A model generated the notes under the pieces. The model saw only the letters and a program-made list of their open reading frames with translations, was not told the DNA's origin and ran no database searches. Made by a program: the position numbers and the translations under genes. From the NCBI RefSeq assembly GCF_036227225.1, contig NZ_CP109444.1:11699501-11763500 (forward strand): 64,000 nt of DNA, given 5' to 3'. The DNA is from Streptomyces sp. NBC_01478 (lineage in GTDB: Bacteria > Actinomycetota > Actinomycetes > Streptomycetales > Streptomycetaceae). Shown piece after piece: positions 1 to 64,000 of the stretch. How positions within the stretch are numbered: position 1 is the stretch's first letter; every line of letters begins with the position of its first letter.

Positions 1-736
1 CGCCCAACAGGCTCTGCGCGACGGTCCAGCCGTTGTCGACGCCGCCCACGACGAGGTCGGCGCGGGTGCGGGCGCCGTTGAAGAAGACCTCGTTGAAGTG
101 GAGTTGGCCGCTCATCATGCGGAACGGCCGGACCTCCACGCCGGGTTGGTCCAGTGGGACAAGGAGGAAGGAGATGCCGCGGTGCTTGGGGGCGGCGCGG
201 TCCGTGCGGGCGAGGACGAAGATCCAGTCGCTGTGGTGGGCGCCGGACGTCCACACCTTCTGGCCGTCGATCACCCACTCGTCGCCCTCGCGTACGGCAC
301 GTGTCGTCAACGAGGCGAGGTCCGAGCCCGCGTCGGGCTCCGAGTAGCCCTGGCACCAGGTGTCCTCGCCGCTGAGTATGCGCGGCAGGAAATGGCTCCG
401 CTGCTCGTCCGTGCCCCACCGCAGCAGCGTGTTCGCGAGCATCTTCACGCCGAAGGTGTCCTGCGGCAGCCCGAACGGCACACCGGCCAGGGCCAGTTCC
501 TCCATCAGGACCACCTGGTGGAGCTTGGACAGGCCACGGCCGCCGTAGCGCTCGGGCCAGGTGAGGGAGAGGTAACGGTGCTCGGCGAGCCGGCGTCGCC
601 AGTCCCGGGCGAAGGACCAGGCGGCCTCCTCGTCGAGGGCGCCGATGCCCTTCCAGTCCGGCGGCAGCGCCTCGGCGAGGAACCCCTTGACCTCGGTGCG
701 GAACGTCTCGGTCTCCGCGGGATAGCTGATGTCCAC
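1..736 (-). CDS. Acyl-CoA dehydrogenase (C-terminus beyond window)
   Basis: Only the N-terminal 245 codons lie in the window; the gene runs off the left edge. The translation from the GTG at 736 has the N-terminal helical domain, then a motif reading WCQGYSEPDAGSDLAS (about residues 130-145) that contacts FAD and substrate, then the beta-sheet segment with VWTSGAHHSDW. This is the layout of the ACAD family, which oxidises acyl-CoA to 2-enoyl-CoA using FAD. A GGAG sits 9 bases before the GTG. It is divergent from the SDR/thiolase operon across a 123-bp gap, so it probably gives the first beta-oxidation step for that operon's substrate. Substrate length cannot be read from the sequence. Confidence 0.9.
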   Translation of the reverse strand, partial: MDISYPAETETFRTEVKGFLAEALPPDWKGIGALDEEAAWSFARDWRRRLAEHRYLSLTWPERYGGRGLSKLHQVVLMEELALAGVPFGLPQDTFGVKMLANTLLRWGTDEQRSHFLPRILSGEDTWCQGYSEPDAGSDLASLTTRAVREGDEWVIDGQKVWTSGAHHSDWIFVLARTDRAAPKHRGISFLLVPLDQPGVEVRPFRMMSGQLHFNEVFFNGARTRADLVVGGVDNGWTVAQSLLG

Positions 737-799
737 CCGTGTGCACTCCTCGCCCGGCCACGGTCACCCAGCCGATCGCTGTATTGATTGTTTCAGCAT

Positions 800-826
800 A
801 ATAGGTTATCTATTTAGAAGAAATAG
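800..826. promoter_or_regulatory. Overlapping inverted repeats in divergent promoter (candidate operator)
   Basis: The short AT-rich gap between the divergent acyl-CoA dehydrogenase and the SDR operon holds AATAG-N5-CTATT (800-814) overlapping CTATTT-N5-AAATAG (810-826). Both are perfect dyads sharing CTATT, so one half-site is read three times. This is the pattern of a TetR- or GntR-type operator covering both promoters. No regulator gene lies inside the cluster, so the binding protein is unknown. Confidence 0.5.
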
Positions 827-859
827 CGAGGGACGGCGTCGAGCCAAGGGCGGGCTGAC

Positions 860-1606
860 ATGGGACTGCTGGACGGCCGCAACGCGGTGATCACCGGCGG
901 CGCACAGGGCATCGGCTTCGAGATCGCCGGCGTGCTCGGCGCCGCGGGCGCGTCCGTCGTCCTCGGCGACATCAACGAGGACGCCGCGGCGGAAGCCGCC
1001 GAACGCCTCGCCAAGAACGGGGTGGCCGCCACCTCGCTGCGCTGCGACGTCACCGACGAGGACGAGGTCGCCGCCCTGGTCGCCCACTGCGCCGACACCT
1101 TCGGCCCCGTGGGCGTCATGGTCAACAACGCCGGGATCACCCGCGACGCGACCCTGCGCAAGATGGCTCTGTCCGACTTCCGCGCGGTCGTCGACGTCCA
1201 TCTGACCGGCGCCTGGAACGGCACCCGGCACGCGGCCGAGGCGATGCGCGCGCACGGAAGCGGCGGCAGCATCGTCAACATTTCGTCCATCGCCGGCAAG
1301 GTCGGCAACTTCGGTCAGACGAACTACAGCGCCGCCAAGGCCGGACTCGTCGGACTGACCAAAGCTTCCGCCAAGGAACTCGCCAAGGCCGGCATCCGCG
1401 TCAACGCCGTACAGCCGGGCCTGATCCGCACCGCCATGACCGAGGCGATGCCGCCGGCCGCCTGGGACGCCAAGCTCGCCGAGATCCCCCTGGGCCGCGC
1501 GGGCGAGCCCGCCGAGGTCGCCCAGGTCGTCCTCTTCCTCGCCTCCGACATGGCGAGCTACGTCACCGGAGCCGTGGTCGAGGTGACCGGCGGCCGGTAC
1601 ATGTGA
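860..1606 (+). CDS. SDR-family oxidoreductase, FabG / 3-hydroxyacyl-CoA dehydrogenase-like
   Basis: A 248-residue classical short-chain dehydrogenase. The Rossmann glycine motif is TGGAQGIG near residue 12, the NNAG motif is near residue 90, and the catalytic Ser143, Tyr156 and Lys160 (YSAAK) are all present. The C-terminus ends in the usual GG-R-Y-M segment. Members interconvert 3-hydroxyacyl and 3-oxoacyl thioesters with NAD(P)H. Here, first in an operon with two thiolases, the oxidative 3-hydroxyacyl-CoA direction is likelier than fatty acid synthesis. The thiolase start lies 22 bases downstream. The ATG at 860 has a weak AAGGG upstream. Confidence 0.9.
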
Positions 1607-1628
1607 CCCCTCATGAAAGGCCTGGCCG

Positions 1629-2879
1629 ATGCCCGCCCTCCTGCGTGACGCGGTGATCTGCGAACCCGTGCGTACCCCCGTCGGTGGCTACGGAGGCGTC
1701 TTCCGTGACGTGCCGGCGACCGAGCTGGCCGCCGCCGTCGTACGCGCCGTACTGGACCGCACCGGTATCCCGCCCGCCGCCGTCGACGACGTGCTGTTGG
1801 GCCAGTGCTACCCCAACGGCGAGGCCCCGGCCATCGGCCGCGTGGCCGCTCTCGACGCCGGTCTGCCGGTGGAGGTGCCGGGACTCCAGATCGACCGCCG
1901 CTGCGGCTCGGGACTCCAGGCGATCATCACGGCGGCGATGCAGGTGCAGACCGGCGCGAGCGACCTCGTGCTGGCCGGGGGAGTGGAGTCCATGAGCCAG
2001 GCGGAGTTCTACACCACCGGCGTCCGCTTCGGCGTGCGCGGCGCGGGCACCACCCTGCACGACCGGCTGGCCCGCGGCCGGGTCACCTCCGGAGGCGTCA
2101 ACCACCCTGTCCCCGGCGGCATGTTGGAGACCGCCGAGAACCTGCGGCGCGAGTACGCGATCCCCCGCGAGGAACAGGACCAACTCGCCCTGCGCTCCCA
2201 CGAGAAGGCGGTCGCCGCCCAGCGCGAGGGCCGTTTCACCGACGAGATCGTGCCGGTCACCGTACGGACCAGGAAGGGCGAGACGGTCGTCGACAGCGAC
2301 GAACATCCGCGCCCCGACTCGACGTTGGAGAAACTCGCGACCCTGCGCCCCGTCCTCGGACGGCAGGACCCCGAGGCGACCGTCACCGCCGGCAACGCCA
2401 GCGGACAGAACGACGGTGCCGCCCTCTGCGTCGTCACCCACCCCGAGCGCGCCGCCGAACTCGGCCTGCGCCCTCTGGCCCGCCTGGTCTCCTGGGCCGT
2501 CGTGGGCGTGCCGCCGGAGACGATGGGGATCGGCCCGATACCCGCGACGGCCAGGGCACTTGACCGCGCGGGACTCAAGCTCGCCGACATCGACCTGATC
2601 GAACTCAACGAGGCGTTCGCCGCCCAGGTGCTCGCCTGCGCCCGTGAATGGGCCCTGACCGAGGCCGACTTCGAGCGGTTCAACGTCAACGGCTCCGGCA
2701 TCTCGCTGGGTCACCCCGTCGGCGCCACCGGCGGCCGCATCCTCGCCACCCTGCTGCGCGAACTCGACCGCCGTCAGGCCCGGTTCGGCCTGGAGACCAT
2801 GTGCCTCGGCGGCGGACAGGGCCTGGCCGCGGTCTTCGAACGGCCCACGCACACCACCGACGCCAATGGAGGACGCTGA
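1629..2879 (+). CDS. Thiolase (acetyl-CoA acyltransferase)
   Basis: A 416-residue thiolase of normal length with the full catalytic set: nucleophile Cys92 in RRCGSGLQAI, His362 in GHPVGATG, and Cys392 in MCLGGGQG. The NEAFA motif lies near residue 326. These enzymes cleave 3-oxoacyl-CoA with CoA, or run the reverse condensation. The company of an acyl-CoA dehydrogenase and a hydroxyacyl dehydrogenase argues for the degradative direction. It follows the SDR by 22 bases and its stop overlaps the next ATG by one base (TGATG), so the genes are translationally coupled. Specificity for long, branched or ring acyl groups is not visible. Confidence 0.93.
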   Translation: MPALLRDAVICEPVRTPVGGYGGVFRDVPATELAAAVVRAVLDRTGIPPAAVDDVLLGQCYPNGEAPAIGRVAALDAGLPVEVPGLQIDRRCGSGLQAIITAAMQVQTGASDLVLAGGVESMSQAEFYTTGVRFGVRGAGTTLHDRLARGRVTSGGVNHPVPGGMLETAENLRREYAIPREEQDQLALRSHEKAVAAQREGRFTDEIVPVTVRTRKGETVVDSDEHPRPDSTLEKLATLRPVLGRQDPEATVTAGNASGQNDGAALCVVTHPERAAELGLRPLARLVSWAVVGVPPETMGIGPIPATARALDRAGLKLADIDLIELNEAFAAQVLACAREWALTEADFERFNVNGSGISLGHPVGATGGRILATLLRELDRRQARFGLETMCLGGGQGLAAVFERPTHTTDANGGR

Positions 2880-4318
2880 TGCCCGGACTGATCGCATACG
2901 GCGCCTACGTGCCGTACCACCGCCTCGCCCGCGCCGACATCGCCGCCACCCTCGGGACGGTCGCGTCCCGGGGAACGCGCGCGGTGGCGGGCTACGACGA
3001 GGACACCACCTCGATGGCCGTCGAGGCGGCCCGGTCGTCCCTGGCCAGGGACGGACTGCGCACCCGCATCGGCCAGTTGTTCCTCGCCACCGCCGCGCCC
3101 GCCTACCTCGACAAGACGAACGCGACCGCCGTCCACGCGGCGCTCGGCCTCGACCCGCACGTCCTCGCCGTCGACATGGCGGGCTCCGTCCGCTCCGGCC
3201 TCGGCGCGCTGGTCACCGCGGCCCGCTCTCCGGTACCGACCCTGACGGTCCTGTCCGACCTGCGCACCGGCCTGCCCGGCGGCGGCGAGGAGAGCGCGGG
3301 CGGCGACGGAGCGGCGGCGTTCGCCTTCGGCGGCCACCGCAACGGCGCCCCCGTGATCGCGGAGCTGCTCGCCCACGACACGGTCAGCGACGAGATCCTC
3401 GACCGCTGGCGGCTGCCCGGCGCCCCCGCCTCCCGCGTCTGGGAAGAGCGCTTCGCGGAGGAGATCTACGTCTCCCTCGCGGACAAGGCGTTGAGCGCCG
3501 CCCTCGACCAGGCGGGCCTGGACCGTGATGCCGTCGACCACCTCATCGTCTCCGGCCTGCACGCGCGCGCGTGCGCGACGGTGCGTCGTACCTCAGGCGT
3601 ACGTTCCGAGGCGGCGACCGCCGACCTCAGCGCGGAGATCGGCAACGCCGGCACCGCCCAGCCCGGTCTGCTCCTCGCCGATGTCCTCGACCGGGCCGAA
3701 CCCGGCCGGATCATCGCGCTCGTCGTGCTCGGCGACGGCGCGGGAGTCCTGCTCCTGCGCACCACCGACGCCCTCCCCGCACACCGCGCCGCCCGCCCGG
3801 TCGCCGCGCAGATCGCCGCGGGCGGTGCCCCCATGCCGTACGCCACCTACCTCTCCTGGCGCGGCCTCCTCGACCGCGAACCACCCCGCCGTCCGGACCC
3901 GGAGCCGCCGTACGCCCCGCCCGCGCACCGCCGCAACAGTTGGAAGTACGGCTTCGTCGCCTCTCGTTGCGAGAAGTGCGGGACCCGGCATCTGCCGCCG
4001 GACCGGGTGTGCGTGACCTGCCGGAGCGTCGACGCCATGACCGACGAGCCGATGGAGCATGTGCCCGGCACGGTCGCCACGTTCACCGTGGACCGGCTGG
4101 CCCACACGCCGAGCCCGCCGATGCTCGTCGTGGTCGTCGACTACGACGGCGGCGGCAGGTTCCGCTGCCAGCTCACCGACGCCACCGAGGCCGACGCCGT
4201 CATCGGCGCCCGGGTCGAGATGACCTTCCGGCGCACGGTCACCGCCGCCGGCGTCCACAACTACTTCTGGAAGGCCCGGCCGGTACGCACCGGCGAGACC
4301 GAGGGGACAGGCGCATGA
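2879..4318 (+). CDS. HMG-CoA-synthase-like domain fused to DUF35 (Zn-ribbon/OB-fold) domain
   Basis: A 479-residue two-domain protein. Residues 1 to about 340 look like an archaeal-type HMG-CoA synthase or KAS-III-like fold. The remainder is a DUF35 module: a zinc ribbon CEKCGTRHLPPDRVCVTC near residue 365, then an OB-fold. DUF35 partners accompany thiolase-fold enzymes, for example Ltp/ChsH2-type aldolases of steroid side-chain degradation and archaeal acetyltransferase/HMGS complexes. The segment where the acylated Cys is expected reads DMAGSVRSG, with Gly at the Cys position, so ordinary HMG-CoA synthase chemistry is doubtful. The ATG overlaps the thiolase stop, and the TGA overlaps the next ATG (ATGA). 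I infer a structural or CoA-binding partner for the adjacent SCP-x-type thiolase. Confidence 0.78.
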   Translation: MPGLIAYGAYVPYHRLARADIAATLGTVASRGTRAVAGYDEDTTSMAVEAARSSLARDGLRTRIGQLFLATAAPAYLDKTNATAVHAALGLDPHVLAVDMAGSVRSGLGALVTAARSPVPTLTVLSDLRTGLPGGGEESAGGDGAAAFAFGGHRNGAPVIAELLAHDTVSDEILDRWRLPGAPASRVWEERFAEEIYVSLADKALSAALDQAGLDRDAVDHLIVSGLHARACATVRRTSGVRSEAATADLSAEIGNAGTAQPGLLLADVLDRAEPGRIIALVVLGDGAGVLLLRTTDALPAHRAARPVAAQIAAGGAPMPYATYLSWRGLLDREPPRRPDPEPPYAPPAHRRNSWKYGFVASRCEKCGTRHLPPDRVCVTCRSVDAMTDEPMEHVPGTVATFTVDRLAHTPSPPMLVVVVDYDGGGRFRCQLTDATEADAVIGARVEMTFRRTVTAAGVHNYFWKARPVRTGETEGTGA

Positions 4319-5523
4319 GCTCGCACGGAATCCGGGACCGGGTCGCGATCGTCGGCATGGGCTGCACGCCCTTCGGCGAACACTGGACCCGCTCGGCGGA
4401 CGACCTGCTGGTCGACGCCGTCGGCGAGGCCGTCACCTCGGCCGGCATCACGCTCGACGACATCGACGCCTTCTGGCTCGGCACCCAGGCGTCCGGAGTC
4501 TCCGGACTGACCCTCAGCCGCCCGCTCCACCTGCCGTACAAGCCGGTCACCCGCCTGGAGAACATGTGCGCCACCGGCTCCGAGGCGCTGCGCAACGCCT
4601 GTTACGCGGTCGCCTCCGGCGCCTACGACGTGGCGATGGCCGTCGGCGTGGAGAAACTCAAGGACTCCGGCATGTCCGGACTCTCGGGTACCTCGATGCC
4701 CGGCGCGGGCGACGACAGCCGCGGCGAGATCACGGCCCCGGCGAACTTCTCCCTCCTCGCCCCCGCCTACGCGGCCAAGTACGGCCTGGCGGAAGAGGAG
4801 TTGAAGGACGTCATCACCCGCATCGCCTGGAAGAACCACGTCAACGGCGCCCGCAACCCCCGCGCCCAGTTCCGCAAGGAGGTGCCGCTGGAGCGCATCC
4901 GGTCGGCGCCGATCGTCGCGGGCATGCTCGGCGTGTTCGACTGCTCGGGGGTCTCCGACGGATCGGCGGCGGCGATCGTCGTACGCGCCGAGGACGCCTA
5001 CAAGTACACGGACAAGCCGATCTTCGTGAAGGCACTGTCCTTCGTCGCAGGACCGGCGGACGGACTCCTCGACCCCGACTACGACTTCACCACCTTCCCC
5101 GAGGTCGTCGTCTCGGCGCAGGAGGCCTACCGGCAGGCGGGCATCACCGACCCGCGCGCCGAACTCGCCCTTGCAGAGGTCCACGACTGCTTCACACCAA
5201 CGGAGTTGGTGCTGATGGAGGACCTGGGCTTCTCTGAGCGCGGACAGGCGTGGAAGGACGTCACCAGCGGCGCCTTCGACCTGGACGGCTCGCTGCCGGT
5301 CAACCCGGACGGCGGCCTGAAGGCCTTCGGCCACCCCATCGGCGCCTCCGGCCTGCGCATGATGTTCGAGGCCTGGCTCCAACTGCGCGGCGAGGCACCG
5401 CCCGAGCGGACGGTCAGCACGTTGGCCGAAGGGCGCTCGCTCGCCCTCACCCACAACCTCGGCGGCGGCCCCGGCGAATGCGTCTCCTTCGTCTCCGTCG
5501 TCGGCAGCGAACTCACCGACTGA
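4315..5523 (+). CDS. SCP-x / lipid-transfer-type thiolase
   Basis: A 402-residue member of the SCP-x/Ltp thiolase branch. It has the N-terminal VAIVGMGCTPFG, Cys85 in ENMCATGSEAL, a VHDCFTPTEL segment and His in AFGHPIGASG. The C-terminal stretch is HNLGGGPGECVSF. Relatives in actinobacterial steroid catabolism (Ltp proteins) cleave branched 3-oxoacyl-CoAs or do retro-aldol cleavage, usually with a DUF35 partner. The gene directly overlaps the DUF35 fusion by ATGA, which supports a complex. It is part of the operon starting at 860 and is followed 16 bases later by another SDR. Thiolase against aldolase activity cannot be decided from sequence. Confidence 0.88.
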   Translation: MSSHGIRDRVAIVGMGCTPFGEHWTRSADDLLVDAVGEAVTSAGITLDDIDAFWLGTQASGVSGLTLSRPLHLPYKPVTRLENMCATGSEALRNACYAVASGAYDVAMAVGVEKLKDSGMSGLSGTSMPGAGDDSRGEITAPANFSLLAPAYAAKYGLAEEELKDVITRIAWKNHVNGARNPRAQFRKEVPLERIRSAPIVAGMLGVFDCSGVSDGSAAAIVVRAEDAYKYTDKPIFVKALSFVAGPADGLLDPDYDFTTFPEVVVSAQEAYRQAGITDPRAELALAEVHDCFTPTELVLMEDLGFSERGQAWKDVTSGAFDLDGSLPVNPDGGLKAFGHPIGASGLRMMFEAWLQLRGEAPPERTVSTLAEGRSLALTHNLGGGPGECVSFVSVVGSELTD

Positions 5524-5539
5524 GAAAGGTGGTTGAGTC

Positions 5540-6334
5540 ATGGGACGACTCGACAACAAGATCGCGATCGTGACCGGGGCCGCGTCCGGCATCGGCGCCG
5601 CCACCGCCCGCCGCCTGGCGGCCGAGGGCGCCCACACGGTCGTAGCGGATCTGAACCTCGACGGCGCCAAGGCGGTCACGGAGGAGATCCGCGCGGCCGG
5701 AGGCTCCGCCACGGCGGTCCCGGTCGACCTCGGCGACATCGACTCCGTACAGGCCATGGTGGCCACGGCAGTCGACACCTACGGCGGCCTCGACGTCCTG
5801 CACAACAACGCGGCGGCCACCCATCTGGCCGCCCGCCAGGACCTCGCCGTCCTGGAGGCCGACCCGGCGGTCTGGGACGACACCATGCGGATCAACCTGC
5901 GCGGCACCATGGTCGCCATCCAGGCCGCCGTCCCGCACATGATCGCCCGCGGCGCCGGCTCGATCATCAACACCTCGTCCGGCGCCGGTCTGGCGGGCGA
6001 CCTGCGTAACCCCGCGTACGGCGCCTCGAAGGCCGCCCTCATCAACCTCACGCAGTACGTCGCGACCCAGTACGGCAAGCAGGGCGTGCGCTGCAACGCC
6101 ATCGCCCCGGGGTTCATCGTCACGCCGGCGAGCGCCGGTTCGGCCCACGGGGCGATACGCGAGAAGATGCTCCGCCATCACCTCACCCCGCGCCTCGGCC
6201 GGCCGGAGGACGTCGCTGCGGCGGTCGTCTTCCTCGCCTCCGACGAGTCCGCCTTCATCACCGGGCACACCCTGCGCGTGGACGGCGGACTGCTGGCCCA
6301 CCAGCCGTACGTGGCGGACCTGCGGGACGCCTGA
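5540..6334 (+). CDS. SDR-family NAD(P)-dependent oxidoreductase
   Basis: A 264-residue classical SDR, the last gene of the 860-6334 operon. It shows TGAASGIGAA (about residues 12-21), the HNNAA variant of NNAG, an NTSSGAG serine segment and the YGASK catalytic Tyr/Lys motif. The C-terminus VDGGLLAHQPY is typical. An AAAGG ribosome site lies about 10 bases before the ATG. It probably oxidises or reduces a hydroxyl group on the pathway intermediate, distinct from the first SDR of the operon. Its stop is only 7 bases from the stop of the convergent transporter gene, leaving no room for a separate terminator. Confidence 0.88.
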   Translation: MGRLDNKIAIVTGAASGIGAATARRLAAEGAHTVVADLNLDGAKAVTEEIRAAGGSATAVPVDLGDIDSVQAMVATAVDTYGGLDVLHNNAAATHLAARQDLAVLEADPAVWDDTMRINLRGTMVAIQAAVPHMIARGAGSIINTSSGAGLAGDLRNPAYGASKAALINLTQYVATQYGKQGVRCNAIAPGFIVTPASAGSAHGAIREKMLRHHLTPRLGRPEDVAAAVVFLASDESAFITGHTLRVDGGLLAHQPYVADLRDA

Positions 6335-6341
6335 CCCACCG

Positions 6342-9038
6342 TCAGGACGACGTCTCCGGCTCCAGGTCGCCCAGGTAGGCCGCCCGGACCGCCGGATCGC
6401 GGCGCACCTCGTCCGGGGTGCCGGCGCAGATCCGGCGTCCGAAGTCGAGCACGACGACCTGGTCGCAGACGCTCATCACCATGTCGACGTCGTGCTCGAC
6501 GAGCAGCACCCCCATGCCCCAGTCCTCGGCGAGCCGCCGCACGAGATGGGCCAACTCCTGTGTCTCGTCGTCGGACAGCCCCGCCGCCGGTTCGTCCAGC
6601 AGCAGCACCGACGGCGAGGTCGCCACCGCCCGCGCGATCGCCAGCAACCGCCGCTCACCGTACGACAGGTCTCCCACCGGCCGGTCCAGGCTGTCCTGGA
6701 GCCCGAACTCCCTTACGGCGACGAGTACTTGGGCGGGCAGCGGGCGGCTGCCGGGACGGACCAGGTCGGTGAGCCAGGTCCACCGGCCCGGTCGCTCGCA
6801 GGCGGCGTAGAGGTTGTCCAGCACCGTCATGTCCTCGAACAGCTCCAGCGACTGGAAGGACCGGCTAAGCCCGGCCCCGGCCCGCCGGTGCACCGGCACC
6901 CGGGTCACGTCCCGCTGGCCGAGGCGGACGCTGCCGGACGCGGCCCGGGTGAAGCCGGTGACCGCGTCGATGGCGGAGGTCTTGCCGGCGCCGTTGGGGC
7001 CGATGAGCCCCACCACCCGGCCCGGTTCGACGTCCAGCGAGAGTTCGTCGACGGCAACGACACCGCCGTAGCGGACGGTGAGGTCGCGCACGTGCAGGGG
7101 GAGGGGTGCGGCGCGGGGGACGTCCGGCAGGGGAGCCGTCTCCTCCTCGGGTACGACGGCAGCGCGCTGTGGGCGCAGCTTTCGCTCAAGTCCCCTCGCC
7201 TGCTTGCCGAGTTCCTTGCCGATGCCGTCCTGGTTGCCCACCAGGGTCAGCACCAGGATGATCCCGCCGATCAGCGGCATCCACTCGCTCAGCCCGGGCA
7301 GCACCAGGTCTCCGAACCGGGCGCCGACCGTGCCCGCGGCGAACGTGGCGCCGAACAGCGGGCCGACGAGGAAGCCGACACCGCCGATGACGGCGAGCCC
7401 GAGCGCGGTGACGGAGTCGAAGCTCGCGAAGTCGGAGAACACCACCGACGTCGACCGGAAGCCGGTCAGTACGCCGGCGAGCGCGGCGATGGCCGAGGAC
7501 AGACCGAAGGCGTAGAGCTTGGCCGCGCGGACGTCGATGCCCAGGGCGGCGGCGGCCCGCTCGTTGGCCCGTACGGCGACGAGACGGCGGCCGGTGCGAC
7601 TGCGCCGGACGTTGGCGACCACGAGCGTGGCGGCGACGAACAGGACCAGCACCACGGCGGCGTAGCGCTGCGGATGGTCGACGCCGGAGATGCTGATGCC
7701 GAAGAGCGTCTGGTTGCCGACCGCGATGCCGTCGCTGCCGGGCGTCGTCGACAGGTCGGTGTTCTGGAAGACCATCGCCTCCAGGGTGGTGCCGAGCCCG
7801 AGCGTGATGATCGCGAGATTGACCCCGCGCGTGCGCACGGCCGGCAGCGCGAACAGCAGGCCGATCGGTATGGTCCCCAACACGCCTGCCAACAGGGCGA
7901 GTTCGAAGGGCCAGCCCCAGTCCGCCGCCGCGTGCCCGGCGATGAAGGCGCCGGTCCCGGCAAGGGCGTAGGCCGCCAGCGAGACCTGGCCCGCGTAACC
8001 GGTGACCACGATGATCGACAGGATGATCAGCGAGAGCACCAGCGTGCTGGTGATCGCGTCGGCCCACAACGGCGTCGACAGGCTCACCAGCACCAGCCCG
8101 GTCACCACGGCCAGCGCGAGCGGGACGGGGCGCACCCTGCCGGTGCCCAGCGCCGGGAGGCGGTCGAGGAACGTGCCGCGCAGCGGCAGTGCCCGGCCGC
8201 GCGCGACCAGTACCAGGGCGATGAAGAGGAACGGCACCGACGAGGCGAGTCCGGTGACGCCCGAGCCGAAGCGCGTGAGTTCGGACTGCGCGACCCCGAT
8301 GACCAGACCGCCCGCCAAAGTGATCGGGAACGACGAGAACCTGCCGACCAGGGCGGCGGCCAGCGCGCTCAGCAGCAGCGTGGTCAGCCCGGTCACCGAC
8401 AGGCCGATCACTGGCACGATCAGGATGGCGGTGAGCCCCGCGAGCGCGGAGCCCAGCGCCCAGTTGCCGGCGGCGATCAGATCGGGGGACCAGCCGAGCG
8501 CGGCGGCGGCGCCCTCGTTCTCGGCGACCGCGGTGGTGCCCAGGCCGAACAGGGTGCGCCGGTACAGGAGATGGAGCACGGCCGTCACGGCGAGCGCGAT
8601 GCCGAGCAGCCAGACGTGGTCCTCGGAGACCGTCGCCCCGGCGATCGTCAGCAGCCGGGTGGGCAGCTTGCCCGGCACCAACTGCAGGCTGTCGCCGTAG
8701 CGTTTGACGGCGATCGCGGTGAGCACGATGAACACCGCGAGGGTGCCGACCAGTCGGGCCAGGGTGGACGCCCTGCGCAGCGGGCGGATCACCAACAGGT
8801 GGGTGAGCACGCCCAGTACGGCGGAGATGAGCACGCCGCACGCGGTGGCGGGCCAGTACGGCACGCCGTGGTTGACGGCGAGTTCCCACTGGACGTAGGC
8901 ACCGGCCATCCCGATCGCGCCGTGCGCGAAGTTCAGGACTCCGGAGCCCCGGTAGACCAGCACGATGCCGTGTGCGGTGAGTGCGTAGAGGGCGCCGAGC
9001 CCCAGGCCGAGCAGCGCGAAGCGCAGGACGTCGTCCAT
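6342..9038 (-). CDS. Fused branched-chain/carboxylate ABC importer LivH-LivM-LivG
   Basis: An 898-residue natural fusion of three normally separate subunits. Residues 1 to about 300 are a LivH-type permease, about 310-640 a LivM-type permease, and about 655-898 a LivG ATPase. The ATPase has Walker A GPNGAGKTSA, signature LSYGERRLLAIARAVA and Walker B LLLDEPAAGL. Many hydrophobic helices are visible in the first two parts. HAAT-family importers take up amino acids, aromatic acids and other carboxylates. The ATG at 9038 has GAGG nine bases upstream. The second ATPase (LivF) and the binding protein are on the divergent strand, so expression of two transcripts must be matched. Confidence 0.92.
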   Translation of the reverse strand: MDDVLRFALLGLGLGALYALTAHGIVLVYRGSGVLNFAHGAIGMAGAYVQWELAVNHGVPYWPATACGVLISAVLGVLTHLLVIRPLRRASTLARLVGTLAVFIVLTAIAVKRYGDSLQLVPGKLPTRLLTIAGATVSEDHVWLLGIALAVTAVLHLLYRRTLFGLGTTAVAENEGAAAALGWSPDLIAAGNWALGSALAGLTAILIVPVIGLSVTGLTTLLLSALAAALVGRFSSFPITLAGGLVIGVAQSELTRFGSGVTGLASSVPFLFIALVLVARGRALPLRGTFLDRLPALGTGRVRPVPLALAVVTGLVLVSLSTPLWADAITSTLVLSLIILSIIVVTGYAGQVSLAAYALAGTGAFIAGHAAADWGWPFELALLAGVLGTIPIGLLFALPAVRTRGVNLAIITLGLGTTLEAMVFQNTDLSTTPGSDGIAVGNQTLFGISISGVDHPQRYAAVVLVLFVAATLVVANVRRSRTGRRLVAVRANERAAAALGIDVRAAKLYAFGLSSAIAALAGVLTGFRSTSVVFSDFASFDSVTALGLAVIGGVGFLVGPLFGATFAAGTVGARFGDLVLPGLSEWMPLIGGIILVLTLVGNQDGIGKELGKQARGLERKLRPQRAAVVPEEETAPLPDVPRAAPLPLHVRDLTVRYGGVVAVDELSLDVEPGRVVGLIGPNGAGKTSAIDAVTGFTRAASGSVRLGQRDVTRVPVHRRAGAGLSRSFQSLELFEDMTVLDNLYAACERPGRWTWLTDLVRPGSRPLPAQVLVAVREFGLQDSLDRPVGDLSYGERRLLAIARAVATSPSVLLLDEPAAGLSDDETQELAHLVRRLAEDWGMGVLLVEHDVDMVMSVCDQVVVLDFGRRICAGTPDEVRRDPAVRAAYLGDLEPETSS

Positions 9039-9182
9039 CCGAGGAACCTCCCAGACACGGGACGAGACAGTGCATTCATTTAAATAATTGTGCCGAGAGT
9101 ACTTCACTAACCCAAAAATGCGCCCCATGCTGTTCGGCATCTCGACGTCGCCCACTTTGGGCGCGAGCCCCGCGGAGGGACC
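9039..9182. promoter_or_regulatory. Divergent promoter region with AT-rich palindrome
   Basis: This 144-bp gap separates the divergent importer fusion and binding-protein genes. It contains an AT-rich patch unlike the surrounding DNA, with the perfect 8-bp palindrome ATTTAAAT at 9078-9085. The patch is the likely promoter or operator core. It does not match the dyads at 800-826, so I see no proof of a shared regulator. Confidence 0.35.
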
Positions 9183-10418
9183 ATGAACGACTCACGTCGA
9201 CGCAGAAGCGTCGCGACCGGCTGTCTCGCGATGACCGGAGCCCTGCTCGTGGCAGGGTGCGGGGGAGAGGCGGCAAGCAGTTCGGCCGAGACCTCGTCGC
9301 TGAAGGGCACCCCGGTCAAGGTGATGGTCTGGGCGCCGGAGAACACCCAGGGCAGCGCCCAGCCCGGGATCCACCTCACCGCCACGGCCTACGAGAAGTG
9401 GATCAACGCCAACGGCGGGATCAAGGGCGGACCCCTGAAGGTCGAGTTCTGCAACGAGAAGGGCGACCCCGACGAGGCCGAGAAGTGCGCCCAGCAGGCC
9501 GTCGCCGACAAGGTCGCCGCGGTCGTCGGCTCCTACAGCCTCGCGGGCGACCGCTACATGCCTATCCTCCAGAAGGCCGGCATCCCGTACATCGGCGGCA
9601 CCGGCGTCTCCGCCGCTGAGTTCTCCAACCCGCTGTCCTTCCCGGTCAACGGCGGTACCCCGGTGGTGTTCGCCGCCCACGGCCGCCAACTGGTCGAGCA
9701 GGGCTGCAAGAAGATCACCGGCGTACGGTACGACGTGGCCGCCGCGGCCGTGGTCTCGCAGTTCCTCACCCTGGGTGCGACCTCCGCCGGAGGGGCACCG
9801 CCCAAGGACCTCAAGGTGCCGCTCACCGCCACCGACCTCGCCCCGCAGGTCGCCGCGACCAAGGGCAGCGACTGCGTGAGCGTCATCATGGGCACCGCCT
9901 CCGGCCTGTTCGTGAAGTCGTACGTCCAGTCCGGCGACAAGACCAAGCTCGCCAGCGTGGTCGGCAACCTCACCCCGCAACTGGCCGCGAGCACGGGCGG
10001 AAGCAGCAGCCCGCTGGAGGGCGCCGCGATAACCGGCTACTACCCGCCGACCTCCGACGCCGTCTGGAAGGACTTCGTGACGGCGGCCAAGGGCAAGGAC
10101 ATCGACACCACCAACGGCGCCAACGCCACGACCTGGGTGGCTTTCAAGGTCTTCACCGAGGCCGCCAAGAAGCTGCCGACCATCTCTGCCGAGGCGCTGG
10201 TGAAGGAGCTGAACACCACCTCCGGCATCGACACCGGAGGCCTGACCCCGCCCCTGAACTGGAAGGCGTCGACGGCCCTGCCGATCAAGGGGCTCGACCG
10301 CATCCACAACACGACCGCCACCGAACTCACCATCCGCGACGGGAAGATCGAGTGGGCCAAGGCCGGGTCGACCTTCGTCGACGTCCGCAAGGTGCTGACG
10401 GCCGCGTCGCACGGCTGA
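9183..10418 (+). CDS. Substrate-binding lipoprotein of the Liv-type importer
   Basis: A 411-residue periplasmic-binding-protein-like protein of the leucine/amide type. It begins with a basic n-region (NDSRRRRS), a hydrophobic stretch and lipobox LVAGC, so the mature protein is lipid-anchored at about Cys26 on the outer face of the membrane. Two-lobe receptor segments follow, such as GGIKGGPLKVEFCNEKGDP and AAVVGSYS. It should capture the ligand for the fused permease encoded divergently. The ligand is not readable. With acyl-CoA enzymes around it, a carboxylic acid is likelier than an amino acid. Confidence 0.88.
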   Translation: MNDSRRRRSVATGCLAMTGALLVAGCGGEAASSSAETSSLKGTPVKVMVWAPENTQGSAQPGIHLTATAYEKWINANGGIKGGPLKVEFCNEKGDPDEAEKCAQQAVADKVAAVVGSYSLAGDRYMPILQKAGIPYIGGTGVSAAEFSNPLSFPVNGGTPVVFAAHGRQLVEQGCKKITGVRYDVAAAAVVSQFLTLGATSAGGAPPKDLKVPLTATDLAPQVAATKGSDCVSVIMGTASGLFVKSYVQSGDKTKLASVVGNLTPQLAASTGGSSSPLEGAAITGYYPPTSDAVWKDFVTAAKGKDIDTTNGANATTWVAFKVFTEAAKKLPTISAEALVKELNTTSGIDTGGLTPPLNWKASTALPIKGLDRIHNTTATELTIRDGKIEWAKAGSTFVDVRKVLTAASHG

Positions 10419-10450
10419 GCCCGCTTCGGTACGGCTGAGTCCGCTTCGGT
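10411..10450 (+). repeat. Tandem 20-bp direct repeat
   Basis: Two adjacent 20-bp units (10411-10430 and 10431-10450) differ at one base. The first spans the stop codon of the binding-protein gene, so each unit carries an ACGGCTGAG start. It looks like a recent slip duplication in the gap before livF. No function is evident. Confidence 0.85.
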
Positions 10451-10498
10451 ACGGCCGACGCTGCCGCCCCCGGCCGACTCCGGTTGAGGAGAGACCTC

Positions 10499-11203
10499 GT
10501 GCACGACACCGATGTGCCCCTGATAGCGACCCGCGCCCTGTCCGCCGGATACGGCAGCCGACCCGTCGTCAGCGACCTCGACCTGGAGGTCCGGCCGGGC
10601 GAGGTCGTCGCCCTGCTCGGCCCCAACGGCGCGGGCAAGACCACCACCCTCAGGGCGCTGTCCGGCGACCTGACCCCGATGAGCGGCGAGGTGCGCTGGC
10701 TGGGCACCCCCGGTCACGCACCCCTGCACCGCCGCGCCCGCGAAGGCCTCGCCTACGTCGGCGAACGCGCGGTCTTCACCCGCCTCGACACCACCGACAA
10801 CCTCCGGGTCGGGCGCGTTCCGCCCGACCGGGCCGTCGCGCTCTTCCCCGAACTGGAGAAACGCCTCAGGACCGGCGCGGGCATGCTGTCCGGCGGCGAG
10901 CAGCAGATGCTGTCGCTGGCGCGCGCCCTGTGCCGTACCCCCCGGCTCCTCCTGGCCGACGAACTCTCCCTGGGACTCGCCCCGTTGGTCGTCGACCGTC
11001 TCCTGCGCGCCGTACGCGAGGCGGCCGACCAGGGCCTGGGCGCACTGCTGGTCGAACAGCACGTACGCAAGGTGCTCGACATCGCCGACCGCGTCTACGT
11101 CCTGCGCCGCGGCCGGGTCGTCATGACCGGCACCCCGAAGGAACTGCGCGGAGACCTCGACGCCATCGAGTCCTCCTATCTCGCGAACAACCCGACGTCA
11201 TGA
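10499..11203 (+). CDS. LivF-type ABC transporter ATP-binding protein
   Basis: A 234-residue ATPase, the second nucleotide-binding subunit of the importer. It shows Walker A LLGPNGAGKTTTL near residue 40, signature LSGGEQQMLSLARAL and Walker B LLADELSLGLAP. The length matches LivF. The GTG at 10499 is preferred over the TTG at 10484 because GAGGAG at 10486-10491 gives a correct spacing and overlaps the TTG. It should pair with the ATPase domain of the triple fusion. The LuxE-like gene follows after 18 bases, putting transport and acid activation on one transcript. Confidence 0.9.
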   Translation: MHDTDVPLIATRALSAGYGSRPVVSDLDLEVRPGEVVALLGPNGAGKTTTLRALSGDLTPMSGEVRWLGTPGHAPLHRRAREGLAYVGERAVFTRLDTTDNLRVGRVPPDRAVALFPELEKRLRTGAGMLSGGEQQMLSLARALCRTPRLLLADELSLGLAPLVVDRLLRAVREAADQGLGALLVEQHVRKVLDIADRVYVLRRGRVVMTGTPKELRGDLDAIESSYLANNPTS

Positions 11204-11221
11204 CTGATGGAGGTGGTTGCC

Positions 11222-12565
11222 GTGCCCAGCGCACGTGAGCAGCTCCGGGCCCTCGTCCGGTCCGGTGACACATTCGACCAACCCGCCCGGGACCTAAGGG
11301 AGTTGCAGCTCGAAGCGGCGCGCGAGGCCTTCACCGCGCACCGCGAGCGCATCCCGCTGCTGCGCACCCGGGCGACGGAGAGCGGCGTCCACGGGATCGA
11401 GAGCCCCGACGACCTCGTCCCCCTGCTGTTCTCCCACACCAGCTACAAGTCGTACCCTCTCTCCTTCATCACGGGCGGCCGGTGGGACCGGCTCCTGCGC
11501 TGGTACACGACGGTGTCGGTGGTCGAGCCGGGCGATGTCGACGTCGAGGGCGTGACCGACATCGACGAGTGGACGGACCGCGTGACGGCCGCCGGTCACC
11601 GCCCGTACATCACCAGCGGTACATCGGGGAAGGTCTCCTTCCTCAACTGCGACGCGGGCGACCTGCGTTTTCTGCACGACATCCTGGAGAACCTCACCTG
11701 CTGGCCCGACCCGCTGCCGCCCGAACCGACCCGCCGCGGTTACCTCCTCGCACCGGCGGGCGGCCCGATGCGCTCCATCGACGGCTACCGCTGGCACGCG
11801 GACGTCTTCGCACGGCCCGGCGAGACACGGTTGCTCACCGAAGACCCCATGCGGGTCTCGGAGTTGATGAGCAGCGCCCTGCTGCGCCGCCGCATGGCCG
11901 AGGGCACCGCCACCCCGCAGGAGATCAGCTCCTTCGAGGCCGCGTCCGGGGCCCGCGAGGAGGAACTCGGCGCGGCCGTCGCCCAGATCGTCGACGACAT
12001 CGCCGCACACCGGACCGAGCCACTCCTGATCGCCGGGATGAACAACCAGCAGTTCACCCTGATCCAGGCTCTGCGGGCCCAGGGTGTACCTGACGGGAGC
12101 CTCCACCCGGACACGCTGGTGCTCAGCGGCGGCGGCAACAAGAACGGGGTCCTGCCCGACGACTACCAGCAGCAGTTCGCCGCCTTCTACGACGGCGTAC
12201 GGCGGGTGCGCAGTTACGGCATGACGGAGCTTCAGGGCTCCTGCCTGGCCTGCGAGTCGGGCAACTACCACGTGCCGCCGTGGGTGATCCCGCTGGTCCT
12301 GGACGAGCCGGGCGAGAAGCTGCTCAACACCGAACAGGGCGTGGTGGAGGGCCGGTTCGCCTTCCTGGACGTATCACTGGAGGGCCGCTGGGGCGGGCTG
12401 ATCAGCGGAGACCGGGTCCTCGTCGACTTCTCGCCCTGCGACTGCGGCCGTGCGGGACCGGCGGTCCTGCCGGACATCCGGCGCTACGGCGACCTGGGCG
12501 GCGAGGACAAGATCACCTGCGCCGCGACACTCGACTCCTATGTGCGGGGGATGATCCACGGATGA
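11222..12565 (+). CDS. LuxE-like acyl-protein synthetase
   Basis: A 447-residue member of the LuxE / acyl-protein synthetase branch of adenylating enzymes. The nucleotide-binding motif reads YITSGTSGKVSFL and a second core segment reads YGMTELQGSC. LuxE activates a carboxylic acid as acyl-AMP and transfers it to its own Cys near the C-terminus. Here EDKITCAATLDSY, 15 residues from the end, keeps that Cys (about residue 433). The GTG at 11222 has GGAGG eight bases before it; the ATG at 11207 overlaps that site. The stop overlaps the LuxC-like start by ATGA. The pair would form an acid-to-aldehyde reductase, although a ligase role in catabolism is also possible. Confidence 0.82.
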   Translation: MPSAREQLRALVRSGDTFDQPARDLRELQLEAAREAFTAHRERIPLLRTRATESGVHGIESPDDLVPLLFSHTSYKSYPLSFITGGRWDRLLRWYTTVSVVEPGDVDVEGVTDIDEWTDRVTAAGHRPYITSGTSGKVSFLNCDAGDLRFLHDILENLTCWPDPLPPEPTRRGYLLAPAGGPMRSIDGYRWHADVFARPGETRLLTEDPMRVSELMSSALLRRRMAEGTATPQEISSFEAASGAREEELGAAVAQIVDDIAAHRTEPLLIAGMNNQQFTLIQALRAQGVPDGSLHPDTLVLSGGGNKNGVLPDDYQQQFAAFYDGVRRVRSYGMTELQGSCLACESGNYHVPPWVIPLVLDEPGEKLLNTEQGVVEGRFAFLDVSLEGRWGGLISGDRVLVDFSPCDCGRAGPAVLPDIRRYGDLGGEDKITCAATLDSYVRGMIHG

Positions 12566-13941
12566 GCACCACGACCGAAACCGAGGTCGTGCACGTGGTG
12601 CGCGGCGAGGTCGACCACGGCTCACCCGTCGCGTACGGCCGCGCCGACTCGGCCTTCACCGCACCGGCACTCGACCTGGACCGCCTCGTGTGGCCGCGCA
12701 CCGAACCCGGCCCCGCCTTCCACGTGCCCGTCGCGGAGATCGTCGACCTCCTGGTGGAGACCGGCGAGGCCCTCAAGGCGGACCGCGAGGGCCTGCTCGC
12801 CGAGGCCCTCGACCGCATGGTCAGGGTCAGCCCGCTGCCTGCGGAGGTCCTCGAGCGCGCCTACGCCGTCCTGTGGCGCAGCTTCCAACGGCCCGGCCTG
12901 TACGCCCAGATCGACCACGAACTCGGCGGAGCGGACGTGCTCGACGGCTGGCGCGAGGTACGCCTGCCCGACAACCGGACCGCGGCCACCCGCGCGTTCC
13001 CACCGCGCCTGGTGCACATCATCGCCGGCAACGCCCCCGGCGTGGCCGCGATGTCCGTCGTGCGCGGCGCCCTCACGAAGGGCGTCAACCTGCTGAAACT
13101 GCCCTCGAACGACCTGTTCACCGCGACCGCGATCCTGCGCACGATGGCGGCGGTGGCCCCCGGCCACCCCGTGGTCCGCTCGTTCTCCGCGGTGTACTGG
13201 CGCGGCGGCGACGAGACGGTGGAGAGCGTGCTGTTCCGCCCGCAGTTCTTCGACAAACTGGTCGCCTGGGGCGGCGAGGCCACGATTCGCGGCGCACTGC
13301 GGTACGTCGGCCCGGGCTTCGAACTCGTCTCCTTCGACCCCAAGACCTCCATCTCGCTCATCGGCCGCGAGGCGTTCGAGTCCCCCGAGACCCTTGCCCG
13401 AGCCGCCGACGCGGGCGCCGCCGACGCCACCTTCTTCAACCAACAGGCCTGCGTGGCCAGCCGCTTCCAGTTCGTCGAGGGCTCCTGGGAGGACGCCGAC
13501 CGCTACGCCGCCCTGCTGTGCGAACGCCTGGGCGTGGCAAGGGAGTTCAGCTCGGCCGACGGCCCGCGGGTCGCCGCGGAACTCCGCGAGGAGATCGACG
13601 TCCTGCGCTCCCTGACACCCGACTACCGGGTGTGGGGCGGCTACGACGGCCGGGGCCTGGTCATCCGCTCGCCCGAACCGGTCGACTTCCACCCCGACGG
13701 AAAGATGGTCAACGTCATCCCGGTTGCCGAGCTGTCCGAAACCGTCGCCTACGCAGGAGTCGCCACGCAGACCGTGGGCGTGTACCCCGGCATCCGCAAA
13801 ACGGAGCTGCGCGATGCCCTCGCATGCGCCGGGGTTCAGCGGGTGGTGTCCCTCGGCGGTGCGGGAGGCATGCCGCCAGGTCTTTCCCACGACGGCTTCT
13901 ACCCGCTGCAGCGGCTCATGCGCTGGGTGAACGACGAGTGA
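12562..13941 (+). CDS. LuxC-like acyl-CoA reductase
   Basis: A 459-residue LuxC-family protein with an aldehyde-dehydrogenase-like fold. The conserved HIIAGNAPGVAAMSVVRG and LTKGVNLLKLPSNDLFTA segments are present. The catalytic Cys297 lies in FFNQQACVAS. LuxC reduces an activated acyl group to an aldehyde with NADPH through an acyl-Cys intermediate. It overlaps the LuxE-like gene by four bases and closes the operon starting at 9183. No luxA, luxB or luxD is present in the window, so light production is not suggested. A terminator-like hairpin follows 28 bases after the stop. Confidence 0.87.
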   Translation: MSTTTETEVVHVVRGEVDHGSPVAYGRADSAFTAPALDLDRLVWPRTEPGPAFHVPVAEIVDLLVETGEALKADREGLLAEALDRMVRVSPLPAEVLERAYAVLWRSFQRPGLYAQIDHELGGADVLDGWREVRLPDNRTAATRAFPPRLVHIIAGNAPGVAAMSVVRGALTKGVNLLKLPSNDLFTATAILRTMAAVAPGHPVVRSFSAVYWRGGDETVESVLFRPQFFDKLVAWGGEATIRGALRYVGPGFELVSFDPKTSISLIGREAFESPETLARAADAGAADATFFNQQACVASRFQFVEGSWEDADRYAALLCERLGVAREFSSADGPRVAAELREEIDVLRSLTPDYRVWGGYDGRGLVIRSPEPVDFHPDGKMVNVIPVAELSETVAYAGVATQTVGVYPGIRKTELRDALACAGVQRVVSLGGAGGMPPGLSHDGFYPLQRLMRWVNDE

Positions 13942-13969
13942 GAGGGCCTTGTCCGCCGGCCCGCGTGAG

Positions 13970-13992
13970 CAGCCCCGGCCGCCGAGGGGCTG
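13970..13992. terminator. Hairpin between convergent genes
   Basis: A perfect 7-bp stem, CAGCCCC / GGGGCTG, with a 9-nt loop lies in the 83-bp gap between the LuxC-like gene and the convergent serine hydrolase. There is no T tract, which is usual for Streptomyces terminators. Confidence 0.55.
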
Positions 13993-14024
13993 GACGGCGT
14001 CCCAGGTCCGCGTGCGGTCGGAGG

Positions 14025-15140
14025 TCACCGCAGTCCGCTGTAGGCGGCCATGATGATCTCCATGCCCCGGCTGTCCTCCTGCTGCTCCCGGTCGATCATC
14101 TGGTTCATCACGTAGGCCACCGTCATACGGGAATCAGGGTCGCTCGCGACCAGCGAGCCGCCCCATCCGCCCCAACCGAAGGTGTTGCCGAACTTGCCGA
14201 AGCCCACGGTCCAGGACATCGGCGTCCGCAGCACTCGGTCCTCGCCGCGGAACACCTCCTGCCACGCGGGCTCGCAGCCCTCGGGGGACAGCAGCCGCAC
14301 CCCACCCGCGGAACCCCGGTTCGCCAGGACCGACTGGACGAGGGCGACGGACCGAGCGTTGCCGAAGCCGTTCACCGCGGGGATCTGCGCCCGCCGCCAG
14401 GCCACCGAGTTGGCATCCCTGACCCGGACCACGGGACCGGTGTACTCCCGACGTGTGCCGTCCGGTCCGGTCGGTGCGCCGGCGGCGTACTCGTCGGTCG
14501 TTGACGGCGGCGGGATGAGCGGTGCGACGCGGTGGTCGTCGTCGGGGGAGAGCCCGATGTGGAAGTCGGCGCCCAGTGGTTTGGCCACTTCCTCGGCGAA
14601 GAAGTCTCCGAGGCTACGACCGGTGATGCGGCGGACGAGCTCACCGATCAGGAACCCGAAGCTGAGAGCGTGGTACCCGGCGGCCGTTCCCGGTTCCCAT
14701 TCGGGGGCCTGCGCGGCCAGCCCTGCCGTCACCGTCCGCCAGTCGTAGAAGTCCTCGACCGCCGTCGGCCCCGGGATGTCCGGCAGCCCCGCGGTATGGG
14801 ACAGCACGTGGCGTACCAGCAGACCCTCCTTGCCCGCCGCGGCGAATTCGGGCCAGTAGGCGGCGACCGGTGCGGACAGATCGAGCCGGCCCTGGTCGGC
14901 CAGGAGGAGCGCGCACAAGGCGGTCATGTTCTTGGTCGTCGAGTTCACGCCCGTGAGGGTGTCGCGCTGCCAGGCGACAGTGCGGTCCGCGTCGGCGTAC
15001 CCGCCCCAGATGTCGACCACCGGCTCGCCGTCGAGGTAGACGGCGACGGAGGCACCCACGTCGTCCTTGCCGAGCGAAGCCGCGAAGGCCGCACCGACTG
15101 CGGCGAACCGAGGCTCGCACAGCCCTTTAACATCAGTCAT
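14025..15140 (-). CDS. Serine hydrolase (beta-lactamase family, class C-like esterase)
   Basis: A 371-residue cytoplasmic-looking member of the beta-lactamase/EstA serine hydrolase family, with no signal peptide. The SxxK nucleophile motif is STTK, near residue 68 (VNSTTKNMTAL). The YxN-like segment YHALSFG follows, and a GWGGWGGS C-terminal motif corresponds to the KTG-like strand. Relatives hydrolyse short esters or peptides; true beta-lactamase activity is uncommon. It is divergent from an AraC-type regulator across about 185 bp, which may control it. Substrate unknown. Confidence 0.85.
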   Translation of the reverse strand: MTDVKGLCEPRFAAVGAAFAASLGKDDVGASVAVYLDGEPVVDIWGGYADADRTVAWQRDTLTGVNSTTKNMTALCALLLADQGRLDLSAPVAAYWPEFAAAGKEGLLVRHVLSHTAGLPDIPGPTAVEDFYDWRTVTAGLAAQAPEWEPGTAAGYHALSFGFLIGELVRRITGRSLGDFFAEEVAKPLGADFHIGLSPDDDHRVAPLIPPPSTTDEYAAGAPTGPDGTRREYTGPVVRVRDANSVAWRRAQIPAVNGFGNARSVALVQSVLANRGSAGGVRLLSPEGCEPAWQEVFRGEDRVLRTPMSWTVGFGKFGNTFGWGGWGGSLVASDPDSRMTVAYVMNQMIDREQQEDSRGMEIIMAAYSGLR

Positions 15141-15324
15141 GTGCGCAAGCCTCGGGCAACGCCGAGGTCACCCGCCCGACAATTCCCGCACGGCTTCTGT
15201 CGGGCAGGGCGCGAAGGAATCACCTACACCTGGATACGGCCGGGCCTGCCGTATCGGCAGCGGGCTGCCGCAGCCGGGGTGCGCGCTCCCACGGGGGAGA
15301 TCCAAGGAAGAGGGACGGAAACAC

Positions 15325-16206
15325 GTGCTGGACCGGCTGAATCAGGCGCTGGACCACCTGGAGATCTGCCTCGACCGGGAGGTCGACGTGGCCGAGGCGG
15401 CCCGGATCGCCGGGGTGTCGGAGTACCACTTCCGGAGGCTGTTCTCCGTCCTCGCCGGGATGCCGCTCCCGGTCTACGTGCGGCGCCGGCGGATGACGCT
15501 CGCGGCCGCCGAGGTGCTGGCCGGGGAACGCACACTGCTCGATGTCGCGGTGCGGTACGGCTACGGCTCGGGCGAGGCGTTCGCCCGGGCGTTCCGCTCG
15601 GTGCACGGCATCGGGCCGGGCGAGGCCCGGCGCACGGGTGCGCTGCTCACGTCACAGCCGCGCATGTCCTTCCGCGTCGTCGTCGAAGGCAGTACGACGA
15701 TGCGGTACCGGATCGTGGAGAAGCAGGCGTTCCGGATCGTCGGCAGGAAGGCCCGGGTGCCGCTGGTGCACACGGGGGTCAACGCGGCCGCCGCGGCACA
15801 TGTGGAGAACCTGGACGAGCGGGCGATCGTACGGATGAAGGAACTGGCCGACCGGGAACCCGAGGGGATCGTGTCGGCAGCGGTGTATCTGACCGACAGC
15901 CGGGAGGAGGGGGCCGAGGCGGACTACTGGATCGGCGTGGCCACCGGCCCGGAGACGACCGTCGAGGAACTCGACGCCCTCGACGTGCCGGCCGGGACCT
16001 GGGCGGTCTTCGACAACGACGGGCCCTTTCCGAGCGCGCTCCAGGATCTGTGGCGGGACGTGTTCACACAGTGGTTCCCCTCGAACCCGTACACGAGCCG
16101 GCCAGGTCCGGAACTCCTGCGGACGCAACCGGTGGAGATCGGCGAGGAGACCCACTCCCAGCTTTGGATCCCTGTCGAGCGGAGCGGCGGGGACACCGCC
16201 GTGTGA
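15325..16206 (+). CDS. AraC-family regulator with GyrI-like effector domain
   Basis: A 293-residue regulator of the Rob/SoxS-plus-ligand type. An N-terminal AraC double helix-turn-helix spans about residues 1-105 (ARIAGVSEYHFRRLF, then YGYGSGEAFARAFRSVHGIGP). A C-terminal GyrI/AraC effector-binding beta domain spans about 130-290. The GTG at 15325 fits best, with GAGGGA about 10 bases upstream; longer in-frame versions start inside the divergent hydrolase promoter. Such proteins sense small hydrophobic compounds and often control efflux. The MFS transporter 278 bp downstream is the obvious candidate target, with the divergent hydrolase as the other. Confidence 0.87.
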   Translation: MLDRLNQALDHLEICLDREVDVAEAARIAGVSEYHFRRLFSVLAGMPLPVYVRRRRMTLAAAEVLAGERTLLDVAVRYGYGSGEAFARAFRSVHGIGPGEARRTGALLTSQPRMSFRVVVEGSTTMRYRIVEKQAFRIVGRKARVPLVHTGVNAAAAAHVENLDERAIVRMKELADREPEGIVSAAVYLTDSREEGAEADYWIGVATGPETTVEELDALDVPAGTWAVFDNDGPFPSALQDLWRDVFTQWFPSNPYTSRPGPELLRTQPVEIGEETHSQLWIPVERSGGDTAV

Positions 16207-16483
16207 ACACCGGTCTGCCGACCGGCAGGGATGGTCCAGCTCGTCAGGGCCGCGCCCGGGCCGACTGTGACGCAGGCCATGATTCCCGCCGTCCGATCTT
16301 GGAATGCGTGGGTGCGTGCCGCGGCTGTAGCGCTCGTAGACTTTCCCTGCCCTCAGGGGCGCATCGGGCAACGGCGGTCGGCGCGACAGACTACAGAACA
16401 GGGCGAACGGGACGCAGCACGATCCTGCCCACGTCCCCCGCAACCGCACGCAAACCACCGCCCTTGAAAGGTACTTGCGCTCC

Positions 16484-17719
16484 ATGCCACTGGCCCTGCT
16501 GGCCCTTGCCCTCGTCGCGTTCGGTATCGGTACGACCGAGTTCGCCACGATGGGACTGCTGCCCCAGATCGCCGACGGCGTCGGTGTGTCCGTGCCGCAC
16601 GCCGGCAACCTCGTCTCCGCCTACGCACTCGGTGTCGTCGTCGGGGCGCCCGTCCTGACCGGCATCGGCGCGCGCATCGCCCACAAACGGCTCCTGCTCC
16701 TGCTGTCCGCCCTGTTCGTGATCGGCAACGTCGCCTCCGCCCTCGCTCCGAACTTCGGCCTGCTGTTCGCCGCACGCTTCCTGGCCGGCCTGCCCCACGG
16801 AGCACTGTTCGGCGTAGGCGCTGTCGTGGCCTCCCGGCTGGTCGCTCCCGAACGAGCCGGGCGGGCGGTGTCGAGGATGTTCCTCGGACTCACCGTCGCC
16901 AACATCGTCGGCGTCCCGGCCGGCACCGCCCTCGGGCAGCATCTCGGCTGGCGTTACGCCTACTGCGCCGTCGCCGTCATCGGCCTCCTCGCGCTGGCCG
17001 CGCTGGCCGCCTTCGTCCCCCACCAGCCCCGCGGCAACCAGGCCGGAATCCGGCACGAACTGCGGGCGATGGGCAACCGGCAGGTCGCCCTGGGCCTGGC
17101 CACCGCCGTCGTGGGATTCGGCGGCTTCTTCGCCGTCTACAGCTACCTGGTGCCGATCCTGACCCACCTGACCGGTCTCTCCGACTCCTCCACGACCTGG
17201 GTCCTCGCGCTCTACGGCATCGGAATGACGCTGGGCACACTGATCGCGGGCCCGCTCACCGACCGGGCCCTGCGCCCGACGCTGTACGGGGGCCTCTTCC
17301 TGCTCGGCGCGACGCTCGTGGCGTTCTACTTCACCGTCCACAGCACCGTCCCCGCCCTGGTGACCCTCGCCTTCATGGGCGCGATGGGTGCCCTGGTCAC
17401 CACCCCCGTGCAGATGCTGCTCATGGCCAAGGCGAAGAACGCCCCGACGATGGCCGCGGCCTCCAACCACTCCGCCTTCAACCTGGCCAACGCCGGCGGC
17501 GCCTGGCTCGGCGGCCTGGCCATCTCCGCCGGCTGGGGCTGGGCCTCACCGGCCCTGGTCGGCGCGACGCTCGCCGCGGCCGGCCTCGGCCTCGCCCTCC
17601 TCGCAGGCCTCACGGACCGCGACACCGGCAGCTCGGCACTGATCACTTCCTCGTCGGCCCAGACCCCGTCAGAACCGTTGTCGACGACGTCTCAAGCGCG
17701 GACCAGTAGCGACGCGTAA
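16484..17719 (+). CDS. MFS transporter, DHA1 / AraJ-like drug or sugar exporter
   Basis: A 411-residue membrane protein with about twelve hydrophobic helices. It has the DHA1 opening FGIGTTEFATMGLLPQIA and the motif-A region GARIAHKRLLLL between helices 2 and 3. This is the branch containing AraJ and actinobacterial chloramphenicol-efflux proteins, which are proton-driven exporters. The ATG at 16484 is chosen over a TTG at 16475 because GAAAGG (16466-16471) is correctly spaced for the ATG. The tail after residue 385 is Ser/Thr-rich. It follows the AraC-type regulator in the same direction; the substrate is not predictable. Confidence 0.88.
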   Translation: MPLALLALALVAFGIGTTEFATMGLLPQIADGVGVSVPHAGNLVSAYALGVVVGAPVLTGIGARIAHKRLLLLLSALFVIGNVASALAPNFGLLFAARFLAGLPHGALFGVGAVVASRLVAPERAGRAVSRMFLGLTVANIVGVPAGTALGQHLGWRYAYCAVAVIGLLALAALAAFVPHQPRGNQAGIRHELRAMGNRQVALGLATAVVGFGGFFAVYSYLVPILTHLTGLSDSSTTWVLALYGIGMTLGTLIAGPLTDRALRPTLYGGLFLLGATLVAFYFTVHSTVPALVTLAFMGAMGALVTTPVQMLLMAKAKNAPTMAAASNHSAFNLANAGGAWLGGLAISAGWGWASPALVGATLAAAGLGLALLAGLTDRDTGSSALITSSSAQTPSEPLSTTSQARTSSDA

Positions 17720-17746
17720 AGGGCCTCGAACACCGTTCCCGCCGGT

Positions 17747-18709
17747 TCATGGCGTCAGCACGATCCTGCCGAACACCGTGCCCGCGTCCATCGCGTGGTG
17801 GGCCAGGGACGCGTGACGCAACGGCAGCACCTCGTGGACGACCGTGCGCAGGTGCCCCTGCGCGGCCTCGTCGAACTGGGACGATCGCACGGCCCGCCGG
17901 TCGGCGCCGGGCACGGTGTCGGAGCTGAAGGTGGCGAACGACAGCGACCTGCGGAAGGCGGCCATCAGCCGCATGCCGAAGTCCGCCGGTGGCTGTCCGC
18001 CGACCACGCCGACAGCCACGTACCGCCCGTTGTCGTTCAACCTGTCCAGAAAGACGGGGACTTGGGAACCGCCCACGACATCGATCACCACATCGAAGCC
18101 CGAGGGCACATCCGCGTCGGCCGCTCCGGAGCGGTCCAGGACATGGGTCGCGCCCAGGTCCCGTAGGCGCGCGCCACGTTGCGCGGACGAGGTGGTGACC
18201 GCCACCGCGCCCGCACCGTTCCTGGCCGCGAGCTGGACCGCAGTGATCCCGATGCTGCCTGCCGCCCCGCGCACGAGCACCGTCTCGCCGGGTGCGAAAC
18301 GGGCGCGGTCCAGGGCGAAGTGGGCGACCACACCGGAGCCGCCGAGAGTCACCGCGTCCGCGCCGCTCAGACCGTCGGGCAGCGGAAGGACGTCGTCGAC
18401 CGAGGTGACGGCCTGCTCGGCATACCCGCCGGCCGGACCGGTGAACGCCCACACTCGGCGCCCCGTCCAGGAGGCGTCCACGCCGTCTCCCACCGCGTTG
18501 ACGCTGCCCGCCACCTCACTGCCCAGGAGATGGCCTTCCCGGAAGCCGTACGCGGAGAGCGTTCCCCTGCGGACGACGGCGTCCACCCCGCCGACCCCGA
18601 TCGCCTCCGTGGTGATCCGCACCTGTCCCGCGCCGGGTACGGGCACGGGCAGGTCCACGACCTCCAGACCGTCGGGGTTTCCGAATGCCCTGACCACAAC
18701 GGCTTTCAT
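17747..18709 (-). CDS. Zinc-free MDR oxidoreductase (quinone oxidoreductase type)
   Basis: A 320-residue medium-chain dehydrogenase/reductase. The N-terminal GroES-like domain opens with MKAVVVRAFGNPDGLEV. The nucleotide motif VRGAAGSIGITAVQLA lies near residue 145. Zinc-binding cysteines are missing, as expected for NADPH:quinone oxidoreductases. It is divergent from the TetR regulator at 18826, the classic arrangement for a TetR controlling a detoxifying reductase. It probably reduces quinones or electrophilic enones in the cytoplasm. Confidence 0.87.
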   Translation of the reverse strand: MKAVVVRAFGNPDGLEVVDLPVPVPGAGQVRITTEAIGVGGVDAVVRRGTLSAYGFREGHLLGSEVAGSVNAVGDGVDASWTGRRVWAFTGPAGGYAEQAVTSVDDVLPLPDGLSGADAVTLGGSGVVAHFALDRARFAPGETVLVRGAAGSIGITAVQLAARNGAGAVAVTTSSAQRGARLRDLGATHVLDRSGAADADVPSGFDVVIDVVGGSQVPVFLDRLNDNGRYVAVGVVGGQPPADFGMRLMAAFRRSLSFATFSSDTVPGADRRAVRSSQFDEAAQGHLRTVVHEVLPLRHASLAHHAMDAGTVFGRIVLTP

Positions 18710-18789
18710 CTCTGCTCCTCAAGTTCGGTCGACGCACGGGTCGTAGCCGGTGCGGGACGGGGCCGGTGCCACCGACAGCGGGACCGTAA

Positions 18790-18805
18790 CGGACGCCCCC
18801 GTCCG
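18790..18805. promoter_or_regulatory. Inverted repeat between oxidoreductase and TetR genes
   Basis: CGGACG-CCCC-CGTCCG is a perfect dyad 20 bases upstream of the tetR-type ATG, inside the divergent promoter. It could be the operator of that regulator. Its G/C composition makes a chance hairpin possible. Confidence 0.4.
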
Positions 18806-18825
18806 CTTGGCTAAAGTGAGAGACC

Positions 18826-19482
18826 ATGACGGACCGTTTGCCTCACCCTGTGCGCTCCGACGCCCGCGACAACCGGGCCCGCATCCTGGACGCCGCCTGT
18901 GTGGTGTTCGCCGAGGAGGGCCTGAGCGCGCCCATGCGTGAAGTCGCCCGGCAGGCGGATGTCGGCCCCGCGACGTTGTACCGCCACTTCCCGACCAAGC
19001 GCGCACTGATCGTGGAGACCTTCGCCGAGCAGCGGCGAGACTGCCGTGCCGCCGTCCGCGACGCCCTCGCGGACCCGGATCCGTGGCACGGATTCCGTGG
19101 CCTGGTCGAGCGCATCTGTGAACTCCACGCGCACAGCCGGGGATTCGCGGACGCCTTCATGACGGCGTTCCCCGAGACCATGGACTTCGCCGCCGACCGG
19201 GAGCGGACCTTGCGCGCGGTTGCCGAACTGGCCCGCCGCGCCCAGGAGACCGGCCGGCTCCGCTCCGACTTCGTCGTCGACGACCTGGTCCTGATGCTTC
19301 TGGCCCACCAGGGGATCCAGCACACACCCCGTGCCGCCCGGCCGGCAGCCTCCCGCCGCTATGCCGCCTACGTGATGGAGGCGTTCCGCGCCACACCGGA
19401 CGGGGGAGCACGCACGCCACTGCCACCGGCACCGCGCCTTCGGCTCGCCCGCACGCCCGAGGGTCGCGAGATCGCGCGGTGA
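18826..19482 (+). CDS. TetR-family transcriptional regulator
   Basis: A 218-residue regulator. The TetR N-terminal helix-turn-helix spans about residues 14-60 (RILDAACVVFAEEGLSAPMREVARQADV broken by the turn, then ATLYRHFPTKRAL). The remainder is an all-helical ligand domain of the usual size with a basic Pro/Arg-rich tail. It is divergent from the quinone-oxidoreductase-like gene and probably represses it until a ligand binds. Its stop is three bases from the stop of the convergent ligase gene. Confidence 0.9.
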   Translation: MTDRLPHPVRSDARDNRARILDAACVVFAEEGLSAPMREVARQADVGPATLYRHFPTKRALIVETFAEQRRDCRAAVRDALADPDPWHGFRGLVERICELHAHSRGFADAFMTAFPETMDFAADRERTLRAVAELARRAQETGRLRSDFVVDDLVLMLLAHQGIQHTPRAARPAASRRYAAYVMEAFRATPDGGARTPLPPAPRLRLARTPEGREIAR

Positions 19483-19485
19483 GCG

Positions 19486-20619
19486 CTAACCCCCGCTGCT
19501 CACCGCGGCGGCGGCGGATGGCGCGGGTTGCGGTGCGATCAGCTCCAGAAGCGCCTCCGTGCCGCCTTCGGCAAGCGCGGCTCGTTGCCTTGCGGCTCCC
19601 GTCCCTTGATCAAGCAGCCGTTGCACGCCGGAGGTCACCCGGTCGACGTCCCCGAGTTCCTTGAGCGCGGGTGTGAGGCGGTCGAGCATGGCGCCCACGA
19701 CTGCGGCGGCCGGGGACGACGTGGCGGTACGGGGGTCGACCAGATCTGCGCTCAGACCGCGGCGCGCCGCGTGCCATCCGGCGGCCTGCAGAATGTCGGC
19801 CGAGGGGTCCAGAGGGTGAATACCGCGACGGCCCTCGTGCAGCGCGGTCACCACCAGCGCGCGGGCGAGCCCGGCGATGGTGACGGCGCTGTCGACGTCC
19901 AACTGGACATCGGGCGCGCGTACCTCCAGCGTCGGGTAGTCGTCGGACAGCCGGGCGTGCCAGTACAACTGGCCCCGGTCGGCTACGACGCCGGTGGCCA
20001 GCAGAGCGGCCACCTGCTCTTCGTAGTGCGTGGCGCCGGTGAAGAACGGTGGCGAGCCGCTGATCGGCCAGCGGCCGAAAACCACGGTGCGCCAGCTCGC
20101 GAACCCGGTGTCCCGCCCTTCCCAGAACGGGGAGTTGGCGCCCAAGGCCACCAGCACCGGCAGCCAGGGTCTCAGCCTGCCGAGCGCGGCGGCACCGGCC
20201 TGACGGTCGGGCACGGCGACATGGACATGCATGCCGCAGATCAACTGCTCGTCGACCAGCCGTGCGGCCTCTGCCCGCATGTTCCGATAGCGCTGGTTCG
20301 CGGTGACAGGCACCGTCGACGCACCGGCCAGCGGCGCGCCGCCGGTCGCCGCGAGCCGGCAGTTCGCGTGGCGAGCGGCGCCACCCACCGCGCGCCGGAA
20401 CCGGGTGAGATGCGCGGCGACCTCCTCAAGGCCGGAACACACCGGCGTGGCGACCTCCACCTGCGCCTGCAGCAGTTCGGTGTCGATGTCCTCCCGCCGC
20501 ACCCCGGGCTCGCGCCCCGCCGCGGCACGGACCTCTCCGATGCGCGGCGTCGGCAGTCCCGTCTCCCGATCGAGCAGCAGGAACTCTTCTTCGACGCCGA
20601 GCGTCACACCTGTCGTCAT
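19486..20619 (-). CDS. Carboxylate-amine ligase, YbdK-type (GCS2 family)
   Basis: A 377-residue member of the glutamate-cysteine ligase 2 family, the usual length for actinobacterial YbdK-like proteins. The diagnostic N-terminal motif GVEEEFLLLD lies at residues 8-17. ELLQAQVEVATP and CGMHVHVAVPD carry the metal/ATP and substrate residues. YbdK enzymes join a glutamate-like carboxylate to an amine in an ATP-dependent way. Several Streptomyces genomes carry multiple copies whose true substrates are unknown. It is a single-gene unit convergent with the TetR gene. Confidence 0.88.
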   Translation of the reverse strand: MTTGVTLGVEEEFLLLDRETGLPTPRIGEVRAAAGREPGVRREDIDTELLQAQVEVATPVCSGLEEVAAHLTRFRRAVGGAARHANCRLAATGGAPLAGASTVPVTANQRYRNMRAEAARLVDEQLICGMHVHVAVPDRQAGAAALGRLRPWLPVLVALGANSPFWEGRDTGFASWRTVVFGRWPISGSPPFFTGATHYEEQVAALLATGVVADRGQLYWHARLSDDYPTLEVRAPDVQLDVDSAVTIAGLARALVVTALHEGRRGIHPLDPSADILQAAGWHAARRGLSADLVDPRTATSSPAAAVVGAMLDRLTPALKELGDVDRVTSGVQRLLDQGTGAARQRAALAEGGTEALLELIAPQPAPSAAAAVSSGG

Positions 20620-21166
20620 AGTGATGGGGTGCCCCCGATCTGCCCCGTCACGACAGAATCGCGTTTCTGGCGGGCCGGTCGTCTTCTACGGCGGCGACTC
20701 GCCGCGCTGGACTGCGCCGCGGCTCGGGACGCCGGCGGGCCGTTTCCGGGCTGTCGGGTGCCGAGGGAGGCCGACGTGCCGGGTCGACGGTGCCGTCGGG
20801 CCGGTGAAGCGGGACGGCGAAGCGCGTCGAGGCCGCTTCGAAGGCGCGGTTCTCGGCGGCGAGGCGTTCGGTGAAGTGCGGCTGTGCAGTCGGTCCGAAA
20901 CCGACCGCGGCATGCGAGCCGTCCAGCAGGGGGAAGACCGTGTCGCAGAAGTCCTCCGGATCGGCCCTGTGGGTGGGGCCGGGTCCGGCGAGTTGGGTGG
21001 CGACGGCCGGCGGGATCGGTGGCGGGATCAGTCCACGACCCGGTGCGGGGGCACCACCTTGCCCACGGCCACCGGCCTGACCGAACTCTTCCCCATGCTC
21101 TACGCCCAGCCCGTCAGCAGCATGGCGCGCCTGCGCCTGGGCCGCTTTGACCGGCTGGGCGTCCGG
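20620..21166. other. No intact gene; traces of decayed coding sequence on both strands
   Basis: No complete gene fits this 547-bp gap. On the minus strand, about 20690-21160 is open with strong G/C third-position bias (for example FCDTVFPLLDGSHAAVG) but has no ATG, GTG or TTG start in frame. On the plus strand, about 21050-21160 reads in good codon usage as LTELFPMLYAQPVSSMARL before running into the LysR gene. Both look like leftovers of lost genes. I do not recognise either family. Confidence 0.4.
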
Positions 21167-22135
21167 TTACCGCTGTCGACCGGCGGCGATCCCCTGGGGG
21201 CCACGCGCTCGACCCGGTGAGGCCTCGCTGCCGGGCAGGCTCACACCCGGGGGAACCGTGGCTCGAAGTTCCCTCACCAGGGCGCGTACGACGGCGGATC
21301 CGGCCAGTTCGGTGGTGGTGACATAGCCGACCTGGCGTGTCGGGCGGTCGGGGCCGAGATCGGCGATGCGGACCGAGGTCGGTGCTCCGGTCAGGGAGAG
21401 CGCGGGCATGATCGCCATTCCGTGGCCGCCGCTCACCAGGGAGAGCACCGCTCCGTCGTCCTCGGCCTCGACGGTGGCCTTGGGGATCCAGTCCTGCGTG
21501 GCCCACCAGTCGCGGGTGTACGAGCCACAGTTCTCGGCCCAGTCGACCAGCGGCAGCGAGCGCGGTGCGCTGTGACCGGGCGCATGCACCAGGGCATACG
21601 GCTCCTCGAAGAGGCCGCTCGCGACCAGTCCCGGTGGAAGCGGCGCGGAGCCGCCCAGCGTGGCGATGGCTATGTCGGCTTTTCCGTCGGCCACTTCGCC
21701 AGCCGTGCCGCGCCCCACCTCGCGCACGATCCGCACCCGCGGCTCGATCGCGGGATGGCGGGCGCGCAGTCGCTGGAGCACGGGTGGCAGCAGGTGGAGA
21801 GCCGCGCTGCGGAAGGCCACGATCCGTAGCGGCCCCTCCGCGGCCTCGGACCGGGCCGCACCGCGCGCCTCGGCGGTCAGGACGTCCAGCAGGCGCAGGA
21901 TGCGGCGTGCGTGCGCGACGGCCTTCTCTCCGGCGGGCGTCGGGCGGGCACCCGTGCGGCCGCGTTGGAAGAGGACGGCACCGATCTTGCGCTCGATGCC
22001 GCGAACCGAGTGGGAGACCGCGGACTGCGTCAGGCCGAGTGCCTCGGCCGCGGCCGAGAAACCGCCGGTGTCCGTGACCGCGACCAGAACGCGCAGTTCG
22101 TGCGGGGCGAGATCGGAGTCGGTCGTGCGGGCCAC
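21167..22135 (-). CDS. LysR-family transcriptional regulator
   Basis: A 322-residue LysR protein. The winged helix-turn-helix covers about residues 10-70 (ELRVLVAVTDTGGFSAAAEA, then LTQSAVSHSVRGIER). The two-lobed effector domain covers about 95-300. The GTG at 22135 has GAGGTGAG upstream. It is divergent from the reductase at 22236, and the gap contains a T-N11-A dyad, so it probably activates that gene and represses itself. The effector is unknown. Confidence 0.92.
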   Translation of the reverse strand: MARTTDSDLAPHELRVLVAVTDTGGFSAAAEALGLTQSAVSHSVRGIERKIGAVLFQRGRTGARPTPAGEKAVAHARRILRLLDVLTAEARGAARSEAAEGPLRIVAFRSAALHLLPPVLQRLRARHPAIEPRVRIVREVGRGTAGEVADGKADIAIATLGGSAPLPPGLVASGLFEEPYALVHAPGHSAPRSLPLVDWAENCGSYTRDWWATQDWIPKATVEAEDDGAVLSLVSGGHGMAIMPALSLTGAPTSVRIADLGPDRPTRQVGYVTTTELAGSAVVRALVRELRATVPPGVSLPGSEASPGRARGPQGIAAGRQR

Positions 22136-22154
22136 GGGGTGCTCACCTCAACGT

Positions 22155-22169
22155 ATGAGAACTGCTCAT
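22155..22169. promoter_or_regulatory. LysR-type box (T-N11-A dyad)
   Basis: ATGAG-AACTG-CTCAT is a perfect 5-bp-arm dyad 20 bases upstream of the LysR GTG and 66 bases upstream of the divergent reductase ATG. It contains the T-N11-A spacing typical of LysR recognition sites, and its position suits autoregulation plus activation of the neighbour. Confidence 0.6.
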
Positions 22170-22235
22170 GGAACGGGGTGCCACATGAGCGCAACCGGCT
22201 GCCCACCAGGCGCATTCCCGCCCTACGGTCCGGTC

Positions 22236-23258
22236 ATGAACGAGACCACGCTCACCGTGCACCAGACCTCCCGCCCTCACGGCTTCCCCGACGCCGGGCA
22301 CTTCGCCTTTGTCGAGTCCGCGCTTCCCGAACCCGCGGTCGGCAGCGCGCTCGTGGAAAACCTCTACTGGTCCGTCGATCCCTATCACCGCGAGATGATG
22401 GACGATGTCCCCGGCAGCTTCGCGCTCGGCGCACCGTTGGAGGGGCGCGCCATCGGGCGGGTCATCGCCTCGCGCACGTCTCGGCTGGCCGAGGGCGACA
22501 TCGTGTTCCACCGGCGGGGCTGGCGCACGCACGCAGTGGTCACCCCCGAGGAGATCCGGCATCTGCCCCGTTTCGACGGCGTGCCTCTGACCGCATACCT
22601 CAGCATCCTCGGCGGAACAGGTCTGACCGCGTATGTGGGCCTGACCAGGATCGCCCGCCTTCAAGAGGGCGAGGACCTGTTCGTGTCGGCCGCCGCGGGC
22701 GGGGTCGGCACCGCGACCGGGCGGTTCGCGCGGCTGCTCGGCGCCGGACGGCTCGTGGGCAGTGTCGGTTCGGCGGCGAAGGCCGACCATCTCACGCGGG
22801 AGGTCGGCTACGACGCCGTCTTCGACTACCACGAGGAGCCGGTCGCCGATCTGCTCCGCAAGGCCGCGCCGGACGGCATCGACGTGTTCGTCGACAACGT
22901 CGGCGGCCAACAACTGGCGGCGGCGGTAGGGGAGTTGCGTGAATTCGGGCGCATCGTCCGCATCGGCACGATCAGCCAGTACAACAACCCCGACGCGTCG
23001 CCGCCACGCTTCAACTACGCGGACATCGTGGAGAAGAGCATCCGCATGGAGGGCTTCTTGGTGAGCAACTACCGTGACGTACAAGATGAGTTGTACGAGT
23101 TCGCGGTACCGCATCTGCAGAGCGGCCGTCTCGCTCTGGACGAGACGGTCGTCGACGGGTTCGAGCACATCGTGGACGCGTTCCTGGGGATGTTGCGCGG
23201 CCGGAACACCGGCAAGATCATCGTGCGAGACCGTACGCAGGTCCCGTCCGTGAACTGA
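22236..23258 (+). CDS. NADP-dependent MDR oxidoreductase (prostaglandin reductase / leukotriene dehydrogenase type)
   Basis: A 340-residue zinc-free medium-chain reductase of the PTGR/CurA branch. It shows YWSVDPYHREMM near residue 46, the nucleotide motif VSAAAGGVGTATGRFARLLGA near 150, and DVFVDNVGG near 225. Another marker is GRIVRIGTISQYNN. These enzymes reduce the 2,3-double bond of enones and enals with NADPH. The ATG at 22236 matches the family's N-terminus; in-frame upstream codons belong to the LysR promoter. It is divergent from the LysR gene, which likely controls it. Confidence 0.88.
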   Translation: MNETTLTVHQTSRPHGFPDAGHFAFVESALPEPAVGSALVENLYWSVDPYHREMMDDVPGSFALGAPLEGRAIGRVIASRTSRLAEGDIVFHRRGWRTHAVVTPEEIRHLPRFDGVPLTAYLSILGGTGLTAYVGLTRIARLQEGEDLFVSAAAGGVGTATGRFARLLGAGRLVGSVGSAAKADHLTREVGYDAVFDYHEEPVADLLRKAAPDGIDVFVDNVGGQQLAAAVGELREFGRIVRIGTISQYNNPDASPPRFNYADIVEKSIRMEGFLVSNYRDVQDELYEFAVPHLQSGRLALDETVVDGFEHIVDAFLGMLRGRNTGKIIVRDRTQVPSVN

Positions 23259-23643
23259 CATCCGGGTCGGTCTGGCGAAGCGATGCCTGTTCGCACTCTT
23301 CCCACACAGGTCGGACCTCCGCGGCGGTCGCCTTGTGGCCTGGCCCTGCGCGGGGGACGTCACCGTTGATGGGGTGGGATGCGCTGTGCGGGGTGGAGAA
23401 CCCGTATTTGAACCCCTCTTACGGGGCTGCTGAAGCTGGATGAGGTTAGTGCCCCGTGGGCGATGGCTCATGTGCCCCGTGCGGTGCCCGAGTTGGGGGC
23501 GGCCCGCTTGACGAGTCGCCATGGAGATCGGCCCGTTTCGGACCGCCCGCTCGCCGGTACCGATCGAGGGCACGCTCACCACGCAGGCCCGCACGTTGCG
23601 AGTCACCTACCTCGTGGGCCTGTTCAGATACGGATCGGCCTGT
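23259..23643. other. Intergenic stretch without recognisable gene
   Basis: This 385-bp gap separates two convergent oxidoreductase genes. I find no open frame with consistent codon bias, no structural RNA and no strong hairpin. The only structure is the 20-bp tandem duplication at its right end, listed separately. Confidence 0.6.
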
Positions 23644-23656
23644 TCAGATGCAGATC
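23617..23656. repeat. Tandem 20-bp duplication overlapping a gene end
   Basis: Two adjacent copies of GGCCTGTTCAGATnCnGATC (23617-23636 and 23637-23656) differ at two positions. The second carries the last codons and stop of the minus-strand oxidoreductase, so the duplication copied the gene's 3' end into the spacer. Confidence 0.8.
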
Positions 23657-24549
23657 ACGATCTTTCCTCGGGTGCGTCCGCGCTCGGCGTGCGCGTGGGC
23701 GTCGGCGATCCGCTCCAGGGGGTAGGCCTGTTCGATACGGGGTGTGTAGCGGCCTTGCCCGCCCAGTTCCGCCGCCGCGGACAGGAGAGCGGAGTCGTTC
23801 TCCGCGTTGACCACATGCGTGCCCAGGCGCTGCCCGCCCGCGTGGTCGGCGACCGTCGCGACCCGCTTCGAGTCGCCCGCGATCGCGACGAGGTCGTCCA
23901 GGGAGCCGGAGGCCGCGGTGTCGAGCACGATGTCGACGCCGTGCGGAGCGAGGGTGGTGAGGCGCTGTGCCAGGCCGGGGCCGTAGGTGGTGGGAACGGC
24001 GCCGAGTGAGGTGAGGAACTCGTGGTTGCGTTCGCTGGCTGTCCCGATCACAGTGGCACCTTGCGCTACGGCGATCTCGACCGCCGCGCTGCCCACGCCT
24101 CCGGCGGCGCCCTCGACGAGGAGGGTGCGCCCCGTGAGGGGGTCGAGCGCGTCGAGCCCACGCATCGCGGTCACGGACGAGAGACCGGCGCCCGCGGCCT
24201 GCTCGTCGTTCCACGTGGCGGGGGTGTGCGCCCAGGCCGAGAGGATGAACAGCTCCGCGGACGCGCCGGTGACGCCGCCCAGCCCGAAGACGCGGTCGCC
24301 GATGCTCAGCCCCTGCACCCCGTCGCCGATCTCGTCGACCACACCGGCGGCGTCGCGCCCGGGAATGGCGGGCAGCTCCAGGGGAATCATCCGGTGCAGG
24401 GCGCCGGCGCGCAGCTTCCAGTCGATGGGATTGACGCTGGCCGCCGCGACGCGAACACGAATCTCACCGGGTCCGGGGTGGGGGTCGGGGGCCTGCTCGA
24501 TCACCAGGCTCTTCACTCCACCGTATTCGTGGAACCGGGCTGCACGCAT
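23644..24549 (-). CDS. NADP-dependent oxidoreductase (zinc-free MDR)
   Basis: A 301-residue MDR protein of the quinone-reductase branch. It begins RAARFHEYGGVKSL, has the NPIDWKLRAG segment near residue 40, and a nucleotide motif VEGAAGGVGSAAVEIA near 140. No zinc ligands are seen. The ATG at 24549 fits the family start; a longer version from 24591 adds 14 residues and is less likely. A near-palindrome 63 bp upstream matches one in front of the MerR gene at 24908. Expression is therefore probably under that regulator, a common pairing in actinobacteria for electrophile defence. Confidence 0.87.
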   Translation of the reverse strand: MRAARFHEYGGVKSLVIEQAPDPHPGPGEIRVRVAAASVNPIDWKLRAGALHRMIPLELPAIPGRDAAGVVDEIGDGVQGLSIGDRVFGLGGVTGASAELFILSAWAHTPATWNDEQAAGAGLSSVTAMRGLDALDPLTGRTLLVEGAAGGVGSAAVEIAVAQGATVIGTASERNHEFLTSLGAVPTTYGPGLAQRLTTLAPHGVDIVLDTAASGSLDDLVAIAGDSKRVATVADHAGGQRLGTHVVNAENDSALLSAAAELGGQGRYTPRIEQAYPLERIADAHAHAERGRTRGKIVICI

Positions 24550-24611
24550 AATGGTCTGCCTTACTTTGACGGGCCGGAATGACGTGTTCATCCGACGCTC
24601 GGCACTCTAGA

Positions 24612-24631
24612 ACCTGACGTTGACGTGAGGT
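24612..24631. promoter_or_regulatory. Candidate MerR operator, oxidoreductase copy
   Basis: ACCTGACGT-TG-ACGTGAGGT is a near-perfect dyad (8 of 9 arm positions) 63 bp upstream of the minus-strand oxidoreductase. It differs at only four of 20 positions from 24861-24880 in front of the merR-type gene. MerR proteins bind such dyads inside long promoter spacers. Confidence 0.65.
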
Positions 24632-24860
24632 GCAAGCCGCGACTGCCGCCCGGCCGGAGGAGTGCAGGCGCAGATGGGTGAGGTTGCCGAGAGGACGGGG
24701 GCGAGTGCGGGGGCCTGCGCCACTACAGGGATCACGCCGCCCGTCACGGTCGACACCCATGTGCCCTCGGGTCCGCCACCAGTTCATGATCAATCTCGGC
24801 GTCGGCAACGGTTCGATCGGCCCCCAGGGCTGCCCCCGGAGCCGGTATTGCTAGCCTGAA

Positions 24861-24880
24861 ATCTGACGTCAATGTGAGGT
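24861..24880. promoter_or_regulatory. Candidate MerR operator, regulator copy
   Basis: ATCTGACGT-CA-ATGTGAGGT, 28 bp before the MerR ATG, shares the CTGACGT and GTGAGGT blocks at identical spacing with the dyad at 24612-24631. This suggests autoregulation and joint control of the oxidoreductase. Confidence 0.65.
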
Positions 24881-24907
24881 GTGAGCGGGAAGGGAGTGGC
24901 CTGCGTC

Positions 24908-25264
24908 ATGCGCATCGGGCAGCTCGCGAGGCGGTCAGGGGTCAGCGTGCGGGCCCTGCGCTACTACGAGGAACAGCGGCTCCTGGAATCGGCGCGGACG
25001 CCCGGTGGGCAGCGTGACTATCCCGACGAAGCCCTGGAGCGGGTCCAGCTCATCCAGGACCTCTTCGCGGCCGGCCTCTCCAGCCGTACCGTCGTCGAAC
25101 TCCTGCCGTGCGTGAGCACCGGCGTCGCGACCCCCGCCATGCTCGACCAGCTCATCATCGAACGCGACCGCATCGCCGCACGCATCCAGGACCTGACCCG
25201 GGCCAAGACCAAACTCGGCAGCGTGATCGAGAATGTGACCGCGGCGAACGTGGCGCAGGACTGA
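24908..25264 (+). CDS. MerR-family transcriptional regulator
   Basis: A 118-residue MerR protein. The winged helix-turn-helix begins MRIGQLARRSGVSVRALRYY and ends at PDEALERVQLIQ. A dimerising coiled coil (IIERDRIAARIQDLTRAKTK, about residues 80-100) follows, with a very short tail. There is no cysteine-rich metal-binding loop, so it is not a metal sensor of the MerR/ZntR kind. Starting at the ATG at 24908 (AGGGAG 11 bases upstream) gives the standard N-terminus. The dyad shared with the oxidoreductase gene implies a small redox or electrophile regulon. Confidence 0.9.
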   Translation: MRIGQLARRSGVSVRALRYYEEQRLLESARTPGGQRDYPDEALERVQLIQDLFAAGLSSRTVVELLPCVSTGVATPAMLDQLIIERDRIAARIQDLTRAKTKLGSVIENVTAANVAQD

Positions 25265-25416
25265 TCAACCCGTCGCGAGGGGTGGGGCCCCGACCTGTCC
25301 GGCATCTTCCGGGCGACGTCGCGCGTGAACAGGTCTCCCCACCCGGTCGGGTCCATGAGCGCCACCGTCACCCTTCCCCTGCGCCCGTCATGGACGATCA
25401 ACGTCTCCTCGGACCG

Positions 25417-25908
25417 TCAGTTGCTGAGTGCCAGCCTGATGCCGAAGACGCCGATGACGGTGCCGGTGATCCGGTCGAGCAGTCGGCGAGCCCGGGGCTT
25501 GCGGAGCCACCCCTTCAGGACACGAGCAAAACCGATGAGGACGGCAGACCAGGGCAGACCGATCACGATGTGCACCGTGGTGAGCAGGAGTCCCATGGTG
25601 AAGTGGCCGGCGCCTGGGGGGATGAACTGGGGCAGGACAGCGACGTAGAAGGCGCCCATCTTCGGGTTCAGGAGGTTGGTGAGCGTCCCCTGCCGCCAGC
25701 CGCCGGTGACCGAGTCTGCTCCGGCGGTCAGAGGCGAATCGTCCGCGTCTGCCGTGGGCAGACCCCGGAAGGTGTCCCGGAGCATGCGGAACCCCATCCA
25801 GATCAGGTAAGCGGCGCCGATCCAGCGCAACTCGGTGTGAGCGAGATGCGAGGCCGTGAGGAGCGCGGTCACTCCGAGGGAGGTGAACGCACCCACCACT
25901 GGCCCCAA
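25417..25908 (-). pseudogene. LysE-family exporter, N-terminally truncated
   Basis: The 163-residue frame matches the middle and end of LysE/RhtB amino-acid exporters, with LRWIGAAYLIWMGFRMLRD, LTNLLNPKMGAFYVAVLPQF and an AVLIGFARVLKGWLRKP tail. Normal members have about 205-210 residues. The first helix and its PGP motif (about 40 residues) are missing; similarity starts abruptly near VVGAFTSLGVTALL. The DNA immediately upstream is an IS5-type transposase remnant, so an insertion followed by decay removed the 5' end. A functional exporter is unlikely. Confidence 0.75.
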
Positions 25909-26228
25909 AACTGACCTGCAAAGCCAACCAAGTGATCACTGACGGGCACGGCACTCCGCTCGCGGGCTTGGTCCCCGTGGGCAACCGTACTGACATCACG
26001 CAGTCGTTGCCCCTGCCCGACACGATCCCGCCGGTCCGCGGCCGGGTCGGGCGTCCCACCGCGGACCCGGCTCACGTTTCGCCGAACATCGCTACGACCA
26101 CGACGTCTACCGTGAACAGGTTCGAGCATCCGCCGGGAACGGCGAGCCGACGTCCACGAAGCGTTCGTCAAACCCACCTGCCTGCTCATCGCCCACCGCC
26201 AACTCATGTCGTGGTGTTGGCCGTTGTA
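25909..26228 (+). mobile_element. Decayed IS5-type transposase remnant
   Basis: The plus strand reads as the middle of an IS5-family DDE transposase: ITDGHGTPLAGLVPVGNRTD, then PPVRGRVGRPTADP. After a frame change it reads RYDHDVYREQVRAS, and after another HEAFVKPTCLLIAHRQL up to a TAA at 26226-26228. These correspond in order to the region between the second and third acidic residues of such enzymes. At least two frameshifts and a lost N-terminus make it inactive. It abuts the truncated LysE gene. Confidence 0.7.
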
Positions 26229-26464
26229 AGCCCGGGGACTGGGAATCGGCTTTCAGCCGAACAGGACGCGACCGACGATCATCCAGTTAACGGGGCGCGG
26301 CGGCATGGTTGTTGGCGCGAATGGAAGGTGGAGGGTGGAAGGCGTGGACGGGATGGGTGTGCGGCAGCGTCCGCGGCCCGGACGTGCGCGTTGCGGTATC
26401 CGGCGATCTCGCGCAGCGTCATCTGCTCTAGACAGTCTGTATATGGGCTATGTAGAGTACGAGT

Positions 26465-26812
26465 ATGGGTATGCCGCGTATGACCCTGCAGACTCAACTG
26501 GTGCTGCGGGCTTTGCTGGAGGATCCCGCCAGGCAGCGATACGGACTTGAGCTGTGCGAGCTGGCGGGACTGCCGTCGGGCACGATCTATCCGATTCTGG
26601 CCCGGCTGGAGCAGGTCGGCTGGGTGGAGGGCAACTGGGAGGATCCCGCTGTGCATGAGCGGGAGGGCCGCCCACGCCGCCGTTTCTACCTGCTGACACG
26701 CCAGGGGGCGGAGCAGGGCCGCGACGCGCTGGCGCGCGTCTACCGCTCCGGGAAGCAGCCGCTGTCCGGTTGGACGATGGCTCGCCCAGCAACCGGTGAG
26801 GGCGCGTCATGA
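26465..26812 (+). CDS. PadR-family transcriptional regulator
   Basis: A 115-residue compact PadR (subfamily 2-like) repressor with a winged helix-turn-helix: TLQTQLVLRALLEDP, YGLELCELAGLPSGTIYPIL and the wing GRPRRRFYLLT. The upstream DNA contains an AT-rich run (GTATATGGGCTATGTAG, about 26439-26455) at the expected promoter. Its stop overlaps the next ATG by four bases. It probably represses its own three-gene operon (26465-27923). Ligand unknown. Confidence 0.9.
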   Translation: MGMPRMTLQTQLVLRALLEDPARQRYGLELCELAGLPSGTIYPILARLEQVGWVEGNWEDPAVHEREGRPRRRFYLLTRQGAEQGRDALARVYRSGKQPLSGWTMARPATGEGAS

Positions 26813-27654
26813 AGGGCCGGCGGGCGTCAACGGCACCCGAGTCCGCAACCCTGCTGACGGCCGGTGGCCACGAGACTCTCCCGTCGCTGGTCGCCAAGGT
26901 GCGCTTGCGTCATCCCGGGACCGACACGGTGCTCGTCGAGCGCGCCTACGCCACGGCCGCCGTGTGGCATCACGGCCAGAGGAGGCGCAGCGGCGACCCG
27001 TATGTGACGCATTGCCTTGCCGTCGCTGCGATCGTCGCCGACCTGGGGGCGCCGCTTCCCGTGGTGTGCGCGGCCCTGCTCCATGACGTCGAGGACGCAG
27101 GTTGCCCGCCCGAGCAGATTGCCGACCAATTCGGCGATGAGGTCGCCGAATTGGTGACAGGCGTCCCCGATGCAGTAATCCCTCTGATCGCACCGGCGAC
27201 CGTTTGTCCTCAACCGGGCCAGGTGGGAACCGTGCTGTCGCGGGAGGCGGCGGTCGTGGTCATCAGGCTGGCCGACCGCTTGCACAACATGCGCACCATC
27301 GCGTTCTTACAGCCGGCCAGGCAGTACCTCAAGGCGCGTGAGACCGCAGAGGTCTTCGCGCCCCTGGCGCACACGATGGGGCTGGACACGCTGGGGGCCG
27401 AACTGCACGGCCTCGCCATCACCGTCCTGCAGCCCCCACTGTCGTCATCCGCTGTCGCCCAGCGTGTCCTGGCCGTTCTCGCGCTGCTCCTGCCTCAGGC
27501 CGAGCGCGGCCGTTGGAAAGAGGAGTGGAGTGCCGAACTGGCCGTTCACCCCACCCGCCGAACCCGTGCCTGCTTCACGGTGCGAGTCCTGCTCGGCGCG
27601 CCGCGTCTGTCCCTGACGCTTCGCCGACCGATGCGCCGAGGCCCGGGACGATGA
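26809..27654 (+). CDS. HD-domain protein related to RelA/SpoT (p)ppGpp hydrolase, no synthetase domain
   Basis: A 281-residue protein whose residues 30-190 follow the HD hydrolase half of RelA/SpoT: YVTHCLAVAAIVADLGAP, ALLHDVEDAG, FGDEVAELVTGV and LADRLHNMRTI. No synthetase, TGS or ACT domain follows; a short basic tail contains ERGRWKEEWSAEL. In hydrolases the metal motif is HDxxED; here HD is followed after one residue by ED, so the spacing is one short or the acid pair has changed. Activity is therefore uncertain. A TTA codon (27307-27309) suggests bldA dependence. It overlaps padR by ATGA and the next gene by ATGA. Confidence 0.72.
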   Translation: MKGRRASTAPESATLLTAGGHETLPSLVAKVRLRHPGTDTVLVERAYATAAVWHHGQRRRSGDPYVTHCLAVAAIVADLGAPLPVVCAALLHDVEDAGCPPEQIADQFGDEVAELVTGVPDAVIPLIAPATVCPQPGQVGTVLSREAAVVVIRLADRLHNMRTIAFLQPARQYLKARETAEVFAPLAHTMGLDTLGAELHGLAITVLQPPLSSSAVAQRVLAVLALLLPQAERGRWKEEWSAELAVHPTRRTRACFTVRVLLGAPRLSLTLRRPMRRGPGR

Positions 27655-27923
27655 GCGCGGCAGCCCGGGCCGGGGGAGTCCTGGGCACAGTGGCGGCCTT
27701 CGTCGTGGCCCTGGCCCGAGGAGGACTGACCGCATGGGCCGCCGCAGCACTGACCGCGGGCGTCCTGCTGCTCGTGATGGCCGTTCTCTTCGTACCCAGC
27801 GAAACACCGGCCCGCCGCCTGTGCCGACTGATCCAGGCCTGGCAAGGCACCTCTCGCGGTGACCCCCCACCTGTGCCGGGCCCGCCCCCGGTCGTCACCT
27901 CCCGGGCCACGGACGACGGCTGA
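27651..27923 (+). CDS. Small membrane protein in PadR operon
   Basis: A 90-residue protein with two hydrophobic segments (GVLGTVAAFVVALA, about residues 8-21, and AAALTAGVLLLVMAVLFV, about 31-48). A basic region with PARRLCRLIQAWQG and a Pro-rich tail follow. It begins inside the stop of the HD gene (ATGA), so it is translated with it. I recognise no family. A membrane partner for the HD protein is a reasonable guess. The reading frame stays open for 52 codons beyond its TGA. Confidence 0.7.
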   Translation: MSAAARAGGVLGTVAAFVVALARGGLTAWAAAALTAGVLLLVMAVLFVPSETPARRLCRLIQAWQGTSRGDPPPVPGPPPVVTSRATDDG

Positions 27924-28239
27924 GCCGACACGAGTCCGGCTCACCTCATCGTCACCGACGAGGCTGACCCCAACCGCAAGCTCCCGCCGCACCAACGTGT
28001 GCCCTGGTCGGTCCGATGCACCTGCGGGCGGCACGACACCCTCGCCCGATTCACGGTCGGCATCGGCATTGCCCCCCAGTGAGTCGCTTGCCGCAGTCAG
28101 AGGCGCCCGGCCGGCAGTTGCCCGTACCGCGTTGGTACTCCGTGCCGCCGGCAGGCGCCGTTCCCGCAACGCTGAGAAAACATGTTGGCCGGCCGTCGGC
28201 GAGCTGCGAAGATGCGCCTGTTTCCCAGACGGAGGACAT
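27924..28239 (+). other. Gap holding an in-frame open extension of the upstream gene
   Basis: No independent gene is certain. In the frame of the small membrane protein, 27924-28079 is open after its TGA and reads in good codon usage (PNRKLPPHQRVPWSVRCTCG) to a TGA at 28080-28082. A GTG at 27999 could start a 27-residue peptide with a CTC motif. This may be a gene piece split by a nonsense mutation. From 28083 to 28239 I see only the leader of the next gene, ending in GGAGG. Confidence 0.4.
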
Positions 28240-29346
28240 TTGTTCGTTTTCGTGTGTGCGGGATGCGGCGCCGAGTTGACCACCCCGCTGTCCCAGGTCT
28301 CACTGCCGGCCCACGCCCGTCAGAAGTACGGGAACGGCGCCCAGCTTCCGGTGCTCATGCAGTCAGGGACGTTTGCCGTGGACCCGGACCCCTGGGGAGG
28401 GCCGTGGCGGATGTGGGACGAGATCGATCCGGACGAGGCGGAGGCACGCGGCATCTATGCGCCGGTCCACGCCCTGTCCGACAGCACGACCGGGGCGAGT
28501 CTCATCGCGCCCGGTGACATCCGTGGAACCCGGCTTCTTCCTGAGAAGCGCGGCGGTGCCTGTTGTGGCCTAGACGGAGCCGACGGGCCCAACATGGCCT
28601 GCCAGGCATGCGACCTCCCCGTGGCGACCAGAGTCGACGACTGCTCCCTCTGGCAGGCAGTACGGCTCGGCTCGGACGCCGTGCACCGCGTCCCCGTTGA
28701 CGGTGTCCACGCTGAGCCCCTTTCCTGGGCGGAGTTGGCGCAGAAGGGGGAGGGAACGCCCCCGTTCGAGCCGATCGGCACATGGGGAGGGCGGCTGGGG
28801 TCGAACCACTACTGGTCGTGGAGCCCGCAGTGGGAGGCGGCAGCCGGCCAGGCGCTTGCCCATCTGTTGGTCGCCTCCCAAGGGCAGCCGGTGAAGGTCC
28901 CGGACGGTCTGACCGCAGACGTCTTCCAACGTGCGCTCGACGCCCTGCTGCCCGCAGGCCCCCCGAAGCGGCGCGCCGCCCTGGCCGGACCGGGACAGCC
29001 CTCCCCGGACGCGACCGCCGACATCCTCCTCGTACCGGTCCATCCCCAGACGGGTCGGACCTGGGCCCCCGCCGGCCCCACTGCGCCGGCACACCTGGTA
29101 CCCCTGCCGCTGGGAGTGTGGCTGTGGCTGGTCTCTCCCCAGCCCTACCTGCCGGTTCCCGCCTCGGGCCGCATACCCCAAGACGTCCTCCGCGACGACC
29201 CTCTCCCGCCGCGCCCCAACTACCTGTTCCGGGCCGACCGGGGAACGTTCCAGCACACCTTGGTCCGGCTACCAGCCGTGCGCAGCCCGTGGCTGCGCAC
29301 GATCCTCGAGAACCTCACACAGGGCACCCCGGCCGACCTGTTCTAG
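28240..29346 (+). CDS. Conserved Streptomyces hypothetical protein with N-terminal CxxC
   Basis: A 368-residue protein of a type I have seen only as hypothetical in Streptomyces. The N-terminus LFVFVCAGCGAELTTPLSQV has a zinc-knuckle-like CxxC. A second cluster ACCGLDGADGPNMACQACD lies near residue 108 (two Cys-rich motifs), and a W-rich WSWSPQWEAAAGQ stretch follows. The TTG at 28240 is preferred: GGAGG at 28231-28235 precedes it and homologues begin at this FVFVCAGCG. It has no signal peptide or membrane segment and stands alone. Confidence 0.75.
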   Translation: MFVFVCAGCGAELTTPLSQVSLPAHARQKYGNGAQLPVLMQSGTFAVDPDPWGGPWRMWDEIDPDEAEARGIYAPVHALSDSTTGASLIAPGDIRGTRLLPEKRGGACCGLDGADGPNMACQACDLPVATRVDDCSLWQAVRLGSDAVHRVPVDGVHAEPLSWAELAQKGEGTPPFEPIGTWGGRLGSNHYWSWSPQWEAAAGQALAHLLVASQGQPVKVPDGLTADVFQRALDALLPAGPPKRRAALAGPGQPSPDATADILLVPVHPQTGRTWAPAGPTAPAHLVPLPLGVWLWLVSPQPYLPVPASGRIPQDVLRDDPLPPRPNYLFRADRGTFQHTLVRLPAVRSPWLRTILENLTQGTPADLF

Positions 29347-29797
29347 CCGTCTGGCCAGCCATCGAACAGCGCCAGGCTCCCGTAACTCCTCCGCCTGGTC
29401 GGCCAGTTCACCGGCTCCCAGCCTTGGCGGGGTGCTTCACACGCGGTGGCGCCGGGAGGACGCCGCCCGGCCCGAGAGCCGACTCGACTCCGTGCCGGAC
29501 GTTGCGCATCCAGGGGCCCGCACTCCGGGCGCACCGTCAACCGGTGGGGGATTCCCGCGGTCTGGTCCGTTGAACGGAACAGCACGGGACGGGCTCCCGG
29601 GGGCGCTTCGCACTTTCTGTCTTCGGACGATCCGTCAGCGTCAGAGCGTCAGGGGGAACACCCATGCGTCCAAGAGCCCTACCAGTCCTGCTCACGGAGC
29701 AGGTTCAGCTCAGCACCCAGTCCGCCTCACAGCCTTGGGCGCGGGCGGCCCGACCGAGAGCCTGGGAAGGCACTGCCTCCCGCACCGGCTTCACATC
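29347..29797. other. Intergenic / leader region, no confident gene
   Basis: The first 240 bp carry a minus-strand frame (29343-29585) ending in WEPVNWPTRRRSYGSLALFD; codon bias is only partly convincing and I recognise no family. The rest is the leader of the beta-helix gene. It includes GGGGGA before an ATG at 29664 whose frame does not join the beta-helix frame. Confidence 0.45.
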
Positions 29798-31578
29798 GTG
29801 GGTCCGGAGGCTGCCGTCAGACGACGAGGACCGGAGACGAGAGGACGATCAATCGCTCGCGCGGGCATGGCCGGCGTGTTCATCCTCGCGACGCTGGGGC
29901 TGGCCGCGGTCGACGCGCGGGCGGCGACCGCCACGGTCGGAACCGGCACACCGGCAAGCTGCACCGAAGCGGCGCTGACCGCAGCGCTCGCGGCAGGTGG
30001 CACGGTGACGTTCAACTGCGGTGGAGCAGCGACCATCCCGATCACGAGCTTCAAGACCATCACGCAGGACACCAGCATCGAAGGTGGCGGGAACATCACC
30101 CTGGACGGCGGCGGGACGTCACGCATCTTCGTCGTCAACGGATCCCCGACGCTCTCCCTGAGCAACATCACCCTGACAGGGGCCTCCGCAGGAACGGCAG
30201 GGAGCGGCGCGGCGATCTTCGGCACCAGCGGCACGTACAACCTCACGAACGTCACCGTTCAGAACAGCAAGACCGATCCCCGTTTCTGCGGGGGCGCGAT
30301 CGCCACCGGTCCGACCGGCAGGATCACCGCGACCAACAGCACCTTCCTGGCGAACACCAGCGGCTGGGCGGTGCGATCTGTACCACCGGATCCGTCGTCA
30401 GCAACAACTGCGTCTACCCGCTCAACCGCGCGACCGCCGCGGACGGGACAGACGGCGCCATCATCCTCGAGAACGGCGCCACTCTGGATCTCAACGGCGG
30501 AACCCTCACCGGCAACGCGGCGTTCCAGGCCGGCGCCGTCATGGTCTGGGGCAACTCCACGGCCAGGGTGCGCTCCATCACCGGCACACCGGTCAACTTC
30601 TCCGGGAACCAGGCCAGTGACTCCGGCGGCGCGATCGTCAACGCGCCGAACAACCTCACCGGCTCGCTGAGCATCGACAACACCGTGTTCTACGGCAACC
30701 TCGTCCCGCCCAACACGGTCCTGGCCGGCTACGGCGGTGCGGTGGCCGCGCAGGGTGTCTCGACGACGATGACCAACGTGACGTTCCAGCAGAACCAGGG
30801 CCGTTTCGGCGGGGCCGTCTTCATCGGCAACGGCCAAGGCGCGGTGACCGCGTCCATCGGCCATGCTGTCTTCGACCACAACTCCAGCGGCTCGTGGGGA
30901 GGCGGCCTCTATGCGAACACCGCGACAACGGTCGTCTCCGTCACCGACACCGCCTTCACGAACAACCAGGCCGTCGCGGCCGGGGGCGGCCTCGCCCGCT
31001 TCGCCGCCCGCCTCACGGTGACGGACTCCTCGCTGACCAACAACACCGCGGGCCAAGCCGGCGGCGGCGTTTACAACGACCCCGGCCCGACCGCTGCGGA
31101 CGGCGGCTACACCGAGATCCACGACACCACCATCGCGGCGAATACGGCCTCCTCCGGCGGCGGCATCTACAACAACGCCGAGGCGAATCTGCAGAACGTC
31201 ACACTGCTGAACAACACCGGTGGGCTCTACCAGGCCCGCAGCGCGACCATCACCCGCGCCGCGGACACCGTCTGGCAGAACCCCGACTCGCCCAACTGCG
31301 CCGGTGTCACGACCGTCTCCTCCGCGGGCGGGAACTTCGCCACCGACACCACCTGCGGACTGACCGTCATGAGTACCGACCGCCAGGGAACCGGTCTCAA
31401 CGCCCAGCTCGGCCCGTTGACCAACGACGGACCGAACACCACCTGGTACGCCCTGCCGCAGAGCGGCAGTCCGCTCATCAACACCGCCGTGCCCAAGTGC
31501 GCGACGACGGACCAGCGACACGCCGCCCGCCCCGACGCGTGCGACATCGGCGCCGTGGAATTCGGCGGCATTCGCTAG
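29798..31578 (+). pseudogene. Secreted right-handed beta-helix surface protein, frameshifted
   Basis: The product is an exported repeat protein. A signal-peptide-like start (basic stretch, then GVFILATLGLAAVDARAA) is followed by many degenerate turns such as SNITLTGASAG, TNVTVQNSK and SGGAIVNAPNN. This matches parallel beta-helix and chlamydial-polymorphic-protein-like domains. It ends with the CDIGAVEFGG motif seen at the end of actinobacterial versions. Near 30361-30375 the reading frame changes: one frame reads NTSGW, the other GGAICTTGSV. The protein is therefore broken by a one-base loss, or the sequence has an error. GTG 29798 is the best start; ATG 29867 is an alternative. Confidence 0.75.
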
Positions 31579-31612
31579 CGCCGACAGCCGCCGTCCGCTG
31601 AACCGTGCTCAC

Positions 31613-31645
31613 GTCGGGGACCGTCCGGGTCGGCCGGTCCCCGAC
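31613..31645 (+). terminator. Hairpin after beta-helix gene
   Basis: GTCGGGGACCG / CGGTCCCCGAC is a perfect 11-bp stem with an 11-nt loop, 35 bases after the stop at 31578. This is a typical Streptomyces terminator lacking a T tract. Confidence 0.7.
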
Positions 31646-31828
31646 CTGCTCTGATCTGTCGGCGCAGCCGCGTCACGGCCGGAGTGCCTCTTACTGCGTG
31701 CCGCGGCGTGGTCTTCCTCTTCCGTGACCAGTAGCCCTGCCCGCTGGCGGGGATGTGCGGCAAACTCAGGGCACCATGCGCGGTCGAGGGGAAGGGGAGG
31801 GCGCATAGAACACATCAGTGAGTCGGTG

Positions 31829-32302
31829 ATGGGTTGTGGTCCGTCGGTGCTGGAGGCGCTTGGGCTTGCTGGGTGGACAGCAGGTCGCAAGATCGCCACT
31901 GCGGGTTGGAGACAGCATCTGACACACGCGGGATTCGAGCTCAACGACGTGGCGCTCGGGGTCTGGGTTGAGTTCGGTGGGCTGACGATCAAGAGCTCCT
32001 CGGTCCGCGTCCCCGGCTCGTCACTGCACATTGAGCCCGTTGACGCCTGCATCGACAGTGCCGAGGAAGCATCCACGCTGAGGCGTCGGTACGCAGAGAA
32101 CTACAGCCCTCTGGGCATGTGGTCGGTCCAGTTCAGGTCGTATATCGCGGCGAGCGGGCGCGTCGTCGCTGTGGGGCCGAACTGGCTGTGGCCCCTGGGC
32201 TCAACCTTCGTGGAGGCGTTGGCCTACGTGGTGGATGGCGATGGCGGCGTCGATCGTGCAGAACAAGCGGACTGGCTCGCCAACTGCCTCCCCGGCAGGT
32301 GA
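31829..32302 (+). CDS. SUKH-3-like putative immunity protein
   Basis: About 157 residues resembling the SUKH (Smi1/Knr4) superfamily, SUKH-3 type. The pattern is LEALGLAGWTAGRKI, then a helix WRQHLTHAGF and the hallmark WVEFGGLTIK. Other supports are VAVGPNWLWPLGSTFVEALA and a terminal helix. Such proteins neutralise toxins of polymorphic or contact-dependent systems, but no toxin gene is adjacent. It is an orphan between a surface-protein pseudogene and IS debris. The start is uncertain: ATG 31829 or GTG 31826 give the family's usual length, and the frame is open further upstream. Confidence 0.62.
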   Translation: MGCGPSVLEALGLAGWTAGRKIATAGWRQHLTHAGFELNDVALGVWVEFGGLTIKSSSVRVPGSSLHIEPVDACIDSAEEASTLRRRYAENYSPLGMWSVQFRSYIAASGRVVAVGPNWLWPLGSTFVEALAYVVDGDGGVDRAEQADWLANCLPGR

Positions 32303-32372
32303 GACGATCTTGCGGTGGCTGGTGTGTTCACGGCGTCGGAGCCGTCTTGGACAACCCCGTTCACCGGGCTGA
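32299..32372 (+). mobile_element. 5' end of IS5-type transposase, copy 1
   Basis: From just inside the SUKH stop the sequence reads leader-GTG-GCT-GGT and codes for AGVFTASEPSWTTPFTGL, matching the start of the transposase piece at 37767-38049 (AGVITASGPTWIAPFTGL). Similarity stops after about 75 bp. Only the extreme 5' end remains, with the initiator changed to GTG. The following 350 bp up to the methyltransferase carry no recognisable gene. Confidence 0.65.
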
Positions 32373-32723
32373 GGAGGCTTCCGCTTTCCGAACGTGATCG
32401 TCTGAGCAGGCATGAACTGCCGCTGGTTGTGGGAGGGATCGGGTTGTTCGTCGGCTCGTACTCGCTGGTGGAGGTGACTGATGCCGTCGGTGCTGGGACT
32501 GCTGGAGACGCGGGAGACGGTGGCCGAGGTGCTGGCCGAGACTCCCGCGCCAGCCGCCGAGGATCGGCAAGCAGCCTTACTGAGAGGGCACATATCGGGC
32601 GTGAGACCCCGGCGCCGTGGACCGGCCCTCGACAGCCGCGTAGCGAATTCGCTGTCCGACTGCCCGTCTGCGTCCGCGATCCTATGCTGACACCGAGGGT
32701 GGAGACGACCGGGGGCATGCCTA
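32373..32723. other. Spacer without recognisable gene
   Basis: The transposase frame stays open here but no longer resembles a transposase. Codon bias is poor in all frames, and no RNA or hairpin stands out. It is the likely leader of the methyltransferase gene. Confidence 0.5.
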
Positions 32724-33494
32724 ATGAGGGCAGCAAGCAGGAGAGCGTCAGCATTGAAGTCGGGGGTCAAGCGGCTCTTGGGACGTGCTGGATTCGACAT
32801 TGTGCGCAGTACCAACAACCTGGGTGGCGTCGACGACTTCATCCCGTTTGAGGCAACGATGCGGGCTGCACGGGCGGCCGGTCTGTCGGTCGGTGACTAC
32901 ATCGACGCGATCATGAACGGGACGCCTGGCGCCACCCAGTCCACCATCGATGAACTACGCGCTCACGGCGTCTTCGCTGCCAACCCGAACACGGTGCTGG
33001 AGATCGGCCCCGGGTCCGGACGGTACCTGGAGAAGACGCTGAAGGAGTGTTCACCAGACCGCTACGAGATCTACGAGACGGCAGCGCCGTGGGCCAACTA
33101 TCTAGTGGACACATTCAGCGTGGTCGCCCAACCGACCGCAGGATCCAGTCTCGCCCCGACACCCGACGGCAGCATCGACCTCGTTCAGGCCCATAAAATC
33201 TTCAACACCGTGACCTTCCTCTGCGCCTCCCGCTACTTCTTCGAAATGGCACGTGTCACGCGACCCGGTGGTCGGATCGTCTTCGATGTAATGACAGAGA
33301 CCTGCCTGGACGCGGCCGCGGTACGCGCCTGGGCGACGCAGGGCGGCGTGGGGCACGACTCCTACCCAGCCGCCATGCCTCGCCGGACATGCGTGGACCT
33401 CTTCAAGACCCTCGGCTGCAGCCTGGAGGCCAGCTTCCTGGCGCCCATGGGCGTCGCCTCCACGGAGGTGCTTGTCTTCGGAAAGGGGGCTTGA
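32724..33494 (+). CDS. Class I SAM-dependent methyltransferase
   Basis: A 256-residue protein with a basic amphipathic N-terminus (RAASRRASALKSGVKRLLG) and the SAM-binding motif I VLEIGPGSGRYLEKTL near residue 90. The post-I acidic residue lies in YEIYETAAPWANYLVD. Motif IV-like DGSIDLVQAHKIFN and the RPGGRIVFDVMTE strand follow. The family methylates diverse small molecules or sugars; the acceptor is unknown. Codon use is visibly less G/C-biased than the metabolic genes at the left, suggesting acquisition. It lies between two transposase remnants. Confidence 0.85.
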   Translation: MRAASRRASALKSGVKRLLGRAGFDIVRSTNNLGGVDDFIPFEATMRAARAAGLSVGDYIDAIMNGTPGATQSTIDELRAHGVFAANPNTVLEIGPGSGRYLEKTLKECSPDRYEIYETAAPWANYLVDTFSVVAQPTAGSSLAPTPDGSIDLVQAHKIFNTVTFLCASRYFFEMARVTRPGGRIVFDVMTETCLDAAAVRAWATQGGVGHDSYPAAMPRRTCVDLFKTLGCSLEASFLAPMGVASTEVLVFGKGA

Positions 33495-33762
33495 CTCCCA
33501 GTAGGCTTCCGCTTACCAACCGGCGGGGCTGTGGGGTCGAACACGGTTTCTGGCCGGGTGATCTCCGCTATGTCCGCGTATGAAGGGCCTCTTGGCAGCT
33601 CGTTGTTGCTACTACGAAAAGTTTCAGAGGTCCTGCTTGCTGCAGTCTTCCGTACGTACGTCCGTGGAGCCCAACGCCTCGGCACGGTCGTGTGACTGTC
33701 TCGTGCACCGGTTCGTCAACGCAGCGGACCAGCCGGACCGCGTGCCGTGCTACTGCTCGGAC

Positions 33763-34146
33763 ATGACGGAGGAGGAGTGGCAGGTCGTGCGGGCTGCCCT
33801 GCCGCGGTCGACGTGCAGGACCGCGACGCCGCCGTGCCCCTCCTTCAGCGGCTGCGGCAGTCCTATTTCTCCATCCGCCTTCTCTGGGCGGACGGCGCGT
33901 ACGCCGGGAGGCTGGTCGACTGGGCGCGGGAGGAACTCCAGCTCACCCTGGACATCGTCAAACGCTCCGACGACACCGCGGGGTTCGTGGTGCTACCGAG
34001 ACGGTGGGTAGTGGAGCGCACGGTGAGCTGGCTGATGCGCTCGAGGCGCCTGGTGCGCGAATACGAGACGCTGCCCGCCATGCACGAGGCGATGGTCCAG
34101 TGGTCGATGACCATGCTGATGAGCAGCCGACTGGCCGGACGGCGCC
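33763..34146 (+). mobile_element. IS5-type transposase with large internal deletion
   Basis: The ATG at 33763 begins MTEEEWQVVRAALP, the canonical start of Streptomyces IS5-family transposases. Within about 20 codons the sequence jumps to the last third: DRDAAVPLLQRL, WADGAYAGRLVDWARE, VKRSDDTAGFVVLPRRWVVE and RTVSWLMRSRRLVREYETLP. Around 140 central residues, including the first catalytic aspartate, are missing and the two parts are in different frames. It is a deletion derivative that could move only if supplied with transposase in trans. Confidence 0.8.
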
Positions 34147-34266
34147 GGGATGCCTTCCTCACCCGGCGGCCCACGCCACGCTGGCCGGGCCGAACCCCCC
34201 TGCGAAACCTCGGCGGCTCAGCCCCGGGCAGCCAGCCGCTTCACCCGGCCCCGTACCCCCTCTACT

Positions 34267-34765
34267 CGCGTCGGCCTCGAAGCGCTCGCGGGTGAACGCG
34301 CGAATCACCGTGAGGCCCATCAACTGCTCGCGCAAGACCCGGTTGATCGCATCCAGGAGGTCCTGCATCCGGCGTGACACCCGTGTCATCCAGCGATGGA
34401 TCACCGCCAACGCCGCACCCAGTACCTGTATCTGCTGCACGTTGTCGGTGCTGCGGGTGATCAGCGTCGGCGTGCCGAAGTCCTGATGTTCCCGGCCGGA
34501 GAACGTAGCGATCTTTTCGTAGACGTCTGACCGCAGGCCGTGCGCGGCGTTTGTGGCTGCGCGCGTTCCGGCATAGGACGAGATCACCCCTGCCAGCAGT
34601 TGGGCGACACTGACGACCACCACCCGCCGGCCGTCCAGATGCGCCCTACGTCCGTGCGCATGAGGCCGTTGTCGATCAGATCCGCGTTGATCGTCGGCAG
34701 ATACAAGGTGGCGGTGACGCTGACCAACTGGAAGACGATCACACCAGCGAACCACCTTCGGTGCT
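34267..34765 (-). pseudogene. ABC exporter transmembrane-domain remnant
   Basis: Read on the minus strand, pieces line up with the first half of an MsbA/MdlB-type multidrug exporter: FQLVSVTATLYLPTINADLI, then after a frame change AQLLAGVISSYAGT and FSGREHQDFGTPTLITRSTD. After loss of about 75 residues, MQDLLDAINRVLREQLMGLT and VIRAFTRERFEA follow. The nucleotide-binding domain is entirely absent. It is clearly non-functional and lies between the IS5 derivative and the FAD oxidase. Confidence 0.8.
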
Positions 34766-34816
34766 CGGCAAGCCCGCACGGACCAGACGCATCGGTCGAC
34801 CTTTCGTAGGGGGTGC

Positions 34817-36142
34817 TCAGGCGATGACGAAGCTGGGGTGCAACAGTCCGGCGGGGTCGTACTTACGGGCAAGCTGCAGCAATCGGTCACGACGCTCGGC
34901 GTCGAACGGTTCTGCGGCGGTGCGTTGGTCGGGTCGTCCGAAGGTGAAGTTCGGCGAGCTGCCTACGGCGGTCCCGGACCATCTGGCCAACAGTTCGTCC
35001 TGCAGCGCCCGCGCACGTGCCGCGTTCGACTTGGTTGTCGGGGCTACCACACCTACGACACACAGCAGGTACATCGCCTCGCGGTGGCTGACTGCGTTCG
35101 GCACCCTCGGCGGAGTGGACAGCGCCCCACCGAGATGACGAACCGAAATGATGGAGCGATCCGGCCGGCCAGGCGCCGACGCGGCGATGGCGTCGCGGAG
35201 GCGTTCCTCGTCGATCGCCCGCAACAAGACGTTGTCGCCGACATACGCATGCGGCTGATCCGGTTCACTGAAGACGGTGTCGGACCGCCGGTACGGGATC
35301 TCCTGCAAACCGTCGTACGCAGGTTTCAACGCCCGCAGCGGGGCCACCAGTTCGTCTGCCTCCGCAGCCGAACCCAGGTAGGCGATCTGGACATGGGCCA
35401 TGTGCCGCTTGGAAATTTCCAGCGTGGTCATCGCCGAGGTCATCTGCGAGGGCATTGTCGCCGTCCAGCGCAACCAGGTTGAGACCACCTCCGGCGTCTC
35501 GCCCAGGTCGAACATCAGGCCGCCCCCGACCAGCCTGGCGACTGGCACCAAAGCCATCTCCAGCGCGGTCACGATGCCGAAGCTCCCGCCACCGCCGCGG
35601 AGCGCCCAGAACAGGTCCGGCTCCTTGTGTTCCGAAACCGTCAGCAGGGAGCCGTCGACGGTGACCAGTTCCAAGCGCGTGACATGGTCCGCGGCGAAGC
35701 CGTAGCGACGAGCCATCAGCCCGATGCCGCCGCCGAGCATGTAGGAGACAGCGCCGACACCGGGCATGCTCCCGGACAGCGGTGCCAGATCGTAGCGTGC
35801 GGCGGCCTCGATCACGTCGCGCCACCGCGCTCCGGCGCCCACCCGTGCGGTGCCGGCGCCGGGGTCGACATCGACGCTGTCCATCCTTCGCGTCGACACC
35901 AATACACCTTCACCGGCGAGCGGGTTGGCGAGTCCATGGCCTGTGGCCTGGACCGCGATCGGCATACTTGCCTCCGCGGCGTGCCGGACGGCCGCCACGA
36001 CGTCGCCGGCGGCCCGTGCCGCCACCACGTGGGCCGGCTGATGTTGCTCCCGCAACTGGAAGCCGGCCCGGTGCTCGTCGTACTCGGCGGACCCTGGGTG
36101 GTATACCACCGGTGATTCGGTGTCGGTCGTGTCGGCACTCAT
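34817..36142 (-). CDS. FAD-binding oxidoreductase (berberine-bridge / vanillyl-alcohol oxidase superfamily)
   Basis: A 441-residue flavoprotein. The PCMH FAD domain spans about residues 40-215: the ATGHGLANPLAG loop carries the His expected to attach 8-alpha-FAD, and LAPLSGSMPGVGAVSYMLGG is the second FAD loop. A substrate cap and the BBE C-terminal motif (YDPAGLLHPSFVIA) follow. No Cys occupies the 6-position loop, so a single covalent link is likely. Such enzymes oxidise sugars, alkaloids or polyketides with oxygen. ATG 36142 is chosen over 36151, which would leave no room for a ribosome site. It is divergent from a WYL regulator that probably controls it. Confidence 0.88.
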   Translation of the reverse strand: MSADTTDTESPVVYHPGSAEYDEHRAGFQLREQHQPAHVVAARAAGDVVAAVRHAAEASMPIAVQATGHGLANPLAGEGVLVSTRRMDSVDVDPGAGTARVGAGARWRDVIEAAARYDLAPLSGSMPGVGAVSYMLGGGIGLMARRYGFAADHVTRLELVTVDGSLLTVSEHKEPDLFWALRGGGGSFGIVTALEMALVPVARLVGGGLMFDLGETPEVVSTWLRWTATMPSQMTSAMTTLEISKRHMAHVQIAYLGSAAEADELVAPLRALKPAYDGLQEIPYRRSDTVFSEPDQPHAYVGDNVLLRAIDEERLRDAIAASAPGRPDRSIISVRHLGGALSTPPRVPNAVSHREAMYLLCVVGVVAPTTKSNAARARALQDELLARWSGTAVGSSPNFTFGRPDQRTAAEPFDAERRDRLLQLARKYDPAGLLHPSFVIA

Positions 36143-36274
36143 CGCGGGCATCTTTCTGGATCGAGGGGTGCGTGCGCGCACCCACTCGGCGAACAGGCAG
36201 GTGGTAGGTACGCATCCGCCAGCCTGACCGGGATATGCGCCGCATCGTGTCGCAATTCCTGAAAAAATTGGTGG

Positions 36275-37252
36275 GTGACCCCAGACCGCTTCTTCGCCCT
36301 GATGCTGCTCCTCGAATCGAGGGATGCCGTGACCACACAGGAACTTGCCTCAGCGCTCGGGGTGTCCCTTCGAACCATCACCCGAGACCTGAACTGGCTC
36401 CGCGACGCCGGTCTGCCGGTGACCGCACAACGGGGCCGCCTCGGAGGCGTGACCATGCTGTCCGGGTCCGGGTCCGGGTCCGGGTTCGACCTCACGCGAC
36501 TCACGCCGGGCGAGCGTGATCATCTGTCGCTCACCGGGCTGGACGAGAAGCAACGTGCGGAGCTCAACGCATCGGTCGAAAGCCGGCGCGCGCTCTCCAA
36601 GATCGCCGCTGCACAGCCACGTCGCGTTCATGAGCTCCTGCCGCTCACCGACGTAGTGCACGTGGACAGCCGTCCCTGGCGTCAAGCACGAGCTTCCGGC
36701 ACGAGTCCGGCTTCGCTGATCGGCGCAGTGCGGCGAGGCCGCCGGCTACGGATCGAGTACGACAGCCCACGCGAGTCATGCCCACGCGACCTGGTCGTGG
36801 ATCCCTACGGGCTGTTCGCCAAGGCCGGCATCTGGTACCTCGTCGCCGACCGTGCCCGAGTGCCACGGCTGTACCGACTCGAACGGATCACGACGTGGAA
36901 AGAAGTCGACCAGCCACGACGGATCCGCGAGAGCCAGACCCTGGCCACCGTCGCTGCAGCGCTCATCGATCAGTGGGAGCACAACCACGCGATAGAGGTC
37001 AGCGCCACCATCGACCAGGCCCAGATCGAGCGAGCGCAACGGATCTTCGGCCTACGACTCGTCCCGGACGACCATGAAGAATCCGCCACCGGCCGCAAGG
37101 TGACGATCCGCTTCCTGCATCTGGAGGACGTGCGAGCACTACTGCCGTTCGGGAGCGCCATCACTGTGCACGGCCCCACCGAAGCCACGGCTCACCTCCG
37201 CGACCTCGCCACCAGTCTTGCCCACCACTATGCGCCGTCACCAACGCCTTGA
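36275..37252 (+). CDS. YafY-type HTH-WYL transcriptional regulator
   Basis: A 325-residue regulator. It has an N-terminal winged HTH (TPDRFFALMLLLESRDAVTT, then VSLRTITRDLNWL) and a flexible SGSGSGSG linker. The WYL sensor domain spans about residues 150-215, with the local form GIWYLVADRARVPRLYRLER. A WCX C-terminal extension follows. The GTG at 36275 gives the standard start; no good ribosome site precedes it. It is divergent from the FAD oxidase across 132 bp, the usual layout when these regulators control a neighbouring oxidoreductase. Confidence 0.88.
   Translation: MTPDRFFALMLLLESRDAVTTQELASALGVSLRTITRDLNWLRDAGLPVTAQRGRLGGVTMLSGSGSGSGFDLTRLTPGERDHLSLTGLDEKQRAELNASVESRRALSKIAAAQPRRVHELLPLTDVVHVDSRPWRQARASGTSPASLIGAVRRGRRLRIEYDSPRESCPRDLVVDPYGLFAKAGIWYLVADRARVPRLYRLERITTWKEVDQPRRIRESQTLATVAAALIDQWEHNHAIEVSATIDQAQIERAQRIFGLRLVPDDHEESATGRKVTIRFLHLEDVRALLPFGSAITVHGPTEATAHLRDLATSLAHHYAPSPTP
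36461..36484 (+). repeat. (TCCGGG)4 microsatellite inside the regulator gene
   Basis: Four perfect tandem hexamers encode the Ser-Gly linker between the HTH and WYL domains. Gain or loss of a unit keeps the frame and changes only linker length. Confidence 0.9.
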
Positions 37253-37268
37253 CCCGCAACACCCTTTC

Positions 37269-37284
37269 AGGGCTGTCCCGTAAC
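37269..37284. mobile_element. Possible IS terminal fragment
   Basis: AGGGCTGTCCCGTAAC just after the regulator stop resembles the terminal sequence common to Streptomyces IS5-type elements. It fits with the transposase piece starting 480 bp further on. Only one end is visible, so this is tentative. Confidence 0.3.
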
Positions 37285-37319
37285 TGTGATGCCATGGTGG
37301 GTAGGCCGGTCGACAGACC

Positions 37320-37763
37320 TCACAGGAAAAGGAGTTCGACGTCTTCCTCGATGCAGAGACGTAGGACGAGCGCCAGTTGTCGCGCGTCTTTGACGTGCTG
37401 CTGGAGGAGGTGGTCGGCTGCCTGCTCCAGCCATTCGCTGGTGATCGCTTCCAGTCGGGGCAAGATCGCGGTGCACTCGGCAGTCGAGAACTCACCGCCG
37501 CCGTCGTCGTCCGGGCGGTCGAGGAAGGGCTCCAGCACGGTGGAGACATTGCTCCAGGGGCGCTCTCCGCCGAAGCCCTGCATCTCGTCGAGGACGAACC
37601 CTTCCGCCTGCGCCAGGCGGCAGCGGAACGCGTTGAAGCCGGTGTAGGACCAGGCGACATCCGGACCGGTGGTGTCCCCGTCGCCCGGGAACAGGATCAG
37701 CCCCACGTGGTCCTCCTCATCCGTCGAGTACACAGGATCGGCTGGAGAGAGCCACACGTGCAA
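37320..37763 (-). CDS. Hypothetical protein (conserved in Streptomyces)
   Basis: A 147-residue acidic soluble protein. It contains STDEEDHVGLILFPGDGD at the N-terminus and WSNVSTVLEPFLDRPDDDG in the middle. A helical C-terminal half has ECTAILPRLEAITSEWLEQA and ARQLALVLRLCIEEDVELLF. I have seen this layout only in uncharacterised streptomycete proteins; an immunity-like role has no direct support here. The start is unclear (TTG 37763 or GTG 37757), and it starts within a few bases of the divergent transposase remnant. Confidence 0.6.
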   Translation of the reverse strand: MHVWLSPADPVYSTDEEDHVGLILFPGDGDTTGPDVAWSYTGFNAFRCRLAQAEGFVLDEMQGFGGERPWSNVSTVLEPFLDRPDDDGGGEFSTAECTAILPRLEAITSEWLEQAADHLLQQHVKDARQLALVLRLCIEEDVELLFL

Positions 37764-37766
37764 CTG

Positions 37767-38049
37767 AGATGATCACGCGATGGCTGGTGTGATCACGGCG
37801 TCGGGGCCAACCTGGATAGCCCCATTCACTGGGCTGAGCCCTCGCCAGTTCGCCAAGTGAGTGATCATGTTGCGCCGCGAAGGTGCGGATGCGGTGCGGC
37901 GGGGCCGATCGTGGAACCTGTCGCTGGGGGACCGAGCGCTGCTGGTGGCCGCTTACTGGCGCACGAACTTGACGATGCGTCAGCCAGCCCCGCTGTTCGG
38001 GGTCTCGAAGTCTGCGGCCGACTGCATCATCGATCACCTCGGGCCCCAT
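37767..38049 (+). mobile_element. 5' part of IS5-type transposase, copy 2
   Basis: From the ATG at 37780 the frame reads AGVITASGPTWIAPFTGLSP, meets a TGA at 37858-37860, and continues as LRREGADAVRRGRSW, then LLVAAYWRTNLTMRQPAPLF and GVSKSAADCIIDHLGP. This is the N-terminal third of a Streptomyces IS5-type (DDE) transposase with a nonsense mutation. It stops at about 38049, where alpha/beta-hydrolase sequence takes over. The first 75 bp match the copy at 32299. Confidence 0.8.
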
Positions 38050-38075
38050 TACGCCCTCGTCCGCGGCCGGCGCCT

Positions 38076-38615
38076 GTTCTACACCTCATCGCCCTCGACC
38101 ACCTGGCCTTCGGCCACTCCGACGCCCCGCCGGTCACCGAGTTCGACTGCACCTTCGACGCGCTCACCGACCTCACCCAGGACCTGCTCGGCCAACTCGG
38201 CGTCGACCGGTACGTGATGTACGTGCGGGACTACGGGGCCCGGTTCGGCCGGCGGCTCGCCCTGCGCGACCCGGCGGCCGTCACCACCGGCATCAGTCAG
38301 AGCGGCAACGCCTACCAGGAAGGGTTCGTGCCGGCGTTCTGGAAGACCGTCTGGGGCTACTGGAAAGAGCAGACCCCGGAGACCGAGGCGGGCGTCCGCC
38401 AGGCGCTCACCCCGGAGTTCACCCGCCGGCAGTACCTGACCGGCGCCGCCGACGAAACCCCGGTCGATCCAGGCACCTGGCAGCACGACCACGCGTTGCT
38501 GTCCCGCCCCGGCAACGACCTCGTCCAGCTCAAGCCGCTCCTCGACTACGCCACCAACCCGCCGCTCTACCCCGTCCTGCACCGCCTGGTGGAGTACGAA
38601 GTCCGCCACCAGTAG
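38076..38615 (+). pseudogene. Alpha/beta-hydrolase (epoxide hydrolase / dehalogenase type) fragment
   Basis: The frame reads LIALDHLAFGHSDAPP, LGVDRYVMYVRDYGARFG (the nucleophile elbow with an Asp), ETEAGVRQALTPEFTRRQYL and NDLVQLKPLLDYATNPPLYP. These are consecutive blocks of the haloalkane dehalogenase/epoxide hydrolase family. The first 60 or so residues, with the oxyanion HGxP motif, have been replaced by transposase sequence. The end stops before the catalytic His region. It is probably not functional, although it could still be read from the transposase frame upstream. Confidence 0.72.
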
Positions 38616-38765
38616 CCTGAAACCAAGCAACTCCACTCCATCCGACTCGGGACGGTCCGGAGCCTCCGTCGAACCCGGGGCGAGTCAGCCGAAGGCGGAG
38701 AGCTCAATGCAATCTGAACCGAGACGGACCGAATCTCGAACGGGCGCTCCCGAGGACGTGCGCAG

Positions 38766-41700
38766 GTGAGCTCCCTGTCCGACCTCGACACTGCGGGCCC
38801 AGATGCCCCGCGGTGGTCCACAACGCCCCTCCATCTGCAGATCCTGGGCCCGCTCCGCGTGTGGCGATACGGCGTCGAAGTGGATCCTGGTCCCCGCCAG
38901 AGAAGCCATCTCATGGCTCTGCTGCTGGCTCGTCAGGGCTGTCCGGTGAGCACCGGCGACCTGATCGACCTCTTGTGGGACGACGACCCGCCGGCCAGCG
39001 CGTTGAATGTCGTTCAAAAGTACATCGGGTCCGTCCGTCGTTTGCTGGAGCCGGATCTCGCCGCCCGCGACCCGGGGTCGTACCTGCTACGCCGGGGCGA
39101 CAGCTACCTCTTCGCCCCAGGCTCCGGTGTCCTGGACCTCGAGCGCTTCCGCGGGCGAGTCAGGGACGCAGCCATAGCGCTGTCCGACGGCCGGTCGCGG
39201 CTCGCGGCGGATCATCTGATCGAGGCTCTCTCCTTATGGCACGGGCCAGCCGGAGACGGCATTCACCTCGGGCATCGTGCAACCTCAGTCTTCACAGGTC
39301 TCAACGAAGAATTTTTCGAGACTTGCGTCCGTGCCACTGATCTCGCCGCTGCTGCCGGGCAGCTCCACCGAGTCCTTCCAGCGTTGCGGCTGGCGTCACA
39401 TGTCGGACCGCTGCATGAGCCAGTACACGCCGGTCTCGTCACCGCTCTCGGGGACGTCGGTCAGCGTAGCGAAGCTCTGCGGGTCTTCGATGCGGTCCGC
39501 ACGCGGCTGCGGGACGAGTTGGGCATCGACCCCGGCGATGCGCTACGTCTCGCCCACCGGCGGGTCCTGGCCGAGCCGCCCGCGATCCGCCGTCGACCCG
39601 ACTCCTCCCGTGCCATGACCGCGCAGAACCCGGCGCGCCACGCCGATCAGAGCCGGCATGCACGTGGTCGAGCATCCGTCACCGGACCTGACCTCATCGG
39701 TCGAGCAGCCGAATGCGCGCTTCTGCGACGCACCTTGGAACCGCTGTACACAGGCGGCATCGCTTTGACCCTCATCGAGGGTGAGCCCGGAGTTGGAAAA
39801 ACGCGACTCCTCGACTTCGTCGCAGCAGACGCCGCGTCGCGGGGCGCTCTCGTTGCGTGGGGCAACTGTCTTCAGGGTTCGGGCACGCCTTCGCTGTGGC
39901 CGTGGCTCAAAATTTTCCCCACCCTGCTCGGAACACTGCCGCCGGCGACACGCCACAGCCTGAACACGGGCCTGGCCCCTCTTGCTCAGCCGGAAGGCGG
40001 CATCCTGGACCGACCGGTCGAACCCGACACCAATGCCCGCTTCCGGCTCTTCGACGACGCCACCTCGGTCATCGCCGAGATCGCAGTGTCCACGCCGGTT
40101 CTGATCATCCTGGACGACCTGCACTGGGCCGACGTCGCGTCACTTCGACTCCTGGACCATCTGATGACCCATCTGCCATCGGGTTCGGCGATTGTCTGCG
40201 CGTTCAGGGATCGGGCGCCCACCCCGAGCCCGGACCTCGCAGGGACCCTAGCCACAGCCAGCCGCGCACGGGGTCATCGCCGGCTGCTGCTTGGTCCTCT
40301 CTCGATCGAGGAAGTGGCCAGTCTCATCCGCGCCGAGAGCGGAGCCGAGATATCGCGTCGCGCCGTCCTCAGCGTCCACGCAAGGACCGGAGGAAACCCG
40401 TTCTTTGTACGTGAGGTCGCGCGAATGCTCGGCGATGCCGATGGGACGCTTGCTGGAGACACATCGCGAAGCTCAATCCCCGGCTCGGTACGCGATGTCG
40501 TCCGCGGCCGTATGGCGGACCTCGAACCCAGGGCCGGCGACATGCTCCAGGCCGCCGCCCTGATCGGTCGTCGCGTCGAACTTCGGTTGTTGGCACAAGT
40601 CTGTGGCCAGAGTGTTCCGGACTGTCTCGTTCACATTGAATCCTGCGTGTCTCTGGGCCTTCTCGACCCTGTGGCTGACGACCCGTACCTGTACCGCTTC
40701 ACCCATGACCTGGTCCGAGAAGCTGTGCTCGAAGCCACGCCCCCGAGCCGCACCGCTCTGTTGCACCTCCGTACAGCAGACGCGCTGACCGGCATGATCG
40801 ACGAGAGCCATGAGGCCACCGAGCGGATTGCCCAACATCTCTGGTCTGCAGGACCGTCAGCCGATCCGGCGCGCACCGTGACTGCCCTCATCCGGGCCAG
40901 TCGGTTGGCGGTCGTCCGTACTGCGCTGGAGACCGCCGAGCGGTCGCTCCGGCTCGCTGTGGAGACGGGACGCAAGGCGAATGAGCCGGAGCTCGAACTC
41001 TCCGCCCTCAGCGAACTCACGGCACTCACCGGCAGGCGGTCGATGTACGGGCTGGCCTCCGTCGAACTCCTGCAGCGGGCCGAGCACCTTGCCACCCGGC
41101 TCGGCAGGCAAGAGGAAGCGACGGTGTTCCTCTTCTCCCGATGGACTGCACATTGTCAGGGACTCGACTCCGTCAAGAGCCGGGAACTGGCTCGGCAACT
41201 CCTCGACCTGGCGGACACCTCGCACCTTCCTTTGGTACGAGCTTTCGGGTGGCAGGCGTGGGGTCTTCAGCGCTACAGCGACGGTCATCTGGACGAAGCG
41301 CGCGAGTACATGGTCGCGGCGCACGCGCTACTCGGCGAGGAGCAGCCGCAAGGGACAGAAGAGCCCGGCCGCCGACAGCTCGAACTGCACAGCATCAGCA
41401 TGCTCGCCGAGGTGACCGCTGTGAGCGGAGACCTCGACGCGGCGCGATCACTGATGGCTCAATTGGAGCAGCGCGCCGGCGATGAGCCGTTTGCGTTGAC
41501 CATCTGGGCAGCACACGCCGTGCGCATCGGTGCGATGGCGGGTGATGTCGCAGCCGTCCTGCGCGGTGCCGAGCGGGGCCTCATGAGTGACCCCGAGTTC
41601 TCCTTTCGCTATCTCGGCATTTTCGTCCGGCTCGGTATGTGCTGGGCGCGGGTGATGACAGGCTCTGACATCGACAGGTCGATCGCCGAAGCCGAGCGGT

Positions 41701-42005
41701 TGATCAACACCAGATTGCTCAACCCGGTCGGATCCTGTGTTGCTTTGTGCTTGGGCTTCCTGGCTGAGATGAAGCTGGTGTCCGGTGACCTCCATGGCGC
41801 TCAAACCACCCTTGATTTCGCGTTCGAATGTCTGGAGACGTACGACCAGCGATACGCCGAAGGCATGTTGGTTCAGATGCGTGCGCGCATCATGCGGGCA
41901 AGCGGCGCTCACTCCCAGGCAATCCGCAGCGTGACCGAGCAGGCCCGCTCCATCTCTGAGCTACGAGGGAGCCACCTGTTCGCCGACGAGCGGTCAGTCT
42001 CGTGA
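38766..42005 (+). CDS. Large SARP-like regulator: OmpR-type DNA-binding, BTAD and AAA ATPase domains
   Basis: A 1079-residue regulator. An OmpR-like winged helix covers about residues 22-120 (LQILGPLRVWRYGVEVDPGP), followed by a BTAD helical repeat domain (about 125-270). The ATPase has Walker A EGEPGVGKTR at 338-347 and Walker B VLIILDDLHWAD. A long helical/TPR-like C-terminal half has no LuxR helix-turn-helix. It is closely similar throughout to the protein at 49428. Codon 157 is TTA (39234-39236), which makes translation dependent on the bldA tRNA. Large SARPs of this kind activate secondary metabolism, and in Streptomyces one lies next to the contractile injection locus. The C-terminus is slightly shorter than the paralogue's. 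Confidence 0.88.
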   Translation: MSSLSDLDTAGPDAPRWSTTPLHLQILGPLRVWRYGVEVDPGPRQRSHLMALLLARQGCPVSTGDLIDLLWDDDPPASALNVVQKYIGSVRRLLEPDLAARDPGSYLLRRGDSYLFAPGSGVLDLERFRGRVRDAAIALSDGRSRLAADHLIEALSLWHGPAGDGIHLGHRATSVFTGLNEEFFETCVRATDLAAAAGQLHRVLPALRLASHVGPLHEPVHAGLVTALGDVGQRSEALRVFDAVRTRLRDELGIDPGDALRLAHRRVLAEPPAIRRRPDSSRAMTAQNPARHADQSRHARGRASVTGPDLIGRAAECALLRRTLEPLYTGGIALTLIEGEPGVGKTRLLDFVAADAASRGALVAWGNCLQGSGTPSLWPWLKIFPTLLGTLPPATRHSLNTGLAPLAQPEGGILDRPVEPDTNARFRLFDDATSVIAEIAVSTPVLIILDDLHWADVASLRLLDHLMTHLPSGSAIVCAFRDRAPTPSPDLAGTLATASRARGHRRLLLGPLSIEEVASLIRAESGAEISRRAVLSVHARTGGNPFFVREVARMLGDADGTLAGDTSRSSIPGSVRDVVRGRMADLEPRAGDMLQAAALIGRRVELRLLAQVCGQSVPDCLVHIESCVSLGLLDPVADDPYLYRFTHDLVREAVLEATPPSRTALLHLRTADALTGMIDESHEATERIAQHLWSAGPSADPARTVTALIRASRLAVVRTALETAERSLRLAVETGRKANEPELELSALSELTALTGRRSMYGLASVELLQRAEHLATRLGRQEEATVFLFSRWTAHCQGLDSVKSRELARQLLDLADTSHLPLVRAFGWQAWGLQRYSDGHLDEAREYMVAAHALLGEEQPQGTEEPGRRQLELHSISMLAEVTAVSGDLDAARSLMAQLEQRAGDEPFALTIWAAHAVRIGAMAGDVAAVLRGAERGLMSDPEFSFRYLGIFVRLGMCWARVMTGSDIDRSIAEAERLINTRLLNPVGSCVALCLGFLAEMKLVSGDLHGAQTTLDFAFECLETYDQRYAEGMLVQMRARIMRASGAHSQAIRSVTEQARSISELRGSHLFADERSVS

Positions 42006-42292
42006 GGAACTGGCCGCATCTCCCACCGGCATCGAGCGCAGCGCTTGACGGCCGCCGAGCGTGTCGAGTACGCCGCGCCGGTCGGCGTCCTGGTGGCAGG
42101 GAAGGAACCATTTCGCGAACTGTCAAGTGAGGCTTCAGCCGACTTGGCTGTCTTCGGCCGCCTGCTGCCCGGCACCTCTCGGGCGCAGGACACGGTGTCA
42201 GCGATGCTTCTCGCAGGCTGACGCCGCGCGATCCTTTCAGGACACGTCGCCGGTGAAGTCCCGTCATATCCGCAACCGCTGGCTCCGTCCCG
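42006..42292. other. Spacer without recognisable gene
   Basis: The DNA after the regulator stop has no coherent coding frame. In part it looks like decayed coding sequence (GVSLREASLTP on the minus strand is not a family I recognise). No terminator-like hairpin is obvious. Confidence 0.4.
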
Positions 42293-42817
42293 GTGCGACG
42301 TTTGGTGTCCGCGCTCCGTCGGCTGTACATCGCCCGATTCGGCTTCGCCATCTGTTGGGCTGCGCTGTCCTCGCCGACCAGCGCGCTCACGGTCGTTCTC
42401 TTGGTCATCTACCCGGGCGTTAGACGCGATCGCGTCGGTCGTCGACCTGCGGTTGTGACGTCCATCCGCAGGTCAGGTGCCGTATGGGTGGGGAGATCCA
42501 CTGAGTACGTGTGGGGTCACCCCCGAGCACCAGGTGGCCGTTTTCGAAGAGCGCCGTCATCGCATGGTGGGAGCTCAACGACAGGCCTGTGCGTCAACCT
42601 CGTGCCGAGCACCGCAACGGCCGTCGCTCTGGCGGCTATGGGGGAAGACCGACAGGACATCTTGCTCGTGCGGGGCGTGTGGGCGGTGACCGCCGGCGCA
42701 GTCCAGATGGCAGTGGGAGTTACCCGCCGTCGACTCGCTGAGCAACGTCGCGGGTACGCCGTGTGCGGCCGGATTCTCTTCATCTTCTCGGCTTGGCGGT
42801 TGGGCCGCGCCCGGTGA
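42293..42817 (+). pseudogene. DUF308-like small membrane protein, decayed
   Basis: Blocks of a four-to-five-helix actinobacterial membrane protein remain: LRRLYIARFGFAICWAAL, TVVLLVIYP, then in another frame ALDAIASVVDLRL ending at a stop. Back in the first frame come STTGLCVNLVPSTATAVALA and VRGVWAVTAGAVQMAVGVTR. The conserved order with a frame change and an inserted unrelated stretch in the middle marks a pseudogene. Relatives often sit beside short-chain dehydrogenase genes, as here. Confidence 0.6.
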
Positions 42818-42965
42818 GCGGTTCCGCCGCTCCAGCAACTGTTCCGTGTCCGTCAAGTCGGCTCACCTAGTGTCGCCGTGCGTCGAACGACCACCGAAAC
42901 CTGCAGCAGACCCGTCCGAGTCGGCGACCCGTCCGGGAAGCACAGCAACCGTTAGGAAGCCAACG

Positions 42966-43781
42966 ATGAAGATCCTGATCACTGGTGCAGCAAGCGGCTT
43001 TGGTCGCGGCGCGGCTCTCGAACTCGCCCGTCGTGGGCACGAAGTCACCGCAGGCGTGCACATCGCGCCGCAAGCCACCACCCTGCTGAGCGAGGCGGCA
43101 GAGGCCGGAGTGACGGTGGAGACGATCGTCCTGGACATCACCAGTATGGAGGACCAGCAGTACGCAGCCCGCCGTGAGGTCGACGTCCTGATCAACAACG
43201 CCGGGGTGATGGAGGCAGGTCCAGTCGCCGAGATCCCGCTGCGCCGTGTTCGACACAACTTCGACGTCAACGTCTTCGGCACACTCGGGATGTGCCAAGC
43301 GTTCGCTCCGCGGATGGTGGCGCGAGGCACAGGGAAGATCATCAACGTGACCTCCATGGGCGGTCTCGTCACCGTGCCGTTTGCCGCTGTCTACACCGCG
43401 ACGAAGCACGCTCTGGAGAGCCTGACTGAAGGGCTGAAGGCGGAGCTTGCCGGCACCGGCGTCGAGATCTGCACCGTCAACCCAGGGCTCTTCGGTACCG
43501 GGTTCAACGACCGGGGCGCTGAGACCATGTTGCGGTGGTTCGACCCGACGTCCTCGCTGTCGCGCCCGGAGCTGCTGGCCGGCTTGAGCGCCGGGCTGGA
43601 GGGTCAGCTCGATCCGGCCATGGTCATCGATGCACTGGTGACCATTGCCGAAGAGCAGTCGTCGAAGTTCCGCAACGTGCTCCCGGTAGAGATCATCCCT
43701 TGGATCAAGGCCATCCAGGAGCGGACCTGGGACGCGAGCAAGGACGACAGCCTGTTCATCAACCCGGCTGAGCTGGGCTGA
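42966..43781 (+). CDS. SDR-family oxidoreductase
   Basis: A 271-residue classical SDR with TGAASGFGRGAALEL at the N-terminus, LINNAGVMEAG near residue 80, the NVTSMGG serine segment and YTATK (Tyr/Lys pair) near residue 142. AGGAAG lies eight bases before the ATG. The long C-terminal helix region (IPWIKAIQERTWDASKDDS) is characteristic of the subgroup acting on hydrophobic or bulky alcohols. It lies between a membrane-protein pseudogene and an aldehyde dehydrogenase pseudogene, so its original pathway neighbours appear lost. Confidence 0.87.
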   Translation: MKILITGAASGFGRGAALELARRGHEVTAGVHIAPQATTLLSEAAEAGVTVETIVLDITSMEDQQYAARREVDVLINNAGVMEAGPVAEIPLRRVRHNFDVNVFGTLGMCQAFAPRMVARGTGKIINVTSMGGLVTVPFAAVYTATKHALESLTEGLKAELAGTGVEICTVNPGLFGTGFNDRGAETMLRWFDPTSSLSRPELLAGLSAGLEGQLDPAMVIDALVTIAEEQSSKFRNVLPVEIIPWIKAIQERTWDASKDDSLFINPAELG

Positions 43782-43799
43782 GATCTCCGTTCTCACGAG

Positions 43800-44368
43800 A
43801 TGATCCGTGCCCTCTTCTACGACAACTCCGTCGTCGTTCACCGGCCCCGTCGACTGAACGAGGCGATCGACAAGGTGGGGGAGAGGTCTTGTCGCCGCTC
43901 GCCGAGATCCACGCTCTGTCGTTCTGCGGGCCCGCAGCCGGCCGCGCGCTCACCTCGAGACTCGCCTGGCCGAGATCTACTTCACCGGCGGCACCTCGAC
44001 CGCCCAGGCCACGCCGATCGCGACCATGGCCAAGATCAACGGTGGCGCGGTCTGCGGACGCATCCAGACGATCGTCACGAGCAAGCACTGGAATCAGCGC
44101 CGCGAGCATCATCGTGGACGACAAGACAGGGAAGGCCCACGCCTCCACCGCCGTCGACGCCGTGACGCGACTGCGATATGGCGCAATCGGTGTCAACGCC
44201 ATGCCGCCCGTCATCTCGGTTGACCCAGCCCTCACCTGGGGCGGCAATGAGGAAGGCCGCGAGTTCGTCTCCGGCCGGGGCGATTTCGGCAACCTCCTCG
44301 GCTACGGGAACGTCGAGAAGTCCATGGTCACAGGCGGATTCATGTCTCCGGGTCGCACCGACCTTTGA
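43800..44368 (+). pseudogene. Aldehyde-dehydrogenase-family remnant
   Basis: Three frames carry matching blocks in order: IRALFYDNSVVVHRPRRLNE, then LAEIYFTGGTSTAQATPIAT, then ASTAVDAVTRLRYGAIGVNA followed by DPALTWGGNEEGREFVSGRG and FGNLLGYGNVEKSMVTGGFM. This order and the FTGGTSTA motif fit an aldehyde dehydrogenase of the actinobacterial type. The catalytic Cys region is missing. Several frameshifts and deletions make it non-functional. Confidence 0.65.
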
Positions 44369-44449
44369 CCCGTCCTTCCACCCCGACAGCGCATACCACT
44401 CGGCAGTTCGACCACCCAAACACTCGGTCAGTCAGGAAAGAGCAAACTG

Positions 44450-45286
44450 ATGAACAAGAGGGTAGCCCTCGTCACCGGAGCCTCCTCCGGCATCGGCGAG
44501 ACCACAGCACGCCACCTCCTCGACGCAGGCTTCATCGTCTACGGCGCCGCACGCCGAGTCGACCGGATGACCGACCTCGCCGTCACCGGCGTGCGCACCC
44601 TCGCCCTCGATGTGACCGAGGAGGCATCGAGCCGGAACGCCGTCCAGCAGATCCTCGGCGAAGAAGGCCGCATCGACGTCCTCGTCAACGGAGCCGGCTA
44701 TGGGTCCTACGGAGCCCTCGAAGAAGTCCCGATGCACGAAGCCCGTGCCCAGATCGACGTAAACCTCTTCGGCCTTGCCCACTTGACCCAACTCGTCCTG
44801 CCCGCCATGCGTGCGCAGCGAAGTGGGACGGTCATCAACATCGCCTCCATGGGCGGACAGTTCGCCACCCCGCTGGGAGCTTGGTACCACGCCAGCAAAT
44901 TCGCGGTCGAAGGGCTCAGCGACGCCCTACGACTCGAGCTCAGGCAGTTCGGCATCGATGTCGTCATTGTCGAACCTGGGTCCATCCGCACCGAATGGGG
45001 CGCCATCGCCGCCGAGAAACTTCGTGCCACCTCCGGCCACGGCCCCTACAGCGAGCAAGCGGGGGCCATGGCCACCTCACTGGCCAACAGCTCCAGCCCC
45101 GACGCCAGGATGACGTCCCCAACAAGCGTCATCGCAAAAGCCGTCACCAAGGCGGCCACCGCCCGCCGACCCCGCACCCGGTACCGCGTAGGGTTTGGCG
45201 CCAAGCCGCTGGTCGCCCTCAGCAGGGTCCTCCCCACCCGCGTCTTCGACAGCTTTGTGAAGCGCGCCTCCGGGGTGCCGGCATGA
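44450..45286 (+). CDS. SDR-family oxidoreductase (17-beta-HSD-like)
   Basis: A 278-residue classical SDR: TGASSGIGETTARHLLDAGF near residue 10, LVNGAGYGSYGALEEV near 83, NIASMGGQ and the catalytic YHASK pair near 150. The VEPGSIRTEWG block follows the active site. The C-terminal part (RTRYRVGFGAKPLVALSRVL) is typical of the subgroup annotated as oxidoreductases of steroid- or retinol-like substrates. Its stop overlaps the SRPBCC gene start by ATGA, so the two are co-translated. Confidence 0.88.
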   Translation: MNKRVALVTGASSGIGETTARHLLDAGFIVYGAARRVDRMTDLAVTGVRTLALDVTEEASSRNAVQQILGEEGRIDVLVNGAGYGSYGALEEVPMHEARAQIDVNLFGLAHLTQLVLPAMRAQRSGTVINIASMGGQFATPLGAWYHASKFAVEGLSDALRLELRQFGIDVVIVEPGSIRTEWGAIAAEKLRATSGHGPYSEQAGAMATSLANSSSPDARMTSPTSVIAKAVTKAATARRPRTRYRVGFGAKPLVALSRVLPTRVFDSFVKRASGVPA

Positions 45287-45795
45287 ATTCCCACCGCCGC
45301 TCCGGCAGCCACATGCCCTCCGTCCGCTGGCCCCAAGGCTACGAGCCGAGCGGGGCGGCGCTCCACGCGGTCAACTCCGGCAGGACCGCCGCCGCGTCCG
45401 AGGTCGTCTGGGCCTGGCTGGTGCGCCCGGAGCTCTGGAGCTCCTTCTACGTCAACGCCCGCCGCGTGCGCCACCAGTCCGGGCCGTGGCCGCAGGTCGC
45501 GCTTGGCTCCCGTTTCACCTGGATCACCTTCGGGGCTGTGGCCACCACGGAGATCGTCGAGTACGAGCCCTTCGAGCGGCTTGCTTGGACGGCCACCGGC
45601 CTCGGCGCCCGGGCACACCACGCTTGGGTCCTGACGCCCAGAGCCGACGGCGGAACGGACATCCTCACGGAGGAGACTCAACGGGGACGCGCACCTGCGC
45701 TACTGCGCCGAGCCCTGGCCCCCGCGATGCACTACATGCACCAACGCTGGATCAACGGACTGGCCTCAAGTGCGGAGGGCCGACAACCGCCGTGA
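45283..45795 (+). CDS. SRPBCC-family (polyketide cyclase/START-like) protein
   Basis: A 170-residue protein with the helix-grip pattern of SRPBCC proteins. An N-terminal strand leads to AASEVVWAWLVRPELWSSFY, the stretch GSRFTWITFGAVATTEIVEY follows, then FERLAWTATGLGARAHHAWV. A long C-terminal helix (RRALAPAMHYMHQRWINGLA) closes the pocket. Members bind or cyclise hydrophobic ligands. Coupling to the SDR by a four-base overlap suggests both act on the same compound. No catalytic residues can be assigned. Confidence 0.8.
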   Translation: MNSHRRSGSHMPSVRWPQGYEPSGAALHAVNSGRTAAASEVVWAWLVRPELWSSFYVNARRVRHQSGPWPQVALGSRFTWITFGAVATTEIVEYEPFERLAWTATGLGARAHHAWVLTPRADGGTDILTEETQRGRAPALLRRALAPAMHYMHQRWINGLASSAEGRQPP

Positions 45796-46151
45796 CCCGG
45801 CGTCGGTGCTCCGGATCCGGTCTACGCGGCGTGCCGGGTTGTTGTCTTGCGCGCCGTCGGTGGACGGGCATCCGCAGAGTGACCGTGCCGTCGGGGTGGT
45901 TCCTGCCTTCGTCGAACGGCGTGTACTGCTTGCCGGTGTCCAGGTTCTCCGACGTCAGCCGGCGGGCAGCCACTTGCCCTGGTGCGGGGACCATCCCCGC
46001 GATCGGCAGGCCGCGTTGCCGTGGCCGTGCGGAGGGCAATCACAACACCGGGCCGTGCGAGTGGCTTAAACTCCGGGTGATTCTCATGGCCGGCTCCGAA
46101 GGCGGTCTCGCCTGTCGGTTTCGGATGCTGATCGGCAGAGGAGGAAGTCGG
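45796..46151. other. Upstream region of AfsR-like regulator, no intact gene
   Basis: A minus-strand frame (to about 46039) keeps a stretch reading TGKQYTPFDEGRNHPDGTVT in plausible codon usage. It has no convincing start or full-length family match, so it may be a gene remnant. The last 100 bp form the leader of the regulator, ending with GAGGAGGAAG before the TTG. Confidence 0.45.
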
Positions 46152-49058
46152 TTGGAAGCGCGATTACGGTTCGCGGTGCTGGGCCCGGTCAGGGCGTGGC
46201 GCGGCTCGGACGAGATCGAACTCGGTCCGCCCCAGCAGCGGGCGGTGCTGGCCGCGCTGCTGCTGGCGGAGGGTTCGCAGGTGCCGGCGAGTGGTCTGAT
46301 CGACGCGGTGTGGGGGACAAGGGCACCGGCTTCCGCGCCTGGCATCTTGCGGACGTACGTCCACCGGCTGCGGAAAGCGCTGGAGCCGGCCGGGGACACC
46401 GCGTCGTCCGTGCTCCGTTCCACGGGGGACGGCTATCAACTCCGTATCTCGCCGGAGGAGCTGGACCTCGGTGCCTTCCGGGAGCTGCTCGCCCGAGCCG
46501 AGCGGGCGCGCCGTGCGGGAGACCCCAAGGGCGCGGTGGGGTACCTGCGGGATGCGCTCGATCTGTGGCGCGGGACGGCGCTGGCCGGTGTCCGGGGTGA
46601 GTACGCGCAGGCCCAGCGGCACCGGCTCGGCGAGTTGCGACTGTCCGCGGAGGCTGCCCGCATCACGGCCGAACTCGACCTCGGTGTCCATGCGGAGGCG
46701 ACCGCTGAGCTGACCGGGCTGGTCACTGAGCACCCGCTGGACGAGCGGTTCCGGGAGCTGCTCATGCTCGCCCTCTACCGGTCGGGACAACAGGCGGCGG
46801 CCCTCGCCACCTACCGCGACGCGCAGACACTGCTCGCGGGCGAGTTGGGGGTCGATCCCGGCCCGGCACTGCAGGCGATGTACCAGCGCGTTCTACGAGC
46901 CGACGCCGGGCTCCTTGCTCCGCTCGCCCCGGCCGAGCCGGCACCCGTTCCCGCCCAGGCTCCCGCACCCCTACCTGTACAAGCCCCCGCCGTCCCGGCC
47001 CAACTACCCGCCGGCCTGGCGGTCTTCGTCGGCCGAGACGCCGAACTGGCCGAGGCGGCCCGCCTGCCCACGGGCGGCACGGTGGTGGTCAGTGCCATCG
47101 CGGGGATGGCGGGTGTCGGCAAGACCACCTTCGCGGTGCGTTGGGCACGACAGGTCGCCGACCGGTTCCCGGACGGTCAGCTGTACCTGAATCTGCGGGG
47201 CTTCGATCCGGTCGGTCTGCCGGTCGCGCCGGAGCACGCCCTGCGCACGCTGCTGGAGTCGCTGGGTGCCGGCACCCGCGGGCTGCCGCAGGGCGTCGAC
47301 GCACTCGCGGCCCTGTACCGCACCCTGCTCACCGGCAAGCGCATGCTGGTGCTGCTGGACAACGCCCGCGATGCCGCGCAGGTTCGGCCACTGCTGCCGG
47401 GGGCGCCCGGCTGCCTGGTCATCGTCACCAGCCGCGATCGGCTCGCCGGCTTGGTCGCTGTGGACGGCGCCCACCCTCTCCATCTCGACTTGCTCTCCGT
47501 GCCGGAGGCCCGCGCGCTGCTCACCCGGCGCCTCGGGCAGGGCCGGGTCGCGGCCGAACCGGACGCGGTCGAGGAGATCATCGCCCGGTGCGGACGACTG
47601 CCGCTGGCCTTGGCGGTCACCGCCGCCCGCGCGGCGATCCGGTCGGCCCTCCCCCTGTCGGCGATCGCCGCCGAACTGAGAGACAGTGCCGACGGCCTCG
47701 ACTGGTTCCACGACGGCGACGCCGCGGCCGATGTACGCGCTGTCTTCTCCTGGTCGTATCACGCTCTCACCACCGATGCCGCCCGCCTGTTCCGGTTGCT
47801 GGGTATGCACCCCGGCCCCGACATCGCCCTGCCCGCGGCGGCCGGCCTGGCAGGGCTCACCATCCCGCACACTCGCCAGTTGCTGTCCGAGCTCGTCCAG
47901 GCCCACTTGGTGGACGAGTCCGTACCCGGCCGCTACGCCTCCCACGACCTGCTGCGCGCCTTCGCCACCGAACTGACAGAAGCCCTCGATCCGCCCCAGG
48001 AGGCGCGGACGGCTCGGCATCGGATGTTCGACCACTACCTGCACACCGCCCGTGAGGCGCTCGCACTGACCGCCCGTACCCGGGTACTGATCTCGCTGGC
48101 CCCAGCGGTGGAGGGGGTGCGTCCGGAGGAATTCAACGGGGACACCGCGAAGGCGGTGGCCTGGTTCACCGCCGAACGGGCGGTGCTGCTCGCCGGCATC
48201 GAACAGGCCGCCACCCACGGGTACGACGTCCACACCTGGCAACTTGCGTGGGCCGTGGCCAGCTATCTGCACCGGTGTGGTCTGTGGCGGGAGCACGAGG
48301 CCGTGCACCGAACCGCCCTGGACGCGGCGCGCCGGCTGGGCGACACGGCCGCCGAGGCCCATGTCCTCCGCCTTCTCGCCTTCTCCACAGCGGACATGGG
48401 CCGCGTCGAGGAGGCACGTGCTCATGCCGAGCGAGCCATCGAGCTGTTCACCGAATCGGGCGACACGAGAGCCTGCGCCGAGGGCTATTTCACGTTGAGC
48501 TGGGTGGAGGAGCGGCAGGGCGATCCGGAAGCGGCGCTCGCCGCCGCGCAGCGGTATCTCGCGCTCAGCTCGGTTCATGACGGCCATGGTGTCGACGACA
48601 GCCGCGACCGGATGACGACAGCATGCGCCCTCAACGTGGTCGGTTGGTTCCAGACCTGCCTCGGGCAGCACCAGCAGGCCCTCGACCACTGTCAGCAGGC
48701 AGTGACCCTGTTCCTGGAACTCGGGGACGAGACCGGGGCGGCGGCCACCTGGGACAGCATTGGCCACGCCTACCATCACCTCGGCCAGTACGAGCAGGCC
48801 GTAACTGCCTTTCGCAACACCCTCGATCTCTCCCGGCGGGGCGACCTGCCCTTGTTGACGGCAGGCACCCTCAGGCGTCTCGGGGACACCCACCTCAGCG
48901 CCGCCGACCCGGATGCGGCCCGTGCGGCCTGGGTTGAGGGGCTGGACATCCTGGAGCGGATCGGCCACGCCGACGCTGAGTCCCTTCGCACCAGATTGCG
49001 TCAACTCGACGAGCCGAGTGATCTGGTGGAGGCGGACGCGGCGCCCACCGACTCGTAG
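46152..49058 (+). CDS. AfsR/SARP-type regulator with NB-ARC ATPase and TPR domains
   Basis: A 968-residue regulator. The OmpR-like DNA-binding domain covers about residues 1-95 (LRFAVLGPVRAWRGSDEIEL), then BTAD to about 245 and a Pro/Ala linker. The NB-ARC ATPase has IAGMAGVGKTTFAVRWARQV and LVLLDNARD. TPR repeats fill the C-terminal 250 residues (LGQHQQALDHCQQAVTLFLE, then LGQYEQAVTAFRNTLDLSRR). This is the AfsR layout. The TTG at 46152 is chosen because GAGGAGGAAG precedes it. Codon 5 is then TTA (46164-46166), so initiation is followed at once by a bldA-dependent codon. An ATG at 46125 would add nine residues and still include the TTA. Confidence 0.87.
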   Translation: MEARLRFAVLGPVRAWRGSDEIELGPPQQRAVLAALLLAEGSQVPASGLIDAVWGTRAPASAPGILRTYVHRLRKALEPAGDTASSVLRSTGDGYQLRISPEELDLGAFRELLARAERARRAGDPKGAVGYLRDALDLWRGTALAGVRGEYAQAQRHRLGELRLSAEAARITAELDLGVHAEATAELTGLVTEHPLDERFRELLMLALYRSGQQAAALATYRDAQTLLAGELGVDPGPALQAMYQRVLRADAGLLAPLAPAEPAPVPAQAPAPLPVQAPAVPAQLPAGLAVFVGRDAELAEAARLPTGGTVVVSAIAGMAGVGKTTFAVRWARQVADRFPDGQLYLNLRGFDPVGLPVAPEHALRTLLESLGAGTRGLPQGVDALAALYRTLLTGKRMLVLLDNARDAAQVRPLLPGAPGCLVIVTSRDRLAGLVAVDGAHPLHLDLLSVPEARALLTRRLGQGRVAAEPDAVEEIIARCGRLPLALAVTAARAAIRSALPLSAIAAELRDSADGLDWFHDGDAAADVRAVFSWSYHALTTDAARLFRLLGMHPGPDIALPAAAGLAGLTIPHTRQLLSELVQAHLVDESVPGRYASHDLLRAFATELTEALDPPQEARTARHRMFDHYLHTAREALALTARTRVLISLAPAVEGVRPEEFNGDTAKAVAWFTAERAVLLAGIEQAATHGYDVHTWQLAWAVASYLHRCGLWREHEAVHRTALDAARRLGDTAAEAHVLRLLAFSTADMGRVEEARAHAERAIELFTESGDTRACAEGYFTLSWVEERQGDPEAALAAAQRYLALSSVHDGHGVDDSRDRMTTACALNVVGWFQTCLGQHQQALDHCQQAVTLFLELGDETGAAATWDSIGHAYHHLGQYEQAVTAFRNTLDLSRRGDLPLLTAGTLRRLGDTHLSAADPDAARAAWVEGLDILERIGHADAESLRTRLRQLDEPSDLVEADAAPTDS

Positions 49059-49427
49059 TCGGCCCACGGTTCGGAAGCCCGGTCCGGCCGACTGAATCAG
49101 CGGCCTCGGACGGCACGTGGAGCGCGCACCGCCGCGCGTGGTGCGGCGTTCGTGACCGCGGTACGGCGCGCGGGGTCCTCCCGGTTGTACAGGCGTCCCG
49201 GCGGAGACCTTGCCCGTGTCCCTTCCGGCCCGTGTCGCGCGATACGGGCCGAGGCGGAAGTCAACGATCCGTCAACGGGCTGTAGACACCCGGCCGGTTG
49301 TCTTGAGCGGGCGCGTCCGCGCCTGCGGGTTCGATCCGCGGGTGTCACATCTGACCTGCACAGGTCTGGAGCAGACGCGCTCCGCACAGTAGACAAATCT
49401 GTATCGGTGTTTTCGGGGGTTATCGGC
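49059..49427. other. Upstream region of second large SARP-like regulator
   Basis: I see no gene here. The regulator frame stays open upstream, but codon bias is lost before 49428. GGGGG at 49415-49419 marks the ribosome site of the GTG start. The preceding AT-rich stretch around 49385-49412 is the probable promoter. Confidence 0.5.
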
Positions 49428-52400
49428 GTGACAGTGCAAGTTCGTACCATCCCGGCCGGCGACGATCGGCTGGTAGACGACGTTTCCCTGCGCCTGAGGA
49501 TCCTCGGTCCGTTGCGGCTCTGGCGCGGCGGCGTCGAACTGGACGTGGGCCCGCGGCAACAGGCCTACCTGCTCGCCCTGCTTCTCGCCCGTGAGGGCAG
49601 GCCGGTCAGCACCACCGAACTGATCGACCTGATGTGGGACGACGATGTCCCGGCCAGCGCCCTGAACGTCATCCACAAGTACGTCGGTGCCCTACGACGT
49701 CTGCTGGAACCCGGACTCCCCGCCCGCGGAACGGGCTCGTACCTCCACCGTCGCGGCAACGGCTACCTGTTCACCGCCGGCCCCGGGACGCTCGACCTGG
49801 TTGCCTTCCGTGAGCGCGTGGCGACGGCCCAAGCCGCCTCGGCGCAGCAGCGTCACGAAGCCGCGCTCGACAACTACGTGGAAGCGCTCGGTCTTTGGCA
49901 CGGTCCCGCAGGTGACGGCCTGACCCACGGGCCCACCGTGGTGCCGATCTTCGCCGCCCTCGACGCCGAGTTGTACGACGCGTGCGCGGCAGCGGCCGAA
50001 CTCGCCGTATCGCTGGCCCGGGCGGAGCAGGTGCTCCCCGCGTTGCACCTGGCCGCGTCGATGGCGCCCCTGCACGAACCCGTCCAGGCCGGCCTCGTCT
50101 GCGCCCTTGCCGCTGCCGGGCGGCAGGCGGAGGCACTGTCGGTGTTCAGCGCGGTCCGCGCCCGCCTCGCCGAAGACCTCGGTATCGACCCCGGTCCAGT
50201 GCTGCAGGACGCCCACCGGCGCGTACTGATGCAGCAGACCCCGCCGTCGGCGACCGCGACGGGTACGGACGCCAACGTCGGCGGCGCGCAGGTGAGTACG
50301 TCCGGCAGCCTGGTTGGCCGGGCCGAGGAACTCGCGGTGCTGCGGCGGACCATGGAACCGGCGTTCGCCGGCGGAACGGCTATCGGTGTCGTCGAGGGTG
50401 AGCCGGGCGTGGGCAAGACCCGCCTGCTGGAGGAGGCCGTGGCCGAGGCAGCCGGGCGCGGGGCGCTCGTCGTCTGGGGCCGCTGCCTGGACGGTGACGG
50501 GACGCCCTCGATGTGGCCGTGGGTGCAGGCGATCGGCACGTTCGTCGACGGCCTGTCCTCCGCTGCTCGGGAGGAGTGGCTCGCCGGCGATCTGGGCCGC
50601 CTCGTCGAGCCGCGCGGTGACGTCCTCGCCGCACCGCTGCTGCCGGACAGCGGCTTCCGGTTCCGCCTGTTCGAGCGGGTCGTCGCCGTCATGGGCCAGG
50701 CCTCGGCCCAGCGGCCGGTGGTGCTCGTGATCGACGATCTCCAGTGGGCGGACGGTACCTCGCTGCAGTTGTTCGAGCACGTGGCGGCCCGGCTCCCGGC
50801 CGGCACCGTGATCCTCGGTGCGCTGCGCGACCGTGCACCGGCACCCGGCCCGGAGTTGTCCCGGATGCTCGCCGCGGTCAGCCGGGCGCCCGGCCATCGC
50901 CGCTTCCGGCTCGGCCCCCTCAACCGGGACGACGTGGCCGAACTGGTCCGCCGCGAAACCGGCCGGACCACCGGCCCCGACACTGCCCGCAGTACCTACG
51001 CCCGCACCGCCGGCAACCCCTTCTTCGTCCTGGAACTGACTCGGCTGCTTGCCGACGGCGGCGAGCTCACCGACGCCGCCGGGGCCGGGGTGCCGACCAC
51101 GGTGCGTGACGTCGTCCTCGACCGGATGGCCGGCCTCGACGGCGACGCCAGGGACCTGCTGCGGATCGCCGCACTCATCGGCCGCGACGTCGAACTCGGC
51201 CTGCTCGCCCGTGTTGCCGGCCTCGACGTCGCGAGCTGCCTCGAACGCCTGGAGCCCGTGACAGCCCTCGGCATGCTTGAGTCCGGGCCGGACAATCCGT
51301 TCTCGTTCCGGTTCGCGCACGACCTGGTCCGGGAGGCGGTCTCCGCCACAACACCGCCGTCGCGGGCAAGCCGACTGCACCTGCGGGTCTCCGACGCCCT
51401 GGACGACACCGACCCCGACGGTGAGTCCGTCGCCGAGCGTCTCGCCCACCACCTGTGGGCCGCGGGTCCGCTCGCCGAGCCGGCCCGCACCGCGGCCGCT
51501 CTGGTGCGCGCGGGCGGGCGCGCGGCGGGCAAATCCGCACTGGAGGCCGCCGAGCGCCAACTGCGGTCGGCGGCGCGTGTGGCGCGGACGGCGGGTCTCG
51601 CGGAACTGGAGCTGACGGCCCTCTCGCAGCTCACCGCGGTCGTCGGGATGCGGTCGATGTACGGCTTCTCGTCGCTCGAGCTGCTGGAACGCGCCGAGCA
51701 CCTGGCCCGCAGCCTCGGCCGGGAGTCAGAGGCAGCAGGCTTCCTCTATTCCCGCTGGGCCGCCCACGCCCAGGCCGTCGATCTCGACCGCAGCGGTCCG
51801 CTCGCGCGCCGCTTGCTGGACCAGGGCGAGGCCTCCTCCGACCCGTTCGTGCTCGCTTGTGGCCTGCATGCCTGGGGCATTCACCAATGGCACGTCGGCA
51901 GAGTCGGCGAGGCATTCCGGTACCTCGGCAAGTCCAGGCCCATGGTCCTCGACCTCGCCCGGCGGGAGGAGGATCCGGTCCGTCACGACCTGCAGTTGCT
52001 CATGACCGGTCTGCTCGCGGAGATCACCGCGATGCACGGTGACGTCGAGGCGGCGCGGGATCTGCTCGAAGTGCTGGAGGACGCGGCGGGCGATGATCCG
52101 TACATGATCACGGTGTGGGCCACCATGGCGGTGAGGACTGCCTCCGTGGTCGGTGACCCCGTTCAAGCGCTGCACGGGGCGGAGCGGGGGATCGCGGTGG
52201 ACCCCGGCTTCTCGTTCGTCTTCCTCGGCACCTACCAACGGCTTGCCCGATGCTGGGCACTGGCCATGACCGGCAACGATCCGGCCGGCGCCGCGGCGGA
52301 GGCGCAACGGATCATCACGGCCAACCTCCTTGACCCGCCGCGTTCTTGCGTCGCCACCTGGTACGGGCTGCTCGGCGAGATGTGGTTGGCGGGCGGGGCG

Positions 52401-52646
52401 CTGAACGAGGCCGCTGCCGCCCTCGACCAGGCCGACCTGTTCCTCAACAGTTGTGGCCAGCGCTACATGGAGGGCCTGCTCCTGCTGCTGCGGGCGCGGT
52501 TGCTACAGGCCTTCGGGGAGCCGGTCGCGGTTGTCCGGGCCGCCGCCGAGAAGGCTCGGGAGCTGTCCACAGAGCGGGAGGCGCACCTGTTCGCCCACCG
52601 TGCCGAAAGGTTCCTGGAAGAGCTCGAGGAGCCTGCCGGCGGATGA
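49428..52646 (+). CDS. Large SARP-like regulator, paralogue of 38766-42005
   Basis: A 1072-residue protein with the same order of domains as the one at 38766: OmpR-like (about residues 15-110; LRILGPLRLWRGGVELDVGP), BTAD, and an AAA ATPase. Walker A is EGEPGVGKTR at 323-332 and Walker B is VLVIDDLQWAD. A helical C-terminal half ends in REAHLFAHRAERFLEELEE. Identity to the paralogue is visible along the whole length, so they arose by duplication. Unlike the paralogue it shows no TTA codon. It is the closest regulator to the injection-system genes and points at them, so it is the best candidate activator. The GTG at 49428 has GGGGG eight bases upstream. Confidence 0.88.
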   Translation: MTVQVRTIPAGDDRLVDDVSLRLRILGPLRLWRGGVELDVGPRQQAYLLALLLAREGRPVSTTELIDLMWDDDVPASALNVIHKYVGALRRLLEPGLPARGTGSYLHRRGNGYLFTAGPGTLDLVAFRERVATAQAASAQQRHEAALDNYVEALGLWHGPAGDGLTHGPTVVPIFAALDAELYDACAAAAELAVSLARAEQVLPALHLAASMAPLHEPVQAGLVCALAAAGRQAEALSVFSAVRARLAEDLGIDPGPVLQDAHRRVLMQQTPPSATATGTDANVGGAQVSTSGSLVGRAEELAVLRRTMEPAFAGGTAIGVVEGEPGVGKTRLLEEAVAEAAGRGALVVWGRCLDGDGTPSMWPWVQAIGTFVDGLSSAAREEWLAGDLGRLVEPRGDVLAAPLLPDSGFRFRLFERVVAVMGQASAQRPVVLVIDDLQWADGTSLQLFEHVAARLPAGTVILGALRDRAPAPGPELSRMLAAVSRAPGHRRFRLGPLNRDDVAELVRRETGRTTGPDTARSTYARTAGNPFFVLELTRLLADGGELTDAAGAGVPTTVRDVVLDRMAGLDGDARDLLRIAALIGRDVELGLLARVAGLDVASCLERLEPVTALGMLESGPDNPFSFRFAHDLVREAVSATTPPSRASRLHLRVSDALDDTDPDGESVAERLAHHLWAAGPLAEPARTAAALVRAGGRAAGKSALEAAERQLRSAARVARTAGLAELELTALSQLTAVVGMRSMYGFSSLELLERAEHLARSLGRESEAAGFLYSRWAAHAQAVDLDRSGPLARRLLDQGEASSDPFVLACGLHAWGIHQWHVGRVGEAFRYLGKSRPMVLDLARREEDPVRHDLQLLMTGLLAEITAMHGDVEAARDLLEVLEDAAGDDPYMITVWATMAVRTASVVGDPVQALHGAERGIAVDPGFSFVFLGTYQRLARCWALAMTGNDPAGAAAEAQRIITANLLDPPRSCVATWYGLLGEMWLAGGALNEAAAALDQADLFLNSCGQRYMEGLLLLLRARLLQAFGEPVAVVRAAAEKARELSTEREAHLFAHRAERFLEELEEPAGG

Positions 52647-53071
52647 TCGGATCCCGCGCCGATGCCCAAGCCGTTCCTTGGCTGGTCAGCCGAGATCCAG
52701 CGACTGTTCGCCGGCATCGCGGTCGGCCCCGTTCACTGCCCGGCTCGCCCGCGCGTGCTGTCGAGCGCATGAACGGACCATCGCGGAACCCGGCAGTCCA
52801 GCCGTTTCGGTCTTCCGCCACTGCGCGTCCGTGAACTCGTGCCGCCGCATCAAACGGGGATCCACAAAGCATCCACTCGACGGTTCACAAATTTCTCACT
52901 GACCGTCAAGTGGATCTCTCTAACCTGGCGAACGCCGTAGCCGCCCGGCATGGCGCACCCATGGGTGCCGTGCGTTCCCGCCCGGTATCTCCGTGCGCGG
53001 GCAAGCGCAGTGCGGCCTCCAGGGCGTGCAACACGCCCTTCACCACATGAACAAACAACAGGGGAAATGCA
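52647..53071. other. Regulatory gap before the injection-system locus
   Basis: No gene is supported in these 425 bp. The gap contains a 14-bp-arm dyad at 52871-52915 and a perfect 14-bp palindrome (GCACCCATGGGTGC, 52955-52968). The lipoprotein leader ends in AGGGGAAATGCA before the ATG. It is the obvious place for promoters of the downstream locus. Confidence 0.55.
52871..52915. promoter_or_regulatory. Long dyad, candidate operator upstream of eCIS genes
   Basis: ATCCACTCGACGGT (52871-52884) is matched by ACCGTCAAGTGGAT (52902-52915): 13 of 14 arm positions pair across a 17-bp AT-rich spacer. Arm length and spacing suit a dimeric regulator. It lies 157 bp before the lipoprotein start and 225 bp after the SARP-like gene. 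Confidence 0.55.
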
Positions 53072-53653
53072 ATGACGCGTTCTTACGCATCTTTCGGCAT
53101 GGTGGCCGCGCTCGGTGGCGCCCTGCTGCTCACGGGATGCGGTGGTTCCGACAGCCCGGCGGCGGCTCCGGCCGCTTCCTTGCCGGCGGCCGCCGCACCC
53201 AGCGGTGCCGCGAGCGGGTCGCCCGCCGGGCAGGCGGCGGGGGCCGCGCAGCCCACGCAGTCGACGAATCCGTCGGGCGGCTACTGGCCCGCCACCGTGC
53301 AGCTCGGTCACAACGACAAGCTGGGCAAGACCGTGGTGGACGGTGAGGGCTTCACGCTCTACCGGTTCGACCCGGACTCCGCCAACCCGTCCAAGGCGAC
53401 CTGCGTGGACGCCTGCGCGGTGACCTGGCCGCCGGTCCTCGCCAACGACAAGATCGTGTTCCAGGGGCTGGACAAGGACAAGATCTCCACGGTCCAGCGG
53501 GCCGACGGCACCAACCAGGTGACCATCGGCGGCTGGCCCGTCTACCGGTTCTCCAAGGACGGCGCGGCGGGCGAGACCAGCGGCGAAGGCGTCGGCGGCA
53601 CCTGGTTCGCCGTGGCGCCCGACGGCTACAAGGCCAAGGACAGCAGCTACTGA
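53072..53653 (+). CDS. Lipoprotein with secreted-repeat (COG4315-like) domains
   Basis: A 193-residue exported lipoprotein. A signal peptide ends in lipobox LLTGC (Cys at about residue 23), followed by an Ala/Pro/Ser-rich spacer of about 45 residues. Two copies of a short secreted repeat follow, one with GFTLYRFDPDSANPSKATCV, the other with GWPVYRFSKDGAAGETSGEG; a CVDACAVTWPP motif links them. The family's function is unknown. A very strong terminator follows at 53665, so it is a separate transcript from the injection-system genes. The close setting suggests shared regulation, and homologues occur at the same place in other streptomycetes as far as I recall. Confidence 0.85.
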   Translation: MTRSYASFGMVAALGGALLLTGCGGSDSPAAAPAASLPAAAAPSGAASGSPAGQAAGAAQPTQSTNPSGGYWPATVQLGHNDKLGKTVVDGEGFTLYRFDPDSANPSKATCVDACAVTWPPVLANDKIVFQGLDKDKISTVQRADGTNQVTIGGWPVYRFSKDGAAGETSGEGVGGTWFAVAPDGYKAKDSSY

Positions 53654-53664
53654 CGAGTCCGGCC

Positions 53665-53701
53665 GGGCCCGGGGCTCAGGCGTATGCCGAGCCCCGGGCC
53701 C
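53665..53701 (+). terminator. Strong hairpin after lipoprotein gene
   Basis: GGGCCCGGGGCTC / GAGCCCCGGGCCC form a perfect 13-bp stem with an 11-nt loop, 12 bases after the lipoprotein stop and ending 22 bases before the NarL-like regulator's ATG. It should isolate the two transcription units. Confidence 0.85.
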
Positions 53702-53723
53702 GCACCTCACGGGGGAGACATTC

Positions 53724-54353
53724 ATGACGACGAAGCCGATCACCGTGACCGTGCACGCCGACGACCCGCTGTCGCGTGCCGGAGTCACCAGTTGCCTGCG
53801 GGGCCGCCCGGACATCGAGGTCGTGGAACGGTCCGTGCGGGCCGTCGGCCACCGCTCCGTGGCGGTCGTGCTCACCGACCGGGTCGACGCGCCGGGCGCC
53901 GCGGCCCTGCGCCGCCTGGTCCGCGGCGAGTCCCGACAGGTCGTACTGGTCGTGGACGGGCTGCGCGAACGGGAGTTGCTGACCGCGGTCGCCTGCGGAG
54001 TGCACACCTTCGTATGGCGGCACCAGGCCACCGGCGAACGGTTGGAGCAGGCCGTTCGGTCCGCCGCGCGCGGCGACAGCGAGGTCCCGCCCGACCTGCT
54101 CAACCGGCTGCTCGTACAGCTCGGCCGACACGGCTCGGGCAGCCCCGCGGTGACTTCGGTCACCAGCCTGGCCGACCGGGAGGTGGAGGTACTGCGGTTC
54201 GTGGCCGAGGGGCTGGAGAACCGGCAGATCGCGGGGAAGCTCGCGTACTCGGAGCGGACCGTGAAGAACATCCTGCACGGCCTGATGACCCGGATGCAGT
54301 TGCGCAACCGGGCCCACGCGGTGGCGTTCGCACTGCGGGAGGGATACCTGTGA
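53724..54353 (+). CDS. NarL/LuxR-type response regulator with atypical receiver
   Basis: A 209-residue regulator. The receiver-like domain spans residues 1-125 and a LuxR C-terminal helix-turn-helix 145-205 (LADREVEVLRFVAEGLENRQ, then YSERTVKNILHGLM). The acidic pair (ADD) and a candidate phosphosite in VVLTDRV are present. The switch Lys appears lost (FVWRHQ in place of the usual lysine) and the second helix region is shortened, so phosphorylation-independent action is likely. No kinase gene is nearby. The stop overlaps the DUF4255 gene start (GTGA), tying it to the injection-system operon, which it presumably controls. Confidence 0.88.
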   Translation: MTTKPITVTVHADDPLSRAGVTSCLRGRPDIEVVERSVRAVGHRSVAVVLTDRVDAPGAAALRRLVRGESRQVVLVVDGLRERELLTAVACGVHTFVWRHQATGERLEQAVRSAARGDSEVPPDLLNRLLVQLGRHGSGSPAVTSVTSLADREVEVLRFVAEGLENRQIAGKLAYSERTVKNILHGLMTRMQLRNRAHAVAFALREGYL

Positions 54354-54985
54354 TCCACGAGATCGACGAGGCCCTGCGGGGGCTGCTCCGTGCCCAGGCG
54401 CTGCCCGGAGGCGTGGCGGAGGTGGTCTTCGACGCGCCCACGCGAGACTGGGCCGCCCGGCGCAACGTGCCCACCGTGGACGCGTATCTCTACGACATCC
54501 GAGAGGAGGTGGCCCGTCGGGAGCGCGGCGCGATGGCCTTGCGCGACGCGGCCGGCACGGTCACGGAGCGCCGCCAGCCGCCGCGCTGGTTCCGGCTGTC
54601 GTATCTGGTCACGGCGTGGACCAAGCGCACGGAGGACGAACACAGGCTGCTCTCCGCCGTACTCGCCGGACTGCTGCCGTACGAAGTCCTGCCCGCCGAG
54701 CATCTGGAGGGCAGCAACCTGCTCGGCCTGGGCGCGGCGATTCCGCTCACGATCGGGGTGCCGCCGGCGGAGTCCCGTTCCATCGCCGACATCTGGTCGG
54801 CGCTCGGCGGTGAGCTCAAGCCGTCGCTGGAAGTCGTGGTGATCGCGCCGGTGTCGGTCTCGCCGGACTACAAGGTGGCGCCCCCGGTCCTGGAACCGAC
54901 GGTCGCACAGGTGCATGACATCGCGAACGGCCGTACGCCTGACGGCACTTCAGCGGCGCTGGCCCGACGACGGGAGCTCCGGTGA
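54350..54985 (+). CDS. DUF4255 protein, eCIS cap/tail-terminator (Cis16/Pvc16-like)
   Basis: A 211-residue protein of the DUF4255 (Pvc16 N-terminal) family, with IHEIDEALRGLLRAQALPGG at the N-terminus and NVPTVDAYLYDIREEVARRE in the middle. Further blocks are WFRLSYLVTAWTKRTEDEHR and LLSAVLAGLLPYEVLPAEHL. In contractile injection systems this protein caps the tube/sheath at the end opposite the baseplate. It starts inside the regulator stop (GTGA) and its own stop overlaps the ATPase start (GTGA), so three genes are translated in series. Confidence 0.87.
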   Translation: MIHEIDEALRGLLRAQALPGGVAEVVFDAPTRDWAARRNVPTVDAYLYDIREEVARRERGAMALRDAAGTVTERRQPPRWFRLSYLVTAWTKRTEDEHRLLSAVLAGLLPYEVLPAEHLEGSNLLGLGAAIPLTIGVPPAESRSIADIWSALGGELKPSLEVVVIAPVSVSPDYKVAPPVLEPTVAQVHDIANGRTPDGTSAALARRRELR

Positions 54986-56937
54986 GCGACTCCCTGTTGA
55001 AGCGCCTCGCGCTGCTGCGGGACCGGGTGAGCGCCCTGGTCGAGGCGCGGAGTGCCGGGGATCCGTCGGCGGGGGAGCCGCTGCGCGGGCTCTACGTGTC
55101 GGCCGAGCGGGTGGAGCACCTGCTGGAGGGGCGTGGGCGAATTCCGGTTCAACTCCATGACGCGTACGAGGGAGCCGAACCTGACGATGCCCTGGCGGAG
55201 TTGGCCGTACGGTTCGGTCTCACGCTTCTGGACACCCACATCCTTCTCACCGCCCTCGCACCGGACGTGGACCGGGATTTCGAGCCGCTGTACGGATACC
55301 TCAACGACGACGTCGGGCGCCGCCGGGCCAGCGTGGCCCTCGCCCTCGATCTGGCCGGGCTCGCACCGCACGACTGGGCGGCGCGGGCCCGGTTCCATCC
55401 GGGGGCGCCGCTGCCGGCCTCCGGCCTGCTGGCCCTGGAGGACACCGAACGGCCCCTTCCGGGGCGGGCGTTGCGGGTGCCGGAACGAGTGATCGCGCAT
55501 CTGCTGGGGGATGAGGGACTGGACGGTGAACTGCTGGGTGCGGTCGAGCTGTTGACGGCGGAGGCGCCTACGGGACCCTTCGCGTCCCGGCTTGGGGCGC
55601 TCCTCGCCGACCATCCGGCCGTGGTCCACCTGCGGGGGCGCGGGGCGGAGTCCGGGACGGCGGTGGAGGTGCTGAGAGCGGCCGGCCTGCCGGTACTGCG
55701 GTACGACCCGGCGTACGGGGACCAGCGCCTGGTGCCCGTACTGCTGAGGGAGGCGCGGTTGCGCAGGGCGGGGGTTGTGGTCGGGCCGTTGCCGGAGAGG
55801 GCGGGTGCACTGGTACGGGAACTGGAGTCATCCGGCCCCGTACCCGTGGTGCTGTTCGGCACCGAACCCTTCGATCCTCGTTGGTCCGCCGACGGCGACG
55901 TGCTCTGCCTCGACGCGCCCACCGACACGGTGGACACCGGGCTGGTCTGGGCGGCTCAACTGGGCCGGGAAGCCCGGGAGTTCGACCTCCCGGCAGCCGT
56001 TGCCCCGTACCGCCTCGCCTCCGAGCAGATCCGCCGTGCGGCCAAGACCGCGAGAACACTCGCCGTACTGGACGGCGGGCCGTTGACCGCCGCCCATGTG
56101 CAGCGGGGCGCCCGGCAGCAGTCGGCGCCCGCCCTTGACCGGCACGCGCGGCGGGTGAGTCCCGCGGTCGGCTGGACGGACCTGGTGCTGCCTGTCGGCC
56201 CGCGCGAGCAGTTGGAGGAACTGGTGGTGCGCGCCCGGCAGCGCGAGCGTGTGCTGGGCCAGTGGGGGCTGCGGACCGGTGGCGGTCGCGGGCACGGGGT
56301 GGTCGCCCTGTTCGCCGGGGAGTCCGGGACCGGCAAGACGCTCGCCGCCGAGGTCGTCGCCGGGGAGCTGGGCGTGGACCTGTACGTGGTGGAGCTGTCC
56401 GCCGTCGTCGACAAGTACGTCGGCGAGACCGAGAAGAACCTGGAACGGATCTTCGCCGACGCGGACCGTACCGACGCCGTCCTCCTCTTCGACGAGGCCG
56501 ACGCGGTCTTCGGCAAGCGCTCCGAGGTGAAGGAGGCGAGCGACCGCTATGCCAACCTGGAGAGCGCCTATCTGCTGCAGCGCCTGGAGTCCTTCGACGG
56601 CATCGCGGTCCTCACCACCAACCTCCGGGCGAACATCGACGACGCCTTCACCCGCCGCCTCGACCTGGTGGTCGACTTCCCCTTCCCTGACACCGGCCAG
56701 CGCCTCGCTCTGTGGTGGCAGAGCCTTGCCGGGGTGCCCTGCGCCGACGGTATCGATCCCGGCCCGTGCGCCCGGGACTTCGTGCTGGCCGGCGGCTCGA
56801 TCCGGGGCGCGGTGATCACCGCCGCGTACGCCGCGGCCGGCCGGGGCGGTCCCGTCACGACCGACGACCTGCTGACCGGGGCGGTCCGGGAGTACCGGAA
56901 GGCGGGGCGGCTGGTGGTCGGCCGGGACGACTTCTAG
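54982..56937 (+). CDS. eCIS-associated AAA+ ATPase (Cis15/Pvc15-like)
   Basis: A 651-residue ATPase. An N-terminal helical region of about 110 residues (LRDRVSALVEARSAGD) leads into a winged or degenerate ATPase-like middle. A C-terminal FtsH/CDC48-like AAA+ module follows: Walker A GESGTGKT with Lys452, Walker B LLFDEADAVFGKRSEV, sensor VLTTNLRANID and an arginine-finger segment FTRRLDLVVDFPFP. This AAA+ protein is a constant companion of extracellular contractile injection systems, where it is thought to help assembly or cargo loading. A 22-bp hairpin follows the stop. Confidence 0.92.
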   Translation: MSDSLLKRLALLRDRVSALVEARSAGDPSAGEPLRGLYVSAERVEHLLEGRGRIPVQLHDAYEGAEPDDALAELAVRFGLTLLDTHILLTALAPDVDRDFEPLYGYLNDDVGRRRASVALALDLAGLAPHDWAARARFHPGAPLPASGLLALEDTERPLPGRALRVPERVIAHLLGDEGLDGELLGAVELLTAEAPTGPFASRLGALLADHPAVVHLRGRGAESGTAVEVLRAAGLPVLRYDPAYGDQRLVPVLLREARLRRAGVVVGPLPERAGALVRELESSGPVPVVLFGTEPFDPRWSADGDVLCLDAPTDTVDTGLVWAAQLGREAREFDLPAAVAPYRLASEQIRRAAKTARTLAVLDGGPLTAAHVQRGARQQSAPALDRHARRVSPAVGWTDLVLPVGPREQLEELVVRARQRERVLGQWGLRTGGGRGHGVVALFAGESGTGKTLAAEVVAGELGVDLYVVELSAVVDKYVGETEKNLERIFADADRTDAVLLFDEADAVFGKRSEVKEASDRYANLESAYLLQRLESFDGIAVLTTNLRANIDDAFTRRLDLVVDFPFPDTGQRLALWWQSLAGVPCADGIDPGPCARDFVLAGGSIRGAVITAAYAAAGRGGPVTTDDLLTGAVREYRKAGRLVVGRDDF

Positions 56938-56959
56938 GGATTGTTGGGAGCAGGATCCG

Positions 56960-57008
56960 ACGTCCGGCGGGCCGGGCCGACATCGTGTCGGCCCGGCCCG
57001 CCGGACGT
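56960..57008. terminator. Perfect 22-bp hairpin between convergent genes
   Basis: The sequence 56960-56981 is the exact reverse complement of 56987-57008, with a 5-nt loop ATCGT. It lies between the ATPase stop (56937) and the convergent DUF4157 stop (57031) and should stop transcription from both sides. Confidence 0.9.
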
Positions 57009-57030
57009 TCACCGGATCTCGCTCACGCCG

Positions 57031-59121
57031 CTACGCGACGGACTTGAACTTCTCCGAGATGAGCACCTTGCCCGCCTCTCGGTCATCCTTCATCTCACCC
57101 CAGTTCAGGCCGAGAGCGTCGATGGTGTTGCGTGCCTCCTCGGATCGCTCGGCCTTCGCCACGTCATGCGCCATGTCGTAGAGCGCGGCAGCGAACTGCT
57201 CCCGCTCGTTGGGGCCGGAAGCCTTCCAGAAGGCCAGCGTCCTGCGCAGCCGCTCTTTGATGGTGGGCATGGTGCCGTCATGGTCCGGTTTCGCGCTCTG
57301 CTTCCAACGGTGCTGGAAGAACCGCCACGTCTTCCAGCCGGCGACACCCAGGGCCACTGTGGCGGCTGCGCCGGCGAGTCCCCAGCCGACGGGGGTCGCG
57401 ACCAGCACACCGGCCCCCGCGGCGACACCGGCGGCGAGTGCGACCGCGGCAACCAACGCGGCGACGGAACCGCCGACCCCCAGCAGGGCGGCAACAGCGC
57501 CGATCGCCTTCACGGTCACGCCTCGGATGTTCTTTCCGGCAGCGTATTCCTGTATTTCACGCAGGGAGATGTCCACGGACGCGCTCTCGGTATAGCGCTC
57601 GACCTTCTCTGTCTGCTTCACCAGGGCCTCGTGCATCTTGCGGGAAACTTCCGCTCGCTCCTGTTGCCGGAGTTCCGCGACCGCCAGTTCCGCTTGATCC
57701 CGCTGAAGTTGCTCCTCGATTTCGGATTTCTGCCGCAATATATCCTTGATCCTGGAGTGCCAGACTTCTTTCTTCTCCTGGATCTGCTCCTGTCCCAGTC
57801 CCCGTATCGCACTCTGGAGGGAACGTTCAACTTCCCGGAGGTCGTACTCGTCGCCGCTCACAGTCCACTCCAGCGTTCCCACCTCCTTGTTCGCAGCCTC
57901 CAGAGCTTCCTCGGGCTTCTTCTCATCAGCCATGAGCTGCCGCAACTTGTTCACACGCTGCCGCGCTTTGTCCGCCTTTCTGATGTAGCGGACACTCTGG
58001 ACCGAGCCGACGAGCAACCCCGCTCCGGCAGAGGCGGCGGCCACACCGCCCACGGCCTCCTGGGCCGCACCGCTCAGATTCATCGCGGAGGACGCGAGGC
58101 CGGTGGACATGTTGCCGACGCTCAACCCCTGCTCGGCCGTGCCGGCTGCTCCAGCCTTCAACTCTCGGTCGTGCCGACGGTAGGCAGCGGTGCCTGGTGA
58201 GCTTTTGCGTCTGTCCGTTCGTGCGCGGCCGAACTTGATGACATTACCGACCAGCCCTACGAAAGAAGTGAGCGTACCGGCACCGGCACCGACGATGGTG
58301 CCGTACTGCGCGGCGCTCGTGGTGGCGGCCGGATCCCGGTAGCCGCCGGCGACCGACGCGGCCGTGAACTGGTTGTTCGCGTCTCCGGCGGCCGTCAGGT
58401 CCCCGGCCTTCTCGGCTGCCGCGCCCAGCGAGGGACCTTTCGTACTGGTCACCATCTGGACAGCTATGGAGTCCCCCTTGCTGCGCTGCACCGCACTCCG
58501 CCGCCGCGCCGCGCCGCCCTCGGGAACGGGCCCGGCCATCGCCCGCACCGCGTTGGCCTCCGCGGCCCGTTCGAACCGGTCGGACGGGTCGGAGACGCGC
58601 AGGCCGGTTCCGTCGTCCGTCCCCGCCACCGGGCCCTGGCGCTGTTGGATCACATGGGTCAGCTCATGAGCCAGGGTGTGCCGGTCCGTGCCGCCAGCGC
58701 CCAGCACCACATGGCTGCCGGAGGTGTAGGCCCGCGCCCCGATCTCGGCGGCGGAACGCTGGGCGGCGGGGCCGGTGTGCAGTCGTACGTCGGAGAAGTC
58801 CGCGTCGAGGCGGGCCTCCATGTCGGCGCGGACGGTGGTGTCCAGGGGCTGGCCCGGGGCGCGGAGGACTTCCGGGACGGACGAGCGCTGTACGGGGGCG
58901 GAGGTGGAGGCGGTGTGGCCGCACCCGGCGCCGTGCACGTGCCGGGCCTCGTCGACCGCGCGGAGGACGGCGGCGTTGCCCGCGGTTCGTTGCAGCGTCG
59001 CGATGTGCGCAGGGGAGAGGACACCCGGTGAACCGCCTTGTTCCGTACGGGAATCCGGGGCCCGGGACGGCGACCGGGGTTCGGCCTTCTCGGGCCGGTG
59101 AGGCTGGACGCGGGGGCGCAC
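57031..59121 (-). CDS. DUF4157-domain protein, candidate eCIS cargo/effector
   Basis: A 696-residue protein. The N-terminal DUF4157 region (about residues 80-165) includes LDADFSDVRLHTGPAAQRSA and the metalloprotease-like motif AHELTH with His152, Glu153 and His156. LQRTAGNAA and several VQR motifs lie on either side. The middle is charged coiled coil (about 385-520; EEALEAANKEVGTLEW, then QLQRDQAELAVAELRQQERA). Residues about 540-600 are strongly hydrophobic and glycine-rich, able to form membrane helices. The DUF4157 domain is a known marker of eCIS-associated toxins, so a loaded effector with a membrane-active C-terminus is the best inference. The GTG start has AAAGGCGG upstream. Convergent to the ATPase. 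Confidence 0.82.
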   Translation of the reverse strand: MRPRVQPHRPEKAEPRSPSRAPDSRTEQGGSPGVLSPAHIATLQRTAGNAAVLRAVDEARHVHGAGCGHTASTSAPVQRSSVPEVLRAPGQPLDTTVRADMEARLDADFSDVRLHTGPAAQRSAAEIGARAYTSGSHVVLGAGGTDRHTLAHELTHVIQQRQGPVAGTDDGTGLRVSDPSDRFERAAEANAVRAMAGPVPEGGAARRRSAVQRSKGDSIAVQMVTSTKGPSLGAAAEKAGDLTAAGDANNQFTAASVAGGYRDPAATTSAAQYGTIVGAGAGTLTSFVGLVGNVIKFGRARTDRRKSSPGTAAYRRHDRELKAGAAGTAEQGLSVGNMSTGLASSAMNLSGAAQEAVGGVAAASAGAGLLVGSVQSVRYIRKADKARQRVNKLRQLMADEKKPEEALEAANKEVGTLEWTVSGDEYDLREVERSLQSAIRGLGQEQIQEKKEVWHSRIKDILRQKSEIEEQLQRDQAELAVAELRQQERAEVSRKMHEALVKQTEKVERYTESASVDISLREIQEYAAGKNIRGVTVKAIGAVAALLGVGGSVAALVAAVALAAGVAAGAGVLVATPVGWGLAGAAATVALGVAGWKTWRFFQHRWKQSAKPDHDGTMPTIKERLRRTLAFWKASGPNEREQFAAALYDMAHDVAKAERSEEARNTIDALGLNWGEMKDDREAGKVLISEKFKSVA

Positions 59122-59152
59122 GGCGGCCCGCCTTTCTGTCGGGTGGCGGACG

Positions 59153-60586
59153 TCAGGAATTCCCGAGCCGCCACTGCTGAATGGACGCGAAGCGGTCGTC
59201 GCAGGACAGGGCCTGGACCTGGGTGTTGTCGCCGGTGTTGGTCAGGCACTCGCCGGTCTGGGCGTTGACGATCGTCACCACGCCGTCCGACACGGGCTGC
59301 AGACGCCAGCGTTGGAGCGCGGGGACCTGGCCTTGGCGTACGGCCTCGTCGCCGCCCTGCACCGTGCGGATCTGCACCTGTGGCTGACCGTCGGCCTTGT
59401 CGAGCACGCTGCCCGGCGAGCTGCCGGGGGTGAGGGCCACCGTGCCGTCGGCGAAGGGGAGTTGGGCCCAGAACTGGTTGAGTCCCTGCTGTTTGTCCGT
59501 CCAGTCGGAGACCACGACCGGGGTGCCGTCGTCGGTGCGGCCGTCCTGGACGGTGAGGTCCTTGCCGTTCTGGACGCTGCGGATGGTGACCACCGTGTTG
59601 CCGGCCTGGTCCGTGGCCTGCTCTCCGGTGTTCTGGTCCTGACCACCGCCTTGTTGCTGTTCTTCGGACTGCGAGGGCGAGGGCGACGGTGGTGAAGGAG
59701 CGGCGGCCGACGGGCTCGGCACCGACGGTGGTGCCTGGGTGGCCGGTGCGGGCGGCAGTGCGGCGGCGGCCGGAGCCGCGGCCGGCTGTTGTTGCGCCAC
59801 CGCGTTCGAGACGAGCGACGGCCGGGGAATGAACCAGACGGCGGCGAACACCGCCGCCGCGGCCAGCAGCAGCCCGAGCAGCACGAGCAGCCACTTCGGG
59901 AACAGCGCCAACCGTACGAAGGTGCCCCGCAGTTGGGCCGGCGGAATCATCCCGGGAGATCCGGAGGGTCCGGCGGCGCCCTCCACTGTGGGTGCCACGG
60001 TGAGCGCGAACGGATACCGCTCCGGTCGGCCGAACAGCTTCACCCCGCCCGGCCGGATCCGCACCCGGGCGAGCCGGGTCCGCCCCTGCGCGACCCGTAC
60101 CGTCTCGGGAACGGGGCGGAAGGTCAGCACGTCCTCGTCGTCCTTCCCCGAAATCCCCACCGGCAGCGGTGAGTTGCCGACGTTGTCGACGGCCACCCGG
60201 GGCCGCCCGGAAAACCGCCCGCGCACGGTGACGGGCAGCAGCTCGGCCCGCATCTCACCGAACGCCGAGACGGAGAGGGTGCCTTCGGCCACGTTCGACA
60301 GCTCAGGGTTCTCACGTGGCTGCACGAGGACGCCGAACCGGACGGTGCCGGCCGTGGTGCCCGCCGAGCGCGGCGGGGTGAACACCACCTCGGTCGAGCC
60401 CTCGTCCCCTGGATAGAGCCGCAGGGTGTCGGGGGCGACCAGCGCCCACTCGGCGGGATCGCCGACGACGGAGAGCCGGTACTCCTCGACGGTGTCGCCG
60501 TCGTTGCGCAGCCGCAGGGTCGCGGTCGCGCTCGATCCGGGGTCGACTGCGGACGAGGCGGGTTCAAGAGAGGCGAAGGTCGTCAC
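59153..60586 (-). CDS. Membrane-anchored beta-sandwich / ricin-lectin-like protein of eCIS locus
   Basis: A 477-residue protein without a signal peptide. Residues 1-230 look like tandem Ig-like domains (VDPGSSATATLRLRNDGDTV, then YPGDEGSTEVVFTPPRSAGT). A single membrane helix WLLVLLGLLLAAAAVFAAVW lies near 240, followed by a Pro/Ser-rich linker of about 70 residues. The C-terminal domain has ricin-type QxW-like repeats (NQFWAQLPF, LQRWRLQPV, IQQWRLGNS). Topology should put the lectin part outside. Genes of this kind accompany streptomycete contractile injection systems, so anchoring or wall recognition is possible. GTG 60586 is the best start; it is divergent from the sheath gene. Confidence 0.8.
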   Translation of the reverse strand: MTTFASLEPASSAVDPGSSATATLRLRNDGDTVEEYRLSVVGDPAEWALVAPDTLRLYPGDEGSTEVVFTPPRSAGTTAGTVRFGVLVQPRENPELSNVAEGTLSVSAFGEMRAELLPVTVRGRFSGRPRVAVDNVGNSPLPVGISGKDDEDVLTFRPVPETVRVAQGRTRLARVRIRPGGVKLFGRPERYPFALTVAPTVEGAAGPSGSPGMIPPAQLRGTFVRLALFPKWLLVLLGLLLAAAAVFAAVWFIPRPSLVSNAVAQQQPAAAPAAAALPPAPATQAPPSVPSPSAAAPSPPSPSPSQSEEQQQGGGQDQNTGEQATDQAGNTVVTIRSVQNGKDLTVQDGRTDDGTPVVVSDWTDKQQGLNQFWAQLPFADGTVALTPGSSPGSVLDKADGQPQVQIRTVQGGDEAVRQGQVPALQRWRLQPVSDGVVTIVNAQTGECLTNTGDNTQVQALSCDDRFASIQQWRLGNS

Positions 60587-60862
60587 GCGGCCACGGTAGG
60601 AAGCGGTCCGACGGCACGGCAGAAGCAGCCGGGCAGGGTGCGTTGGCCGTGCGGAAGACCGTACGGCCACCGAACGGCCCTGCCCTCGGCGGCAGTTGGG
60701 CGTCCCACGAGCCCGGTCGGATTCGGTGTCCCCGTCGCGGGTGGCCGTACGGCCACGGCGGTCGGCCCCAAGAGCCTGTCGGGCGGCCATTTCCTGACGG
60801 GCCCGCCCGCGCCAGCCTGGTTCTACGCAATCACCCCGGATGTCATGCAAGGAGAAGTCGCC
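60587..60862. promoter_or_regulatory. Divergent promoter region of lectin-like and sheath genes
   Basis: The 276-bp gap holds the perfect 16-bp palindrome GTGGCCGTACGGCCAC (60741-60756). A second copy of its right-hand 12 bases, CCGTACGGCCAC, is at 60659-60670. Paired sites about 85 bp apart between divergent genes suggest a common regulator. AAGGAG before the ATG at 60863 is the sheath ribosome site. Confidence 0.5.
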
Positions 60863-62410
60863 ATGCCCACCTATCTGTCCCCCGGCGTCTACGTCGAGGA
60901 GGTGGCCAGTGGATCCCGCCCCATCGAAGGGGTCGGCACCTCGGTGGCCGCCTTCGTGGGCCTGGCCCCGACCGGACCGCTGAACGAGCCCACGCTGGTG
61001 ACGAACTGGTCCCAGTACACCGCCTCGTTCGGCGACTTCACCGAGGGTCTTCTGCTGGCCCACGCGGTGTACGGGTACTTCAACAACGGCGGTACGGCCG
61101 CGTATGTCGTACGGGTCGGGGGCGCGGCCGGGGCCGGCTCCGGCGGGCGCCCGGCGATCGAGGCGTCGGCCCGGGAGGCCGCCCTCGGCACCTTCCGGGT
61201 CTCGGCGCTGACCGGGGCGAACCTCGGCGGCTCGCCCGTGGTCGAGGTCTCCGACACCTCCGGCGAGGGACCCGACGACCGGTTCACACTCACCGTCAAG
61301 GACGGCGACAAGGTCCTGGAGACCTTCGACGTCTCGGCGAAGAAGAGCAACCGCAACTACGTCGTCACCCAGGTCAAGCAGCGCTCCAAGCTGATCGCCG
61401 TCGAAGAGACGGCGTCCGCCGGGCAGTTGGCGCGGCCGGGGAACGGGGCGGTGGCACTGGCCGCCGCGTCCGCGCCCGCACCGGCCACGTCACAGGAGCG
61501 CCTCACCAGCGGCCAGTTCCTCGGCGACCCCGCCGACCGGACCGGCTTCGGCGGTCTTGAGGCGCTGGACGCCGTCACCATGGTCGCCGTCCCCGACCTG
61601 ATGGCCGCGTACGAGCGCGGGACCCTCGACCTGGACGCCGTCAAGGCGGTCCAGCTCGGGATGATCGCGCACTGCGAGCTGATGGGCGACCGGATGGCGA
61701 TCCTGGACCCGCCCCCGGGCATGAACGCCCAGCGGATCCGCGAGTGGCGCCAGGACACGGCGGGCTACGACTCCTCGCACGCGGCCCTCTACTACCCCTG
61801 GATCAAGGTCTTCGACCCGTCCGGCGGCCGGCAGCGCCTGGTCCCGCCGAGCGGCCACATGGCGGGCATCTGGTCCCGCAACGACTCCGAGCGCGGCGTG
61901 CACAAGGCGCCCGCGAACGAGATCGTACGAGGCGCGGTGGACCTGGAACTGCAGATCACCCGCGGCGAGCAGGACACCCTCAACCCCATCGGCGTCAACT
62001 GCATCCGCGCCTTCCCGGGCCGCGGCATCCGCGTGTGGGGCGCTCGTACGGTCGCCTCCGACCCGGCCTGGCGCTACCTGAACGTGCGCCGCTACTTCAA
62101 CTACCTGGAGGAGTCGATCCTCGCGGGCACCCAGTGGGTGGTCTTCGAGCCCAACGACGAGGCCCTGTGGGCCCGTATCCGACGCAACGTGTCGGCGTTC
62201 CTCGTGAACGAGTGGCGGTCCGGGGCGTTGTTCGGCTCCCGTCCCGAGGAAGCGTTCTACGTCAAGTGCGACGCCGAGACCAACCCGCCGGAGTCGGTGG
62301 ACGTCGGGCGCGTGGTGTGCGAGGTCGGCATCGCGCCGGTCAAGCCCGCCGAGTTCGTGGTGTTCCGGCTGGCCCAGTTCTCGGACGGGACGGGCGAGTC
62401 GGGCGAGTAG
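60863..62410 (+). CDS. eCIS contractile sheath protein (Cis2)
   Basis: A 515-residue phage-tail sheath protein. It starts PTYLSPGVYVEEVASGSRPI, the conserved sheath N-terminus, followed by VGTSVAAFVGLAPTGPLNEP. The C-terminal third carries the core fold: LNPIGVNCIRAFPGRGIRVW, NVRRYFNYLEESILAGTQWV and FVVFRLAQF at the end. The sheath surrounds the inner tube and contracts to drive it. Start ATG 60863 with AAGGAG is preferred to ATG 60845, which overlaps the ribosome site. The tube gene follows after 58 bases, in the order usual for these loci. Confidence 0.95.
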   Translation: MPTYLSPGVYVEEVASGSRPIEGVGTSVAAFVGLAPTGPLNEPTLVTNWSQYTASFGDFTEGLLLAHAVYGYFNNGGTAAYVVRVGGAAGAGSGGRPAIEASAREAALGTFRVSALTGANLGGSPVVEVSDTSGEGPDDRFTLTVKDGDKVLETFDVSAKKSNRNYVVTQVKQRSKLIAVEETASAGQLARPGNGAVALAAASAPAPATSQERLTSGQFLGDPADRTGFGGLEALDAVTMVAVPDLMAAYERGTLDLDAVKAVQLGMIAHCELMGDRMAILDPPPGMNAQRIREWRQDTAGYDSSHAALYYPWIKVFDPSGGRQRLVPPSGHMAGIWSRNDSERGVHKAPANEIVRGAVDLELQITRGEQDTLNPIGVNCIRAFPGRGIRVWGARTVASDPAWRYLNVRRYFNYLEESILAGTQWVVFEPNDEALWARIRRNVSAFLVNEWRSGALFGSRPEEAFYVKCDAETNPPESVDVGRVVCEVGIAPVKPAEFVVFRLAQFSDGTGESGE

Positions 62411-62468
62411 TCCCCACTTCTGACGACCGTCCCCTTTTCATCGACCTCGGAAAGAGAAGCGAACGAGC

Positions 62469-62912
62469 ATGTCCCTTCAGCCCGGTGACGCCCTCACCTC
62501 ACACAACTTCGGCCTGCAGATCGACGGCGTCATGGTCGAGTACCTCCAGGAGGTCAGCGGCCTCTCCGTCGAGCAGGACGTCATCGAGTACCAGCAGGTC
62601 TCGAAGGACGGCAAGCCCGTCACGAAGAAGATGCCCGGCGTGAAGAAGGCCGGCGAGTGCACGGTCACCCGCGGGATGACCGAGTCGGCGGCGTTCACGT
62701 CGTGGATCAACGACTCCATCGCCGGGAACATGGGCGCCGCGCGCAAGAACGCGACGATCATGATGATGGACTACCAGAACAGCCCGGTGAAGCGTTACAA
62801 CATGCGCAACGCCTGGTGCAGCAAGGTGGAGACCAGCGGGGTCAAGGCCGGGGACACCTCCGCGCTGACCGAGCAGGTCACCATCGTCTTCGAAGAGCTG
62901 GTCATCGAGTGA
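62469..62912 (+). CDS. eCIS inner tube protein (Cis1)
   Basis: A 147-residue phage T4 gp19-like tube protein: GDALTSHNFGLQIDGVMVEY, SGLSVEQDVIEYQQVSKDGK, the PGVKKAGECTVTRGMT strand, and WINDSIAGNMGAARKNATIM. The end strand is EQVTIVFEELVIE. Stacked hexamers form the tube expelled by sheath contraction. AAGAGAAGCG lies before the ATG. The stop overlaps the next gene start (GTGA). Confidence 0.95.
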   Translation: MSLQPGDALTSHNFGLQIDGVMVEYLQEVSGLSVEQDVIEYQQVSKDGKPVTKKMPGVKKAGECTVTRGMTESAAFTSWINDSIAGNMGAARKNATIMMMDYQNSPVKRYNMRNAWCSKVETSGVKAGDTSALTEQVTIVFEELVIE

Positions 62913-63397
62913 TCAGGCGTACGGCCGCGCGAACAGGGGGCGTGGGGAGCGTCGCCACGGCGGAGGCACCGGCTGCCGAGTCGGTGACCTCGGCGTCGCC
63001 CGCGTCGCCCGCCTCTCCGGTGGCAGCCCTGCGGACGGAGTTCTCCTTCGAACTGCCGCGCGGGTACGTCGACGAGTCGGGGACACGCCACCGCGCCGGC
63101 ACCATGCGGCTGTCCACGGCCAGGGACGAGCTCGTCCCCCTGCGGGACATTCGGGTCCAGGAAAACCCCGCCTACCTGTCGGTGGTCCTGCTGGGCCGCG
63201 TCATCACCCGCCTCGGCACGCTGCCGTCGGTGCACGACGGGGTGGTGGAGAACATGTTCGCCTCCGACCTCGCGTTTTTGCAGGACTTCTACCGGCAGAT
63301 CAACGCGGAGGGGCACACCCGGGCGGCGGTGTCCTGCCCGCACTGCTCGGAGCCCTTCGAAGTGGAACTGGCCGGGAGCCGCCTGGGGGAATCGTGA
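62909..63397 (+). CDS. eCIS-locus protein with C-terminal CxxC zinc motif
   Basis: A 162-residue protein that starts in the tube gene's stop. After an Ala/Ser/Pro-rich N-terminal stretch comes the ordered part FSFELPRGYVDESGTRHRAG, then MRLSTARDELVPLRDIRVQE and VVLLGRVITRLGTL. A terminal CPHCSEPFEVEL zinc-knuckle-like motif follows. Proteins of this type follow the tube gene in streptomycete and other eCIS loci and resemble phage tail assembly or small baseplate proteins. The exact structural role is inferred from position only. Confidence 0.72.
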   Translation: MIRRTAARTGGVGSVATAEAPAAESVTSASPASPASPVAALRTEFSFELPRGYVDESGTRHRAGTMRLSTARDELVPLRDIRVQENPAYLSVVLLGRVITRLGTLPSVHDGVVENMFASDLAFLQDFYRQINAEGHTRAAVSCPHCSEPFEVELAGSRLGES

Positions 63398-63546
63398 CGT
63401 ACGCGACCGACCGCCTGCACGAGGAGGTCGCGTACCTCGCCTTCCATCTGGGCTGGGGGCTGGGCGAGTTGCTGGATCTGGAACACGCGGACCGCAGGGG
63501 ATACGTCGAGCGGACCGCGGCACTGCTGAGCCGCGAGGAGGGGTGA
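63394..63546 (+). CDS. Small DUF6760-like eCIS protein
   Basis: A 50-residue protein starting at a GTG overlapping the previous stop by four bases (GTGA). It reads TYATDRLHEEVAYLAFHLGW, then GLGELLDLEHADRRGYVERT, a helical pattern that resembles short proteins (DUF6760) found at this place in injection-system and phage-tail-like loci. In phages a small protein after the tube often overlaps a tail assembly chaperone, which may be a comparable role. It is followed by an eCIS gene six bases on. Confidence 0.7.
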   Translation: MTYATDRLHEEVAYLAFHLGWGLGELLDLEHADRRGYVERTAALLSREEG

Positions 63547-63552
63547 ACTGAC

Positions 63553-64000
63553 ATGGCGGGGTTGTTGGCCGGCCTTTGGGGGCGGGTTCGAGGGGCTGGG
63601 CCGGGCTCCGACTTGGGGGTGCCGAGCGTGTCGGGTGAGCCCGCCGCGTCCCGCGCCTCCGGCGTGGAATGGCGGTCGGCGGCTCCGGTCCAGCGGACGC
63701 TGGGGCCCATGTCCCCGGTGGTGACGCTGGACTTCGCCGGTGGGCTGACCACATACGGGAATCCGGCACTGACCGGTGGGATCGTGGCCTCCGGGCGCGG
63801 AATACGGGTCTTGGACGACGCCGGGCGAGGAGCTGACACCGGCGGCGCGCCGGACCCCGCCCGCAACACCGTGACACGGGCCGCGACGGCCGGGCCGGCG
63901 ACGGTTCGGCGGCCGCCCGCACCGGTGCGGGCGGGCGGATCGGGCACCGTGCAGCGTGCGGGGGGAGGAGGGCCGGTCGGCGGTTCCGCCCCTGCGATGC
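63553..64000 (+). CDS. eCIS-locus hypothetical protein (incomplete at window edge)
   Basis: Only the first 149 codons are visible. The sequence begins AGLLAGLWGRVRGAGPGSDL and has an ordered block EWRSAAPVQRTLGPMSPVVT followed by GGLTTYGNPALTGGIVASGR. After that it becomes a low-complexity Gly/Ala/Arg/Pro stretch with another VQR motif. The DUF4157 protein carries the same VQR tripeptide. I recognise no domain. Its place after the small protein, six bases away, marks it as part of the structural operon that continues beyond the window. Confidence 0.65.
   Translation, partial: MAGLLAGLWGRVRGAGPGSDLGVPSVSGEPAASRASGVEWRSAAPVQRTLGPMSPVVTLDFAGGLTTYGNPALTGGIVASGRGIRVLDDAGRGADTGGAPDPARNTVTRAATAGPATVRRPPAPVRAGGSGTVQRAGGGGPVGGSAPAM

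Follow-up and report, generated by a model that had tools for sequence, protein, structure and literature searches.

LuxE and LuxC are known mainly from bioluminescence. The conversion of an acid, with ATP and NADPH, into an aldehyde is the reaction of CAR enzymes, in which one large protein contains a carrier domain. EhpF is without a C-terminal domain, and the EhpF/EhpG pair reduces a carboxylate. The genes ehpF (AMP-binding) and ehpG (ALDH family) are reported to adjoin each other in phenazine operons (PMC11278526), and their products belong to D-alanylgriseoluteic acid biosynthesis (PMC11278526; PMC3175449). One review names Cys362 as the catalytic residue of LuxE (PMC12655506), and another study annotates non-luminous luxE and luxC in one Aeromonas flagellin glycosylation island (PMC7874193). 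Among the matches listed from the open-access literature, as far as their retrieved passages extend, no report was recognised that places a LuxE/LuxC pair in Streptomyces or among catabolic genes of a cluster, which agrees with the original prediction that such a system is undescribed in Streptomyces.

Identification of a LuxE-like/LuxC gene pair

The window, by which we mean the whole stretch of 64,000 nucleotides analysed here (11699501-11763500), lies about 0.4 Mb from the right end of a 12.1-Mb genome that forms a single contig and that, judged by its nearest homologues, belongs to Streptomyces. Between window positions 25000 and 45000, codon scoring gave few convincing genes, and the G+C content (0.65-0.70) is below that of most of the rest. 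A tRNA-Gln (ctg; 23099-23179) was found inside an ORF called by codon scoring (22236-23258), so this ORF call may be wrong.

The pair under study consists of a gene for a LuxE-like adenylating acyl-protein synthetase of 447 aa (11222-12565, plus strand), assigned by its model fold and the alignment of a C-terminal cysteine, and a gene for a LuxC-family acyl-protein/acyl-CoA reductase of 459 aa (12562-13941, plus strand). The two ORFs overlap by four bases (12562-12565), as the original prediction held, and the same overlap was found in 43 of 67 adjacent LuxE/LuxC gene-call pairs. The LuxC protein matched PF05893 at 1e-48 (166.7 bits against a cut-off of 21) and the Photobacterium LuxC structure (PDB 7xc6) at 2.5e-33, and it scored 153.5 bits with the NCBIfam LuxC equivalog of luminous bacteria, NF052251, far under the 750-bit cut-off. 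No match to the luciferase family PF00296 was found in the window, so that the luciferase gene expected alongside a lux operon is missing here, as had been foreseen, and luciferase was rejected as an explanation of the pair. The whole genome holds 58 PF00296 matches, of which the closest to the LuxE-like gene is about 47 kb away.

The LuxE-like protein did not reach the PF04443 cut-off and had no Pfam or NCBIfam match in the profile searches; PF04443 matched one of 20 of its relatives (E = 0.0044). Among 7997 candidates scored, 719 relatives were found at E <= 0.001, and the best 120 of them are without a Pfam domain. Most of the named relatives listed are called 'hypothetical protein', and a few carry the UniRef label 'acyl-protein synthetase LuxE domain-containing'. 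Two PF04443 proteins (L101 and L103) were not reported by profile A2 at E <= 10, with the search space set to 10,000. Because PF04443 was not reached and A2 missed these two proteins, LuxE homology rests on the proteins L102 and L117, the fold and the C-terminal alignment. The predicted model has an ANL core fold, and its best folds are the CoA ligases HCL (6he0) and PaaK, in a comparison that covers the listed families only and does not exclude others. The model aligned to CoA ligases only up to about residue 428 of 447, PaaK1 (2y27_A, a structure of 425 residues) aligning over 7-337, and the C-terminal domain of PaaK/HCL-type ligases (about 100 residues) is absent from it. A plain PaaK CoA ligase was therefore rejected as the identity of this protein.

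Both cysteines named in the original prediction were found at the expected places and are near-invariant. Cys433 of the LuxE-like protein (codon 12518-12520, plus strand), the predicted acyl carrier, occupies the alignment position of the C-terminal cysteine in PF04443 proteins, in keeping with a LuxE architecture, and is conserved in 197 of 198 aligned homologues (82 of 84 locus and 116 of 120 database LuxE sequences of length 400-480). Cys297 of LuxC (codon 13450-13452, plus strand), the catalytic cysteine by alignment with the QQAC stretch of 7xc6, is conserved in all 188 (71 of 77 locus and 117 of 120 database LuxC sequences of length 420-500). The database homologues were the best 120 of 719 for the LuxE-like protein and the best 120 of 2698 for LuxC, and the counts are not independent because locus and database sets overlap. 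The tail that carries Cys433 (residues 425-447) has pLDDT < 50 in the model, which may be compatible with a swinging arm. Four further residues, C344, H350, C406 and C408, are each conserved in 193 of 198 sequences and resemble the Cys/His set of the AjiA1 and ClxA alignments. C344, C406 and C408, with H350, are predicted to form a zinc-like site, and the resemblance to the AjiA1 and ClxA set makes a structural role more likely.

Pairing and distribution of the two genes

A genome scan yielded 213 relatives, from which the best 79 loci by similarity to the window were taken, so that Streptomyces is over-represented among them. They comprise 23 Streptomyces loci and one Actinomadura locus, followed by Nocardia, Mycolicibacterium, Nocardioides, sphingomonads, Caulobacterales, Burkholderiales, Pseudomonas, Hydrocarboniphaga and others. 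A protein of the pair was found in one of 60 other Streptomyces genomes sampled. With the window included, 71 of 80 loci had LuxC on the LuxE strand and no more than 1.5 kb downstream of LuxE; in three it was farther off than 3 kb or did not share the LuxE strand. A LuxC match was absent in the remaining six, at least two of which (L051 and L059) are on full-length stretches. The LuxE and LuxC trees have their main clades in common, and pairwise LuxE and LuxC identities are correlated (r = 0.93; 66 of 80 loci, those with intact adjacent pairs), a correlation that in part reflects shared ancestry.

Streptomyces LuxC is 56-68% identical to 13 mostly beta/gamma-proteobacterial LuxC proteins and 66% identical to Nocardioides LuxC, against 46-51% for 19 proteins of Nocardia, mycobacteria and kin; the range for sphingomonads and Caulobacterales is 44-61%. 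Since Streptomyces LuxC is closer to the proteobacterial and Nocardioides proteins than to those of Nocardia and mycobacteria, horizontal transfer is likely. Some variant arrangements were also observed. One 2.7-Mb genome (G076) carries two LuxE relatives, one (L090) with no LuxC match within 18 kb and the other (L091) preceded by LuxC. At L028, LuxE and LuxC are separated by an ORF reading like a transposase-associated protein, and LivF and LuxE by an additional ORF of 155 aa.

A conserved gene block in Streptomyces

In the window the pair closes a compact block. Its left part consists of an acyl-CoA dehydrogenase gene on the minus strand (1-736 and about 490 bases more past the left window edge; identified by Pfam of the orthologue L094:10886-12112), followed on the plus strand by five genes. 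These encode a FabG-like short-chain dehydrogenase (SDR; 860-1606, NCBIfam NF004198 over cut-off), a thiolase of the acetyl-CoA C-acetyltransferase subfamily (1629-2879; PF00108/PF02803, NF004853 over cut-off), an HMG-CoA synthase/PhlA-like domain fused to DUF35 with zinc ribbon and OB fold (2879-4318), an SCPx/archaeal-type thiolase (4315-5523; NF004810 over cut-off) and a second SDR (5540-6334; PF13561, subfamily NF005559 over cut-off). For this last SDR, none among the 25 of 232 families listed reached an equivalog cut-off. The SCPx-type thiolase retains its Cys, HDCF and GHPxGxxG stretches. In the fusion protein, the residue aligned with the Cys of archaeal HMGCS, which we take to be catalytic, is Val (Gly in PhlA), and the protein is perhaps a structural partner of the 4315-5523 thiolase in a PhlACB-like or archaeal-type complex. 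NCBIfam matches pointing to alicyclic acids (pimeloyl-CoA dehydrogenase, hydroxycyclohexanecarboxylate dehydrogenases) were under their cut-offs.

The right part begins with a fused branched-chain-type permease (LivHM) and ATPase (LivG) gene on the minus strand (6342-9038; Pfam on ORF 6342-9155, start set by codon scoring). Divergent from it, and leading into the pair on the plus strand, are genes for a Peripla_BP_6 substrate-binding protein (9183-10418, alternative start 9249; Pfam) and a LivF-type ATPase (10499-11203, alternative start 10484; profile matches and codon scoring). The binding protein has a lipobox-like LVAGC near its N-terminus, and its closest solved sequences, 3lop and 4ey3 (E about 1e-5), do not fix its ligand. 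These orientations alter the original prediction in several respects. The importer had been placed on the pair's transcript, which suits the co-directional binding protein and LivF genes and does not suit the permease-LivG gene. The dehydrogenase/thiolase operon had been described as opposite the pair, and its SDR and thiolase genes (860-6334) proved to be on the same strand. The gene read as 'retro-aldolase-like' is the HMG-CoA synthase/PhlA-like-DUF35 fusion.

All nine genes from 1629 to 13941 were found in 19 of the 23 Streptomyces loci with 82-100% protein identity, a gene being scored as present if a single aligned piece covered half of its length at 70% identity. Of the remaining four loci, L026 starts at a contig end; L031 carries seven of the genes in its stretch, the missing two being covered by L099 of the same genome; L029 has fragmented gene calls, yet its DNA aligns throughout; and L042 has the pair alone among the block genes. 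On the right side, DNA similarity among the Streptomyces loci ends no more than about 20 bases from the stop codon of LuxC, and the three genes 3′ of LuxC in the window were found in none of the 23 loci.

On the left side, similarity breaks just past the acyl-CoA dehydrogenase gene, at window -475 to -488 in seven of eight relatives and at -636 in L095, and it resumes in the source genome at about -13532. The two cluster parts are 20-112 bases apart in L093, L094, L095, L096 and L100, 2.6 kb apart in L098 and 8-9 kb apart in L097 and L099. Because the parts adjoin in some relatives and lie kilobases apart in others, the left break is a variable spot and not the end of the cluster. The intervening segment of about 13 kb in the source genome (-13532 to -475; L092) contains a gene reading like a transposase. 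In L094, the adjoining genes encode a CoA transferase, two enoyl-CoA hydratases (one named from sequence only), MaoC and a protein with a related dehydratase region, a thioesterase, a CoA ligase that includes the C-terminal domain, a putative beta-lactamase-like protein, an amidohydrolase, a GntR regulator and DUF2889. Gene calls indicated that the source genome retains, beyond the 13-kb segment, at least the part that runs from the ligase end to DUF2889.

Genomic settings outside Streptomyces

The original prediction had joined importer, reductase and beta-oxidation into one system, and had named a conserved neighbourhood lacking transporter and thiolases as the observation that would count against it. 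In Streptomyces these functions do lie in a single block; in the other loci, importer and thiolases are usually both missing around the pair, which is the neighbourhood described. A complete Liv set was present in only three of 56 non-Streptomyces stretches (L035, L058 and L060), within -5 to +6 genes of the pair only in L035, and thiolases occurred in 10 of 56 loci, the classical and SCPx thiolase profiles overlapping with 52 shared matches. The importer and the thiolases therefore stand outside the general module, the importer was rejected as a general companion of the pair, and the combination with importer and thiolases is essentially confined to Streptomyces. Three loci hint that a degradative context based on CoA may recur: the pair of Azonexus (L040) has in its vicinity a DUF35 gene and a thiolase grouping with the window's thiolase, and DUF35 and thiolase-family genes are present in Hydrogenophilaceae (L049) and Aquabacterium (L067) too.

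The partner genes of the pair vary, and include SDR, TetR, MFS, TauD, sulfotransferase, DUF1214, amidohydrolase and DUF2889. Within -5 to +6 genes, the 56 loci gave SDR in 44, TetR in 24, MFS in 20, TauD in 10, HIBADH-type in nine, ALDH in eight and AKR in seven; these counts derive from self-chosen seeds on our own gene calls, and their near-versus-far comparison is unmatched. Five of the eight ALDH loci are from Mycolicibacterium, and all nine HIBADH-type loci are mycobacterial. Sulfotransferase, DUF1214 and TauD-type genes occur in 7, 7 and 10 of the 56 loci (4, 4 and 10 within -5 to +6 genes), a recurrence (L034, L047, L053, L058 and others) that spans Actinobacteria and Proteobacteria. 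Loci of Mycolicibacterium, L063 among them, have a TetR-type gene divergent from LuxE-LuxC, with a HIBADH-type gene after it and, in several loci, CMD and ALDH genes as well; the pair region there is flanked by genes resembling conserved chromosomal ones. Luciferase-family (LLM-like) genes were seen within -5 to +6 genes of the pair in three of 56 loci (L033, L060 and L064), a proximity that may be due to chance because the family is abundant.

Discussion

The pair is probably a non-luminous, two-protein LuxE/LuxC carboxylic-acid reductase dependent on ATP and NAD(P)H, acting in a catabolic block in which SDRs would process the aldehyde. Homology, the predicted fold, cysteine conservation, pairing and conservation of the block come directly from the analysis, and we infer substrate, direction, cofactor and acyl transfer between the two proteins. 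The LuxE-like protein would adenylate a free carboxylic acid with ATP and load the acyl group onto Cys433 on its flexible C-terminal tail, from which it would move to Cys297 of LuxC and be reduced with NAD(P)H to the aldehyde. Neighbouring SDRs, or in some other species aldo-keto reductases, may process the aldehyde further; SDRs being common genes, their proximity is weak evidence. In Streptomyces, the reaction would take place within a catabolic block with a Liv-type importer, an acyl-CoA dehydrogenase, SDRs and three thiolase-fold genes. The acid-reductase reading of the original prediction is supported by homology, model fold, the missing CoA-ligase C-domain, the conserved cysteines and co-inheritance of the pair. 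Its further proposal, that the enzyme cysteine feeds beta-oxidation, found no support, the genes adjoining the block in L094 including a CoA ligase and a CoA transferase.

Acid reduction in a degradative cluster is unexpected and, like the ALDH genes near the pair in eight of 56 loci and the loci without a LuxC match, speaks against an acid reductase. One might speculate that the carboxyl group sits where beta-oxidation is blocked. Extending this, we tentatively raise the doubtful idea that the widespread LuxE/LuxC branch is a catabolic carboxyl-to-aldehyde 'reset' in Actinobacteria and Proteobacteria, joined to an importer in Streptomyces, in which acids barred from beta-oxidation would be reduced on protein cysteines.

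It is unlikely that the LuxE-like protein is instead a CoA ligase of the PaaK kind that turns the acid into acyl-CoA, and that LuxC is a CoA-acylating aldehyde dehydrogenase; the carrier would then be CoA and not Cys433. The best folds of the model and the Cys/His set common to AjiA1 and ClxA would suit such a ligase, but the domain that completes it is missing from the model, and Cys433 is conserved although it lies outside the ANL core. Moreover, the wider cluster in L094 already has a CoA ligase with its C-terminal domain, which suggests for the pair a task other than that of a ligase. Quite unlikely, too, is the oxidative direction, in which LuxC would turn a pathway aldehyde into an acyl-enzyme and LuxE would release or re-form the acid. 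The degradative neighbours (dehydrogenases, acyl-CoA dehydrogenase, thiolases) and the ALDH and HIBADH-type genes near the pair are consistent with oxidation; however, aldehyde oxidation needs no adenylating partner, and ordinary ALDHs are already present in such loci.

A biosynthetic role appears very unlikely; in it, the pair would supply an aldehyde or an alcohol as a building block, with the thiolase and HMGCS-DUF35 genes acting as a PhlACB-like acyltransferase. It would account for the resemblance of 2879-4318 to PhlA plus PhlB and of 4315-5523 to PhlC, and the neighbouring ehpF and ehpG genes reported for a phenazine operon offer a parallel. Against it stand the importer, in place of an exporter, and, in the vicinity in L094, genes for a CoA ligase, a CoA transferase, hydratases and an acyl-CoA dehydrogenase.

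If the LuxE-like relatives are acid reductases, acid-reduction chemistry would extend outside the CAR enzymes, which could be of use in biocatalysis and in accounting for orphan degradation clusters. In Streptomyces the block is compact and conserved. CAR would share the overall reaction predicted for the pair, which differs in being two proteins with cysteine carriers. The closest solved relatives of 2879-4318 are the archaeal thiolase-DUF35-HMGCS complex (6esq) and PhlACB (5m3k), from which it differs in the fusion of its HMGCS-like and DUF35 parts and in the Val at the archaeal HMGCS Cys position; 6esq is also the closest to 4315-5523, with PhlC lower on its list. EhpF/EhpG differ in serving phenazine biosynthesis, and the Aeromonas luxE/luxC genes are listed with the genes for fatty-acid synthesis in a glycan island (PMC7874193). 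The LuxC-LuxE pair of luminous bacteria (Photobacterium, 7xc6) is alike in its adenylating LuxE fold, C-terminal Cys, QQAC cysteine and adjacent genes, whereas the pair described here has remote sequences, leaves PF04443 unmatched, has no luciferase-family gene in the window and lies in a catabolic setting.
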